From NCBI RefSeq assembly GCF_024609215.1, contig NZ_JANIPD030000005.1:1-49886 (forward strand): 49,886 bases of DNA, read 5' to 3'. A program made the position numbers and the translations under genes. The notes beneath the pieces were generated by a model. The model made no database searches. It was not told the origin of the DNA and saw only the letters and a list, made by a program, of their open reading frames with translations. Positions 1-49,886 of the stretch are shown here, piece after piece (position 1 is the stretch's first letter; each line of letters begins with the position of its first letter). Source of the stretch: Curtanaerobium respiraculi. GTDB taxonomy: Bacteria; Actinomycetota; Coriobacteriia; Coriobacteriales; Eggerthellaceae.

Positions 1-257
1 TCGTTGGGCGAGGGCATGCTGGTGCGCTACGCCATCGACATGAAGGCGGCGGGCGACCCCATCGAGGAGGTCCACGCGTGGCTCGAGGAGCACCGCTTCC
101 ACCTGGCCCATTGGTTCACGGTGGACGACCTCATGTACCTGTACCGCGGCGGGCGGGTATCGCGCACGAGCGCCACGGCGGGCACGCTTCTGAAGATCAA
201 GCCGGTCATGCACATGGACAATCCGGGGCACCTGATCCCGATGGAGAAGGTGCGCAG
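1..257. repeat. 257-bp exact direct repeat, copy 1 (degV internal segment)
   Basis: Bases 1-257 are identical to 1412-1668 at a constant offset of 1411. The right boundary is sharp: copy 1 continues into degV (CCGCAAG), copy 2 into the end of the araC-like gene (ACTTCAG). The left boundary cannot be seen because copy 1 starts at the first base of the window. Confidence 0.95.
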
Positions 258-507
258 CCGCAAGCGCAGCATCGAGGCGCTCTACCGGCACATGAAGGCG
301 ACGTACGACCCCTCGTTCGGACCGCAGCATATCGCCGTCAGCCACGGCGATTGCATCGACGACGTGAACCTGCTGCGCGGGATGATCGAGGCGGACCCCC
401 AGTTCGATATCGCCGACTTCACCATCAACTACGTCGATCCGGTCATCGGCTCCCACACCGGCCCCGGCGTCGTCGCGCTGTTCTTCCTGGGCACCAGCCG
501 GAATTAG
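1..507 (+). CDS. DegV family fatty-acid-binding protein, C-terminal part (5' end outside window)
   Basis: The reading frame is open from base 1, so the gene is cut by the window edge; 168 residues remain. The visible part contains the DegV C-terminal domain: SLGEGMLV near the start, the helix with the YLYRGGRVS motif around residues 49-57, the LLKIKPV strand, and a terminal segment with HTGPGVVALFF. DegV (FakB) proteins bind a fatty acid for the FakA kinase in phospholipid synthesis; the hydroxyl-contacting GGRxS and HTGPG elements are both present. The N-terminal fatty-acid lobe is missing here. The first 257 bases are repeated exactly at 1412-1668, so at least one copy is a recent duplication. 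Family call is firm; the particular lipid is not knowable. Confidence 0.85.
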   Translation, partial: SLGEGMLVRYAIDMKAAGDPIEEVHAWLEEHRFHLAHWFTVDDLMYLYRGGRVSRTSATAGTLLKIKPVMHMDNPGHLIPMEKVRSRKRSIEALYRHMKATYDPSFGPQHIAVSHGDCIDDVNLLRGMIEADPQFDIADFTINYVDPVIGSHTGPGVVALFFLGTSRN

Positions 508-523
508 GCGGCCGGGGCCGCCT
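506..523 (+). terminator. possible terminator hairpin after degV
   Basis: Perfect inverted repeat AGGCGGCC/GGCCGCCT with a two-base gap, starting within the degV stop codon. No U-tract follows, so intrinsic termination is uncertain. Confidence 0.35.
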
Positions 524-569
524 GCGGGCCTCGGATCCGCGGGGGCGCGCCGGGGCCGAACACGCTCTT

Positions 570-698
570 CATACCAACGGACACGTGGCCATCGAGGACC
601 CGGACGGCGCGCGCATCACCGGCTCCATCGCCAACACCGCCGTCGAGGAGCTGGGCATGGAGGTCGGCAAGCCGGTCTACGCCATCGATATGAGCTCG
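570..698 (+). pseudogene. molbindin (Mop/TOBE) domain remnant
   Basis: In one plus-strand frame this stretch encodes a recognisable molybdate-binding Mop-type domain, with the typical core ITGSIANTAVEELGMEVGK followed by PVYAID. Such domains occur in ModE, ModC and stand-alone molbindins. There is no start codon or Shine-Dalgarno site in a sensible place, the domain is preceded by non-coding GC-rich sequence, and the frame continues into sequence that is the antisense of the antitoxin gene. I read it as a fragment left by a rearrangement. Its end overlaps the last codons of the antitoxin gene. Confidence 0.55.
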
Positions 699-943
699 TT
701 GTCGCACGCGCGGCGGATGAAGGCGGACCTGGATATGCCCTCCTTCTTGGCAGCGCGGTCTATCGCGGCGAGCTCGAAGTCGTAGAACTTCGTGGACGCC
801 GTCCTCATCCTGGCGGCGGGCTTCCCCTCCACGGGCTCCCCGAATGCGAAGCCGCTCCAATCCCCGTTCTCGAATTTCTCCACGTCGGCCTCCACCTCTT
901 CGGGCGTCGTGCCGAACGCCTCGCAAAGCTCCCTGTCACTCAT
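677..943 (-). CDS. ribbon-helix-helix antitoxin-like protein
   Basis: 88 residues. The C-terminal half has the pattern of a CopG/Arc ribbon-helix-helix DNA-binding domain: a basic strand (RMRTASTKFY), helix A with AIDRAAKKEG, turn, then SRSAFIRRAC. The N-terminal half is acidic and could wrap the partner protein. Its ATG overlaps the stop of the upstream gene by ATGA, so the two are translationally coupled. Toxin-first gene order matches BrnTA-like modules. Likely role, by inference: neutralise the upstream protein and repress the shared promoter. The last codons run into the molbindin remnant, so the natural C-terminus may have been altered by the rearrangement. Confidence 0.6.
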   Translation of the reverse strand: MSDRELCEAFGTTPEEVEADVEKFENGDWSGFAFGEPVEGKPAARMRTASTKFYDFELAAIDRAAKKEGISRSAFIRRACDNELISMA

Positions 944-1215
944 CGCGCCCTCCTTCCGAATCCGAGCTCCTTCTTGACCCTCTCCTGGGGAGGGGTTTGC
1001 GCGTGCTTAACCAGCCAGTCGCCGCTCTTGTTCCTGATCGCAATCACTTCCAGGAGCCTGCCCTTCGCATCATAGCCGATGCCGACGTGCTCCTCGGACT
1101 CCCTGCCGACGCGCGGCATGCTCCTGACGCAGTGAAGCCATGCGTGCGCGGCGTCCTCCTTCGATATGTCGGGGTGACGCTCGTGCACCCTGTCCAACAC
1201 GAATATCCTGTCCAA
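940..1215 (-). CDS. putative BrnT/DUF4258-like toxin
   Basis: 91 residues from a TTG start chosen because GGAGGTG lies 7 bases upstream; an ATG at 1254 in the same frame has no such site. The protein has the layout of small actinobacterial ribonuclease-like toxins: an N-terminal basic helix with DRVHERH, an ISKEDAAHA helix, then strands EEHVGIGYDAKGRLLEVIAI and a terminal WLVKHAQTPP followed by ELGF. The His in VKHA and the Arg/Glu residues are plausible active-site candidates, but this is inference from the family pattern. It is followed by a coupled ribbon-helix-helix gene. Alternative: a non-toxic small protein of an uncharacterised family. Confidence 0.55.
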   Translation of the reverse strand: MDRIFVLDRVHERHPDISKEDAAHAWLHCVRSMPRVGRESEEHVGIGYDAKGRLLEVIAIRNKSGDWLVKHAQTPPQERVKKELGFGRRAR

Positions 1216-1234
1216 GCCAGCACCTCCATGGGTA

Positions 1235-1262
1235 AGTATAATGGATAATACCATATGATATT
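1235..1262 (-). promoter_or_regulatory. promoter and operator candidate of the toxin-antitoxin pair
   Basis: AT-rich island in otherwise GC-rich DNA. It holds minus-strand -10-like hexamers TATACT (1235-1240) and TATTAT (1245-1250), and a 16-base near-palindrome AATACCATATGATATT (1247-1262; 14 of 16 positions symmetrical) suited to a ribbon-helix-helix repressor. No clear -35. Confidence 0.45.
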
Positions 1263-1411
1263 ACACGAATAGAATACCGCTCCTTATTCCTTCGGACGCA
1301 ACCGGCTGGCCGGCGCCGCGACCAAGGTGCAGGAGATTGCGGCCAACGCCCACGTTATGGGACCTGGACAGCTGCATGCCGTCCAGATACACCTTGATGC
1401 CGCGAACGGAT

Positions 1412-1668
1412 TCGTTGGGCGAGGGCATGCTGGTGCGCTACGCCATCGACATGAAGGCGGCGGGCGACCCCATCGAGGAGGTCCACGCGTGGCTCGAGGA
1501 GCACCGCTTCCACCTGGCCCATTGGTTCACGGTGGACGACCTCATGTACCTGTACCGCGGCGGGCGGGTATCGCGCACGAGCGCCACGGCGGGCACGCTT
1601 CTGAAGATCAAGCCGGTCATGCACATGGACAATCCGGGGCACCTGATCCCGATGGAGAAGGTGCGCAG
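1412..1668. repeat. 257-bp exact direct repeat, copy 2 (truncated degV fragment)
   Basis: Exact copy of 1-257. In the plus direction it codes for the degV segment beginning SLGEG and ending KVR, preceded by unrelated sequence (MPRTD) and followed after four codons by a stop at 1688-1690. It is a non-functional gene fragment that ends 3 bp before the araC-like stop codon. The 120 bases to its left (about 1290-1411) are GC-rich and I could not assign them. Confidence 0.9.
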
Positions 1669-1671
1669 ACT

Positions 1672-2721
1672 TCAGATAGAGCGGTCCTGACCGAAGTTCG
1701 AGTTCGACTTCCTCCATTCGCGCGGGCTCTTCCCCGTGGCGCGTTTGAACATCGCGCTGAAATTGTTCTGGTAGGTGAACCCCAATTCGGACGCGATGGA
1801 GGCGATGCTCGCATCGGTATCCGCAAGCAGCCCCTTAGCCGCCGCAACCCGCTTCTCCGTGAGATAGGAGCCGATGGTCATGCCCTCGCTCCTCGCGAAC
1901 GAATCGCAGAGCTTCGTCTTGCTGACGAGCAGGGCCGCCGCCAGCTCGTCGAGGGATAGGGGATTCGCGATATCGTCGACGATGCTCGCTTTGACCCGCT
2001 CCGCTATCTCGACATCAGAGAGACGCCCCGCCCGGGATCGCCCCCGGTTCCCTCGGAGCGAGGAATCAACTAGGTCGGCGACCACCCGATACGCGTGCCC
2101 GCGGAGGTACAGCTCGGCCCCCGGCAGGCGCATCCGCCCTACCGAGAAAGAGGAGAAATCGTTGCGAAGCCTCAGCTCGGACTCCGTCGGCAACGCTTCC
2201 GAAAAGACCCTTTCCAGCTCCCGGGGATCGATCGAGGTGCAGGATGAGATCCTTTCCATGAAACGAGGGAGTATGCTGATCTCGCAAATGTGGTGCGATG
2301 AGCCTTTCCGAAGCCGGTACTCCTGCCTTCCCGGCTCCGCGATGTAGGTGAGCAATCGACGCCTGAACGCGGAGGGGAGCTGGTTTTCGAAGCCCGCCAG
2401 CTCCGCGTCCCCTCCTTGGGCGCGCGCGTGGTCGAGTACCACCTTCGCGTCGATATCCGCCAGCAAGGAGATCCTCCACTGCTTGCAGGAGGGGGCCTCC
2501 ACCAGGTCGAAATCAGATTTCTGGACGATCCTCTTGACCGACACCACGCACCCGCCCTCGGCCCTCCCGGCCCAGAACCACCCGTCTGCATCCGACGAGC
2601 CTATGCGTGCGAGCAGCCCGTAGGCGATGGGCAGCGGCTCCGCGCCGAGCTGCCGGAGCTGCTCGGCGAACACGGACCGTTCGTCCTCATCGAACCGTGA
2701 GAGCTCTTCCTCAAGTCGCAT
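1672..2721 (-). CDS. AraC family transcriptional regulator
   Basis: 349 residues from an ATG with GGAGG 8 bases upstream; a longer form from 2778 lacks such a site. The C-terminal ~100 residues are a double helix-turn-helix AraC domain: LSLDELAAALLVSKTKLCDSF (first), then ASIASELGFTYQNNFSAMFK and the closing GKSPREWRK. The N-terminal ~230 residues match no domain I recognise and probably bind a ligand. The gene diverges from the ABC/ECF operon, the same layout as ybtA beside ybtPQ in yersiniabactin loci, so it is a likely activator or repressor of that transporter. The stop codon lies just 3 bp from the degV repeat, so the last residues may be altered. Confidence 0.85.
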   Translation of the reverse strand: MRLEEELSRFDEDERSVFAEQLRQLGAEPLPIAYGLLARIGSSDADGWFWAGRAEGGCVVSVKRIVQKSDFDLVEAPSCKQWRISLLADIDAKVVLDHARAQGGDAELAGFENQLPSAFRRRLLTYIAEPGRQEYRLRKGSSHHICEISILPRFMERISSCTSIDPRELERVFSEALPTESELRLRNDFSSFSVGRMRLPGAELYLRGHAYRVVADLVDSSLRGNRGRSRAGRLSDVEIAERVKASIVDDIANPLSLDELAAALLVSKTKLCDSFARSEGMTIGSYLTEKRVAAAKGLLADTDASIASIASELGFTYQNNFSAMFKRATGKSPREWRKSNSNFGQDRSI

Positions 2722-2761
2722 TCCCTTTTCCTCCAAATATATTCCAAATAACATTTTACAT

Positions 2762-2767
2762 ATTATA
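2762..2767 (-). promoter_or_regulatory. -10 element (TATAAT) for the AraC regulator
   Basis: Perfect minus-strand TATAAT about 40 bases upstream of the chosen ATG, in an AT-rich intergenic stretch. No good -35 at 17 bp. Confidence 0.5.
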
Positions 2768-2834
2768 TTGCATGCCATCTTCTCGCTTTCACCGGCACGC
2801 CCCGCCTAAAACCTATCGTTATCCAGATGAAGAG

Positions 2835-2853
2835 TTAGCTAAGTCTAACCAAA
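2835..2853. promoter_or_regulatory. DtxR/IdeR-type iron box upstream of the ABC/ECF operon
   Basis: TTAGCTAAGTCTAACCAAA matches the DtxR/IdeR consensus TWAGGTWAGSCTWACCTWA at 16 of 19 positions (mismatches at 5, 10 and 17). It sits 30 bases upstream of the first ABC gene's ATG, where a bound repressor would block transcription or elongation. Consensus is established for DtxR-family iron repressors; use by this organism is inferred. Confidence 0.65.
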
Positions 2854-2882
2854 GGATCGAGAACCTGGAGGATCGAAGGGAT

Positions 2883-4679
2883 ATGGGCGTGAAAAAGGAT
2901 GAGGGCCCGGCGCGACGTCTGCTCGCGTATGCAGGCGGAAGGAGATGGCTCGAGCACGTCGGCTGCCTCCTCTCCGCCGTCGCGATGGCTGCGAGCATCG
3001 TCCCCTACCTGTGCATCTGGCTCATCGCGAGGGACCTGATCGCCGTAGCCCCCGATTGGTCGGCGGCATCCGGAATCGTCGGCTACGGCTGGGCGGCGCT
3101 CGCCTTCGCGATAGCGGGACTCGCGCTCTATTTCGCCGGCCTCACCTGCACCCACTATGCCGCCTTCAGAACGGCGTCGAACATGAAGAAGGCCTGCGCG
3201 GACCATCTGATGCGCGCGGAGCTGGGCTATTTCGATACCCATGCGACCGGCTTGCTGAGGAGGCGCATCGAGGACGCCGCAGCCGGTACCGAGCAGTACC
3301 TCGCCCACAACCTGCCCGACCTCTGGGGATCGGCCGCCCTCTTCGCATCCATGGTCGCCCTCATGCTCTTCTTCGACTGGCGCATGGGCCTCTCCTGCCT
3401 CATCCCCGTCGCCATCTCCATCGCCTGCATGAGGACGATGGGCGGCAAGAGGCACGCGGAGGACATTCGGGCATACATTGCCGCCATGGAGACCATGGGG
3501 AAGACGACCACGGAGTTCATCCGCGGGATCCCCGTCCTGAAGATATTCCAGCAGACGGCCCAGGGCTTCTCCTCATTCCGGAAATCGGTCGAGGAGTACA
3601 GCGCGCGAGCCCGACGCTACGAAGGTGAGATCTGCCTTATGCCCCAAAGCGTGAACCTCACCTTCGCAGCAGCCTCCTTCGCTTTCCTGATACCCGTCGT
3701 CGTCTTGCTCGCACCCGCATCCCCGAATCTCGGGGATCTTACGGCGTCGTTTTTCTTCTACGCCATATTCTCGGCGATCATCAGCACCGCCCTGGCGCGC
3801 ATCATGTTCGCGAGCAAAGGGCGTTCTGTCGCCGAGCAGGCGTTGGCCCGCTTCGACGAGGTCCTCTCCGCCCCGGTGCTCGAATCAGCATCGGCTCCTG
3901 CGCAGCCCGTCGAGCCCGACAGGTGCTCGATCGAGTTCGATAACGTCTCGTTCTGCTACGAGGGGGCGGATGCGCCAGCTCTTGACGGAGTCTCCTTCCT
4001 CGTTCCCGCGAGGAGCTTCACCGCGCTCGTCGGTCCTTCCGGCGGCGGCAAAAGCACCTTGGCCGCATTGGTGCCGCGTCTGCGCGATGTGAGCGAGGGC
4101 GCCGTCCGCATAGGCGGCACGGACGTGAGGGAGATGGAACCGGAGAGCCTTATGGGCCTTGTCTCGATCGTGTTCCAGGGAAGCGGCCTTTTGAAGGGGA
4201 CCCTGCGCGACAACGTCGCGCTTGCACGCCCCGATGCAACGGACGAGCAGGTGGCCGAGGCGCTCGCCGGAGCTCGCTGCGCCGATATCATCGAGAAGCT
4301 CCCATACGGCCTCGAGACGCTGGTCGGCCCAGACGGCGTGCATCTTTCGGGGGGCGAGCGGCAGCGCGTGCTGCTCGCGCGCGCCCTGCTGAAGGACGCG
4401 CCGATACTCCTCCTCGATGAGGCGACGGCATATGCGGACCCCGAAAACGAAACCCTCATACAGGCGGCTCTCGGGGAGCTTGCGCGAGACAGGACCGTCC
4501 TGATGGTCGCGCATCGCCTTTCGACCGTTGCGGACGCGGACCGCATATTCGTGATGGAGGATGGAAAGGTCGTCGAAGCCGGCACCCACGAACAGCTCAT
4601 GTCATCGAACGGCGTGTACGCGGGCATGTGGCGCGACTACGTCCGCGCAAGCGAATGGAAGATGGGTGATGAGGCATGA
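2883..4679 (+). CDS. ABC transporter permease/ATPase half-transporter (YbtP/IrtA-like)
   Basis: 598 residues; start ATG with GGAGG 11 bases upstream. An exporter-fold membrane domain with about six helices (residues ~25-310) is followed by a nucleotide-binding domain (~345-590) with Walker A GPSGGGKST (~384), signature LSGGERQ (~489), Walker B ILLLDEAT (~510) and the switch His in VAHRLST. Its stop overlaps the next gene's start by ATGA, and the pair is expected to form a heterodimer. Exporter-fold pairs such as YbtPQ and IrtAB import ferric siderophores, and the iron box, divergent AraC gene and ECF genes favour that role here. Drug or peptide export remains possible. Confidence 0.85.
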   Translation: MGVKKDEGPARRLLAYAGGRRWLEHVGCLLSAVAMAASIVPYLCIWLIARDLIAVAPDWSAASGIVGYGWAALAFAIAGLALYFAGLTCTHYAAFRTASNMKKACADHLMRAELGYFDTHATGLLRRRIEDAAAGTEQYLAHNLPDLWGSAALFASMVALMLFFDWRMGLSCLIPVAISIACMRTMGGKRHAEDIRAYIAAMETMGKTTTEFIRGIPVLKIFQQTAQGFSSFRKSVEEYSARARRYEGEICLMPQSVNLTFAAASFAFLIPVVVLLAPASPNLGDLTASFFFYAIFSAIISTALARIMFASKGRSVAEQALARFDEVLSAPVLESASAPAQPVEPDRCSIEFDNVSFCYEGADAPALDGVSFLVPARSFTALVGPSGGGKSTLAALVPRLRDVSEGAVRIGGTDVREMEPESLMGLVSIVFQGSGLLKGTLRDNVALARPDATDEQVAEALAGARCADIIEKLPYGLETLVGPDGVHLSGGERQRVLLARALLKDAPILLLDEATAYADPENETLIQAALGELARDRTVLMVAHRLSTVADADRIFVMEDGKVVEAGTHEQLMSSNGVYAGMWRDYVRASEWKMGDEA

Positions 4680-6445
4680 TGTTCTCTGAAAAGCTCAAGG
4701 AGAGGTACTTCCTGTCGGATCACGGCCTTGGCATCATCAGGCGCGGCGCGCTCTGGACCGCCGTCGTGAACCTCGTAGACATGATCGGGATAGCGTTCCT
4801 CTTCTACATCGCCGAAAAGCTCGTGGACTGCCTGGCGGGTTCGGCCGAGCTTCCCGATCCCGTTCCCGTCCTATCTCTTCTCGCCCTCTACCTCTTCGTC
4901 TCGCTCCTCGCGCACAGGCTTCAATACCGCGCGACCTACACGGCGGTCTACGGAGAAGTTGCCGCGCTGAGGATGTCCATCGGCAACCGGTTGCGCCGGC
5001 TGCCCCTCGGCTTCTTCGGTAGGCGGGATCTGGCCGACCTCGCCGAGGCGGTCATGGGGGACGCAGCCGTGCTGGAGCACGTCTGGTCGCACGTGCTCGG
5101 CTATCTGCACGGCTCACTCGCCTCGACGGCGATCATCGCGGTCGTGCTCGCGATCTTCGACTGGCGGCTCGCGATCGCCTCCCTTTGGAGCATCCCCGTC
5201 GCGTTTATGCTTTTGGGATTCTCCCGCATCTGGAGCGAATCGAGGCAGGCCGAGGCGAAGGCGGCCTCGCTGTCCGTATCCGCGTCCCTGCAGGAGATGC
5301 TCGAGAACGTCCGGGAGCTGAGGGCGGCGGGCAGAGGGGGCGAATACCTTCGCAAGGTGCATGGCGAGGTCGATTCGTTCGAGAAGGCGACATCGAGGGC
5401 CGAGCTCGTGAGCGGGCTCACGGTCAACTCGGCCTCGGCGGTCCTGCGCCTCGGAATGGCAACGACGATCCTCGCGGGGTCTTCGCTCATCGCGTCCGGG
5501 GGAATAACGTTCATGACCCTGTTCGCGTTCCTCCTCGTGATAACGCGCGTATACGCCCCCTTCGACCAGTCGCTTGCCCTCATCTCGGAGCTCTTCTCGT
5601 CCCGCCTCTCGGCCGAGCGCCTCCGCTCGCTCATGCAGGAGCCCGCGGCCAGCGGTTCCGAGACATTTTCCCCGCGCGGGCACCGTATCGAATTCTCGGA
5701 CGTGGCTTTCTCCTACGGAGAGGAGCGCGTGCTCGACGGGGTCTCGTTCTCCGCGGAAGAGGGCCGGGTAACGGCGCTCGTGGGCCCCTCCGGCTCCGGC
5801 AAGTCGACATGCGCGCGCCTGGCGGCCCGCCTGTGGGATCCGCAGCGAGGAACGATACGCGTGGGCGGCGTCGATGTCGCGGCAATAGATCCGGAAGCGC
5901 CTCTCGGATGCTACTCGATGGTGTTCCAGGATGTTGTGCTCTTCGATGACACGGTCATGGAGAACATCCGCATGGGGCGGAAAGGGGCGAGCGACGATGA
6001 CGTGAGGGCGGCCGCCCGCGCCGCCGAATGCGACGAGTTCGTCCGGAAGCTCCCGCAAGGCTACGGAACGAGGATCGGGGAGAACGGGACCAGGCTCTCG
6101 GGCGGACAGCGCCAGAGAATCTCCATCGCACGCGCCCTGCTGAAGGACGCGCCGATACTCCTCCTCGACGAGGCGACCGCCTCGCTCGATGTCGAGAGCG
6201 AGACCAAGGTGCAGACCGCGCTGTCGCGCCTCGCCCGAGGCAAGACGGTGCTGATGATAGCCCACCGCATGCGCACCGTGGAGGGCGCCGATAAGGTGAT
6301 CGTCCTCGAAAGGGGGCGGGTGGTCGAAGAGGGCCGGCCCTCTGACCTCGCTGCGCTGGAAGGCAGCAGGTTCTCCCGCATGTGCCGGCTTCAAGATGAG
6401 GGCGGATCGGGAATCCGGGTCCACGGCATGGGCCCTTCCAAATAA
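4676..6445 (+). CDS. ABC transporter permease/ATPase half-transporter (YbtQ/IrtB-like)
   Basis: 589 residues from the first of two consecutive ATG codons (4676 or 4679). Membrane domain at ~20-310, ATPase domain ~330-580 with Walker A GPSGSGKST (~370), LSGGQRQ (~475), Walker B ILLLDEAT and AHRMRT switch region. It overlaps the previous half-transporter by four bases and is the obvious partner. The DNA around its Walker B (about 6133-6170) is nearly identical to the matching part of the first gene. By the YbtPQ/IrtAB precedent the heterodimer would sit in the cytoplasmic membrane and take up a metal-chelate; this is inferred from context. Confidence 0.85.
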   Translation: MMFSEKLKERYFLSDHGLGIIRRGALWTAVVNLVDMIGIAFLFYIAEKLVDCLAGSAELPDPVPVLSLLALYLFVSLLAHRLQYRATYTAVYGEVAALRMSIGNRLRRLPLGFFGRRDLADLAEAVMGDAAVLEHVWSHVLGYLHGSLASTAIIAVVLAIFDWRLAIASLWSIPVAFMLLGFSRIWSESRQAEAKAASLSVSASLQEMLENVRELRAAGRGGEYLRKVHGEVDSFEKATSRAELVSGLTVNSASAVLRLGMATTILAGSSLIASGGITFMTLFAFLLVITRVYAPFDQSLALISELFSSRLSAERLRSLMQEPAASGSETFSPRGHRIEFSDVAFSYGEERVLDGVSFSAEEGRVTALVGPSGSGKSTCARLAARLWDPQRGTIRVGGVDVAAIDPEAPLGCYSMVFQDVVLFDDTVMENIRMGRKGASDDDVRAAARAAECDEFVRKLPQGYGTRIGENGTRLSGGQRQRISIARALLKDAPILLLDEATASLDVESETKVQTALSRLARGKTVLMIAHRMRTVEGADKVIVLERGRVVEEGRPSDLAALEGSRFSRMCRLQDEGGSGIRVHGMGPSK

Positions 6446-6479
6446 GCAAACCCTTGGCAGCAAAGAAGAAAGGACTCTC

Positions 6480-7112
6480 ATGGCAGATCAAGCACGGGAA
6501 TCAACAAAAATACCAGGCGATGGGACGCAGAGGCGCCTCTCGGTCAAGGACTTCGCAACGATGGACATCTTCTGCACCGTCATGTTCGTCATCTTCATGG
6601 CCTACTCCATACTCACCGGGGCCTCACTCTTCTACTCGATGATCTTCAACGCCGCCGGCGCCGCGCTCATCCTCTCGCCGTTCTACATGTACATGAGCAT
6701 GAAGGTCGGCAAGCACGGCCCGGCGTTCGTCTACAACCTCATGTGGGCGATCGTCGCGGGGCTCATGATGGGGCCGTTCATGGTGCCGTGGTTTCTCGGC
6801 GGCGGCATCCTGGCAGAACTCTCGATGGTTGGCAAGGGCGCGTACCACGATGTGAAGCGCGTTGCAATCTCGTGGATCGTCTGCTGCCTCGTGAGGGCGG
6901 CCCATGGCATGAGCGAGATATGGTTCTTCAAGGACGCGTTCCTCGCCACGGGCGTGAGCGACGCCCAGATCCAGATCCAGACCCAGTTCTACACCGACCC
7001 CCTGTGGGTGTGCGTGAGCCTCGCCGTCACCGTCGCCCTCGCCGTGCTCGGCTGCTATCTCAGCAACAAGCTCGTGGTTAAGCACTTCAGGAAAACCGGG
7101 GCCATCAAGTAA
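6480..7112 (+). CDS. ECF transporter substrate-binding membrane protein, Trep_Strep (TIGR02185) type
   Basis: 210 residues; ATG with AAAGGA 6 bases upstream. After a polar N-terminus the LSVKDFATMDIF motif begins a five- to six-helix membrane protein, with a conserved loop KVGKHGPAFVYNLMW and a glycine-rich segment (LMMGPFMVPWFLGGGI). This matches the Trep_Strep family of S components found in Treponema and Streptococcus next to EcfT/EcfA. S components bind the substrate and dock on EcfT. The two following genes are EcfT and EcfA, with no gap. The substrate of Trep_Strep proteins is not established to my knowledge; the iron box and flanking half-transporters suggest an iron complex. Confidence 0.75.
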   Translation: MADQARESTKIPGDGTQRRLSVKDFATMDIFCTVMFVIFMAYSILTGASLFYSMIFNAAGAALILSPFYMYMSMKVGKHGPAFVYNLMWAIVAGLMMGPFMVPWFLGGGILAELSMVGKGAYHDVKRVAISWIVCCLVRAAHGMSEIWFFKDAFLATGVSDAQIQIQTQFYTDPLWVCVSLAVTVALAVLGCYLSNKLVVKHFRKTGAIK

Positions 7113-7805
7113 ATGAGGCCGCTGAATGCCATTCATTTCGACTTCCGGGCCAAGCTCGTCGTCGCAGTCATGGTCATGTCGCTTGTCGCCCTTCTGGCGA
7201 GCGACATGGCCATCTACCTGCTCATGGCCGTGCTCGCGATCTACCTCGCGGTGCAGGGGCTGGCGAGGCACGCCCTCGCCTACCTCTCCGTCGCCCTGGT
7301 CCTCATCGGGATGCGTGTGCTATCGGGCGGAAACGGCATCACCTTCCTCCTGCCGGAGATGTTCCTCTTCATGCTCCTGCGCACCGTGCTCATGCTCATG
7401 GCGGCGGAACCCCTTTTGGGGATGCCGCCCGGGGAGGTGGTCGCGGTCTGCAAGAAGCTGCACGCGCCCGACCTCCTCTCGCTCCCCCTCACCTTCATGT
7501 TGCGTTTCATCCCGGCCGTCCGGGGCGAGTTCCGCGATGCGGCCGACTCGCTCAGGACGCGCGGCCTCCTGTCCGTCCGCCATCCCGGCAGGGCGTTCGA
7601 GTACGCCGTGACGCCCGTCATATTCCGTTCGTCGAGAGTCGCCGAGGAACTGGCGGCGTCGGCGGAGAGCAGGGGGATATCCTCCCCCGGAGCTCACAGC
7701 TGCCGACGGGAGATACGGTTCGGTTGGAAGGACGCACTGCTCGTCCTCCTCAGCGCGGCCACCTTCGCGACGTGCATCTGCATCGACAAGGTGGTCCTCG
7801 GGTGA
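7113..7805 (+). CDS. ecfT: ECF transporter transmembrane protein EcfT
   Basis: 230 residues, starting directly after the TAA of the S-component gene. Several hydrophobic helices in the first 110 residues, then the long cytoplasmic coupling helices carrying the two short Arg-Gly motifs typical of EcfT: TRG at ~149-151 and SRG at ~186-188. These couple to the ATPases. A final membrane helix follows near 205-225. Overlaps the ATPase gene by GTGA. It scaffolds the S component and the ATPases in the membrane. Confidence 0.88.
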   Translation: MRPLNAIHFDFRAKLVVAVMVMSLVALLASDMAIYLLMAVLAIYLAVQGLARHALAYLSVALVLIGMRVLSGGNGITFLLPEMFLFMLLRTVLMLMAAEPLLGMPPGEVVAVCKKLHAPDLLSLPLTFMLRFIPAVRGEFRDAADSLRTRGLLSVRHPGRAFEYAVTPVIFRSSRVAEELAASAESRGISSPGAHSCRREIRFGWKDALLVLLSAATFATCICIDKVVLG

Positions 7806-9262
7806 GCGGCGGCATCATCAGGCTCCAGGGGGTCTCGCTGACCTACGCTTCCGCTGACCGCCCGAGCCTGAAGGACATCGAGCTCGCCGTCGAAGCCGGG
7901 GAGCTCGTCGCCATCATAGGACCGTCCGGCTGCGGAAAGACCTCGATCACACGCGTCATAAACGGGCTCGCGGAGCAGTACTACGGAGGACATCTCACCG
8001 GAACCGTCAGAGTCGGCAGCTTGGATGTTCGCCGCGCCAAGCTGCACGAGGTGGGAAAGGCGGTCGGCTCGGTATTCCAGGATCCGCGCAGCCAGTTCTT
8101 CGCATCTCTTGTCGAGGACGAGGTGGCGTTCGGGATGGAGAACTACGGCATCCCCCATAGCCTGCTCGACGAGCGGGTGGACGCATCGCTCGCCCAGGTG
8201 AAGGCGGAATGCCTCAGGGGACGGGAGGTGTTCCCGCTTTCGAGCGGCGAGAAGCAGAAGGTCGCCATCGCCTCGGTAAGCGCCGTCGACCCGGCGGCCT
8301 ACGTCTTCGACGAGCCCTCCGCCAACCTCGACATGAAATCGGTAGGCGCCCTCGGAGACCTCATGGCGGATCTCAAGCGTCGGGGACGGGCGATCGTCAT
8401 CGCAGAGCACCGGATCTACTACCTGGCCGACATCGCGGATCGATTCGTCTATATGGAGCACGGCAGGATAATGCGCGTGCTCACCCGCTTCGAGCTGCTC
8501 TCCCTCAGCGCCGAGGAGCGAGCGCGCATGGGGATACGCAGCCCGGTGATCGGTCCGGGCAAATCCGCGCCCCGGCGCCGAGACGAGGGAGCCGGCATCG
8601 AGGTCTCGGGGCTATCCTTCACGGTGAAGTCCCGCCGCATCTTCGACGGCCTGGACCTTCGGATTCCTCAGGGGAACATGGTCGCCCTCATCGGCCGCAA
8701 CGGAATCGGGAAGACCACGCTTGCGAGGGTGGTCTGCGGCCTCGCGAAGGAGAAGAGCGGGACGATATCCTTATCCGGGGAGGCGATGGGCAGGAGGAGG
8801 AGACGCAGGACGTCCTACTTCGTCATCCAGAACGCCGATTGCCAGCTCTTCGCCGACAGCGTCGCGAAGGAGCTGCGCCTGAACCGTCCCGGTCTGACGG
8901 ACGATGAGGTCGACGAGCTTCTTGGGGCGTATGGTCTGGCCGACTTCCGAGACGCCCATCCGATGACCCTCTCGGGAGGACAGAAGCAACGGCTGGCAAT
9001 AGCCGTGGCGGAGCTGCTCGATGCACCCGTCATCCTGCTTGACGAGCCGACGAGCGGGCTGGACTTTCGCAACATGCAAAGGATAGCGGAGCGTCTGGGG
9101 ATGCTCGCATCGAACGGCAAGACCGTGCTCGTCATCAGCCACGATTACGAGTTCATCGCCTCGTCGTGCACGGCTGCGATCCGCATGGGCGGTCCCGGCA
9201 GAGCCGAGCGCATCGACATGGCCGAGCCGATGGGAGAACTGCTCGCCGCGCTCATGGAGTGA
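7802..9262 (+). CDS. ECF transporter energy-coupling ATPase, two fused ABC domains (EcfA-EcfA')
   Basis: 486 residues from GTG (AAGGTGG upstream, overlapping the ecfT stop by four bases). Two complete ABC ATPase domains are in tandem. Domain 1: Walker A GPSGCGKTS (~40), signature LSSGEKQ, Walker B AYVFDEPSANLD. Domain 2: Walker A GRNGIGKTT (~299), signature LSGGQKQ, Walker B VILLDEPTSGLD. Most ECF systems use two separate ATPase genes; here one polypeptide provides both. It ends the operon and overlaps the convergent folD gene by 11 bp. Confidence 0.9.
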   Translation: MSGGIIRLQGVSLTYASADRPSLKDIELAVEAGELVAIIGPSGCGKTSITRVINGLAEQYYGGHLTGTVRVGSLDVRRAKLHEVGKAVGSVFQDPRSQFFASLVEDEVAFGMENYGIPHSLLDERVDASLAQVKAECLRGREVFPLSSGEKQKVAIASVSAVDPAAYVFDEPSANLDMKSVGALGDLMADLKRRGRAIVIAEHRIYYLADIADRFVYMEHGRIMRVLTRFELLSLSAEERARMGIRSPVIGPGKSAPRRRDEGAGIEVSGLSFTVKSRRIFDGLDLRIPQGNMVALIGRNGIGKTTLARVVCGLAKEKSGTISLSGEAMGRRRRRRTSYFVIQNADCQLFADSVAKELRLNRPGLTDDEVDELLGAYGLADFRDAHPMTLSGGQKQRLAIAVAELLDAPVILLDEPTSGLDFRNMQRIAERLGMLASNGKTVLVISHDYEFIASSCTAAIRMGGPGRAERIDMAEPMGELLAALME

Positions 9263-10106
9263 TTCGCCCGGCGGCCTGCACCACATGCGCGACGAGGACG
9301 GCCGTCGTCACCGCGCCAACGCCGCCCGGCACCGGCGTGATCGCATCCACGAGGGGTTCGACGGCATCGAAATCCACGTCGCCTGCGAGCTTGCCCGCCG
9401 CATCGTCCCAATTGATGCCGACATCGACCACAACCTGCCCGGAACACACGCAATCGGGGCCGATCATGCGCATGCATCCTGCGGCGACGACCAGGATATC
9501 AGCGCTCCGGCACAAACCGGGCAGGTTCCTCGTGCGGCTGTGGCACATCGTCACGGTCGCATCGCGCGCCTGCAGCATCATAGAGACGGGCTTGCCGACG
9601 ACCAGCGACCTGCCCACGACCACGACGTGCTTTCCCGCGACCCCGATGCCGTAATGGTCGAGGATGCGCAGGCATGCTTCGGCGGTGCAGGGGGGAAACC
9701 CGCCGCCCCCTCCCGTGAGCACCCCCAGGAGCGACCCCGACGTGATCCCGTCGACATCCTTCGAGGGATCGAGGGCGCTGCACGCCGCATCCTCATCAAG
9801 GCCGGCAGGTAGGGGGCGGAGCAGAAGACAGCCATGGACGGACGGATCGGCGTTCACGCGCGCGATCGCATCCATCACATCGCCCTGCGAGCAATCGGCT
9901 GGCAGCGCGATCGATTCCACCGCCACTCCCGATGCGGCGCAGCGCTTCGCCGCCCCCCGCTCGTACGAGAGGCCGTCGGGATTCTCACCCACGCGTATGA
10001 TTGCCAACGTCGGCTGCCTGCCTTCACGTGAAAGCTCCGAAGCCCGGGCAAGGGAATCCGCGGTCATGCGCGCCACGACCGGTTTTGCCGAAAGGGTCCG
10101 CGCCAT
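9252..10106 (-). CDS. folD: FolD-type 5,10-methylenetetrahydrofolate dehydrogenase (cyclohydrolase residues missing)
   Basis: 284 residues, the usual FolD length. Catalytic N-terminal lobe (1-~135) and NADP-binding Rossmann lobe (GRSLVVGKP ~165, closing TPVPGGVGAVTTA). The Y48ERGAAK54 segment aligns with E. coli YVASKRK, placing Ala at the catalytic Lys54, and LLLRPLP replaces LVQLPLP, so the catalytic Gln98 is Leu; KDVDG with the Asp is kept. Known chemistry assigns the Lys and Gln to the cyclohydrolase step, so this protein may be mainly a dehydrogenase. The FchA-type gene ending directly upstream (TAG-ATG adjacent) would supply the missing activity. Start ATG has GGAGGAG upstream. Confidence 0.88.
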   Translation of the reverse strand: MARTLSAKPVVARMTADSLARASELSREGRQPTLAIIRVGENPDGLSYERGAAKRCAASGVAVESIALPADCSQGDVMDAIARVNADPSVHGCLLLRPLPAGLDEDAACSALDPSKDVDGITSGSLLGVLTGGGGGFPPCTAEACLRILDHYGIGVAGKHVVVVGRSLVVGKPVSMMLQARDATVTMCHSRTRNLPGLCRSADILVVAAGCMRMIGPDCVCSGQVVVDVGINWDDAAGKLAGDVDFDAVEPLVDAITPVPGGVGAVTTAVLVAHVVQAAGRITP

Positions 10107-10739
10107 CTACTCTCCTCCACATATCTTGGACAACGCCGTTTGGGCGCATGCTTGGGCACGGGGGCCGTATTCCCCCGCCAAAGCCTCGCAGCGTGCCTCC
10201 TTCTCGCGAGCCCACGCGGCATCCGACAGGGAGCGCGTGTTCACGAGGACGTTCGCATGGGAGGCATAGAGCGCAGCCTGGGCAAGATATGCGCCGCAGG
10301 CGATGTCGGACACCAGCAGCGCGCTGCATTTCCGGCCCATCTCCTCTAGCAGGACGATCACCTTGCCGCACTCCTCCATCGTCGCGAGGGGGGGAAGGCA
10401 CGCGGCCTTGGTCGCCTCCTCCACGACATCCGCCCGACGCGGATCATCCCGGGGGATGCCGTAGGCGCGGGACAGGGGCTCGAAGGCGCGGGCATCCTCG
10501 TCGACGAGGTCGAGCAGGCGCTTGCGCGCCGCCTCCGCCTCATCGAGCAACCGGAGGATGTCTTCCTCGACATCGGCGTACCGCTTCTTGCCCACGGTGA
10601 AGTTGCCTGCCATGCCGCAGAGCGCCGCGGCCAGCGCGCCCGCATAGGCGGAAGCGCCGCCGCCGCCGGGAATCGACGACTTCGCGGCGAGGGCGCGGGC
10701 GAAATCCCCGCAGCTGCCGTCCATCAGTTTCTCGGTCAT
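10107..10739 (-). CDS. FchA/FTCD_C-family methenyl-THF cyclohydrolase or cyclodeaminase
   Basis: 210 residues, all-helical, with the family hallmarks: an N-terminal DFARALAAKSSIPGGGGASA loop, the GMAGNFTVGKK helix and the C-terminal repeated Ala-rich helices ending NTRSL. Homologues are the methenyltetrahydrofolate cyclohydrolase FchA of clostridia and the cyclodeaminase half of formimino-THF cyclodeaminase. Placement directly before folD, which lacks cyclohydrolase residues, favours FchA activity. No histidine-degradation genes are nearby. ATG with AGGAG very close upstream. Confidence 0.8.
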   Translation of the reverse strand: MTEKLMDGSCGDFARALAAKSSIPGGGGASAYAGALAAALCGMAGNFTVGKKRYADVEEDILRLLDEAEAARKRLLDLVDEDARAFEPLSRAYGIPRDDPRRADVVEEATKAACLPPLATMEECGKVIVLLEEMGRKCSALLVSDIACGAYLAQAALYASHANVLVNTRSLSDAAWAREKEARCEALAGEYGPRAQACAQTALSKICGGE

Positions 10740-10763
10740 CTCCTACCCCCTCGGCCGGGCCCG

Positions 10764-11558
10764 TTAAAGCTGCCTCGTTTTGGACACCGCCGCCCGGACG
10801 GCGTGCATGACGGTGGAGCGCAATCCGCCCTCCTCCAGAACCTGGACGCCCTCGATGGTCGTCCCTCCGGGGCTGGTCACCATATCCTTCAAAACCGCCG
10901 GATGCTTGCCGGTCTGCACCACGAGCTCGGCGGAGCCGGCGACCGCCCGTGCGGCGATGTCCGTCGCCTGCGTCCGCGGCATCCCCTCCGCGACCGCCGC
11001 ATCGGACAGGGCCTCGATGAATATCGCGGCGAAGGCGGGGGTGCATCCTGCTACCACTCCCGCGACGTCGACCATCTTCTCCGAAAGCCAGTACCCCGTT
11101 CCGACGGATTCGAAGATGCGGTCGGCGATCGCGCGCTGGCGGGCATCGGTGTAGCGGTTCGCGCACAGCCCGGATACGCCGTCGCCGATGAGAGCTGGGG
11201 TATTGGGCATGACGCGGATCAGCGGCACCGGCCGACCGAACGCGTCCTCAAGCCACATCAACGACTTCCCCGCCGCGATGGAGATGACCAGCTCCCCTTC
11301 GGAAAGGTGATCGCGCACCTCGCGCACGGCCGATTCCAGGAATTGGGGCTTCACGGCAAGCACCAGCACATCCGCCCACGAGGCGAGGGCGGCATTGTCC
11401 CCGCCCACCTCGATCTCGAACCTTTCCGCCGCATGGCGGCGCGCCTCCGGCAGCACGTCGGTAGCCCGCACCTCCTCGGAATCGACCACGCCGCGGTCCA
11501 ATATGCCGCCGATGATCGCGCACGCCATGTTCCCGGCACCCACGAAGCCGATTTTCAT
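10764..11558 (-). CDS. proC: pyrroline-5-carboxylate reductase
   Basis: 264 residues from ATG with AAAGG 7 bases upstream (MKIGF; an in-frame ATG five codons earlier lacks a site). N-terminal Rossmann motif GFVGAGNMACAIIGG, the LAVKPQ strand, RVMPNTPALIG, and the C-terminal dimerisation helices with the SPGGTTIEGVQ signature. Catalyses the last step of proline synthesis, using NAD(P)H. proA and proB are also in this window, some 29 kb away, so the pathway is split into two loci. Confidence 0.95.
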   Translation of the reverse strand: MKIGFVGAGNMACAIIGGILDRGVVDSEEVRATDVLPEARRHAAERFEIEVGGDNAALASWADVLVLAVKPQFLESAVREVRDHLSEGELVISIAAGKSLMWLEDAFGRPVPLIRVMPNTPALIGDGVSGLCANRYTDARQRAIADRIFESVGTGYWLSEKMVDVAGVVAGCTPAFAAIFIEALSDAAVAEGMPRTQATDIAARAVAGSAELVVQTGKHPAVLKDMVTSPGGTTIEGVQVLEEGGLRSTVMHAVRAAVSKTRQL

Positions 11559-11608
11559 GTTCAATCCTTTCAAAGGCGCTCTGTAAAGCGCGACGAGGGC
11601 GGGTTTCG

Positions 11609-12340
11609 CTACGCGATCCCCGCCAAACCCTTGACAACGATGCTAGCCAGTATAAGCCCTGCTGCAGAGGGCACGAAGGCGATCGATCCGGGAGAGGGGC
11701 GAGAGCCCCCCTTCACGCCGGCATCCGGCAGGCTGCGGTCGCAGGCGGCGGGCGGCTCCTTGGAATACACGACCGTGACCCCCGTCACTCCGCGCCGCCG
11801 CAGCTCCTTGCGCATCACGCGCGCCAGAGGGTCGACGCTCGTGTCCTCGATGTCGGCGATCTCGAACGCGGTCGGGTCGAGTTTGTTCCCCGCCCCCATG
11901 CTGCTCGCCACGGGCACGCCCGCCCGCTTCGCACAGGTTATGATTGCCAGCTTCGCGGAGACGGTGTCAACGCAGTCGACCGCATAGTCGAACGACGTGA
12001 AATCGAATTCGCCCGCATTCTCCGGAAGGAGGAAGCATTTGCGCGCATGCACCGTGCAATCCGGATCGATCTGGGCGATACGCTCGGCCATCGCATCGAC
12101 CTTCGGGCGTCCCACCGTGCTTTCGAGCGCGATGACCTGGCGGTTCAGATTCGTTTCGTCCACGATATCGGCATCGACGATCGTCAGCTCCCCCACCCCG
12201 CTGCGAGCAAGCGCCTCGATGCAGTGGCCCCCTACGCCGCCGACGCCGAACACGGCCACATGGGAGCAGGCGAGCCGGCGCATCGCCTCGTCGCCCAAAA
12301 GCAGCCTCGTGCGGGCGAGACGGTCCTCATCCGAAGCCAT
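11609..12340 (-). CDS. tcdA: tRNA threonylcarbamoyladenosine dehydratase (ThiF/E1-like)
   Basis: 243 residues. ThiF/MoeB fold: ATP-binding GVGGVGGHCIEALARSG (~31-47), DADIVDETNLNRQ (~58-70), and DCVDTVSAK. The sequence SMGAGNKLDPT and the later SKEPP are typical of TcdA (CsdL), which cyclises t6A37 to ct6A in ANN-decoding tRNAs. There is no second Zn-Cys pair as in MoeB, and no ThiS/MoaD neighbour. The start overlaps the upstream stop by one base (TGATG), so translation is coupled to the aminotransferase-like gene. Confidence 0.88.
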   Translation of the reverse strand: MASDEDRLARTRLLLGDEAMRRLACSHVAVFGVGGVGGHCIEALARSGVGELTIVDADIVDETNLNRQVIALESTVGRPKVDAMAERIAQIDPDCTVHARKCFLLPENAGEFDFTSFDYAVDCVDTVSAKLAIITCAKRAGVPVASSMGAGNKLDPTAFEIADIEDTSVDPLARVMRKELRRRGVTGVTVVYSKEPPAACDRSLPDAGVKGGSRPSPGSIAFVPSAAGLILASIVVKGLAGIA

Positions 12341-13467
12341 CAGCCTATGATGCTCTTCAGCGCATCGAGGAGCTTCTGGTTCTCATCCCGCATGCGCACG
12401 CTTACGCTGAAGTACTCGTTGCTCGGCAGGCCAGGCGTGTTGGGAAGCGCGCGGACCAGGAAGCCCGCGAGCTGCAGGCGCACCACAAGCTCCTCCGTGC
12501 AGGTGACGCCCAGGCGCAGGCCCTTGTCGGGGAAGAACTCGCAGAGGACGAAATTGCCCTCCGCAGGGTAGATGCTGATGCCCGGGACCAAGCTGAGCAT
12601 GCACTGCATCCAGGGAATCTCCTTGTCGAGGAATTCGTGCGTGTCCTCGAGGAACGACTGCTGCGCGGCGAATTCCTTTGCCAGGACCTCGCCGAACATC
12701 GTGATGTCCGACCCATCGTAGAACTGGCGGATTTGGCGCACGGTGCCCGGGTCCGCGACCAGGTAGCTCACGGGGACGCCGGGCATGCCGAACGTGGTCG
12801 AGGGCGACCGGACGACCACGAGGTTGGGATACCGCTCGATCAGGGGAACGGCGCTTTCGCCGCCGAACGAGAGCTCGATGTTGCTCTCGTCGACGATGAC
12901 CCAGTTACATGTCTCGAGATAGTGGATCAGCGTCGAGCGCGCGAGCAGGCGCGACGACGGATAGGTGGGGTTGCCCAGGATGGCGCCGTCCAAATCGCCC
13001 ACCTCGATGCGGGCCGTGTAGGCATCCACCGTGGCGAACGACACGGGATTGATGAGCTCGACGCATTCGTGCCCGGCATTCTCGACCGCCAGGGCATATT
13101 CGGGCGGAGCGGGCGCCACCACCCCGACCACGCCGACCTGGAACGCCTGCGACGCGGTGCGGATCATGGAGAACGCCGACGCCCCGGTGAGAACGCAACC
13201 TTCCTCGAGCCCCAGCATGCGGGCGATCGTCGAGCGGAGCACGTGGCCGTCCCGATCGGGCGCGAACGACAGCTCGCCGTCCACCAAGGCGGAGTGCATC
13301 GATTGCACCATCGACTTCGGCGAACCCAGGGGGTTGACGGGATGGCTGAAATCCATCCATGTCATCTCGTTACGCAGCTCGTACGGAAGGGCGACGGGTT
13401 TTTGGGGAATCTCGGTCTGGGCCTCGCGATAATCGGCCTGACGGCCAAACCCGAGCAAAGATGCCAC
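12340..13467 (-). CDS. class I/II aminotransferase-fold protein lacking the PLP lysine
   Basis: 375 residues from GTG with GGAGG 5 bases upstream. Overall pattern is of a HisC/CobD-type fold-I aminotransferase: HPVNPLGSP near the N-terminus, TGASAFSMI, LGNPTYPSS, VDESNIELSFGG and VVRSPSTTFGMPGVPVSYL. In active enzymes the last motif is S-x-S-K-x-x-G; here T224 occupies the lysine position. The DEAY Tyr, which contacts PLP, is also replaced (D193-E-S-N196). It therefore probably cannot form the internal aldimine and may be a pseudo-enzyme or a binding protein. It is coupled to tcdA. Function unknown. Confidence 0.75.
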   Translation of the reverse strand: MASLLGFGRQADYREAQTEIPQKPVALPYELRNEMTWMDFSHPVNPLGSPKSMVQSMHSALVDGELSFAPDRDGHVLRSTIARMLGLEEGCVLTGASAFSMIRTASQAFQVGVVGVVAPAPPEYALAVENAGHECVELINPVSFATVDAYTARIEVGDLDGAILGNPTYPSSRLLARSTLIHYLETCNWVIVDESNIELSFGGESAVPLIERYPNLVVVRSPSTTFGMPGVPVSYLVADPGTVRQIRQFYDGSDITMFGEVLAKEFAAQQSFLEDTHEFLDKEIPWMQCMLSLVPGISIYPAEGNFVLCEFFPDKGLRLGVTCTEELVVRLQLAGFLVRALPNTPGLPSNEYFSVSVRMRDENQKLLDALKSIIG

Positions 13468-13558
13468 CGCAACCTCCTTGAACGTACGCGCAATCCGTGT
13501 GGGCGAACTATCCTAGCACACCAGCCGCACCCGGATCCGCGCGTGTTAGACTGGCTGC

Positions 13559-14878
13559 ATGATTTCCGAACAGACCCACAAGCCCCCCGATGCCGACCCC
13601 CTACATGTAGTAGGGCCCCGCGCCGCATGGGAAGGACGCGCCATCTTGCTGCTTGACCTGGACGCCTTCTTCGCATCCGTGGAGCAGCTCGACCACCCGG
13701 CCTGGCGGGGCAAGCCGGTGATCGTGGGAGGCAGCGCCGATGCGCGCGGCGTCATCTCCACCGCAAGCTACGAGGCGCGGGTATACGGCGTGCATTCAGC
13801 CATGCCCGCAAGCACCGCCCGGCGGCTGTGCCCCGATGCCATATGGACGCATGGGCGCTACAGCCGCTACAAGGAGGTGTCGCGGAAGGTCATGGCCATC
13901 ATGTTGGACGCCAGCCCGTTCCTCCAGCAAGTCAGCATCGACGAGGCCTTCCTCGACGTGTCGCCCACCGTCCACAACCGCAGCGATCCCGTGCAGCTGG
14001 CCCGAACCATACAGGAGCGCGTGGCGCGTTTGGGCATATCGTGCTCCATCGGGCTCGGGTCGAGCAAGGCGGTTGCGAAAACCGCCTCCGAGCAGCATAA
14101 ACCGCATGGCATCACGGCCGTGATGCCCGGCTGCGAAGCCGCCTTCCTCGCCCCTCTGCCCACGAAGCGCATGAGCGGCATCGGCACGGTCGCGCAGGAA
14201 CGACTCGCCGAATTCGGCATCCACACGCTCGGCGAGGTGGCCTGCGCCGATGACGACGTGCTGCGGCGCGTGTTCGGCAAGAACGCCGACATGATGCGCG
14301 CGCGATGCAAGGGCGCCGATACCGACCCGGTGTCGGCGGAGCGCGATCCTGCCAAGAGCGTGGGGAATGAGATCAGCTTCGCCCGCGACTTGACGCAGCG
14401 CGACGATATCGAGGCGGCATTGGGGACCGTCGCCGCGAAGGTGGGCAGGAGGCTGCGGCGGACAGGCCTGAAAGCGGGAACGCTGACGCTGAAGGTGCGC
14501 TACGGCAACCTGAAGGTCCGAACGGCGCAGCAGCGGCTCGAAGCGCCCTCGGACGACGAGTCCGTCTTCGCCCCTATTCTCAGCCGCCTGCTCGACGATA
14601 TCTGGCACCCGGGCACCGCCTTGCGTTTGGTGGGCGCCCAGGCGAGCAACTTCGAGGTCGGCGGAGAGGCTCCTCGGCAGCTTTCCCTGTTCTCTCTTGA
14701 CGGCGACGGGGACAGCGAGTCCATCGCCCCTTCCCCGGATAGGCGCGCCCTGCATGCGGCAACCGATTCGGTCCGCGACCGGTTCGGCGAGGACGCCGTG
14801 CAGTTCGGGCGCGAGCTGAGGACGAATGCGAACCTCACCGGAAGCGGATCGAAGAATCCGGCCGATTACCGGGATTAG
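13559..14878 (+). CDS. dinB: DNA polymerase IV (Y family)
   Basis: 439 residues. Palm catalytic motifs LLLDLDAFFASVE (D33, D35) and SIDEAFLD (D127, E128); YEARVYGVHSAM finger motif; helix-hairpin-helix GIGTVAQERL; C-terminal little-finger domain from ~260. Length is somewhat above E. coli DinB, with ~27 extra N-terminal residues; a poor Shine-Dalgarno leaves the exact start open. Translesion polymerase. No clear LexA-type site in the short divergent region. Ends by overlapping the convergent glycosyltransferase gene by four bases. Confidence 0.93.
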   Translation: MISEQTHKPPDADPLHVVGPRAAWEGRAILLLDLDAFFASVEQLDHPAWRGKPVIVGGSADARGVISTASYEARVYGVHSAMPASTARRLCPDAIWTHGRYSRYKEVSRKVMAIMLDASPFLQQVSIDEAFLDVSPTVHNRSDPVQLARTIQERVARLGISCSIGLGSSKAVAKTASEQHKPHGITAVMPGCEAAFLAPLPTKRMSGIGTVAQERLAEFGIHTLGEVACADDDVLRRVFGKNADMMRARCKGADTDPVSAERDPAKSVGNEISFARDLTQRDDIEAALGTVAAKVGRRLRRTGLKAGTLTLKVRYGNLKVRTAQQRLEAPSDDESVFAPILSRLLDDIWHPGTALRLVGAQASNFEVGGEAPRQLSLFSLDGDGDSESIAPSPDRRALHAATDSVRDRFGEDAVQFGRELRTNANLTGSGSKNPADYRD

Positions 14879-15894
14879 TTGAACTTGAACACCTTCTGGG
14901 CGATGCGGTACCCGCCCAAGCCGAACCTCCGCCCCGCCTTGCCCGGCAGGTTCACGCCCAGGTTGAGCACATTGCTGCGGATGGCGCGGTACATGCCCGG
15001 CCGCTTCTGCTTGAGATACTCCCATATCGCGATTCGCTTCCCCTCCGCATCGGGATCCGATTCCATGCGAAGGAACACGCTGCAGATGCACATCATCATG
15101 GACAGATAGTTCTCCATGTACTTCCGCAGCTTCGGCTGAGGGATGCGCTGGATGTCCACCGCGTCTATCATCGTGCGCGTGATGCGCAGCTGCTGGTCGA
15201 TGCGCGCGAGCATCGTCTTCTCGTTAACGCTCTGGCCCTCGCGGCCTATGAAGTACCGGTACATGTCCACGTCCAGGTAATATAGGGTGCGCACGTTCGG
15301 CAGGGGGACGTACACGAATATGTTGTCCACGTAGAAGCAATGCTCCGGCAGCTTCAGGCCCATGCCCCGCAGCACCGAGGTGCGGTAGATCGCGGAATGC
15401 ATGAGCAGGTACTGGCTGCTGCGAAAATGCCCGATTTCGTCCCAGGTGAACTCCCGGCCCTCGGGGAACACGTTGCGATAGTCCATCACCGTGCGCTTGC
15501 CCTCGTGCACCTTCTCGTACACGTAGTTGCCGATGACCAGATCGGTGGGGTTGCGGCACTCGACCTGGCTGCGCAGGTACGCCATGACCTCTTTCATGGC
15601 GTCGGCATCCAGCCAATCGTCGGAATCCACCACTTTGAAATACAGGCCGTGGGCTAACTCCAATCCGTGGTTGACCGCTCCGCCATGCCCGCGGTTCTCC
15701 TGGTCGACGGCGACGATGGTGTCCGGGTGGCGCCGCGCCCACTCATGCGCGCGCTCGCTGGTGCCGTCTTCGGTGGAGCCATCGTTGACGATGATGATCT
15801 CGATATCATCGCCGCACGGGAGCAACGATTCGATGCACGTGTCCATATACGCCGCCGAGTTGTAGCATGGAATCGCAAACGTGATGGTCTTCAA
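14875..15894 (-). CDS. family 2 glycosyltransferase
   Basis: 339 residues from TTG with GAAGGG 5 bases upstream. GT-A fold: ITFAIPCYNSAAYMDTCIESL at the start, IIIVNDGSTEDGT, GGAVNHGLELAHG, and the metal-binding DSDDWLD around 93. The C-terminal half (from ~190) is a helical/acceptor region with a YYLDVDMYRYFIGREGQS motif, as in many capsule or teichoic-acid glycosyltransferases. No transmembrane helix. It stands alone between dinB and pta, so the acceptor cannot be inferred. Confidence 0.85.
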   Translation of the reverse strand: MKTITFAIPCYNSAAYMDTCIESLLPCGDDIEIIIVNDGSTEDGTSERAHEWARRHPDTIVAVDQENRGHGGAVNHGLELAHGLYFKVVDSDDWLDADAMKEVMAYLRSQVECRNPTDLVIGNYVYEKVHEGKRTVMDYRNVFPEGREFTWDEIGHFRSSQYLLMHSAIYRTSVLRGMGLKLPEHCFYVDNIFVYVPLPNVRTLYYLDVDMYRYFIGREGQSVNEKTMLARIDQQLRITRTMIDAVDIQRIPQPKLRKYMENYLSMMMCICSVFLRMESDPDAEGKRIAIWEYLKQKRPGMYRAIRSNVLNLGVNLPGKAGRRFGLGGYRIAQKVFKFN

Positions 15895-16027
15895 GCGAGC
15901 CCTTCCCCCGTCACCCCTGAAACACGGCTACGCAAGTGAGAATATCGCCGCACGGCTATTTTATCCAGACCCTTCGCGCAGCTCGTGTATCATCATACAA
16001 ACCGAACAAAGTGGAAGGGAGGCGCCC

Positions 16028-17038
16028 GTGAGCGTTTTCATCGATTCGATGGTCGCGAAGGCGAAGCAGGATAGGCAGACGATCGTGCTGCCGGAAGGCG
16101 ACGATAGCAGGACGCTGGCAGCGGCGGAGAAGGTGATCGCCGCCGGCATCACCGATCTGATCATACTGGGCGACGGGGATGCCATCGCCGCATCCGGCCG
16201 CCATCTTGACGGGGCCCGCATCGTCGACATCCCCACCGCGCCGGAGAAGCAGCGGTTGGCGGACGCGTTCTTCGAGCTGCGCAAGCACAAGGGCGTGACA
16301 CCGGAGGCCGCGCTGGAGAAGATGGACGACCCCATCTACTTCGGCACGATGATGGTGAAGCTGGGCATGGCGGACGGCCAGGTGTGCGGAGCCTGCCATG
16401 CGACCTCCGACGTGCTGCGCGCCGCGCTGCAGATATTGAAGACCGCCCCGGGGATCAAGAGCGTGAGCAGCTTCTTCATCGAGGCCGTCCCCGACTGCGA
16501 GTACGGCGAGAACGGCGTGTTCCTCTTCTCGGATTGCGGGCTCGAGATCCAGCCCGATGCCGAAAAGCTGGCGCAGGTCGCGGTCAACAGCGGGCGCAGC
16601 TGGAAGACCCTGTTCGACGCCGAGCCGCGCATCGCCATGCTCTCTCACAGCACCTACCAGAGCACCGTCGCCAACGCCGACCGCGACAAGGTGATCGAGG
16701 CCACGCGGATCGCACGCGAGCTGGCGCCCGACCTGCTCATCGACGGCGAGCTCCAGCTGGATGCCGCCATCGTGCCCAGCGTGGGAGCGAGCAAGGCGCC
16801 CGAGAGCCCCGTCGCCGGCCGGGCGAACGTGCTCATCTTCCCCGACCTGGATGCGGGCAACATCGGTTACAAGCTGGTGCAGCGCCTTGCCAAGGCCGAG
16901 GCGTACGGCCCCATCACGCAGGGCCTCGCCGCGCCGATGAACGACCTGTCGCGCGGGGCGTCGGCCGATGACATCATGGGCGTCGTCGCCATCACCTGCG
17001 TGCAGTCGCAAGCGCGGAAAGCCGTGCTGCGCAACTAG
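16028..17038 (+). CDS. pta: phosphate acetyltransferase
   Basis: 336 residues from GTG with GGGAGG 5 bases upstream; the frame is open further left but without a site. Short-form (class I) Pta: TIVLPEGDDSRTL near the start, ACHATSDVLRAAL, LSHSTYQS, DGELQLDAAIVP, GRANVLIFPDLDAGNIGYK and a C-terminal GASADDIMGVVAIT. Interconverts acetyl-CoA and acetyl phosphate; with the convergent ackA gene it forms the acetate/ATP branch. Confidence 0.96.
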   Translation: MSVFIDSMVAKAKQDRQTIVLPEGDDSRTLAAAEKVIAAGITDLIILGDGDAIAASGRHLDGARIVDIPTAPEKQRLADAFFELRKHKGVTPEAALEKMDDPIYFGTMMVKLGMADGQVCGACHATSDVLRAALQILKTAPGIKSVSSFFIEAVPDCEYGENGVFLFSDCGLEIQPDAEKLAQVAVNSGRSWKTLFDAEPRIAMLSHSTYQSTVANADRDKVIEATRIARELAPDLLIDGELQLDAAIVPSVGASKAPESPVAGRANVLIFPDLDAGNIGYKLVQRLAKAEAYGPITQGLAAPMNDLSRGASADDIMGVVAITCVQSQARKAVLRN

Positions 17039-17050
17039 AGGGGGTCTTCG

Positions 17051-17083
17051 GGCGCGGTTCGCGGAACCGCGCCTATTCCTTTT
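17051..17083 (+). terminator. intrinsic terminator between pta and ackA
   Basis: Perfect 10-bp stem GGCGCGGTTC/GAACCGCGCC with a GCG loop (17051-17073) followed by TATTCCTTTT. Placed directly after the pta stop; its right arm touches the ackA stop codon, so it may act on both convergent transcripts. Confidence 0.85.
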
Positions 17084-18299
17084 CGGAATACGGGACGATT
17101 TGGCTGCGCTCGTGCACGATCTCGTACGTATCGCGCGCGATCATGAGCTCCTCGTTGGTGGGAACGACGCAAATGCGCACCTTGCTCTTCTCGTGGCTGA
17201 TGATGCGCTCGAATCCTCTCTGATGGTTCTTCATGTTGTCCACCACGATGCCCATCGGCTGCATGCCGGCGAATATGGCGCGGCGGATGTCGGGTGAATT
17301 CTCGCCGATGCCGCCCGTGAGGACGACGACGTCCACACCCGCCATGAGCGCCATGTACTGGCCGATGTACTTCTTCACGCTGTTCGCGAACATCGAGTAG
17401 GCGAGCAGCGCGCGATCGTTGCCCTCGGTGAGCGCCTCGACCACGGTGCGCATGTCGTTGCTCACGCCCGAAACGCCCAGAAGGCCGGACTTCTTGTTCA
17501 GGAGGTCGTTCACCTCCGAGGCCGTCATGTGCTCGTGCTCCATGACGAACGTGACGACCGCTGGATCGATGCTGCCGCAGCGCGTGCCCATCATCACGCC
17601 GTCGAGCGGGGTAAGCCCCATCGACGTGTCGACCGCCATGCCGTGGTCGATCGCGGTGACGGAGCATCCGTTTCCCAGATGGCAGGTGATCATCTTCAAT
17701 TCCGAAAGCGGCTCCCCCACGAGCTTCGCCGCACGCTGGGCGATGTAGCGATGGCTTGTGCCGTGGGCACCGTACTTGCGGATCCCGTACTTCTCGTACA
17801 GCTCGTAGGGAATCGCGTACATGTAGGCCTTGCGCGGCAGCGTGGAGAAGAACGAGGTATCGAACACCGCGATCTGCATGCGGTTGGGGATGGCCGCCTG
17901 GCATGCTTCGATGCCCTGCAGCGCCGCCCGGTTATGCAGGGGGGCGAGCTCCGCGAGCTCGAGGATCTTCGCCTTGACGTCGTCGTCGATCAGGACGGAT
18001 TTGTCGAAGTACATGCCGCCCTGCACGATGCGATGGCCCACCGCGTCGATCTGGTCGATGGAGTCGATCGCCGCATGGGATCCCTCCACCAACGATTTCA
18101 AGACGAGGTCGATCGCCGCTTCGTGATCGGGCAGGGGTGTTTTAATCGAAAGCTCGTCGGTATCGGTGGTGTGCTTCAGAAACGAATCGGCCGTGCCGAC
18201 GCGTTCGCACAGTCCCTTCGCGATAACCTTCTCGGTTTCGATGTTGATAAGCTGGTATTTCAGCGACGATGATCCGGCGTTGACGACCAGGATGTTCAA
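17073..18299 (-). CDS. ackA: acetate kinase
   Basis: 408 residues from TTG with GGGAGG 6 bases upstream; the preceding in-frame ATG (18317) has no good site. Acetokinase motifs: NILVVNAGSSSLKYQL at the N-terminus, GHRIVQGG, FDTSFFSTLP, THGTSHRY, the phosphate-binding CHLGNGCS, and GVVMGTRCGS-like segment, with GGIGENSPDIR near 325. Makes acetate and ATP from acetyl phosphate. Convergent to pta, rather than co-transcribed as in many bacteria. Confidence 0.96.
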   Translation of the reverse strand: MNILVVNAGSSSLKYQLINIETEKVIAKGLCERVGTADSFLKHTTDTDELSIKTPLPDHEAAIDLVLKSLVEGSHAAIDSIDQIDAVGHRIVQGGMYFDKSVLIDDDVKAKILELAELAPLHNRAALQGIEACQAAIPNRMQIAVFDTSFFSTLPRKAYMYAIPYELYEKYGIRKYGAHGTSHRYIAQRAAKLVGEPLSELKMITCHLGNGCSVTAIDHGMAVDTSMGLTPLDGVMMGTRCGSIDPAVVTFVMEHEHMTASEVNDLLNKKSGLLGVSGVSNDMRTVVEALTEGNDRALLAYSMFANSVKKYIGQYMALMAGVDVVVLTGGIGENSPDIRRAIFAGMQPMGIVVDNMKNHQRGFERIISHEKSKVRICVVPTNEELMIARDTYEIVHERSQIVPYSEKE

Positions 18300-18421
18300 A
18301 ACGATCCTCCCTCTCATTCCCTGAGATTCGAATTCTATCGGAAAAGACGAGGTTCCCCCTGCTCAATGAAGGGGAATCGGCAAACGGCATATCCGCGCCG
18401 AACGCAGCTCCGCCCGGAACC

Positions 18422-18438
18422 GCGGGCGACCCGCCCGC
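18422..18438. other. GC-rich hairpin in the ackA-HIT intergenic region
   Basis: GCGGGCG/CGCCCGC with a 3-base loop, within 18300-18518. To its right (about 18450-18505) the CGCGACGCGG unit occurs twice in a low-complexity GC run. No U-tract; could be a weak terminator for the HIT transcript. Confidence 0.35.
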
Positions 18439-18518
18439 TCGCAACGAGGAAATCGCGATCCCCGCGCGCGACGCGGTAGCGCGACGCGGCAGCGCGGCGC
18501 GGGCGGCAGGTGGGGAGG

Positions 18519-18914
18519 CTATGCCCGGGGATGCCGCTCCGCGGCGTTGGTGGCGTTGGGCCCCCAGTCCTGGTCGTTCGGGCGCGGCATCCATCCCCCG
18601 CCCAGCATATGGACGTGGAAATGCTTCACGCTCTGGCTCGCGTTCTCCCCCGTATTCACCATCAGCCGGAATCCGTCCTCGCGAACGCCCTTGATCTCGG
18701 CAACTTTCTTGACCGCGGCGAATACGTGGCCGAGCGCCTCCTCCGGCACGTCGTCGGCGATGTCGCGATAGTGGTCCTTGGGGATGATGAGCGTATGCAC
18801 CGGCATGAGCGGCTCCATATCGTCGAAGGCGATGACATGCTCATCTTCGTACACCACGTTCGTGGGTATCTCATGCGAGGCGATCTTGCAGAAGATGCAG
18901 TCCTTATCTTGCAT
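18519..18914 (-). CDS. HIT family (histidine triad) nucleotide hydrolase
   Basis: 131 residues; ATG with GAAAGGA 7 bases upstream. CIFCKIASHEIP at the start (two Cys, as in Hint proteins), then VYEDEHVIAFDD, PVHTLIIPKDHYRD and the triad HFHVHMLGG near the C-terminus. Hint/PKCI-like proteins hydrolyse nucleoside phosphoramidates. It lies just downstream of xseB but with an 78-bp gap and its own site. Confidence 0.92.
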   Translation of the reverse strand: MQDKDCIFCKIASHEIPTNVVYEDEHVIAFDDMEPLMPVHTLIIPKDHYRDIADDVPEEALGHVFAAVKKVAEIKGVREDGFRLMVNTGENASQSVKHFHVHMLGGGWMPRPNDQDWGPNATNAAERHPRA

Positions 18915-18992
18915 GGCGGCGTCCTTTCGATCGGCATCCGTTTCGAGTGTAGCACGCACGGCGAAGCCGGCGGCTCGAAGCAGCATGAAAAG

Positions 18993-19253
18993 CTATGCCT
19001 TGTGGAGCGTGGTGTCGATCTCCTCGTCGGTGGCATCCTGCTCGAGCTCGCCCATCAGCACGTCCACCTTCTGCTGGGCGCCGTCCAACCGGCCGCGCAG
19101 ATCGCGGAGCAGGGCGACGCCGCGCTCGTAGGCGGCAAGGCTGTCCTCCAACTCCAGGGAGTTGCCTTCGAGCTGGGCGACGATGCGTTCGAGCTCCGCC
19201 ATCCCTTGGCGGAAGGTAAGGTTTTCGGGTGCTGGGCGCGTATCCTCGGACAT
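18993..19253 (-). CDS. xseB: exodeoxyribonuclease VII small subunit
   Basis: 86 residues, typical XseB size. LTFRQGMAELERIVAQLEG and LELEDSLAAYERGVALLRD are the family's helical hairpin motifs. AAGGAG 5 bases before ATG. Follows xseA by 12 bases; several copies bind each large subunit of the single-strand-specific nuclease. Confidence 0.95.
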   Translation of the reverse strand: MSEDTRPAPENLTFRQGMAELERIVAQLEGNSLELEDSLAAYERGVALLRDLRGRLDGAQQKVDVLMGELEQDATDEEIDTTLHKA

Positions 19254-19265
19254 GCGTACTCCTTC

Positions 19266-20573
19266 TTACGACGATGATGGGACGGGGGAGGCGATGCCTT
19301 CGACGGAGCAGTCGAGCACCCCGTCGGAAAGCTGGACGGAGACGTTCCCCCCAACGGACACCTGCGAGACGCTGCGCACGATCGCGCCGTCATCTCCCCG
19401 GGTGAGGGAGAACCCGCGCCCGATGACCGCCAACGGCGACAGGTCGTTCAGACGCGACGCGTGCAGACGCCAAGACGCCTCGAAAGGCGCGATGACGCCC
19501 GTCGAGGCGCCGCGCAGCCGCATGGCCGCGTGGGCGATGTCGGCGCGATCGCGCTCGAGGTTGTGCGGCAGGGCCTTGCGGAGGCGCTCTTGCTGGATGT
19601 CGAGCGTCTGCGCGGCACCGGCGAGCAGGGCATGCGAATCGGAGAACACCGGGCGGCTCGCCACGCGATCGAGCCGCAGCCGATTGAACTCGACGCTTCG
19701 GCGGAGCGCGCCGCTCAAGGCCCCCTCCGCGGCCGCAAGCCGCATGCGAAGCTCCTCCCTCTCGGGCGCGACCGCCTCCGCCGCCGCGGTGGGGGTGGAG
19801 GCGCGCAGGTCGGCAACCATATCCGCGATGGAGGTGTCGGGCTCGTGCCCGATGCCGGTGACCACGGGAACGGGACATGCGGCAACCTCGCGTGCAAGCA
19901 TCTCGTCGTTGAAGGGCATGAGATCCTCGAACGAGCCGCCGCCGCGCACCAAGAGCACCACCTCCGCCCCGGCCCCGGCAACCGTCCGGATACCCTGCGC
20001 AAGGGCGAGGGGGGCTTGCGCGCCCTCCACCATCACGCCGGCGAGCACTACGGTTGCCAGAGGATACCTCCTGCGCAGCGTGCGCAGGACATCGTGGACC
20101 GCCGCACCGTTCGGGCTGGTGACCAATCCGATCGTCGACGGCAGGACCGGAAGGGGCCGCTTCCGTTCGGGGGCCATGAGCCCCTCGCGCTGCAGCTTGC
20201 GCGCCAGCGCGGCAACCTTGGCGCGCAAGTCTCCCTCCCCCGCCGGGGTGAGCCTGAACACGTCGAAGTTCATACGGCCCTTGGCGGCATACAGCGAGAA
20301 CCGCCCCGTAAGCTGCACGCGCATGCCCACGCGCAGATCGACGCCGGACGCTCGGTACCGGTCCTTCCACATCAGGCATGGCAGCGCGGCCGAGCGGTCT
20401 TTGACGGTGAAGTACACGGCCTTGTACTGCGGTCGATCGGAGACTTCGGATACCTCGCCGACCAGGGTGGCGCGGCAGGATTCGAGCGCCTCCTTCGCGC
20501 GGGCCATCGCCTGCGAGACGGAGAGCGGCTTCGCGCCCGCTTGGAGGGGCATGTTCGCGACGACGGGTTCCAA
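19266..20573 (-). CDS. xseA: exodeoxyribonuclease VII large subunit
   Basis: 435 residues if started at TTG 20573, which has AGGAG exactly 7 bases upstream; the ATG at 20552 (MPLQAG) is the alternative. N-terminal OB fold (KPLSVSQA... GEVSEV, YFTVKDRSAALPCLMWKDRYR), catalytic domain with TSPNGAAVHDVLRTL, LLVRGGGSFEDLMPFNDE and TGIGHEPDTSIADMVADLRA, then coiled-coil helices and a closing GFSLTRGDDG region. Degrades single-stranded DNA in both directions. Follows the zinc-peptidase gene by 10 bases and precedes xseB. Confidence 0.93.
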   Translation of the reverse strand: MEPVVANMPLQAGAKPLSVSQAMARAKEALESCRATLVGEVSEVSDRPQYKAVYFTVKDRSAALPCLMWKDRYRASGVDLRVGMRVQLTGRFSLYAAKGRMNFDVFRLTPAGEGDLRAKVAALARKLQREGLMAPERKRPLPVLPSTIGLVTSPNGAAVHDVLRTLRRRYPLATVVLAGVMVEGAQAPLALAQGIRTVAGAGAEVVLLVRGGGSFEDLMPFNDEMLAREVAACPVPVVTGIGHEPDTSIADMVADLRASTPTAAAEAVAPEREELRMRLAAAEGALSGALRRSVEFNRLRLDRVASRPVFSDSHALLAGAAQTLDIQQERLRKALPHNLERDRADIAHAAMRLRGASTGVIAPFEASWRLHASRLNDLSPLAVIGRGFSLTRGDDGAIVRSVSQVSVGGNVSVQLSDGVLDCSVEGIASPVPSSS

Positions 20574-20583
20574 ACCGGGGCTC

Positions 20584-21246
20584 CTAGTTGTTGCGGGCCT
20601 GCAACAGGTACAGCAACTGGATGGCGGACACCAATGCGGCGGCCACGTAGGTGAGCGCGCAGGCCCGCAGGACGCTGAACGCGCCGGCGCGCTCCTGCTC
20701 GGGCAGGCCGGCAGCGACCAGGTAGTCCATCGCCCGATGCGATGCGTTGAGCTCGACCGGAAGCGTGACCAGGTGGAACAGCACGGCAAAGGCATACAGC
20801 AGGATCGCCAGGTTGACGAGCCCGACCATGTTCAGGAAGATGCCCGCCACGAACACGATCATCCAAGCGTTCGAGGCGAAGTTGACCACGGGCACCAGGC
20901 TGCTGCGGATCTTCATGGGCGCGTACCCCTGCGCGAATTGGCAGGCATGGCCCACCTCATGGCAGCCGGTGGCGATCGCCGTGATGCTCGGTTGGTTGAA
21001 GGCATGGGGATCGAGCGTGACGGAGTTGTCGCGCGGATCGAAATGGTCCTCGCCCTCGCCGCCCTGGCGGAACTGCACGCCCTGCACGCCATGGTAGGAG
21101 AGCATGTTGGCACCCATCTGCCGCCCGTTCAGCCCGAAGCTGGAGCGGATGCTCGAGTACTTCTTGATCTGGCGGTTCACATACCATTGCGCACCGAAGC
21201 CGATAACCGTCGAGAGGACGATGAGCATGATGTAGGTGTAGGTCAT
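20584..21246 (-). CDS. YugP-family zinc metallopeptidase, membrane
   Basis: 220 residues. N-terminal membrane helix (TYIMLIVLSTVIGFGAQWYV), then the zinc-binding HEVGHACQFAQG at ~125 and ANMLSYHGVQGV before it, followed by three hydrophobic helices to the C-terminus. This is the 'neutral zinc metallopeptidase' YugP family of low and high GC Gram-positives; substrate unknown. Start ATG with AAAGGA upstream. Probably co-transcribed with xseA/xseB by proximity, although no shared function is known. Confidence 0.85.
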   Translation of the reverse strand: MTYTYIMLIVLSTVIGFGAQWYVNRQIKKYSSIRSSFGLNGRQMGANMLSYHGVQGVQFRQGGEGEDHFDPRDNSVTLDPHAFNQPSITAIATGCHEVGHACQFAQGYAPMKIRSSLVPVVNFASNAWMIVFVAGIFLNMVGLVNLAILLYAFAVLFHLVTLPVELNASHRAMDYLVAAGLPEQERAGAFSVLRACALTYVAAALVSAIQLLYLLQARNN

Positions 21247-21313
21247 CGAGTATCCTTTTCGTTCATGCGCCGGACTCCTGCCGACGCGGGATTGTGCAAG
21301 GGTATCGCCTGTC

Positions 21314-22462
21314 TCACCTCTGAGGGGATTTCGTTACCGTGAGGTTTCCCATCTCCATGGAAAGGCTGATATTGCCCGCGAGGAGGTCGAGCAGCTCGGC
21401 GCCGACGATGTCGCGCCGCCACCCGCGAAGGACGTCCACATCCCGATATCCGCGCGCGAGGGCTGCCAGGTCGTTGTGGCTCGCCAGCGTCTGGAAGGCG
21501 ATGTTGTTCTGCCGTGCGCGCAGGCGCACGAGCGCGCTCATGAAATCGACCTCGACATCCACGTTCGCCTCGTTCTTCGAGGGGCGGTCGAGCGCGGGCC
21601 GCTGGTCGGCGGGAAGGTCAAGCCCGCGCGCCAAAGCGCCGACGACCTCCCGCGCATCTGCCGTGGAGAGCTTCTCGTGCATGCCGCGCACCATGAAGAG
21701 CTGGTCTATCGTGCGCGCCTCGCGCTTGACGGCTTCCACGACCTGCTCGTCGCTCATCACCCATTTGCGGGGGATGTTCGCCTTCCTCGCCCGCATCTCG
21801 CGCCATTCGACGACCTCCCGAGCCGCGGCAAGCTGCTTGCGGGAAAGCTGGTTCACCCGCTTCAGGCGGCGCCAGCGTTCCCGAGCGTCATCGGCGTAGT
21901 TGGCCTCGTCGACCAGGGCGGCGAAGTCCTCGTCGAGCCAATGCGTGCGCCCCAGACGCTCCAGCTCCGCCGCCATCTTCTCGTGGAGTTTCGGCAGGTA
22001 GACCACGTCATCCGCCGCGTAATCCAGCTGGGAGCGCGACAGCGGCCGGCGCGACCAGTCGGTGTACGAATCCGTCTTCTTCAGCGGCACCCCGCAGACG
22101 CTGGACACGAGGGCGCCGTACCCTATTTGCTGGGTGTGCCCCAGAAGGGCAGCCGCGATCTGCGTGTCGAACACGGGGCGCGGCATGATGCCGACCGCAT
22201 GGTAGAGGATCTCGATATCCTGCAACCCGGCATGGAACAGCTTCAACAAGCCGGGAGCGGCGAACAGCGGCTTGAGCACCGTCAGGTCGCGCACGGCGAA
22301 CGGATCGACGAGGACCGTCCGATCGTCGGTCTGCATTTGAAGAAGGCACAGCTTGGGATAGTAGGTCTTCTCGCGAAGGAATTCGGTATCGATTGCCAGA
22401 ACCTGCGACGAGATCGCGCCTCGAACGAATTCCTCGAGCTGGCCTTGATCGGTGATGAGCAA
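21314..22462 (-). CDS. rnd: ribonuclease D
   Basis: 382 residues from TTG with AAAAGGA 6-7 bases upstream. DEDD exonuclease domain: VLAIDTEFLREKTYYPKLCL (D-x-E), the FHAGLQDIEIL motif, VFDTQIAA, and YAADDVVYLPKL. An HRDC domain follows (~205-290) and a further helical region to the C-terminus. Trims the 3' ends of tRNA and other stable RNA. Divergent from the lipid kinase gene. Confidence 0.92.
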   Translation of the reverse strand: MLITDQGQLEEFVRGAISSQVLAIDTEFLREKTYYPKLCLLQMQTDDRTVLVDPFAVRDLTVLKPLFAAPGLLKLFHAGLQDIEILYHAVGIMPRPVFDTQIAAALLGHTQQIGYGALVSSVCGVPLKKTDSYTDWSRRPLSRSQLDYAADDVVYLPKLHEKMAAELERLGRTHWLDEDFAALVDEANYADDARERWRRLKRVNQLSRKQLAAAREVVEWREMRARKANIPRKWVMSDEQVVEAVKREARTIDQLFMVRGMHEKLSTADAREVVGALARGLDLPADQRPALDRPSKNEANVDVEVDFMSALVRLRARQNNIAFQTLASHNDLAALARGYRDVDVLRGWRRDIVGAELLDLLAGNISLSMEMGNLTVTKSPQR

Positions 22463-22524
22463 CGATTGTCCTTTTGATTGGTGTACTATCGACAGACCTA
22501 TGATAGCAATTCAAGGGGGTCTTT

Positions 22525-23430
22525 GTGAAACTGCTCGTGTTGAACAACCTTTCGTCGGGGTACCGCGATGGAGCCATATACGACTTCATCCGCGCGTTCA
22601 CGCAGGCGGAAGACGAGGTGGTCCTGCGCACGGTCGACGCGAGCTCGTCGTTCGCACCGAAGCTGGCGGACGCGGCCGATTTCGACGCGGTGGTCGCCAC
22701 GGGGGGCGACGGGACCGTGGCAAGCGTGTGCTATCTGCTCCGCGATTCAGGGGTGCCCGTGCTCCCCTACCCCGCCGGGACCGCCAACCTCCTGGCGCAG
22801 AACATCGTGTCCCCCATCGAGCCCTTCGCACTCGCGAAGCTCACGCGGGAGGGGAAGCGCCTCGCCTTCGACCTGGCCGAGGGGGAAACCGCCGAGGGAA
22901 AGTTCGGCTTCAGCATGATGGCCGGATGCGGCTACGACGCGAAGATCATGCAGGATGCGAAGACCGAGAAGAAGCGCTGGGGCGCCGCCGCGTATTTCCG
23001 CGCCGCGTTCGCGAACCCCAACCCCACCGTCGCACGCATCTCGATCGATATCGACGGAACGCGCTACGAGCACGAGGGCGTGGGGGTCCTCATACTGAAT
23101 TTCAGCAAAATCCAGTTCGACATCAGCTTCGCGACGGAGAACCAGCCCAACGACGGTCTGCTCGACGTCCTCGTGCTGCGGACCGACACAGCGTGGAACC
23201 TGCTGCCGCCCGTGCTCGGCAGCGCCATCGATCACAGCGGCAAGGCGCTGAAGGACAGTGACGCGCTCGTGTACTACCGCGGGGCGGACATCTCCATCAT
23301 CACCGATCCGGTGCTGCCCGTGCAATACGACGGGGAGCCGATCGATGCCAACACCCCCATGCATATCCGGGTCCTGCCGAGCGCAATCGATTTGATACTC
23401 TCCGACGAGGGGTACGAGCTATTCTCCTAG
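22525..23430 (+). CDS. diacylglycerol-kinase-like lipid kinase
   Basis: 301 residues from GTG with AAGGGGG upstream. DAGK catalytic domain: VVATGGDGTVASVCYLL (GGDGT, ~55-63), PYPAGTANLLAQN, then the C-terminal beta domain with NQPNDGLLDVLVLR and VQYDGEPID. Family members phosphorylate diacylglycerol, sphingosine-like lipids or undecaprenol; which cannot be told here. The N-terminus has the NxxSG motif as NNLSSG. Single gene, with a TATGAT at 22499 as a possible -10. Confidence 0.85.
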   Translation: MKLLVLNNLSSGYRDGAIYDFIRAFTQAEDEVVLRTVDASSSFAPKLADAADFDAVVATGGDGTVASVCYLLRDSGVPVLPYPAGTANLLAQNIVSPIEPFALAKLTREGKRLAFDLAEGETAEGKFGFSMMAGCGYDAKIMQDAKTEKKRWGAAAYFRAAFANPNPTVARISIDIDGTRYEHEGVGVLILNFSKIQFDISFATENQPNDGLLDVLVLRTDTAWNLLPPVLGSAIDHSGKALKDSDALVYYRGADISIITDPVLPVQYDGEPIDANTPMHIRVLPSAIDLILSDEGYELFS

Positions 23431-23460
23431 GGCCCGCACCCCCGGAAGGCATGCGGGCCC
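23430..23460. terminator. hairpin between convergent lipid kinase and hypothetical genes
   Basis: GGGCCCGCA/TGCGGGCCC, 9-bp perfect stem with 13-base loop, starting in the lipid-kinase stop codon. No U-tract on either side; likely a bidirectional terminator. Confidence 0.55.
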
Positions 23461-23467
23461 ACGCCCC

Positions 23468-24271
23468 CTACGCCGCGGTCAGGCGCACGCCCACGTATTG
23501 CGCGGTCGACGGGATGCCGCTGACGGAATACACCTCGTTCAAGGGGCACACGCTGATCGTCCAGGTATACGGGGTCCCGCCGATTTCCGCGCGGCCGGCC
23601 TTGTAGGTGTTGTTCTTCGAATCGATCCCGGAATCGTACACCATGGCAGCGTCGAACCCCTGGGTCGCAATCGCATTCTGTATGGCCTCTTCCGCCGTGG
23701 TGGCGCCAAGGTCGGCATAGCGGACGCGCATGTCGACAGAGCCGGCCGATTGCTGCGTCAGCCGCCACGACCCCATGAGGAACTTGGTGGCATCCGAAGC
23801 GGAGAGCCCGTCGACGCCGGTGACATATGCCGCAGCCGCCTCGGCGGCGCTCATATTCGCGGGAATCTTGATGAGGTCGATCGCGTTCGAATCATTCTGC
23901 ATCACCGCGGTTGCATCGATCACCGTCATGCCCGCATCCGTCATGCTCTGCCGCATGGCGGCGGAATCGAGCCCCGCATACGATGACAGTTTGACCACGT
24001 CCTGCGCAGTGCCGGCCTTCAAAACCGACTCGACCTCCGCAGCCTGCTTCGCCTCGCGGTTCACCACATCGTCCAACGTGCGCACCGTCCCTATGCCCGC
24101 GAAGATGACCGCGATGATGACGATGGCCACGAGAGCGATCCACTGCGCCCGCGGAAGGTCGAGCGGACGGCGAAGCCCGCTGCCATCAGGATAGACGACG
24201 GTCGGCGCGGCGGGGGCGCGATTCCCCGCCCGTGCGCCCGCCTTTCCATCGGTTTTGACATGTTGCGCCAT
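23468..24271 (-). CDS. hypothetical protein with one transmembrane segment
   Basis: 267 residues. A basic, proline/alanine-rich cytoplasmic N-terminus (~42 residues), one hydrophobic helix (ALVAIVIIAVIFAGIGTV, ~46-63), then an extracellular domain of ~200 residues rich in Ala, Asp and Thr with the segments SYAGLDSAAMRQSMTDAGM and VRYADLGATTAEEAIQ. No known domain. The topology fits a type II membrane-anchored surface protein. Ends convergent to the lipid kinase; preceded by an extended -10. Function unknown. Confidence 0.75.
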   Translation of the reverse strand: MAQHVKTDGKAGARAGNRAPAAPTVVYPDGSGLRRPLDLPRAQWIALVAIVIIAVIFAGIGTVRTLDDVVNREAKQAAEVESVLKAGTAQDVVKLSSYAGLDSAAMRQSMTDAGMTVIDATAVMQNDSNAIDLIKIPANMSAAEAAAAYVTGVDGLSASDATKFLMGSWRLTQQSAGSVDMRVRYADLGATTAEEAIQNAIATQGFDAAMVYDSGIDSKNNTYKAGRAEIGGTPYTWTISVCPLNEVYSVSGIPSTAQYVGVRLTAA

Positions 24272-24305
24272 GCGGAACCCCTCTGAAACGTGCGATACGG
24301 GCGCT

Positions 24306-24311
24306 AGTATA
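24306..24311 (-). promoter_or_regulatory. extended -10 promoter for the hypothetical membrane protein
   Basis: Minus-strand TGGTATACT (TGn plus TATACT) 35 bases before the ATG; weak -35. Confidence 0.5.
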
Positions 24312-24319
24312 CCATCCCA

Positions 24320-24338
24320 CCTGGCTCGATATGCCAGG
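24320..24338 (-). terminator. small hairpin downstream of terC
   Basis: CCTGGC/GCCAGG with a 7-base loop, 22 bases past the terC stop and just before the next promoter. Short and without a strong U-tract. Confidence 0.35.
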
Positions 24339-24360
24339 CAGAACGCAAGCCGGGCCCCGG

Positions 24361-25260
24361 CTATCGGAGGGACCCCGATTCCGCCGCGCGGCGCTCCTGG
24401 TCCAATCTGCTCGCAAGCTCGTTCAAGCGCGCGGTCGTCTTGGCTTTCGCCTGCTCGATCTCGCGCTCGGCGTAGAAGGCCCCGGCGCGCTTGTTGTAGA
24501 CCATCTGGATGACCTCCATCGCCAGGCTGAACACCATGGCGAAGTAGACGAGCACCTTTTCAAGCGGCATGCCCAAGGCCTCGATATCGATGCCCGTGCG
24601 CAATCCGAACCCGTCGAGCGTGAGCAATATGCCGATCGATGCGATGAAGACGAGGGCGAGGATCTTGATCTCGGGGTGTTCGTTGATGAAATCGCTGACC
24701 ACATCGATGAAGACCATCATCAGAAGGACGGCGCTGATGACCGCGATGATCATGATGATCAGATGCTGCGCCATGCCGACTGCCGTGATGACGGAATCGA
24801 TGGAGAATACGATATCCATGACCATGATCGTGCCGACCGCCTGGCCCAGGCCGATCTGATGCCTCTTCTTGTCCTCCTCGTCGCCGTGGCTCGCGCGCAG
24901 CTCCTCCAAGGCGAGCATGCTCTTCAGCTCGTCGACCCCCTTGTATATGAGGTAGATGCCGCCCGCGGCCAGCAGGAGGTCGCGCACGCTGAAGCCGTGC
25001 GCATAGGGGCCCAGGCCGACCGAGAAGACCGGCTGGGTCATATGCACGAGCCAGCTGGCGAAGCACAGCAGGATGCAGCGCATGACCATGGCGCCCGCCA
25101 GGCCCAGCTTGCGGCCGATATGCTGCTGCTCGCGGGGAAGGCGGTTGGTGGTCAGCGCGATGAAGGCGATGTTGTCCACGCCCAGCACGATTTCGAGGAA
25201 GACGAGCGTGATCAGGCTGATCCACGCCTCGGGCGTCGTGAAAATGGAAAAATCGATCAT
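24361..25260 (-). CDS. TerC family integral membrane protein, probable Mn2+ exporter
   Basis: 299 residues with seven to eight membrane helices. TerC signatures are plain: FLEIVLGVDNIAFIAL near the N-terminus, the IMVMDIVFSIDSVI motif near 145-158 with acidic residues inside helices, and ALVFIASIGILLTLDGFG. The C-terminal ~45 residues form a basic/acidic coiled-coil-like tail. TerC/Alx proteins are established manganese exporters in several bacteria, and here the gene follows a yybP-ykoY manganese riboswitch, which supports that substrate. SD AAAGG lies in the riboswitch's expression platform. Confidence 0.88.
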   Translation of the reverse strand: MIDFSIFTTPEAWISLITLVFLEIVLGVDNIAFIALTTNRLPREQQHIGRKLGLAGAMVMRCILLCFASWLVHMTQPVFSVGLGPYAHGFSVRDLLLAAGGIYLIYKGVDELKSMLALEELRASHGDEEDKKRHQIGLGQAVGTIMVMDIVFSIDSVITAVGMAQHLIIMIIAVISAVLLMMVFIDVVSDFINEHPEIKILALVFIASIGILLTLDGFGLRTGIDIEALGMPLEKVLVYFAMVFSLAMEVIQMVYNKRAGAFYAEREIEQAKAKTTARLNELASRLDQERRAAESGSLR

Positions 25261-25267
25261 GATGAAA

Positions 25268-25383
25268 CCTTTCGTCCGTTGGCCAGACGATGAGTCTCAT
25301 CATTTCAGGCATGCCAGGCGACGCTCGCCGAGATTGTTGACATGCCGCGCTCGTCCGGAGCGCCGACTACTCCCCCATCAGGT
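25268..25383 (-). ncRNA. yybP-ykoY manganese riboswitch upstream of terC
   Basis: Reading the minus strand, the aptamer signature appears in order: GGGGGAGTAG (near 25368-25377), TGTCAACAATC (near 25334-25344), CGCCTGGCATGCCTG, and TGATGAGACTCATC. The first and last motifs form the conserved metal-binding loops of the Rfam yybP-ykoY family. After the aptamer, TCGTCTG/CGGACGA can pair just before the AAAGG Shine-Dalgarno of terC, suggesting translational control. Family assignment is from these motifs; exact ends are approximate. Confidence 0.88.
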
Positions 25384-25428
25384 TGGGCAATCATAGCGAA
25401 ACCGCGCGACGGCGCAGCGCCCAGCGCC

Positions 25429-26361
25429 CTATTCTTCGCCGAAGCCCCACATACGCACCTCGGGCTGCAGATCCACGCCGAACCGCTCCTCGACCCGCTG
25501 CCGAACCTGGTCGATGAGCATGCGCACATCCTGCGCCGTGGCCCCGCCCGTGTTCACGATGAACCCCGTGTGCTTCCGGCTCACCTGCGCGCCCCCGACG
25601 GAGAGGCCGCGCAGGCCCGCATCGTCGATGAGCTTCGAGGCGTAGCCCCCCTCGGGGCGTTTGAACGTGCTGCCGGCGCTGGGCATCTCGAGCGGCTGCT
25701 TTTCACGGCGCTTGAACGCGAGTTCGAGCATACGCGACCGGATGTCCCGCTCCGATCCGGGCTCGAGGACCAGGTGCGCCTGCAGGATCAGCAGGCCCTC
25801 CTCGTCCATCATGCTGTGGCGGTACGACCATGCGGCGTCCTCGCGCGGCACGCCGACGAAATCGCCCTGCGCGTCCAGGCAGATGAGGTCAACGCATATC
25901 TGGCTGAATTCACCGCCATATGCCCCGGCGTTCATGATGGCGGCACCGCCGATGGTGCCCGGGATGCCGCAGGCGAACTCGAACCCGGCGAGGGAATGCT
26001 TCGCCGCCACCTCGCCCACATGCGAATTCGCCGCGCCCGAGGTCGCGAACACATCGCACCCGTCAACCTTGACCGTGGAGAACCGGGGGCCCAGCCGCAG
26101 GACGACGCCCCGCAGGCCCGCATCGGCGATCAGAAGGTCGCTTCCCCTGCCCATGATGTGCAAAGGGGCACCGGCCTGCCGGCACGCGTTCACCACGAAC
26201 CGGATCTCATCGACGCTCCCGGGCTCGCAGTACACGTCGGCCGAACCGCCGATGCGGAAGGTTGTGTGCTCGCTCATCGGCTCGTCAAGGCGAACGTTGG
26301 CCTCGCCGAGCCTGGCTGCTATCTCCGAGGCGAGCCCGGCGTGGAGGGAAATGGATTCCAT
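25429..26361 (-). CDS. murB: UDP-N-acetylmuramate dehydrogenase (UDP-N-acetylenolpyruvoylglucosamine reductase)
   Basis: 310 residues from ATG 26361. FAD-binding PCMH fold: EHTTFRIGGSADVYCEP near the start, GRGSDLLIADAG, AACGIPGT-type motif FACGIPGTIGGAAIMNAG, SYRHS with the catalytic Arg, SAGSTFKRPEGGYASKLID with the catalytic Ser, and PEVRMWG with the Glu. Type II MurB pattern (no extra loop). Makes UDP-MurNAc for peptidoglycan. Start site has a weak SD (GGGCC), 8 bases after the DUF697 gene's stop; last gene of the wall operon. Confidence 0.94.
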   Translation of the reverse strand: MESISLHAGLASEIAARLGEANVRLDEPMSEHTTFRIGGSADVYCEPGSVDEIRFVVNACRQAGAPLHIMGRGSDLLIADAGLRGVVLRLGPRFSTVKVDGCDVFATSGAANSHVGEVAAKHSLAGFEFACGIPGTIGGAAIMNAGAYGGEFSQICVDLICLDAQGDFVGVPREDAAWSYRHSMMDEEGLLILQAHLVLEPGSERDIRSRMLELAFKRREKQPLEMPSAGSTFKRPEGGYASKLIDDAGLRGLSVGGAQVSRKHTGFIVNTGGATAQDVRMLIDQVRQRVEERFGVDLQPEVRMWGFGEE

Positions 26362-26369
26362 GGACGGCC

Positions 26370-27650
26370 CTAGCGGGAGCGGCGCGTCGAATAGGAGTCG
26401 AGGAATTCCGCAACGAAGTGGTCGGGATCGAGCCCCTCGCGCTTGCAGAACTCCTCGATGGCGGCGCGCAGGCCGGGGATCAGCGCCCCGACCCCGTGCG
26501 CGGCGAAGGGGGCGATCCGCTCCCCCACCCGCCCCGCGTACGGCGAGGCGGCGGCCGCGGCTTTGCGGAGGGCGCCGAGGGCGTGGGGCGCAGCCGCGAC
26601 CGCGGCGCTCGACAATGTGCCCACCGCTTCGATGGCGAGGGTTTCCGCGGCGGCTCCGGCGCCCTTGATGTACGGGACGGCTTTGCCCAGGGCATCTTGG
26701 GCGCGCGCCGCCAGGGCATCGCGGCGGCCATCGTAGCGCGGCGCCTCGTACACGCCGCCCGTCTGCTTCTCGAACCAGGCGACCGCCGCACGGCCCATGG
26801 CCTGCGTCATGGCCGCACCGACCCCGCCGCGGACGGCCCATCCGAGCCCGGGGACGATGCCCGCGGCCTCGCGGGCGATCGTGCGTCCGACGAATCCGCT
26901 TCCCACGACAACGGCAAGCTCGCGCCACCGTTCCGTCCCGATGTCCAGGCCGTACGCCGCCGCAATCTGAAGCACCATCCTGGCCTGGTTCGCGGTCATG
27001 AGGGGCATATCGGCCCCCGGGATCAAGGGGATAGCGCCGATGCCGGCATTCTCGATCGAAGCGAGGGCGATCACGTTGTTCGCAAGCGGCTTGCGCACGA
27101 AGGGGAAGGCCAGTGCGAACGCCAGGCGCTTTCGCTGGAATGTCGCGACGAACCATTCGCCCAAACGTGTCGCCATGGTGCGCTCGCGGTCGACCGTCAG
27201 GGGGTACGGCTCCTGGTTGAGCGGATCGTCCGCCGTCCGCAACCCGCCGTCCACCGCGGGATCGGGTGCGACGACATCCTCCGCAGCGAGCGCGTCGCCC
27301 GTTGCCGCGGCGGCGGATGCGATGGCGTCCGGGGAGGCCGTCACCACCACGGCGGGAACCCCATCGCCGTTGAGCACCTTCACCATCGGCCCCGTTTCGG
27401 GGGAATCAGCTGCGAGCAGCACGGCGACATCGCACCCGATCCGCACCGTCGCTGCGGCGCGCGCAAAGTCGCGCGGCTCCACCGTGCATCGCGCCGACGT
27501 GGTGGCGAACAGGCCGCGCACGTACCGTGCGATATCCTCCGGCGCCGTGGGATCGATGAAGAGCGCCACGTGCAGCGGCATCTGCCGTGCGGCGTCCACA
27601 TCGGTCATGGCTTCGAGCAGCGCTCCCACATCCACTGGCATCTTCGGCAT
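26370..27650 (-). CDS. DUF697 domain membrane-associated protein
   Basis: 426 residues; ATG 27650 has AAGGAGG 6 bases upstream, better than the ATG two codons earlier. N-terminal ~130 residues look like a GTPase-derived or Rossmann-like region without a P-loop (VALFIDPTAPEDIARY, VAVLLAADSPETG). The central block RKPLANNVIALASIENAGIG ... PGADMPLMTANQARMVLQIA ... GLGWAVRGGVGA is a clear DUF697 membrane domain (~185-300), found elsewhere fused to Era-like GTPases. The C-terminus is Ala-rich. It sits between rodA and murB with short gaps, so a cell-envelope role is likely but unproven. Confidence 0.75.
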   Translation of the reverse strand: MPKMPVDVGALLEAMTDVDAARQMPLHVALFIDPTAPEDIARYVRGLFATTSARCTVEPRDFARAAATVRIGCDVAVLLAADSPETGPMVKVLNGDGVPAVVVTASPDAIASAAAATGDALAAEDVVAPDPAVDGGLRTADDPLNQEPYPLTVDRERTMATRLGEWFVATFQRKRLAFALAFPFVRKPLANNVIALASIENAGIGAIPLIPGADMPLMTANQARMVLQIAAAYGLDIGTERWRELAVVVGSGFVGRTIAREAAGIVPGLGWAVRGGVGAAMTQAMGRAAVAWFEKQTGGVYEAPRYDGRRDALAARAQDALGKAVPYIKGAGAAAETLAIEAVGTLSSAAVAAAPHALGALRKAAAAASPYAGRVGERIAPFAAHGVGALIPGLRAAIEEFCKREGLDPDHFVAEFLDSYSTRRSR

Positions 27651-27662
27651 GAGCATCCTCCT

Positions 27663-28856
27663 TCATCGCCCGCTATGGGCCCACACGGATCCGATGAATC
27701 CGAGCATCACGAAATTCACGACCATGAACGACGAGCCGTAGCTCATGAACGGCAGCGGAATGCCGGTGATGGGCATCAACCCGATATCCATGCCGATGTT
27801 CTCCAATATCTGGAACAGCCACATGCCCGCGGCGCACATGACCAGCACGGTGCCGAACAGGTCATTGGCATTATAGGCGATCTGATAGATGATGGCGATG
27901 AGCAGGCCGTAGAGCGCGAGCAGCGCCAGCGCCCCCACGAAGCCGAACTGCTCGCCCAACACGCAGAAGATGAAATCGGTGGGCGCCTCGGGCAGGTAAC
28001 CGAGGGTGCTCTGGGTCGCGTTCATCCAACCCTTGCCCAGGATCCCGCCGCTCCCCACGGCGATCTTGGCCTGCCGGAGGTTGTAGCCGTCGCCCGAGGT
28101 GTCGTAGCTGTTGTCCAAGAACACGAGCAGCCGCGCCCGCTGGTAGTTCTTCAGCAGCACGTCATGGCCCGCGATGGCATCGGCAATGGGATCGATGAGG
28201 AAAAGCGCCACGATGCCGCCTGCCAGAACGCCCGCGACGATGGCGATGTAGCGCGGCCGCGCCCCGCTCACCAGAAGCGCCACCCCGGCGATGAACAGGT
28301 ACACCATGCCGGTGCCGAGGTCGGGCTGCGTCATGATGCACACGAAGGGCACGAGCATGAGCGCGAGCGCCTTGAGGAAATCGCGGGGGTCGGTCAGCTT
28401 GCCGTGATAGCGCGACACCACGCTTGCCGCCTGCAGGATCACCGTGATCTTCGCGAACTCGCCCGGCTGGAACCGGACCTTGCCGATACCCACCCACGAG
28501 GTGGCCCCGTTCGCCGACTGGCCGATCAGGGGGATGTGGGGGCTCATGATCAGCACGATGTTGATGATGAGGAACAGCACCAAATAATGGGAGAGCTGAT
28601 GGTAATCGAAGCGGAACAGCAGGAGCATGAGCGCGATGCCGATCGCAACGCCGCCGACCTGGCGCGAGAAATTGTAATTCTCGTTCGCCGCGACCGCCGA
28701 ATAGACCACGAGCAGCCCGTAGATCACCAGCACGGCGACGGTGGCCAGCAGCGGCACATTGAGATATTTGAAGCGGCGCGGCGCGGTCGCCGCGGCCACC
28801 TGGCGGTCGGCCTGCGCAAGCGAGGAGATCTGCTGCATGCGTTGCACGGTGCCCAT
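27663..28856 (-). CDS. rodA: rod shape-determining peptidoglycan glycosyltransferase RodA
   Basis: 397 residues, SEDS family with about ten membrane helices after a ~30-residue cytoplasmic N-terminus. Motifs: GATSWVGIGKVRFQPGEFAKI, TQPDLGTGMVY, and the C-terminal GLMPITGIPLPFMSYGSS. The conserved catalytic Asp lies in the large loop. It polymerises glycan strands together with PBP2, whose gene ends 8 bases upstream. Confidence 0.95.
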   Translation of the reverse strand: MGTVQRMQQISSLAQADRQVAAATAPRRFKYLNVPLLATVAVLVIYGLLVVYSAVAANENYNFSRQVGGVAIGIALMLLLFRFDYHQLSHYLVLFLIINIVLIMSPHIPLIGQSANGATSWVGIGKVRFQPGEFAKITVILQAASVVSRYHGKLTDPRDFLKALALMLVPFVCIMTQPDLGTGMVYLFIAGVALLVSGARPRYIAIVAGVLAGGIVALFLIDPIADAIAGHDVLLKNYQRARLLVFLDNSYDTSGDGYNLRQAKIAVGSGGILGKGWMNATQSTLGYLPEAPTDFIFCVLGEQFGFVGALALLALYGLLIAIIYQIAYNANDLFGTVLVMCAAGMWLFQILENIGMDIGLMPITGIPLPFMSYGSSFMVVNFVMLGFIGSVWAHSGR

Positions 28857-28864
28857 ATCTCCCC

Positions 28865-31009
28865 CTAATCCGTCCGGCTCGAGTCCGCAGGGCCCGAACT
28901 GCTCACATTGACCGAATACGCTCCGCTGATGGCGTTGATCGATTTCTTGTCCAGCGTCCCGCTATCGTAGTCCAACGCGGCCTTCAGCACCTCGGCGCAC
29001 ATGGGAATCGCATTGGCGCTGTTGGAGATGCCCTCCTCCACCAGGCACGCCACCACGTACTTGGGGTCGTCGGCGGGCGCGTAGCAGCAGAACCAGCTGT
29101 AGTCCTTCTTCCCCGCGACCTCGGCGGTGCCGGTCTTCCCCGCGACCTCGACGTCGATGTCCGAGAAGAAGTGCTTGTTGAACTCGTTCACGGTGATCAC
29201 GTCGCGCAGGCCCTGGTGCACCAGGCTGAGGTTGGCGGCGTTTTGCCGAGGCGAGGCGATCACCTCCGGCGTGTAGGAGAGCACGGTCTCGCCGAGCGAG
29301 TTGCGCACCTCCTTCAGCACATGCGGCCGGTATATCTTCCCCCGGGCGATGCCGCAGTAGCCCGCGGCGATCTGCAGCGGGGTCACCAGGACGTAACCCT
29401 GCCCGATGGACATGTTCGTCATATCGCCGCCCTGCCACACGGCCTCCTCGGGCGCGTCTTTGAAATATTCCGCTTTCCAAGCAGGGGTGGGGATGCGCCC
29501 CGAGGCCTCGCCCGCCAGGTCGATGCCCGTCTTGCTGCCGAACCCATACGACATGATCGAGTCCTGCAGCGCGGTCTCGGGCAGCGTGGAGCTCTGGTAG
29601 AAGCCCTTCGCGATCTCGTAGAAGACGACGTCGCACGAATGCGCGATGCCGCCCACCAGATCGAGGTGGCCGTGGCCGGTCGTCAGCCAGCATTTCTGGG
29701 CGAACGCCGTGCCGAACCCCGTCCACGTGCCGCTGCAGTCGAACCCGGAGGTCGCGTCGGCGATGCCGTTGTCGAGCGCGGCCATGCTGGTGAACGCCTT
29801 GAACGTGGAGGCGGCGGGGTACGTGCCCTGCACCACGCGGTCCATGAGCGGGTAGTACGAATCTGCGGAGCTGAACTCGTTCCACGCGTCCTGGGAGATG
29901 CCCCCGATGAAACTCGCAGGGCTGAACGTGGGAAAATTCGAAAGCGCGATGACCTCGCCGTTGGTGGCATCGAGGCACACCAGGCCCGCGCCGGTGCCGC
30001 TGCCCTGCCCCAACACCCCTCCGGGCGCGACGATGTCGCGCAGGATCTGATCCGCCGCGGACTGCACGGGACCGCGGATCGTGAGGTAGATGTCGTTGCC
30101 CCGCAACGGCGCCGTGGTGCTGGTCACCTCCTTGACGTTTCCCGCGGCATCGGTGAGCACCGTGCGGGCGCCGTGATCCCCGGCGAGCAGCTCCTCGTAG
30201 TACGATTCCACCCCGCTCTTGCCCACCATATCGCCGGATTGGAGGTTCTGCCCCGCCGACGCGTTCGCGAGGTCCTGCTCAGACGCCGTGCCCGTGTACC
30301 CGAGCACGTGGGCGGCCAGCGCGCCGTACGGGTACACGCGCTGGGTGCGCATCTCGCAGGTGATGCCGGGGAATGCCGGGGAATGCTCGCTGATGAAGGC
30401 CACCTCGCGCAGGGTCGCGTCGTTTTGGACCACGCGCGACGCCTGGGCCCCGCTCGTGGTATCGAGGATGCGCTGCCGCACGACCTGCTTCGGAATGCCC
30501 ATCAGCGTGCTCAGCCGCTGAACGACGTCGTGGTTGTTGGCGACGCCCGCCTCGGCGAGCACGGCGTAGCTCGAGCGGTTGGTGACCAGGGGCACGGCGC
30601 CGGCATCGTATATGATCCCGCGGGGAGCCGGCGTGTACACCGTGGTGAACAGGTTGGAGGCGGAAGCGTCCTTGTAATACGAGGACGATAGCACCTGCAT
30701 GCTGAACAGCTTCGCGGCCAGCGAGCCGAAGATGGCGGCCGCCGCCACGCCCATGGCGACGAAGCGCCCTTCGACGGCAGATCCGGCTCCCGCGGAAGCC
30801 GTGGTGTGTTCCGCGACCTGCGTATGCCCCGTCACGCCGAATCCGGTCTTCTGCTTCGCAGGCTCCACGCCGAACGTGTCGATGGTCCTCAGCCCGCGCG
30901 AGGCGGAGACCACGCTCCTGTTCTTCCGGTTCCGACGGCGGGACACCATCACGACGACGAAGACGATGAGGGCGAGCGTAGCCAGTCCCGCGAGTATCGC
31001 TGGCAGCAA
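28865..31009 (-). CDS. mrdA: penicillin-binding protein 2 (transpeptidase), with N-terminal extension
   Basis: 714 residues from TTG (AGGGGGT 6 bases upstream), 11 bases after the mreD stop. First a hydrophobic segment (PAILAGLATLALIVFVVV, ~3-20) and basic stretch RRRNRKNR, then a ~60-residue polar linker, then the usual membrane helix (~85-105) and pedestal domain. Transpeptidase: active-site AASTFKAF (Ser ~401), SxN as SCD, and KTGTAEV (~625). Two hydrophobic N-terminal segments are not typical of PBP2, which has one. Partner of RodA in elongation. Confidence 0.9.
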   Translation of the reverse strand: MLPAILAGLATLALIVFVVVMVSRRRNRKNRSVVSASRGLRTIDTFGVEPAKQKTGFGVTGHTQVAEHTTASAGAGSAVEGRFVAMGVAAAAIFGSLAAKLFSMQVLSSSYYKDASASNLFTTVYTPAPRGIIYDAGAVPLVTNRSSYAVLAEAGVANNHDVVQRLSTLMGIPKQVVRQRILDTTSGAQASRVVQNDATLREVAFISEHSPAFPGITCEMRTQRVYPYGALAAHVLGYTGTASEQDLANASAGQNLQSGDMVGKSGVESYYEELLAGDHGARTVLTDAAGNVKEVTSTTAPLRGNDIYLTIRGPVQSAADQILRDIVAPGGVLGQGSGTGAGLVCLDATNGEVIALSNFPTFSPASFIGGISQDAWNEFSSADSYYPLMDRVVQGTYPAASTFKAFTSMAALDNGIADATSGFDCSGTWTGFGTAFAQKCWLTTGHGHLDLVGGIAHSCDVVFYEIAKGFYQSSTLPETALQDSIMSYGFGSKTGIDLAGEASGRIPTPAWKAEYFKDAPEEAVWQGGDMTNMSIGQGYVLVTPLQIAAGYCGIARGKIYRPHVLKEVRNSLGETVLSYTPEVIASPRQNAANLSLVHQGLRDVITVNEFNKHFFSDIDVEVAGKTGTAEVAGKKDYSWFCCYAPADDPKYVVACLVEEGISNSANAIPMCAEVLKAALDYDSGTLDKKSINAISGAYSVNVSSSGPADSSRTD

Positions 31010-31020
31010 TGCGGCACCCC

Positions 31021-31545
31021 CTATCGGAATTGCGAGGGGCCGACGGGCTTCATCGTGGGTTGGACCCCTTGGATGAACCGCGAGGCGAGCGGATACAGGA
31101 TCAACCCGAGCACCGCATCGTACAGCGCGCAGGGAAGCGCCCGGTACACGAAGGCATCCAACGGAGACAGGCTCGCGGAGAGGGCGAGCAAAAACGCCGC
31201 GTACAGGATGTCGACGACGAGTGAGAGCGCGATGAGGATCGCCAGCGGCGCGCCCACGGTGTCGTGTCCGAACACGGCATGGAGCCGCTGCGCTGCGAAC
31301 GCGGCGAGGGTGAGCAGGAAGGCGAGTCCGCCGACCGGTCCATATCCCAGAAGATCGGATGTCAGCCCGAGCGCGAAGGCGAGCACGAGCACCGAATCCC
31401 TTGGCAGGAGCATGGCGATGACCAGGGAGTAGACGAGCATGAAATTCGGAACCACCTGGAAGATGGCGATGTTGGGGGCGATGACCACCTGAAGGAGCAC
31501 GGTGACGATGCCGCCGATGACGATGAGTTTCATTTCGCGTGACAT
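31021..31545 (-). CDS. mreD: rod shape-determining protein MreD
   Basis: 174 residues, about five hydrophobic helices, with the moderately conserved VVPNFMLVYSL and GLTSDLLGYGPVGG segments. Sequence conservation is low in this family, but the place between mreC and PBP2 settles it. Integral membrane part of the elongasome. Confidence 0.9.
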   Translation of the reverse strand: MSREMKLIVIGGIVTVLLQVVIAPNIAIFQVVPNFMLVYSLVIAMLLPRDSVLVLAFALGLTSDLLGYGPVGGLAFLLTLAAFAAQRLHAVFGHDTVGAPLAILIALSLVVDILYAAFLLALSASLSPLDAFVYRALPCALYDAVLGLILYPLASRFIQGVQPTMKPVGPSQFR

Positions 31546-31557
31546 GCGGGCTCCTCC

Positions 31558-32457
31558 CTATCTGCTCGATGATTTCGACGTGGTGGAACCGCTCGGATCC
31601 GACGGTTCGGCAAGGCCGGAGGAATTCATGCCGGTCACCACCATCACCTCTTCGAGGGGCGAGGCGGAGGCATTCGGCTCGACGATGATCTTTCGGTTCT
31701 CGTCGCCCTGGGAACCGTCGACCTTCACGACCGTCCCGATCATGATGCCGCGGTAATAGCCGCCGCCGAGCCCCGAGGTGATGACGACGTCGCCCGTCGA
31801 GACCGAGACGTCGCTGCTCACGTCCTCCAGGTACAGCAAGCCGTCGAGGGAGCCGACGAGGATCCCCTCCGCGCGGCTCGATTGGATCATCGCGGCAACG
31901 CCCGTCTGCCGATCCTGGAGCAGGCGCACGTCCGCCTTGGTGGCCGAGGCCGAGATGACCTGGCCCACCAGGCCGCTGCCGCCGATCACCGGCAGGCCGG
32001 CGCGGACGCCGTCGTCGGTGCCCCCGTCGATGGTGAGCACCTGGTTCCACGAATCGGTGCTGCGCGAGATCACCCGGCAGGTCACGCCTTCCATGGCGTA
32101 CTGGTCCTTCACGCCCAGAAGCTCCTGCAGGCGCTGCGCCTCCTGGTAGTACTCCTCCATCTGGGCGACGCGCTGCCGCAGCTCCTCGTTCGTCGTGCGC
32201 AGCGCCGTGAGCGTGTCCTCGTTCGCCTGGGCGTTCGAAACCATGTCGGAGGTCGATTGCTCGGCGCCCGAGAGCATGCCCGAAAGCACCTTCGCCGGAG
32301 TGAACACGCTCGAAACCGTGCCCTGCACGTTGTGGAGCGGGCCCGTCGAGCCCTCGCGCGCATAGCCTGTGATCAGCACGAGCGAGAGCACCAGCAACAC
32401 GACGAGCAGCACCGCCGACCTCACCGACGATGGGTCTTGTCTGAAATCCAAAGCCAT
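31558..32457 (-). CDS. mreC: rod shape-determining protein MreC
   Basis: 299 residues from ATG 32457. One N-terminal membrane helix (AVLLVVLLVLSLVLITGY), a coiled coil at ~60-105 (TALRTTNEELRQRVAQMEEY), then the beta domain with DGGTDDGVRAGLPVIGGSGLVGQV and GDVVITSGLGGGYYRG. The last ~20 residues are Ser/Gly/Pro-rich. Periplasm-side scaffold linking MreB, MreD and PBP2. Confidence 0.93.
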   Translation of the reverse strand: MALDFRQDPSSVRSAVLLVVLLVLSLVLITGYAREGSTGPLHNVQGTVSSVFTPAKVLSGMLSGAEQSTSDMVSNAQANEDTLTALRTTNEELRQRVAQMEEYYQEAQRLQELLGVKDQYAMEGVTCRVISRSTDSWNQVLTIDGGTDDGVRAGLPVIGGSGLVGQVISASATKADVRLLQDRQTGVAAMIQSSRAEGILVGSLDGLLYLEDVSSDVSVSTGDVVITSGLGGGYYRGIMIGTVVKVDGSQGDENRKIIVEPNASASPLEEVMVVTGMNSSGLAEPSDPSGSTTSKSSSR

Positions 32458-32477
32458 GCGGCGGAGCTTACCTGCGC

Positions 32478-33527
32478 CTAGCGCGAGCGCATGAGCGTCT
32501 GCTTCAACGCCGTGGGGGTCTCGAGCACCTTCAGGCACCCCATGACCACGTTGGTGAGCGCAGTCTCGCTGACCCAGACGGGGATCTCGAGCTGTTCGGA
32601 CAGGTAGCGGTCGAGCCCTGAGAGCAGGCCGCCGCCGCCCGTGAGCAGGATCCCGTTCTGGATGATGTCGCTGGCCAGGTCGGGATTGGTCTTCTTGAAG
32701 GTCTCCTTGATGTGGAGCACCATCTCGTCGATGGAGGACTGCAGGCTGGCGCGAACGTCCTCGGACTGGATGGTGACCTCCTTCGGCTGCTCGGTGAGCA
32801 CGTCCTGGCCGCTGATGATCATGTCGCGTTCGCGGCCGTCGTCGAACGGCAGGATGGAGCCGATCTTGATCTTGATGACCTCGGCCGTGCGCTCGCCGAT
32901 CTTGATGCCCAGAAGGTCGCGCAGGTACATGGCGATCGCCTCGTCCATGCGGTTGCCCGCAAGGCGCAGGCTGCTGCTGGTGACGATGCCGCCCAGGCTG
33001 ATGACGGCGACCTCGGTCGTGCCGCCGCCGATGTCGACGACCATGCTGCCCGTGGGCTCGGTCACCGGCAGATCGGCCCCCATGGCGGCTGCCATGGGCT
33101 CTTCGATGAGGTACGCCTGGCGCGCGCCCGCCTGGATGGTGGCCTCGAAGACGGCGCGCTTCTCCACGCTGGTGGCGCCGCAGGGGATGCACACGACGAT
33201 GCGCGGCTTGGGCTGCCAGGGGTATTTGCGCTCGACCGCCTTGTTGATGAACGCCGAGAGCATTGCTTCGGTGACGTCGTAATCGGCGATCACGCCGTCG
33301 TGCAGCGGGTGCTCAGCTGAGAACGCGTCGGGCGTGTGGTTGATCATGTTCTTCGCCTCGTGGCCCACGGCAAGGACGCGATGCGTGCTCTTTTCTATAG
33401 CGACAACGGAGGGCTCGTTGATCACGATGCCTTCGCCCGTAACGGCGACGAGGGTATTCGCGGTCCCCAGGTCGATCGCCATGTCATACGACGATCCGGC
33501 CGAATTGAACCAATCCATAAACGACAT
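32478..33527 (-). CDS. mreB: rod shape-determining protein MreB (bacterial actin)
   Basis: 349 residues. Actin-fold motifs: MAIDLGTANTLV (phosphate 1), VVDIGGGTTEVAVISLGG (phosphate 2), LTGGGGLLSGLD (adenosine), and the membrane-binding N-terminus MSFMDWF. First gene of the mre operon; AAGGATCACCTTT precedes the ATG. Forms membrane-bound filaments that position the elongasome. Confidence 0.97.
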   Translation of the reverse strand: MSFMDWFNSAGSSYDMAIDLGTANTLVAVTGEGIVINEPSVVAIEKSTHRVLAVGHEAKNMINHTPDAFSAEHPLHDGVIADYDVTEAMLSAFINKAVERKYPWQPKPRIVVCIPCGATSVEKRAVFEATIQAGARQAYLIEEPMAAAMGADLPVTEPTGSMVVDIGGGTTEVAVISLGGIVTSSSLRLAGNRMDEAIAMYLRDLLGIKIGERTAEVIKIKIGSILPFDDGRERDMIISGQDVLTEQPKEVTIQSEDVRASLQSSIDEMVLHIKETFKKTNPDLASDIIQNGILLTGGGGLLSGLDRYLSEQLEIPVWVSETALTNVVMGCLKVLETPTALKQTLMRSR

Positions 33528-33569
33528 AAAGGTGATCCTTCATTTCGAGAAAATTTTGCAGTATCCCAT

Positions 33570-33578
33570 ATTATCACA
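33570..33578 (-). promoter_or_regulatory. candidate extended -10 for the mre operon
   Basis: Minus-strand TGTGATAAT about 45 bases before the mreB ATG in an AT-rich stretch; -35 not evident. Confidence 0.45.
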
Positions 33579-33654
33579 GGGGATCGGATCGACGGGCGCC
33601 TCGGACAGCGTTTCACCATAGCGACACCACAGCGAAACGACCGGCGATGGAAAA

Positions 33655-33684
33655 GGCGAAGGCGGGCCCGAAAGCCCGCCTCGC
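33655..33684 (-). terminator. intrinsic terminator of ndk
   Basis: On the minus strand GGCGAGGCGGGC pairs with GCCCGCCTTCGCC around a TTTCGG loop, followed by TTTT. It separates ndk from the mreB promoter. Confidence 0.8.
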
Positions 33685-33712
33685 CGCATGCAGTTGCCGG
33701 ATGGAAACGCCC

Positions 33713-34117
33713 CTAGCCGAAGAACACGCCGATCTCGCGCTCGGCGGATTCCGGGCTGTCGGAGCCGTGGATGACGTTCTCGTCCATGATCAGGCCGAAA
33801 TCGCCGCGGATGGTGCCGGGGGCGGCATCCGCGGGGTTGGTGGCGCCCATGAGCGCGCGCACCTTGGCAACGGCGCCCTCGCCGGAAACGACCATCTTCA
33901 CGACCGGGCCGCTGGTGATGTAGGCGATCAGCCCGTCGTAGAAGGGCTTGCCCTCGTGTTCGGCGTAGTTCGCCTTCGCCTGCTCGGGCGTGACCATGCC
34001 GAGCTCCATGCGCTCGATCTTGAGGCCCGCGCGCTCGAAGCGGTTGACGATCTCGCCGATGTGGCCGTTGCGGACGCCGTCGGGCTTGATCATCGTGTAC
34101 GTCTTCTGTTCTGCCAT
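33713..34117 (-). CDS. ndk: nucleoside diphosphate kinase
   Basis: 134 residues. TYTMIKPDGVRNG, catalytic NVIHGSDSPESAEREI (His ~117), and the usual compact length. Equilibrates nucleoside triphosphates. Own terminator follows. Confidence 0.97.
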   Translation of the reverse strand: MAEQKTYTMIKPDGVRNGHIGEIVNRFERAGLKIERMELGMVTPEQAKANYAEHEGKPFYDGLIAYITSGPVVKMVVSGEGAVAKVRALMGATNPADAAPGTIRGDFGLIMDENVIHGSDSPESAEREIGVFFG

Positions 34118-34184
34118 CGATGTTCCCCGTATACTCTTTCTGCCGCTTCTCGCGCAGCGGCCGCGCTCTTTTCCTATCGCACAA

Positions 34185-34210
34185 GCATGCCGAGGCGAAC
34201 CCCGGCATGC
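34185..34210 (-). terminator. hairpin after the TPR protein gene
   Basis: GCATGCCG/CGGCATGC with a 10-base loop, 15 bases past the stop; no U-tract. Confidence 0.4.
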
Positions 34211-34224
34211 CCATTGAAACCGTT

Positions 34225-35586
34225 TTAATTCTGCGACGCGAAGTACAGCTCGACGTTCGCTATCTTCCAGCCGATGCCGTCGCGCGCGAGCGTGACGCGG
34301 TATTGGACCTCGCCGCCCTCGGCCGTGTGCGCGGTGACGTAGGCGATGCTCTGGTTCATCGAACGCTCCACGCCGTTGACCTGCACGTTGCCGTCGGAGA
34401 CCACCGGGTCGAGCATCGTTGCGACGGTGCTCTGATCCAAGTCGCCGCTGAACAGCGAACCCGCCGCGGCATCCTTGTCGCTGAACAGCTGTTGGACGAC
34501 CGCACCCTGCGTGGGGTATCCGTATCCCTGCGTGTAGGCGAACACCGCCGCGGCGGCGGCAAGAAGCAGCACGACGATCAGGGTGACGACGATCTTCAAG
34601 CCCACGTTGCGGCGCTTGCGATCCTGCTTCGCCACGCCCTTGCTATAGCGCTCGATCTCCTCTTCGGTGGCGTTGAAGAAGCGGTCGTCGCCCGAGGAGT
34701 ACCCGTCCTGCACGTTGTAGGAATCGGTGTAGTAGTACGGGTTCTGCGCCGCCGCCTCCATGTCGGTCTGGGTGTAGACGGGCGCCCCGTCGCCGGGGAC
34801 ATCGAGTCCCGACATGTCAGCCTGCGGGGCGGTTTCCGGGGATACCGGCTGCATGACCGCCGTCCCCTGCGCGACCGAGCCCACCGCGCGCTGGTAATCG
34901 ACGCTGGCTGCGTCGTTCAGAAAATACGTCTTGTCCGCCAGCGCATTCTCGAACGCCTGGACCGCTTTCTGCATCTGCCCGGTACTCGTGTAGGCTTGTC
35001 CCAGATTGGCATAGAGCTTGTTGCGCACCTCGGGGGTCATGCCGAACTGCAGGGCGCTCTCGTAGCTGGCGACGGCATCGGCGGGCCGATTGAGCGCCAT
35101 GAAGCAGATGCCCAGATTGAGCAGTGCCTGCGCGGGGTTGGGGTTCGCGTCGTCGAGGGCGGCGGAGCGGAACGCAGCACCGGCCTCGGCGCTCTTCCCC
35201 AGCTTGAGGTACGCCTTGCCCATTCCCGAATACGCCTTGTAGACGCTCGCATACTTGGCGTCCGATGCGGCGATCTCGAAATGCTGCACCGCGTTCTCGT
35301 AATCGTGCAGGGCGGCGTAGGAGTTGCCCAGATTGCAGTTCACCGCTCCGATGCCGTCGTAGGAGGTATCGGCCGTGGCCTGGGTGTACGCGTGGATCGC
35401 CTCATCGTAGTCGTGAAGTTTCATCAGGCAGTTGCCGATTTGGTGGTACAGCAACCCCAGCTCGCCAGCCGCCAGCGAATCTCCCTCGCCGGCGCCCTGC
35501 AGGCATTGGGTGAAGCCCTCCAGCGCGGTTACGTAATCCTTCGCGCCGTAAGCTTCCCTCGCCTGCTGGAATAAAGCGTTGTTCAT
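34225..35586 (-). CDS. tetratricopeptide repeat protein with one transmembrane helix
   Basis: 453 residues from ATG with GGAGAGG 6 bases upstream. About six TPR units in the first ~220 residues (e.g. GLLYHQIGNCLMKLHDYDEA, NLGNSYAALHDYENAVQHF, ANLGQAYTSTGQMQKAVQAF). A polar Tyr/Pro/Asp linker, a basic KQDRKRRN, one membrane helix (~325-348), and a ~100-residue external domain (MLDPVVSDGNVQVNGVE... EVQYRVTLARDGIGWKI) that resembles small NTF2-like or DUF4878-type modules. Likely TPR inside, sensor or scaffold outside. Function unknown. Confidence 0.78.
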   Translation of the reverse strand: MNNALFQQAREAYGAKDYVTALEGFTQCLQGAGEGDSLAAGELGLLYHQIGNCLMKLHDYDEAIHAYTQATADTSYDGIGAVNCNLGNSYAALHDYENAVQHFEIAASDAKYASVYKAYSGMGKAYLKLGKSAEAGAAFRSAALDDANPNPAQALLNLGICFMALNRPADAVASYESALQFGMTPEVRNKLYANLGQAYTSTGQMQKAVQAFENALADKTYFLNDAASVDYQRAVGSVAQGTAVMQPVSPETAPQADMSGLDVPGDGAPVYTQTDMEAAAQNPYYYTDSYNVQDGYSSGDDRFFNATEEEIERYSKGVAKQDRKRRNVGLKIVVTLIVVLLLAAAAAVFAYTQGYGYPTQGAVVQQLFSDKDAAAGSLFSGDLDQSTVATMLDPVVSDGNVQVNGVERSMNQSIAYVTAHTAEGGEVQYRVTLARDGIGWKIANVELYFASQN

Positions 35587-35638
35587 CTGAATCCTCTCCT
35601 GGCCTGCCATTGCGCCGTCCGGCAAGAACGCCTGCGCG

Positions 35639-36172
35639 CTACGCGTTAGCGCCCTCGATCTCGATGTGCTCGATCACGTCGCCCGCACGCAGCTGCCTGA
35701 TGACATCGAAGCCCTCGATGGTCTGGCCGAACACCGTATAGTTCGGGTCCAGGAAGTGCTGGGCGCCCAGGCACAGGTAGAATTGGGAGCCGCCGCTATC
35801 GGGCATCTGGGAGCGGGCCATGGCCAACGCGCCATCCTCATGGCTGTTGTTCGGATTGGTGGAGTACTCGGCCTTGATGCTATAGCCAGGACCGCCCGTG
35901 CCCAAACCGCTGAAGGGATTAGCCGAGGCGGCGGCCACCTGCTCGGAGGTCAGGTCGCGGGTCTTCGGGTCGCCGCCCTGTATGACGAAGTTCTCGACGT
36001 AGCGATGGAACTTCAGATCGTCGTAGAAGCCCTTCTGCGACAGCTCGACGAAGTTGCCCACATGGATGGGGGCATCCTTCCCGGCGAGTTGCACGCGGAT
36101 GGTGCCCTTCGACGTTTCGATGACGGCGATCTCGTTGCCGTTCGGCTGATATGCGGGCGTGTAAAGCGCCAT
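35639..36172 (-). CDS. cyclophilin-type peptidyl-prolyl cis-trans isomerase
   Basis: 177 residues; ATG with GAGGAG 6 bases upstream. FHRYVENFVIQGGDP, LAMARSQMPDSGGSQFYLCL and NYTVFGQTIEGFDVI are the cyclophilin active-site motifs (catalytic Arg in FHR, Gln in FVIQGG; the usual F113-equivalent is present). No signal peptide, so cytoplasmic. Catalyses proline isomerisation. Confidence 0.95.
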   Translation of the reverse strand: MALYTPAYQPNGNEIAVIETSKGTIRVQLAGKDAPIHVGNFVELSQKGFYDDLKFHRYVENFVIQGGDPKTRDLTSEQVAAASANPFSGLGTGGPGYSIKAEYSTNPNNSHEDGALAMARSQMPDSGGSQFYLCLGAQHFLDPNYTVFGQTIEGFDVIRQLRAGDVIEHIEIEGANA

Positions 36173-36238
36173 GGTGAACTCCTCTATTCCGAATGCACTC
36201 GTCCTGTGCCTCGATTTTCCTAACAACGCATTGTACAC

Positions 36239-36306
36239 GAAATCGCCTAGTCCTCCCCATCCCCACTCAATCAGTGAAAACGGGAGGGCGGGGTGCGGGC
36301 GATTTC
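36239..36306. other. long imperfect inverted repeat between the cyclophilin and rsfS genes
   Basis: Outer arms GAAATCGCC (36239-36247) and GGCGATTTC (36298-36306) pair perfectly; the interior has facing pyrimidine (CCTCCCCATCCCC) and purine (GGGAGGGCGGGG) tracts. Likely terminator of the rlmD-rsfS transcript. Confidence 0.45.
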
Positions 36307-36316
36307 CGGACGGTGC

Positions 36317-36745
36317 CTACCCCTGCATCAGCTGGGCGATGCGATCCGAGTACTCCACGTCCGTGATTTCCGCCTCTTTCAGGTCCACGATGGGGGCATC
36401 GTTCCAGAGGGCTTCCAGGCGGTAGTAGTCGCGCGCCTCCGGCTGGAAGACGTGCACGACGAAGTCGCCGTAGTCGAGAAGCGCCCAGGTGCCGGAGTCG
36501 ATGCCCTCGCGATGGAGGGGCTTGCATCCCGCACGCGCGCGGCACTGCTCCTCGACCTCGTCGATGATGGCTTCGACCTGCCGGTTGTTCGCCGCGGTCG
36601 CGATCACGAAATACTCCGACACGGAGGTGATCTCGCCCACCTCCTGGACGATGAGGTCGGCCGCCTTCTTCTCGTCCGCCGCTCGGGCGGCGATCAGCGC
36701 GGCCTCGCGCGCCGTGGCGGTGATGTTTTTATTCGTTGCGGTCAT
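36317..36745 (-). CDS. rsfS: ribosomal silencing factor RsfS
   Basis: 142 residues; ATG with AGGAGG 4 bases upstream. Core motifs VSEYFVIATAANNRQVEAIIDEV, the SGTWALLDYGDFVVHVFQPEARDYYRLEALW block. Binds ribosomal protein L14 and blocks subunit joining. In many bacteria rsfS follows nadD-yqeK; here it is separated from them by rlmD and the tRNA gene. Confidence 0.95.
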   Translation of the reverse strand: MTATNKNITATAREAALIAARAADEKKAADLIVQEVGEITSVSEYFVIATAANNRQVEAIIDEVEEQCRARAGCKPLHREGIDSGTWALLDYGDFVVHVFQPEARDYYRLEALWNDAPIVDLKEAEITDVEYSDRIAQLMQG

Positions 36746-36850
36746 GCAACCTCCTGGATGGAAAGCGGTACGGATAACCGTGGTCTCATTGCGCCAAACG
36801 GTACCGCAAAGAGGCGGCGTAACCGCGGGGTTCATCAAAATTCTCGACGG

Positions 36851-38167
36851 CTACCCCCTGCAAAAGATGCTCACCAGCTCGCAGTGGTACGTTTGGGGGA
36901 ACAGGTCGACAGGAACGACGCGCGCCAGGCGGTAGCCGCATCCGTCCAGGCGGGCTGCATCGCGCGCCCACGTGGAGGGGTTGCAGCTGATGTATGCGAT
37001 GCGGTCGGGCGCCGCTTTGGCGATGTCGGCCGGCACCGATTCCGCCAGCCCCGCGCGCGGAGGATCGACGACGAGCGCATCGAGGTGCCCCATGCCGGCA
37101 AGCTCGCGCGCGCTGTCACCTCCCAGGATGTCGATCCACGCGTGGGCGTCATCGGCGTTGCGGCGCAGGTCGCGCACGCTGCTCGCGGCGCTTTCCACGG
37201 CGATAACCTCGCCGGCTGCATCCGCAAGCGGAAGCGTGAACGTGCCGACGCCGCAATACAGGTCGGCGACGACGCTCTCCTCGCCCATATCCAGCCCCGC
37301 AAGCGCGACATCGACCAGCGTCTCGGCTTGGGCGGTATTGATCTGAAAGAAGCTCGGCGCACTCACTTTGAAATCGAATCCGCCAAGCCGCTCGCACCAG
37401 TGGCCCGCGCCGGAGAGGACCTCGACGCCCTTGATCTTCCGCTGCTTGCCGGGATCGGCCATGACGCGAACGATGCTGGTCGCCTTCAATGCGCTCGAAA
37501 GCGTCTTCGCCGCCGCGGCGCGCGGGAACCCGCCCGCAGGCGTCCAGAGCGCGATCTCCGTCGATTTCGTGCGAACGCTATGCCGCACGCCGATGCGGTA
37601 GATGCCCAGATCGCGGTCGCCCTCGAGGTAGCGGAGCGCTCCCCGCAGGGCCTTCGGGGCCTTTTGGATTGCCGTGTGCGCCAAGGGGCAGGCGCCGATG
37701 GGGAGGATGTCGTGGGAGCCTTCGCGCATCATGCCCACGTCCAGACCGCCCCGTACGTCGCGCATGGTGGAAAGCTCGAGTTTGTTGCGATAGCCCATCT
37801 GACGCTTGCTGGGACGGCACGGCTCGACGATGGCCTCGGCGAATCCCACGTCGAAATGCCCGATGCGGGAGAGCGCGGAAACGACGTTGCCGCGCTTCGC
37901 CTCCAGCTGGGCATCGTAGGCGACGTGCTGCCACGGGCACCCTCCGCAGGAGCCGGCGTACGGGCAGGTCGCGCGCACGCGCGAGGGGCCTTCCTGCATC
38001 AGCTCGACGATATGCCCGGTGGAGAACGACTTCTTCTCGTCCTCCAGCCGGACGCGGACGACATCGCCCGGTGCGGCGCCCTTCACGAACACCGCTTTGC
38101 CCTCGGGGGTGCGCCCGATGCCGGCCGGTCCGTACGTCAGCGCATCTATGGCGATGGTTGCTTTCAT
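36851..38167 (-). CDS. RlmD/TrmA-family 23S rRNA or tRNA (uracil-5-)-methyltransferase
   Basis: 438 residues. N-terminal TRAM domain (~1-60, GPAGIGRTPEGKAVFVKGAAPGD), a 4Fe-4S motif CPYAGSCGGCPW (Cys ~68, 74, 77, fourth near 160), and a C-terminal Rossmann methyltransferase: DLYCGVGTFTLPL, DPPRAG and the catalytic SCNPSTWARD. Whether it methylates rRNA or tRNA (RlmD, RlmCD, TrmA) cannot be decided from sequence alone. Confidence 0.9.
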   Translation of the reverse strand: MKATIAIDALTYGPAGIGRTPEGKAVFVKGAAPGDVVRVRLEDEKKSFSTGHIVELMQEGPSRVRATCPYAGSCGGCPWQHVAYDAQLEAKRGNVVSALSRIGHFDVGFAEAIVEPCRPSKRQMGYRNKLELSTMRDVRGGLDVGMMREGSHDILPIGACPLAHTAIQKAPKALRGALRYLEGDRDLGIYRIGVRHSVRTKSTEIALWTPAGGFPRAAAAKTLSSALKATSIVRVMADPGKQRKIKGVEVLSGAGHWCERLGGFDFKVSAPSFFQINTAQAETLVDVALAGLDMGEESVVADLYCGVGTFTLPLADAAGEVIAVESAASSVRDLRRNADDAHAWIDILGGDSARELAGMGHLDALVVDPPRAGLAESVPADIAKAAPDRIAYISCNPSTWARDAARLDGCGYRLARVVPVDLFPQTYHCELVSIFCRG

Positions 38168-38255
38168 TCACTTCCTCGTCTCGTCGCTCGTCTCGAGCTG
38201 CTTTTTACTGTTGTGCGATTTTACCGAGCGGCCTGTCGCCCAGGATGAAATAGCG

Positions 38256-38261
38256 TATAAT
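38256..38261 (+). promoter_or_regulatory. -10 element of the tRNA-Arg gene
   Basis: TATAAT 17 bases before the tRNA 5' end. No clear -35. Confidence 0.6.
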
Positions 38262-38277
38262 CAGCACCGCTTCATCC

Positions 38278-38353
38278 GCCCTCGTAGCTCAGGGGATAGA
38301 GCGTCTGCCTCCGGAGCAGAAAGTCGCAGGTTCGAATCCTGTCGAGGGCACCA
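38278..38353 (+). tRNA. tRNA-Arg (anticodon CCG)
   Basis: Full cloverleaf: acceptor GCCCTCG/CGAGGGC, D-arm with AGGGGATAGAGC, anticodon stem TCTGC/GCAGA with loop CTCCGGA (anticodon CCG, reads CGG), T-arm GCAGG/CCTGT with TTCGAAT loop, and an encoded CCA end. The 3' half is reused in the element downstream. Confidence 0.96.
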
Positions 38354-38377
38354 TCTTTCTTCAACGTTAATCTGATA

Positions 38378-38494
38378 CCTCGACAGGATTCGAACCTGAG
38401 AAGGATGAACAAGCCCTCTGGCTTGTTCATGCCGGAGCGGAGCGCAAGCGGGGCGCTTCCGCGTCGGCGGAAGCGCGGGATCCTGTCGAGGGCA
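38378..38494 (+). repeat. structured element built from inverted and direct copies of the tRNA-Arg 3' end
   Basis: 38378-38398 is an exact 21-base reverse complement of tRNA positions 38327-38347. 38480-38494 repeats 15 tRNA bases (38336-38350) directly. The two therefore pair with each other (ATCCTGTCGAGG with its complement, 12 bp) and enclose two perfect hairpins: ATGAACAAGCC/GGCTTGTTCAT with a CTCT loop (38405-38430) and GCGCTTCCGC/GCGGAAGCGC with a GTCG loop (38453-38476). A TTTCTTTTA run follows. The fold resembles a three-way junction. It may be a terminator, a mobile-element remnant at a tRNA target, or a small RNA; the sequence does not decide. Confidence 0.75.
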
Positions 38495-38547
38495 GGCTTT
38501 CTTTTACGTCAACCCGATGCCTCGCCTTCCCCCTTTCCGGCATCCCC

Positions 38548-39180
38548 CTACCTGAAGTGCCTCACGAACCCGTACTTCGGCATGAGCGCATTCCAAATCT
38601 CGAGCGTATCGGGAGCGAGCTGGCGGTCGTTGGCGACCAGGAATTGGAGCGTGTACTTGAACGCCTCGAAATACAGTCGATCGAGCGGCACCTTCCCCAC
38701 CAGTTCCCTCAGGCGCCGAATCCCCCGTTCGTCGCCGAACGTCCGGTTGGGTTCGATGATGTCCGCGATGTATATGATGCAATCGAGCGGGGCCATATCG
38801 GCGGCGCCGCTCGTATGGCGTGCGATGGCCTGGAACACCTCGGAGCCGAATTCCGGATATTCCGCCTCGAGCGCCTTCGCCGCGGTCGGCCCGTGCAAGA
38901 GCCAGGGCATGTCCTCGATCACCTTGGGCCGCGCCTCAACCCCGAGCGCGCGCGCCCGCTCCCGTACCTCGTCAGCGGAAAGCCCCTTGTCCCAGTCGTG
39001 GAGTATGCCCGCCATGCGCGCGACATTCGGGTCGTATCCGTATACGGCGGCGAGCCGTTTGGCGGTCTTCGCGACGCCCTTCGAATGGGCATACCGCTTC
39101 GATCCGACGCGGTCTTCCAGCAGCTTCTTCATGCGGTCGTAGTTCGCCTTGCCGAACACGCTCGGCTCTCTTTCGCCCAT
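38548..39180 (-). CDS. yqeK: YqeK-type HD domain bis(5'-nucleosyl)-tetraphosphatase
   Basis: 210 residues. HD-domain motifs in order: KRYAHSKGVAKTA, GILHDWDKG, MPWLLHGPTAAK, ARHTSGAADMAPLDCIIYIADIIEPNR. This is the YqeK family, metal-dependent symmetrical Ap4A hydrolases. It follows nadD, as in many Gram-positives; the ATG has GGAAGGAAGG upstream. Confidence 0.92.
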   Translation of the reverse strand: MGEREPSVFGKANYDRMKKLLEDRVGSKRYAHSKGVAKTAKRLAAVYGYDPNVARMAGILHDWDKGLSADEVRERARALGVEARPKVIEDMPWLLHGPTAAKALEAEYPEFGSEVFQAIARHTSGAADMAPLDCIIYIADIIEPNRTFGDERGIRRLRELVGKVPLDRLYFEAFKYTLQFLVANDRQLAPDTLEIWNALMPKYGFVRHFR

Positions 39181-39201
39181 AGGGCCTTCCTTCCGCGCGG
39201 C

Positions 39202-39891
39202 CTATGCCGGGGCGTCGCTCGAAGCGCCCCGGTACAGCCGCTTCTCCTTTATGTACGCCCACACGCTCGACGGGGTCAGATAGCGTATCGATTTCCCCTC
39301 CGCCACCCACTCGCGCAGCATGCTGGACGAGATCGACAGCGCCGTCATCTCGAGGTAGGTGATGTCGAACCCGGTCGAGATGGCGAAGAACTCCTTGATC
39401 TCGTTCGAAAACTCGTAGCCGGGGCGGGTGACCGCGATGAGATGGGCGAGGCGGGCGATCTCTTCGGGATCGCGCCATTTGAGAATGGAGAACATCGCGT
39501 CGGCGCCCGTGATGAAATACAACTCCACATTGCCGGGATAGTGCTCTCGGAAGGCGCGGAGCGTGTCGATGGTGTAGGTGACGCCCTCGCGATCCGTCTC
39601 GAGGGAGCTCACGTCGAACGCAGCGTTCCCCAGGCATGCCAAACGGCACATGCGCAGGCGGTCGATCGCCGGGGTGACCTCCTGGCCCTGCTTGAATGCG
39701 GGGTTTCCCGTGGGCACGAACACCACGACATCGAGCCCGAAGGCGACGCGGGCCTGCTCGGCGCAGGCGAGATGCCCGATATGGATCGGATCGAAGGTCC
39801 CGCCCATGATGCCCAGGCGATACCGCTTCCCCTCGGATGCGCCCCCGGACAGGCGCCCGAGCCGATCGAATCTTTCGCTTATCACCGCCAT
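39202..39891 (-). CDS. nadD: nicotinate-nucleotide adenylyltransferase
   Basis: 229 residues from ATG 39891 with AAGGA upstream; the frame is open further left without a better site. Nucleotidyltransferase motifs: LGIMGGTFDPIHIGH (~30-44), VPTGNPAFKQ, YFITGADAMFSILKWRDPEEI, and the SISSSMLREWV motif. Makes NaAD in NAD synthesis. Between proA and yqeK. Confidence 0.94.
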   Translation of the reverse strand: MAVISERFDRLGRLSGGASEGKRYRLGIMGGTFDPIHIGHLACAEQARVAFGLDVVVFVPTGNPAFKQGQEVTPAIDRLRMCRLACLGNAAFDVSSLETDREGVTYTIDTLRAFREHYPGNVELYFITGADAMFSILKWRDPEEIARLAHLIAVTRPGYEFSNEIKEFFAISTGFDITYLEMTALSISSSMLREWVAEGKSIRYLTPSSVWAYIKEKRLYRGASSDAPA

Positions 39892-39932
39892 GGCGGATCC
39901 TTCCCTCTGCAGACCCGGCGAAATCTCGGGCG

Positions 39933-41198
39933 CTACGGCCTGACTTGGCCGGTTCCGCGGAGCAAGTACTTCCACGTGGTAAGCGCCTCGAGGGCGAACG
40001 GACCCCGTGCGTGCAGCTTCTGGGTCGAGATGCCGATCTCGGCCCCCAAGCCGAACTCGCCGCCATCGGTGAATCGCGTGCTTGCGTTCCAATACACGGA
40101 GGAGGCATCCACCCGGGCAAGGAACTCCTCCGCCGCGGCGGCGTTCTCGGCGATGATCGCCTCCGAATGGCGTGTGCCGTGCGCGCCGATATGGCGGATG
40201 GCGTCATCCAAGCCCCCGACGCACTTGATGGCGATCTCCAACGCCAGATATTCGGTGTCCCAATCCGCGTCGATGGCGGGAACGCACGCAAGGCCCATGT
40301 CCCGGGCGATTTGGGCAGCGCGGGCATCCGCATGCAGGACGACCCCCTGCGATGCGAGCGCGGGGAGGATCTCGCGCAGGGCCTCCTCGGCGATCGCATC
40401 GTCCACCAGCAGCGTCTCGATGGCGTTGCACACGCCGGGGCGCTGGCACTTGGCGTTGACGGCGATTTCGCGGGCCATGGAAACGTTCGCGGACGCGTGC
40501 ACGTACAGGTGGCAGTTGCCCACCCCCGTTTCGATCACGGGTACCGTAGCATGCTCGATGCAATGCCTGATCAGCCCCGCTCCCCCGCGGGGGATGAGCA
40601 CGTCGATGATCCCCCGCATATGCAGCAGCTCATCGGTCGCGGCACGGTCGGCGGTCTCGATCGCGACGATGCAATCCCGCGGCATCCCCGCGGACACCGC
40701 GGCGTCGTGCAGTACGGCCGCGAGGCATATGTTCGAGCGGAGCGCCATGCTGCCGCCGCGTAGAACGACCGCATTGCCGGATTTCACGCAGATGCCCGCG
40801 GCGTCGGCTGTCACGTTCGGGCGCGCCTCGTACACCATGGCGACCACGCCCAGAGGCACGCTCACGCGCTGCAGGCGGACTCCCGAGTCGAGCGTGCGCT
40901 CCCGCTGCACCTCGCCCAGCGGATCGGGCAGGGCGGCCAGCGATTCGAGTCCCCGCGCCATGCCCTCGATTCTGCCCTCGTCCAAGGCGAGGCGGTCGAG
41001 CAGGGGCTCGGGTGTCCCCTTCGCGCGCGCGGCATCCATATCGACCGCGTTCGCGGCGACGATGTCGGCGGCGCGGTCGCGCAGGGCGGCCGCTATCGCC
41101 CCCAATGCCGCGTTGCGGACCTCCAGGCCCGCCATACCGCACGCCGCGCTTGCCGCGCGGGCCGCGCGGGCCGATTGCCAAACCGTACGTTCGCTCAT
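39933..41198 (-). CDS. proA: gamma-glutamyl phosphate reductase
   Basis: 421 residues. Aldehyde-dehydrogenase fold: VPLGVVAMVYEARPNVTADAAG, NAVVLRGGSMAL, catalytic Cys in KCQRPGVCNAIETLL, and TRFTDGGEFGLGAEIGISTQK near the end. Second step of proline synthesis. Its start overlaps the proB stop by ATGA. Confidence 0.96.
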   Translation of the reverse strand: MSERTVWQSARAARAASAACGMAGLEVRNAALGAIAAALRDRAADIVAANAVDMDAARAKGTPEPLLDRLALDEGRIEGMARGLESLAALPDPLGEVQRERTLDSGVRLQRVSVPLGVVAMVYEARPNVTADAAGICVKSGNAVVLRGGSMALRSNICLAAVLHDAAVSAGMPRDCIVAIETADRAATDELLHMRGIIDVLIPRGGAGLIRHCIEHATVPVIETGVGNCHLYVHASANVSMAREIAVNAKCQRPGVCNAIETLLVDDAIAEEALREILPALASQGVVLHADARAAQIARDMGLACVPAIDADWDTEYLALEIAIKCVGGLDDAIRHIGAHGTRHSEAIIAENAAAAEEFLARVDASSVYWNASTRFTDGGEFGLGAEIGISTQKLHARGPFALEALTTWKYLLRGTGQVRP

Positions 41199-42321
41199 TC
41201 GAACACCACCAATTCATCCCGATGCACCAACGGATGCACCGCCATGGGGGCGAGCAGCCGATTGGCAGCCATCTCCTTCGTCGAGTACCCGCGCGCGAGC
41301 TCGACCTCGTCATGCGAGGCGTTCACCTTGCCGCGCGCGAAGATGTGCCCCTGCTGGTTCTTGATATTGACGATATCGCCCGCCTCGAAGGGACCTGCCG
41401 CCTTCACCACGCCGACGCACAACAGCGATTTGCCGCCGGATACGAGCGCGTCCCTCGCACCGTCATCGACGATTAGGGAGCCGCGGGGCGTATCGCCCAG
41501 CGCAATCCACAGCTTGTAGTTCGTGATCTCATGCGGCTTCGCCGCCGCCTCGAACCGCGTGCCCGCCTGCCCGCCGGCCACGATGCGCACCAGGACACCC
41601 GGATCGGAGCCGTTGCACACGACCATGGGGATGCCGGCGACCATGAGTACGCGGGCGGCCTTGATCTTGGTCGCCATGCCGCCCGTGCCCATCTTGGACG
41701 ACGACCCCTGCGCAGCGTGCATGACCTCTTCGGTCACGCGATGCACCACCGGCAGCCGCACCGCATCGTCGTGGGTCGAGGGATCGGCGGTGAACAGACC
41801 GTCCACATCGGAGAAGTTGACGCATAGATCGGCCTTGACCAAGCAGGCGACCACGGCGGACAGCGTGTCGTTGTCGCCGAACCTGATCTCCTCGACGCTC
41901 GTCGTATCGTTCTCGTTGACAATGGGGACCACGCCGTAATCGACCAGGCGGAGCAGGGCATCGCGCGCATGCAGATAGGCGCTGCGCCGCGACGTGTCAT
42001 GCCGCGTGAGCAGCACGAGGGAGGACAGCATCCCCGCCTCGCCGAACACCTCGCTGTACGCGCGCGCGAGCGTCCCCTGACCCACCGATGCCGCCGCCTG
42101 CAGCCCGGGGATGTCATGGGGCTTCTCATGCAGGCCCATGAGCGGATAACCGCAGGCGATGGCCCCAGATGAGACCACGATGGGGCTCCAGCCCAGATCC
42201 CGCACGGACGAGAGCTGCCGGGCGAGCGCGGACAGGTACCCGCGCTTCACCGCGCCGGATCCGTCCACCACCGTGGAAGAGCCGATCTTCACGACGACGA
42301 TCCTGTGGCCTGCAGATTCCA

Positions 42322-42322
<1 letters not shown>
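41195..42322 (-). CDS. proB: glutamate 5-kinase
   Basis: 375 residues. Amino-acid kinase domain: VVVKIGSSTVVDGSG, IVNENDTTSVEEIRFGDNDTLSA, SKMGTGGMATKIKAA; then a C-terminal PUA domain (~285-365, SLIVDDGARDALVSGGKSLL). First, usually proline-inhibited step. Start overlaps the obg stop by one base. Confidence 0.96.
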
Positions 42323-43785
<1,463 letters not shown>

Positions 43786-43813
43786 TCACTGCTTTGGGCG
43801 CCGCGATTCGGAA

Positions 43814-43827
43814 CCTCGGGCCCGAGG
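43814..43827. other. 14-bp perfect palindrome in the obg leader
   Basis: CCTCGGGCCCGAGG, about 100 bases upstream of obg. Could be an operator or a hairpin; nothing else supports either. Confidence 0.3.
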
Positions 43828-43888
43828 GCCGACGCTTGCATCGCGACGGCCCGCTGCAGCGAATCCAAGCCTGCACTATTCTAATCGA

Positions 43889-43916
43889 AGGGGCTCCCCA
43901 TCCGAAGGAAGCCCCT
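43889..43916 (-). terminator. terminator after rpmA
   Basis: Minus strand AGGGGCT(T)CC pairs with GGGGAGCCCCT around a TTCGGAT loop, 27 bases past the rpmA stop; weak T-tract. Confidence 0.65.
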
Positions 43917-43943
43917 GCATTTCAAGTATATGAGCGCTTGCCA

Positions 43944-44195
43944 TTAGGCGAGCGGGCGCACGTGCACCTTGCGTTTCACGCCGCGGGTGTAATCGACCGT
44001 GCCGTCGATGAGGGCGAACAGGGTGTCGTCCTTGCCGCGGCCGACGTTATCACCGGGGTGGAAGTGGGTGCCGCGCTGACGGACCAGGATGTTTCCCGCC
44101 TTGACCGTTTCGCCGGCGAACTTCTTGCAACCCAGGCGCTGTGCGTGGGAGTCGCGCCCGTTTCGGCTGCTGCCGAGGCCTTTCTTGTGTGCCAT
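43944..44195 (-). CDS. rpmA: 50S ribosomal protein L27
   Basis: 83 residues. [20 protein letters not shown] start (no processed N-terminal extension), [21 protein letters not shown] in the middle. Binds near the peptidyl-transferase centre. 21 bases after rplU. Confidence 0.98.
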
Positions 44196-44216
44196 AAGAC
44201 TTAACGCCTCCTAGAC

Positions 44217-44522
44217 TTAAGCGATGGATTCGATCTTGACGCGGGTCAGGCTCTGCCGATGGCCGCGCAGCTTCTTGTAGTTCTTGCGCTTCTTGAACTT
44301 GAAGACGAGCTGCTTCTTGCCGCGGAACTGCTCCACGACCGTGGCGACGACCTTGACCTGGGCGGCTTTTTCGGGATCCGCCTCGACCTGGCCGTCCGCC
44401 ACCGTGCAGATGACGGGCAGTTCAACCTTGTCGCCGGCAGCTGCGTCGAGTTTTTCGACCTCGAGCACATCGCCAACGGCAACCTTATACTGCTTGCCAC
44501 CGGTTTTCACGATTGCGTACAT
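44217..44522 (-). CDS. rplU: 50S ribosomal protein L21
   Basis: 101 residues from ATG with AAGGAG 8 bases upstream. MYAIVKTGGKQYKV start and the KKRKNYKKLRGHRQ signature. Operon with rpmA. Confidence 0.98.
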   Translation of the reverse strand: MYAIVKTGGKQYKVAVGDVLEVEKLDAAAGDKVELPVICTVADGQVEADPEKAAQVKVVATVVEQFRGKKQLVFKFKKRKNYKKLRGHRQSLTRVKIESIA

Positions 44523-44640
44523 GCGTGTTTCTCCTTGATGTGTACGAACTTTCACGTTCACCCGGGCCCTTGGCGCACCTGGTGGTGGGAAACAAGTACC
44601 ACTTTGTAGCGTTTCTGCACCCGAGCTTTGCAATGGTACC
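44523..44640 (-). promoter_or_regulatory. 5' leader of rplU-rpmA, possible L21 leader
   Basis: The 118-base leader holds small hairpins (minus strand TGAAC/GTTCG around GTGAAA; CACC/GGTG around ACCA) and a TTGCAA about 115 bases upstream of rplU that could be a -35. Ribosomal L21 leaders are known autoregulatory RNAs in Firmicutes; a match here would need a covariance search. Confidence 0.35.
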
Positions 44641-47289
<2,649 letters not shown>

Positions 47290-47358
47290 ACGGGCTCCTT
47301 CGGACGCGTTCGACTGGCAAGTATACTGCATGGGCGGGAAGCGCGCCCGGGGCCGGCA

Positions 47359-48033
47359 TCACGCGGACCAGAGGTACCCGATACCGCGCACCGTTTCCAA
47401 ATGCTGGGCCAATTCGGGTCCGAGCTTCGCGCGGATACGGCGTACGTGGACATCGACCGTGCGGCTGCCCCCGTAGTAGTCGAACCCCCACACGCGGCGC
47501 AGCAGCGCGTCGCGCGAGAACGTGCGGTTGGGATGGGCGGCGAGGAAAGCCAGCAGCGCATATTCGAGGTAGGTGAGATCGAGGGGGGTCGATCCGATGG
47601 TCACCTGGTACGTCGCCAAGTTGATCGTCATGCTCTCTACGACGATGAAATCCGACGCGTTCGCCTCGTCACCGGGCCAGAGCAGATGCCGGGCGCGCAC
47701 CGCGCATTCCTCCTTGCTCGCGGATGAGACGATGAAGTCGCTTTTCAGCTGGGCGGGAAGATGGAATTCTGAGATCTTGCCATCGGGGACGACGAGGAGG
47801 ACGGCCACGTTCGACGATCCCGCAAGCGCAGTCTCCATGCGCGCGATGCCCGCATCGGCGTCATCCGCGTACTCGTACACCACCATATCGCAGGACAGAC
47901 CGCGGTCGAGGGATGCGTCGAACTGGACGGTGCTCATGGAGGACACCTCGGCATCGAGGGAGGAAACGGCCTGCTGGAAGCGATAGGAGTTTCCCAGGCT
48001 GTTGCTGACGAAAAGAACTCGTTTCCGATCCAT
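47359..48033 (-). CDS. GlnR-like orphan response regulator (OmpR-type, degenerate receiver)
   Basis: 224 residues. C-terminal winged helix very like actinobacterial GlnR: LDLTYLEYALLAFLAAHPNR, WGFDYYGGSRTVDVHVRRIR, VRGIGYLWS. The N-terminal receiver lacks phosphorylation residues: S10-N11 where the acidic pair should be, and Y53-E54 in place of the phosphoacceptor Asp. No histidine kinase is nearby. It starts 2 bases after the glnA stop, so the two are one operon. GlnR proteins regulate nitrogen assimilation without phosphorylation; the same role is inferred here. Confidence 0.85.
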   Translation of the reverse strand: MDRKRVLFVSNSLGNSYRFQQAVSSLDAEVSSMSTVQFDASLDRGLSCDMVVYEYADDADAGIARMETALAGSSNVAVLLVVPDGKISEFHLPAQLKSDFIVSSASKEECAVRARHLLWPGDEANASDFIVVESMTINLATYQVTIGSTPLDLTYLEYALLAFLAAHPNRTFSRDALLRRVWGFDYYGGSRTVDVHVRRIRAKLGPELAQHLETVRGIGYLWSA

Positions 48034-48035
48034 CG

Positions 48036-49367
48036 CTAGAGCACATCCATCCAGCGGTCGCGCTCCCACGCGGTTACCGTGCTCAGGTATTCCATCCATT
48101 CGCGGCGCTTCGCATCCACCAGGTACTCGTGCACGTGGTCCCCCAGGACCTCGCGCGCGAGGGAGCTCCCCTCGAAGGCGTCGATCGCCGCGCCCAGCGT
48201 GGTGGGCAGGCTTCCCAGATCGCCAGCCCGGTCGCGCGAGAAGCACGCATCCGCCCCGCCCTCTGCCGGCTCCGGCAGCGGCAAACACTCCTCGATGCCC
48301 CGAAGACCCGCCGTCAGCGCGACCGCGAAAGCGAGGTAGGGGTTGCAGGCGGGATCCGGCATCCGCAGCTCGACGCGACATGCCATCTCCTTGCGAGGGC
48401 GGTACCCCGGCACGCGTACCAGCGCGCGGCGATTGCTGCGGCCCCAGCTGATGAAGCGCGGCGTCTCCCCCCCGCCCATGAGGCGTTTGTACGAGTTCAC
48501 GTATTGATTGGTGACAAGGCAGTATTCGGGGGCGTATTTCAGGAGGCCCGCGATGAACTGCTTGGCGGTCGAGGACAGATTGTACCCATCGGGATCGCGC
48601 GGGTCGAAGAACACGTTCCGGTCCTCGCGGTCGAACAGGCTCATATGCACGTGCATGCCGCTTCCCGGATGCTCCGTGAACGGCTTGGGCATGAACGTCG
48701 CGTAGACGCCGTGCTTCGCGGCGATCTCCTTCACCACCACGCGGTAGGTCATCACCGCGTCCGCCATGCTGCAGGCATCGGAGTACCGCAGGTCGACCTC
48801 GTGCTGGCTCGGGCCGCTCTCATGATGGCTGTATTCCACGGGGATGCCCATCCGCTCAAGCGTGAGGACGGTGTCGCGCCGCAGGTCGCTCCCCGAATCG
48901 AGGGACGTCAAATCGAAGTACCCGCCCTTGTCGAGCAAGTTGCGGTCATGGGGGTTGTCGAGGTAGAAGTATTCGACCTCGGGGCCTATGTTCGCGATGA
49001 ATCCCGCATCGGACGCCTTCTCCACGGCGCGTTGCAGTATCCGGCGCGAATCCCCCTCGAAGGGATGCCCGTCGGAGGTCTTGATAGTGCAGAACATGCG
49101 CGCGACGGAGTTGCTGTCCGGCCTCCAGGGCAAGATCTGGAACGTGGAGGCATCCGGGAAGGCCAGCATGTCGCTTTGCTCCGCAGGGGAGAATCCGCTG
49201 ATGCAGCTCGCATCGAAGCCCATCCCCTCCTCGAAGGCGTTCTCAAGTTCGTTGGGATTGACCGCGAAGGACTTCATGGCCCCCATGACATCGGGGAACC
49301 AGAAGCGCACGAAATGGACGTCGCGTAGTTTGATCGTCTTGAGCACGTACTCTTGATCAGGGCTCAT
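48036..49367 (-). CDS. glnA: glutamine synthetase, type I (alpha-length)
   Basis: 443 residues from ATG 49367 (AAGG 8 bases upstream). Motifs: catalytic GPEVEYF (Glu ligands), GPSQHEVDLRY, GSGMHVHMS, NSYKRLMGGGETP, and the C-terminal RVELRMPDPACNPYL. Length and lack of the C-terminal adenylylation Tyr segment fit GSI-alpha. Makes glutamine from glutamate and ammonia. A GATAAT (minus strand, near 49441-49446) and an 8-base palindrome GAACGTTC (49467-49474) upstream are possible promoter/operator elements. Confidence 0.96.
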   Translation of the reverse strand: MSPDQEYVLKTIKLRDVHFVRFWFPDVMGAMKSFAVNPNELENAFEEGMGFDASCISGFSPAEQSDMLAFPDASTFQILPWRPDSNSVARMFCTIKTSDGHPFEGDSRRILQRAVEKASDAGFIANIGPEVEYFYLDNPHDRNLLDKGGYFDLTSLDSGSDLRRDTVLTLERMGIPVEYSHHESGPSQHEVDLRYSDACSMADAVMTYRVVVKEIAAKHGVYATFMPKPFTEHPGSGMHVHMSLFDREDRNVFFDPRDPDGYNLSSTAKQFIAGLLKYAPEYCLVTNQYVNSYKRLMGGGETPRFISWGRSNRRALVRVPGYRPRKEMACRVELRMPDPACNPYLAFAVALTAGLRGIEECLPLPEPAEGGADACFSRDRAGDLGSLPTTLGAAIDAFEGSSLAREVLGDHVHEYLVDAKRREWMEYLSTVTAWERDRWMDVL

Positions 49368-49528
49368 GGTGAATGCCTTCCGTCGACTCGTCGTAGGGCC
49401 CGCATTCCCGCGGAGTGCGCAAGCCCCTGCCGCCGCCTGCATTATCCCGCTTCGCCGCCGGGCACGGAACGTTCTTCATTCCATCAATAGGAACGGCGCG
49501 CCTCCGCGGGCCATGATATCCTGCAGAT

Positions 49529-49759
49529 ATGGACGACGAGAGAACATGGCGCATGATTCAGGAGGCGATTGCCGCGGACATCCAAGGCAGGCCCCCCAAT
49601 CCCGTAGTGAGCCGCCGGACGTTGTTCGGCATCAAAAGCGGCGTGGAGGAGGCGGTCGAGAAGATCGCCCGCGACGATGAGGTGCGACGGGCGCGGGAGC
49701 GTGCGGGGCAACGGAAGGCGCGCTCGACCGAAACGCGGCGCCTAGGGAACCGCCGATGA
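49529..49759 (+). CDS. small hypothetical protein, 76 residues
   Basis: Starts 23 bases to the right of a short divergent region with glnA. N-terminal half acidic (MDDERTWRMIQEAIAAD), C-terminal third very basic (RRARERAGQRKARSTETRRL). Third positions are GC-rich in a coding-like way. No Shine-Dalgarno, though TATCCT at 49515 could make it leaderless. No domain recognised; a DNA- or RNA-contacting tail is a guess. Confidence 0.45.
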   Translation: MDDERTWRMIQEAIAADIQGRPPNPVVSRRTLFGIKSGVEEAVEKIARDDEVRRARERAGQRKARSTETRRLGNRR

Positions 49760-49884
49760 ATTCCGCCAGCCCGGGGGCGGCATGCTGGCGCCGGAGCGGC
49801 CCGATCCCCGTCCGCGCACGCCTGCGCCCGCTCGGCTTCCGCCGCTTTGGCGCTCAGCCCGCCGCCCCCGGCCAAGGCGGAATT
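49759..49884. repeat. long imperfect inverted repeat at the right edge
   Basis: Bases from 49759 (AATTCCGCC, then CCGGGGGCGGC, GCTG, GCGCC, AGCGGC) recur as the reverse complement in the last ~45 bases, with 1-2 base interruptions, ending GGCGGAATT at 49876-49884. The arms are ~40 nt with a ~40-nt loop. An ATG at 49756 overlaps the stop of the small ORF by ATGA and opens a frame to the window edge, but its composition is not convincing as a gene. Confidence 0.55.
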
Positions 49885-49886
49885 AA

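Follow-up and report, generated by a model that had tools for sequence, protein, structure and literature searches.

An operon of Curtanaerobium respiraculi combining a Trep_Strep ECF module with a YbtPQ/IrtAB-like ABC pair, a likely iron-regulated importer of ferric siderophores

The operon described here is one of a family of composite operons in which an energy-coupling factor (ECF) module with a Trep_Strep S component is found together with two exporter-fold ABC half-transporters. Its host is the gut bacterium C. respiraculi, and the window, i.e., the whole stretch of DNA analyzed, comprises 49,886 nucleotides. We consider it likely that the operon encodes an importer of ferric siderophores that is induced by iron starvation, the cargo probably belonging to the phenolate-thiazoline class (pyochelin/yersiniabactin/equibactin type). 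On our best reading, the ECF module is the main importer.

The gene for an AraC-family regulator (1672-2721, minus strand; HTH_18 PF12833, E 8e-22, and PF00165) diverges from five tightly packed genes on the plus strand. The first two encode the exporter-fold half-transporters ABC1 (2883-4679, IrtA/YbtP-like) and ABC2 (4676-6445, YbtQ/IrtB-like), which overlap by 4 bp and were assigned through PF00664 and PF00005, PDB searches and motifs. After a gap of 34 bp comes the putative ECF S component of the Trep_Strep (MptD) family (6480-7112), matching PF09605 (E 5e-31; 108.6 bits, cut-off 28.7) and TIGR02185, "MptD family putative ECF transporter S component" (92.1 bits, cut-off 76.45). It is followed without a gap by the transmembrane coupling component EcfT (7113-7805; CbiQ PF02361, 32.9 bits, cut-off 25; TRG/SRG motifs), which in turn overlaps by 4 bp the gene for EcfA-EcfA' (7802-9262), a double ATPase with two ABC_tran domains and the respective motifs in a single polypeptide. 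Walker A, signature and Walker B motifs were found in all four ATPase domains of the operon, and the makeup of an ECF transporter is present, with an EcfT carrying coupling motifs and two EcfA ATPases beside the S component. The NCBIfam EcfT model did not match the EcfT of the window, while the double EcfA matched TIGR04520 below its cut-off, and the NCBIfam ECF_ATPase models likewise stayed under theirs. The S component is predicted to contain seven helices of at least 10 residues (mean pLDDT 91), and a PDB sequence search with it returned no meaningful match. The arrangement given in the preliminary description, an AraC gene diverging from a packed ABC-ABC-S-T-EcfAA' operon, is thus confirmed by coordinates, Pfam and NCBIfam. 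The start given there, 2722, is intergenic; the first gene of the operon most likely starts at 2883, directly preceded by GGAGG. The interval 2650-2950 showed no sigma-70-like promoter.

IrtAB and YbtPQ are importers and are so named in their PDB entries. When profiles restricted to the transmembrane domains of the two half-transporter families were compared with the PDB, the ABC1 profile matched IrtA (191 bits) and YbtP (169 bits) ahead of the next family (108 bits), and the ABC2 profile matched YbtQ (136 bits) and IrtB (125 bits), again ahead of the next family at 108 bits, by a smaller gap than for ABC1. By sequence, the transmembrane domains are therefore nearer to YbtPQ/IrtAB than to any PDB exporter, as had been proposed. 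This argues against the pair being a true exporter, for secretion or recycling of desferri-siderophore or for removal of excess, with the ECF module importing alone. The window also holds no synthesis genes that export could serve. We nevertheless give this alternative appreciable, though clearly smaller, weight. ECF modules without a same-strand ABC pair do exist, in 11 of 63 clusters of S components and additionally at locus L027. Moreover, in the published account of Streptococcus equi, EqbHIJ was needed for most of the equibactin-dependent 55Fe accumulation, which was lowered in the ΔeqbHIJ mutant, while deletion of eqbKL did not abolish the phenotype of the eqbA deletion and medium from ΔeqbKL was twofold weaker in cross-feeding (PMC3672683). 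By analogy, the EqbKL genetics, as far as that account goes, would speak against a necessary import role for the ABC pair.

With regard to regulation, a DtxR-like box, TTAGCTAAGTCTAACCAAA, lies between the AraC and ABC1 genes at 2835-2853. It matches 16 of 19 positions of TWAGGTWAGSCTWACCTWA, which we take to be the DtxR/IdeR consensus, with three mismatches, exactly as previously noted. It is the sole match in the window and had no counterpart in 100 shuffles. A genome scan for this box had been suggested. At three or fewer mismatches the genome holds two places, the second in the intergenic stretch that separates the AraC gene from the start of another composite operon (L014); the reversed-pattern control gives one. 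An early DNA survey with the 19-mer alone gave nothing at L013. The element that recurs in relatives is instead a 16-bp dyad, gTTAG-N6-CTAAc (2834-2849), which overlaps the 19-mer with a different centre; the box is not read here as an IdeR 19-mer as such. The dyad occurs in seven of the eight Trep_Strep promoters of the genome, every other of 256 half-sites occurring in at most one; at L013 it was absent near the start even at two or fewer mismatches. Genome-wide there are 32 sites, as compared with 16 for the reversed control, and 5 of the 32 lie inside ORFs of more than 150 codons, as compared with 1737 of 2200 random positions. Sites are located 23 bp before a feoB ORF, 159 bp before a ferrochelatase ORF, near two of the three DtxR-family repressor genes, and 5' of a FecB-type binding protein gene and of an aryl-AMP ligase/NRPS pair. 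Part of the sites precede genes without an evident iron role, one feoB stretch had no dyad at one mismatch, and the reversed control is at least as frequent as the dyad in G128, G133 and G147. Taken together, these data support at the sequence level the iron control already proposed, the operon probably being under DtxR-type iron-starvation control.

The dyad was also considered as a site for the AraC protein only. Of the 41 divergent AraC regions, 15 contain it exactly and 25 at one mismatch or fewer, the latter being a raw count without background; with near-identical S copies collapsed to one each, the exact count is 13 of 26. This reading was set aside, since three loci of the genome (L009, L010 and L011) have the dyad but no divergent AraC gene and since it precedes feoB and dtxR genes. 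The dyad may still have a dual role that includes an AraC site, the more so because G133 has a single genomic dyad site and this belongs to an AraC composite.

The same regulatory evidence bears on the metal. Import of a zincophore or another divalent metallophore, as proposed for Mpt, has a precedent in Mycobacterium avium ssp. paratuberculosis, where mptABC is reported to be zinc- and FurB-regulated and mptD-F to rise alongside in zinc starvation (PMC4298942). For the present operon such a cargo seems improbable, given that the dyad is common to feoB, ferrochelatase and dtxR genes and that a composite on a Corynebacterium plasmid has an 18/19 DtxR box 27 nt before its S gene.

The connection to siderophores rests on the neighbours of related operons. 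A paralogue in the same genome (L015) adjoins a thiazolinyl imide reductase gene (TIGR01761, 223 bits, cut-off 188.8), an NRPS gene and a PPTase-like gene. In the phylum sample, the S component and the reductase were both present in three genomes and lay less than 6 kb apart in all three (Fisher p 5e-4), while in the family all five genomes with the reductase have Trep_Strep (Fisher p 0.004); both tests ignore kinship and count the C. respiraculi genome in. The distance was 62 kb in G102, the two genes were on separate contigs in G142, and G225 and G368 lack Trep_Strep despite having the reductase. Genes for an aryl-AMP ligase and/or an ArCP-Cy NRPS are present in stretches L083, L028 and L084, siderophore synthesis genes lie near the composites of G133 and G396, and G307 has an ECF module and an NRPS gene with no ABC pair; in the majority of the Trep_Strep stretches fetched no siderophore gene was seen. 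It had been proposed that foreign siderophores are taken up, as synthesis genes are missing. None was indeed found in the window when it was compared at E 1e-5 with the genome's own thiazolinyl reductase, methyltransferase-NRPS, aryl-AMP ligase and ArCP-Cy NRPS, but the genome does encode an aryl-AMP ligase, an ArCP-Cy NRPS and a thiazolinyl imide reductase. The NRPS and thiazolinyl reductase genes beside relatives also speak against import of heme or a porphyrin, which seems quite improbable notwithstanding the ferrochelatase gene with its dyad and the ECF transporter LhaSTA, reported to import heme in Staphylococcus lugdunensis (PMC7299338).

The preliminary description had named conserved co-occurrence of the Trep_Strep S component and the ABC pair as its own test. 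At least two same-strand ABC halves were found within 8 kb in 48 of the 63 clusters, the figure for positions drawn at random from control stretches being 6%. Trep_Strep copies reach 12 per genome. The genome of C. respiraculi has eight such modules, seven with a YbtPQ/IrtAB-like pair nearby and the eighth with a stand-alone pair from the same families 28 kb away. Furthermore, seven loci encode an in-frame fusion of EcfAA' with the first ABC half, and such a fusion is present in paralogue L015. In view of this co-occurrence, the fusions and the dyad common among the genome's own promoters, it is hardly credible that the ECF module moves a vitamin or a plain metal ion and has its neighbours by chance, although vitamins, Ni and Co are the ECF substrates given in PMC7299338.

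The idea of one operon for one cargo, consistent with the co-occurrence, was nonetheless weakened as regards strict pairing. Across 41 operons, the distance matrices of S components and ABC pairs correlate (r 0.72, 0 of 999 permutations), but per-operon ranks agree mainly inside one closely related clade and the correlation over the seven operons of the genome itself is negative. ABC pairs and S modules thus appear to have been shuffled among operons, and the one-cargo argument is therefore weaker than the co-occurrence suggests. The strict pairing is further weakened by the nearest relative of the window S, at L027, which lacks an ABC pair and has an AraC gene in the matching position (47% identical to that of the window). 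The window S is itself an outlier, at most 32% identical to any of the fetched copies other than L027. When 100 relatives were searched at E 1e-30, it recovered only itself, with no match in the other 99, and a plasmid search with it found nothing.

If the operon imports ferric siderophores as we favour, an iron-loaded DtxR-family repressor would sit on gTTAG-N6-CTAAc and keep it off, leaving the dyad when iron is lacking. YbtA and PchR activate when their cargo is present, and by analogy the divergent AraC protein, likely a cargo-sensing activator, would add activation with cargo present. At the membrane, the ECF module (S-T-AA') would then capture the ferric siderophore and bring it inside. 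The YbtPQ/IrtAB-like heterodimer may act on the same cargo class, providing another way in or clearing or recycling the siderophore. The division of labour put forward in the preliminary description, with separate steps for chelate and metal, would be a further possibility. A more speculative and rather unlikely extension is a relay machine in which module and pair are physically coupled and the four ATPase domains work in turn. The S component would capture the ferric siderophore, the pair would drive its release, pass it on in a reduction-coupled step or return the empty ligand, and the EcfA-EcfA'-ABC1 polypeptides would be a covalent version. These natural fusions allow one to ask whether two transporter architectures act as one machine.

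Titles and abstract openings of the literature searched gave no cargo for Trep_Strep/MptD S components, whose family name, "putative ECF transporter S component", likewise gives none. The relatives beside siderophore-synthesis genes suggest that this family imports siderophores; it thereby gains a testable cargo class from genomic evidence. Some gut Coriobacteriia, given their copy numbers, would be holders of many parallel iron-chelate importers.

Among known systems, YbtA-YbtPQ of yersiniabactin (6p6i, 8vsi) shares with the window the AraC gene and the exporter-fold heterodimer and, together with IrtAB, is the nearest PDB relative. To our knowledge, neither YbtPQ nor IrtAB comes with an ECF module, in which both differ from the window. 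Mycobacterial IrtAB (PDB 6tej, 7wiu and 9fw3 among others) is the closest transmembrane profile match of the ABC1 family and has the same A-then-B order; IrtAB proper carries an N-terminal siderophore-interacting (FAD) domain on its first half, whereas the transporter domains of ABC1 found by Pfam are ABC_membrane and ABC_tran only. LhaSTA resembles the window as an iron-regulated ECF importer and differs in its cargo and in that its description includes no exporter-fold pair (PMC7299338). The Bifidobacterium breve sifABCDE genes were considered as a precedent and rejected as another system, since they encode FtsX-type permeases together with the antiporter-like SifA and an FMN protein (PMC5449479).

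The combination of an ECF module and a YbtPQ-like pair is already in print for the mpt and eqb loci. In mptABCDEF, as described, IrtAB-like ABC genes precede mptDEF, as in the window type, with mptE and mptF annotated as cobalt-type permease and ATPase (PMC4132290, PMC4298942); MptD is linked to the window S through the name of TIGR02185. The mpt locus has three ABC genes instead of two, and its control is by FurB and zinc, not iron (PMC4298942), in contrast to the DtxR-type dyad and AraC gene of the window. The eqb locus of S. equi ICESe2 unites the permease/ATPase importer EqbHIJ and the YbtPQ-like EqbK/EqbL with a DtxR-like regulator in one siderophore locus, and its thiazoline reductase and aryl-capped NRPS recall those beside L015 (PMC3672683). 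The likeness of EqbHIJ to an ECF module is by description, the term ECF transporter not being applied to it in that account (PMC3672683). The window differs from eqb in gene order, in its divergent AraC gene and in having no synthesis genes, the aryl-capped thiazoline NRPS included, and it shares with the Eqb/Mpt type of composite locus an ECF-type module and a YbtPQ/IrtAB-like pair in one operon.

The composite operon of the window comprises the genes for ABC1 (2883-4679, +), ABC2 (4676-6445, +), the Trep_Strep (MptD family) S component (6480-7112, +), EcfT (7113-7805, +) and a double EcfA (7802-9262, +), and is divergent from an AraC gene (1672-2721, -). Spacing is tight, with two 4-bp overlaps, one 34-bp gap and one 0-bp gap. 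The gene families named in the preliminary description were borne out by Pfam and NCBIfam, EcfT having a Pfam match only. Walker A, signature and Walker B motifs are kept in all four ATPase domains, and EcfT carries the TRG and SRG motifs. The DtxR-like box described ahead of the operon is also present: the 19-mer at 2835-2853 agrees with the DtxR consensus at 16/19 positions, and it is the single match in the window, with 0 matches in 100 shuffles. The dyad gTTAG-N6-CTAAc, with the core TTAG-N6-CTAA, lies at 2834-2849.

The contig begins within an exact 257-bp repeat (1-257 and 1412-1668) located inside a DegV-family gene, the C-terminal part of which occupies 4-507, while a truncated copy (1337-1690) ends at the AraC gene. 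The repeat suggests that a rearrangement or insertion placed the operon beside degV. Between the degV copies, the gene of a ribbon-helix-helix protein (677-943, -) overlaps that of a 104-aa protein with no assigned identity (940-1254, -), and this couple (677-1254) is perhaps a toxin-antitoxin or mobilisation remnant.

The genome of C. respiraculi (2.5 Mb, 44 contigs) carries eight Trep_Strep genes, and an exporter-fold ABC pair was found near S-T-A in seven of these loci, including that of the window; in one (L011) the pair begins about 1.2 kb past EcfA and carries its own dyad. The eighth locus (L010, contig C9) is devoid of a pair. An orphan pair is situated 28 kb from it on the same contig (L128:1-3239, -), with a dyad 18 bp upstream; the transmembrane domains of its first and second halves score 290 and 213 bits against the composite ABC1 and ABC2 families, respectively. 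In the host's family, Trep_Strep matches occurred in 48 of 138 genomes (43 over the cut-off), with up to 12 copies per genome. Co-occurrence was assessed in 82 stretches, namely the window, the seven other loci of the same genome and 74 others hand-picked among the matches listed, which hold 89 S copies; clustering these at 80% identity gave 63 clusters. Of the 63, 48 have two or more ABC halves on the strand of S within 8 kb, 2 have one and 13 have none; two of the latter end at contig edges and four others have an opposite-strand pair. Random positions in the control stretches, which are not transporter-poor because iron-linked stretches were included, had such a pair in 6% of cases, so that the expected conserved co-occurrence of Trep_Strep with the ABC pair holds. 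A scan with one clade yielded 21 loci, all of which have a divergent AraC gene and ABC genes after T-AA'-S; both halves are present in 20, the remaining locus being cut by the contig end; several of these loci are the same DNA as stretches of the larger set. Beyond the host's family (mostly in the same taxonomic order), 18 stretches contained 21 S copies, of which 17 had at least two halves, two had one and two had none, a weak match in genome G451 being left out of this count. Contig C1 of genome G003 is 49,886 nt long, exactly like the window; DNA similarity between the window and a 15-kb stretch of it (L108) was confined to ABC2, so that the equal length is probably coincidental.

Profiles built only from the transmembrane domains of 34 of the 43 collected pairs ranked IrtA (191 bits) and YbtP (169) above the next family (108) for ABC1, and YbtQ (136) and IrtB (125) above the next family (108) for ABC2, in line with the YbtPQ/IrtAB-like character initially assigned to the half-transporters. 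In whole-protein searches long two-domain exporters outscore IrtAB/YbtPQ, which we think is due to the summing of both halves. The alignment of the 34 ABC1 sequences contains two histidines and two glycines that are invariant in the transmembrane domain; these are possible cargo or metal contacts.

Fusions are also encountered. EcfA-EcfA'-ABC1 forms one uninterrupted frame in seven loci, five of them in the clustered set (L015, L080 and L091 in one S clade, L009 and L062 in others) and two (L172, L175) in one genus; L009 and L015 belong to C. respiraculi. Both ABC halves are fused in L061, L088, L093, L102 and L103, in chains exceeding 1,200 codons; S and the fused pair of L103 lie on opposite strands. 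A single EcfA domain and an S component share one open frame of 538 codons in another C. respiraculi locus (L014:6182-7795). ABC pairs and S modules are nevertheless reassorted among operons: the ABC1 transmembrane domain of the window shares 50-53% identity with its counterparts in L069, L108 and L063, while no S in the comparison set exceeds 29% identity to that of the window. The pair is therefore a plug-in accompanying this ECF class, not one S component.

Among the fetched copies, the S component closest to that of the window (75.6% identity) is found in genome G147, in a locus (L027) with AraC, S, T and AA' and without an ABC pair. GTTAG-N6-CTAAC is kept there at the same position as in the window, and no 19-mer was detected at up to 5 mismatches on the one strand scanned. 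Of the 41 divergent AraC regions, which total 39 kb, 15 contain the exact core, or 13 of 26 when counted by S cluster, and the core occurs at 59 sites in the 1.33 Mb of all fetched DNA, the 41 regions included; allowing one mismatch gave 25 of 41, a count without a background rate. The C. respiraculi genome has 32 core sites vs 16 for the reversed control, and in G128, G133 and G147 the core was no commoner than this control. Five of the 32 sites are embedded in ORFs above 150 codons, compared with 1737 of 2200 random positions, and one of the five is the window's own, in an over-extended frame upstream of the true start. With starts assigned by hand, the core lies within 150 bp of 7/8 Trep_Strep operon starts of this genome, L013 being the sole exception, while the next best of 256 half-sites at the same spacing reached one.

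Concerning other genes, two of the three dtxR genes have a dyad site nearby, at distances of 149 and about 310 bp from the beginning of the ORF. Sites also lie 23 bp before one feoB ORF and 0.7 kb before a second, with none at the third. The dyad also precedes the genes of a ferrochelatase and a FecB-type binding protein, and is located between divergent aryl-AMP ligase and NRPS genes and at the start of two DUF3793 genes (L054:2497-3162, -; L125:6464-7240, +), a family that may belong to the iron regulon. Further sites precede an NMT1-type binding protein, an AAA_14/DUF4143 protein, a methyltransferase-like protein and ORFs without family. Since its centre is unlike that of the DtxR 19-mer, we call the dyad putatively DtxR-type by gene content alone, not by box identity. 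Elsewhere, a Corynebacterium aurimucosum plasmid carries S-T-A-ABC-ABC with the box TTAGGTAAGCCTTACCTTT (18/19), ending 27 nt before the annotated S start, and a Subdoligranulum plasmid (Bacillota) carries S-T-AA' flanked on either side by ABC halves, the dyad lying 60 nt upstream of the S match.

Uptake of foreign siderophores had been proposed on the grounds that synthesis genes were absent. None of four siderophore proteins finds a match in the window, but synthesis genes are present elsewhere in the genome. On contig C12, the composite L015 has as neighbours an NRPS gene, a PPTase-like gene and the gene of a thiazolinyl imide reductase, which scores 223 bits with TIGR01761 (cut-off 188.8). 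At the end of C2, an aryl-AMP ligase match (TIGR02275, 470 bits, below the 723 cut-off) is divergent from the beginning of an NRPS, which contains a carrier domain and a condensation-type domain, the latter read as cyclisation from DxxxxDxxS, which we take to be the cyclisation-domain motif. C32 holds a third NRPS piece, and we infer that the three pieces form one cluster. Among 396 sampled Actinomycetota, taken as the same genomes in both searches, Trep_Strep was found in 16 and the reductase in 5; three, C. respiraculi included, hold both, less than 6 kb apart in each (Fisher p 5e-4). In the host's family, all five reductase-bearing genomes of 138 have Trep_Strep (Fisher p 0.004); both tests ignore relatedness. 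The two genes are about 20 kb apart in G133 and G029, with NRPS matches between, 62 kb apart in G102 and on different contigs in G142. In the Actinomycetota sample, G225 and G368 carry the reductase but lack Trep_Strep. Three further stretches (L028, L083, L084) contain aryl-AMP ligase or ArCP-Cy matches.

Based on sequence and gene content, a repressor loaded with iron would occupy the dyad and be released upon iron starvation. By analogy, AraC would be activated by the cargo. S-T-AA' would take up the ferric siderophore, as the published eqb genetics suggest, and the YbtPQ-like pair would act on the same cargo class. Such an iron switch, with AraC activation and ferric-siderophore uptake, is the most likely scheme for the operon. 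In the eqb study, most of the equibactin-dependent 55Fe accumulation required EqbHIJ, and EqbKL deletion did not abolish the phenotype (PMC3672683). As for the ABC pair and its direction, the eqb genetics point to a non-essential role and the sequence points to import.

The combination of an ECF-type module with a YbtPQ/IrtAB-like pair is already present in the eqb and mpt loci, and Mpt is described as zinc-regulated (PMC4298942). Among the papers listed, neither titles nor abstract openings gave the Trep_Strep/MptD class or its cargo. Within the reach of these searches, the novel elements are the class-wide rule, the shared dyad, the cross-genus siderophore linkage, the orphan pair and the fusions.
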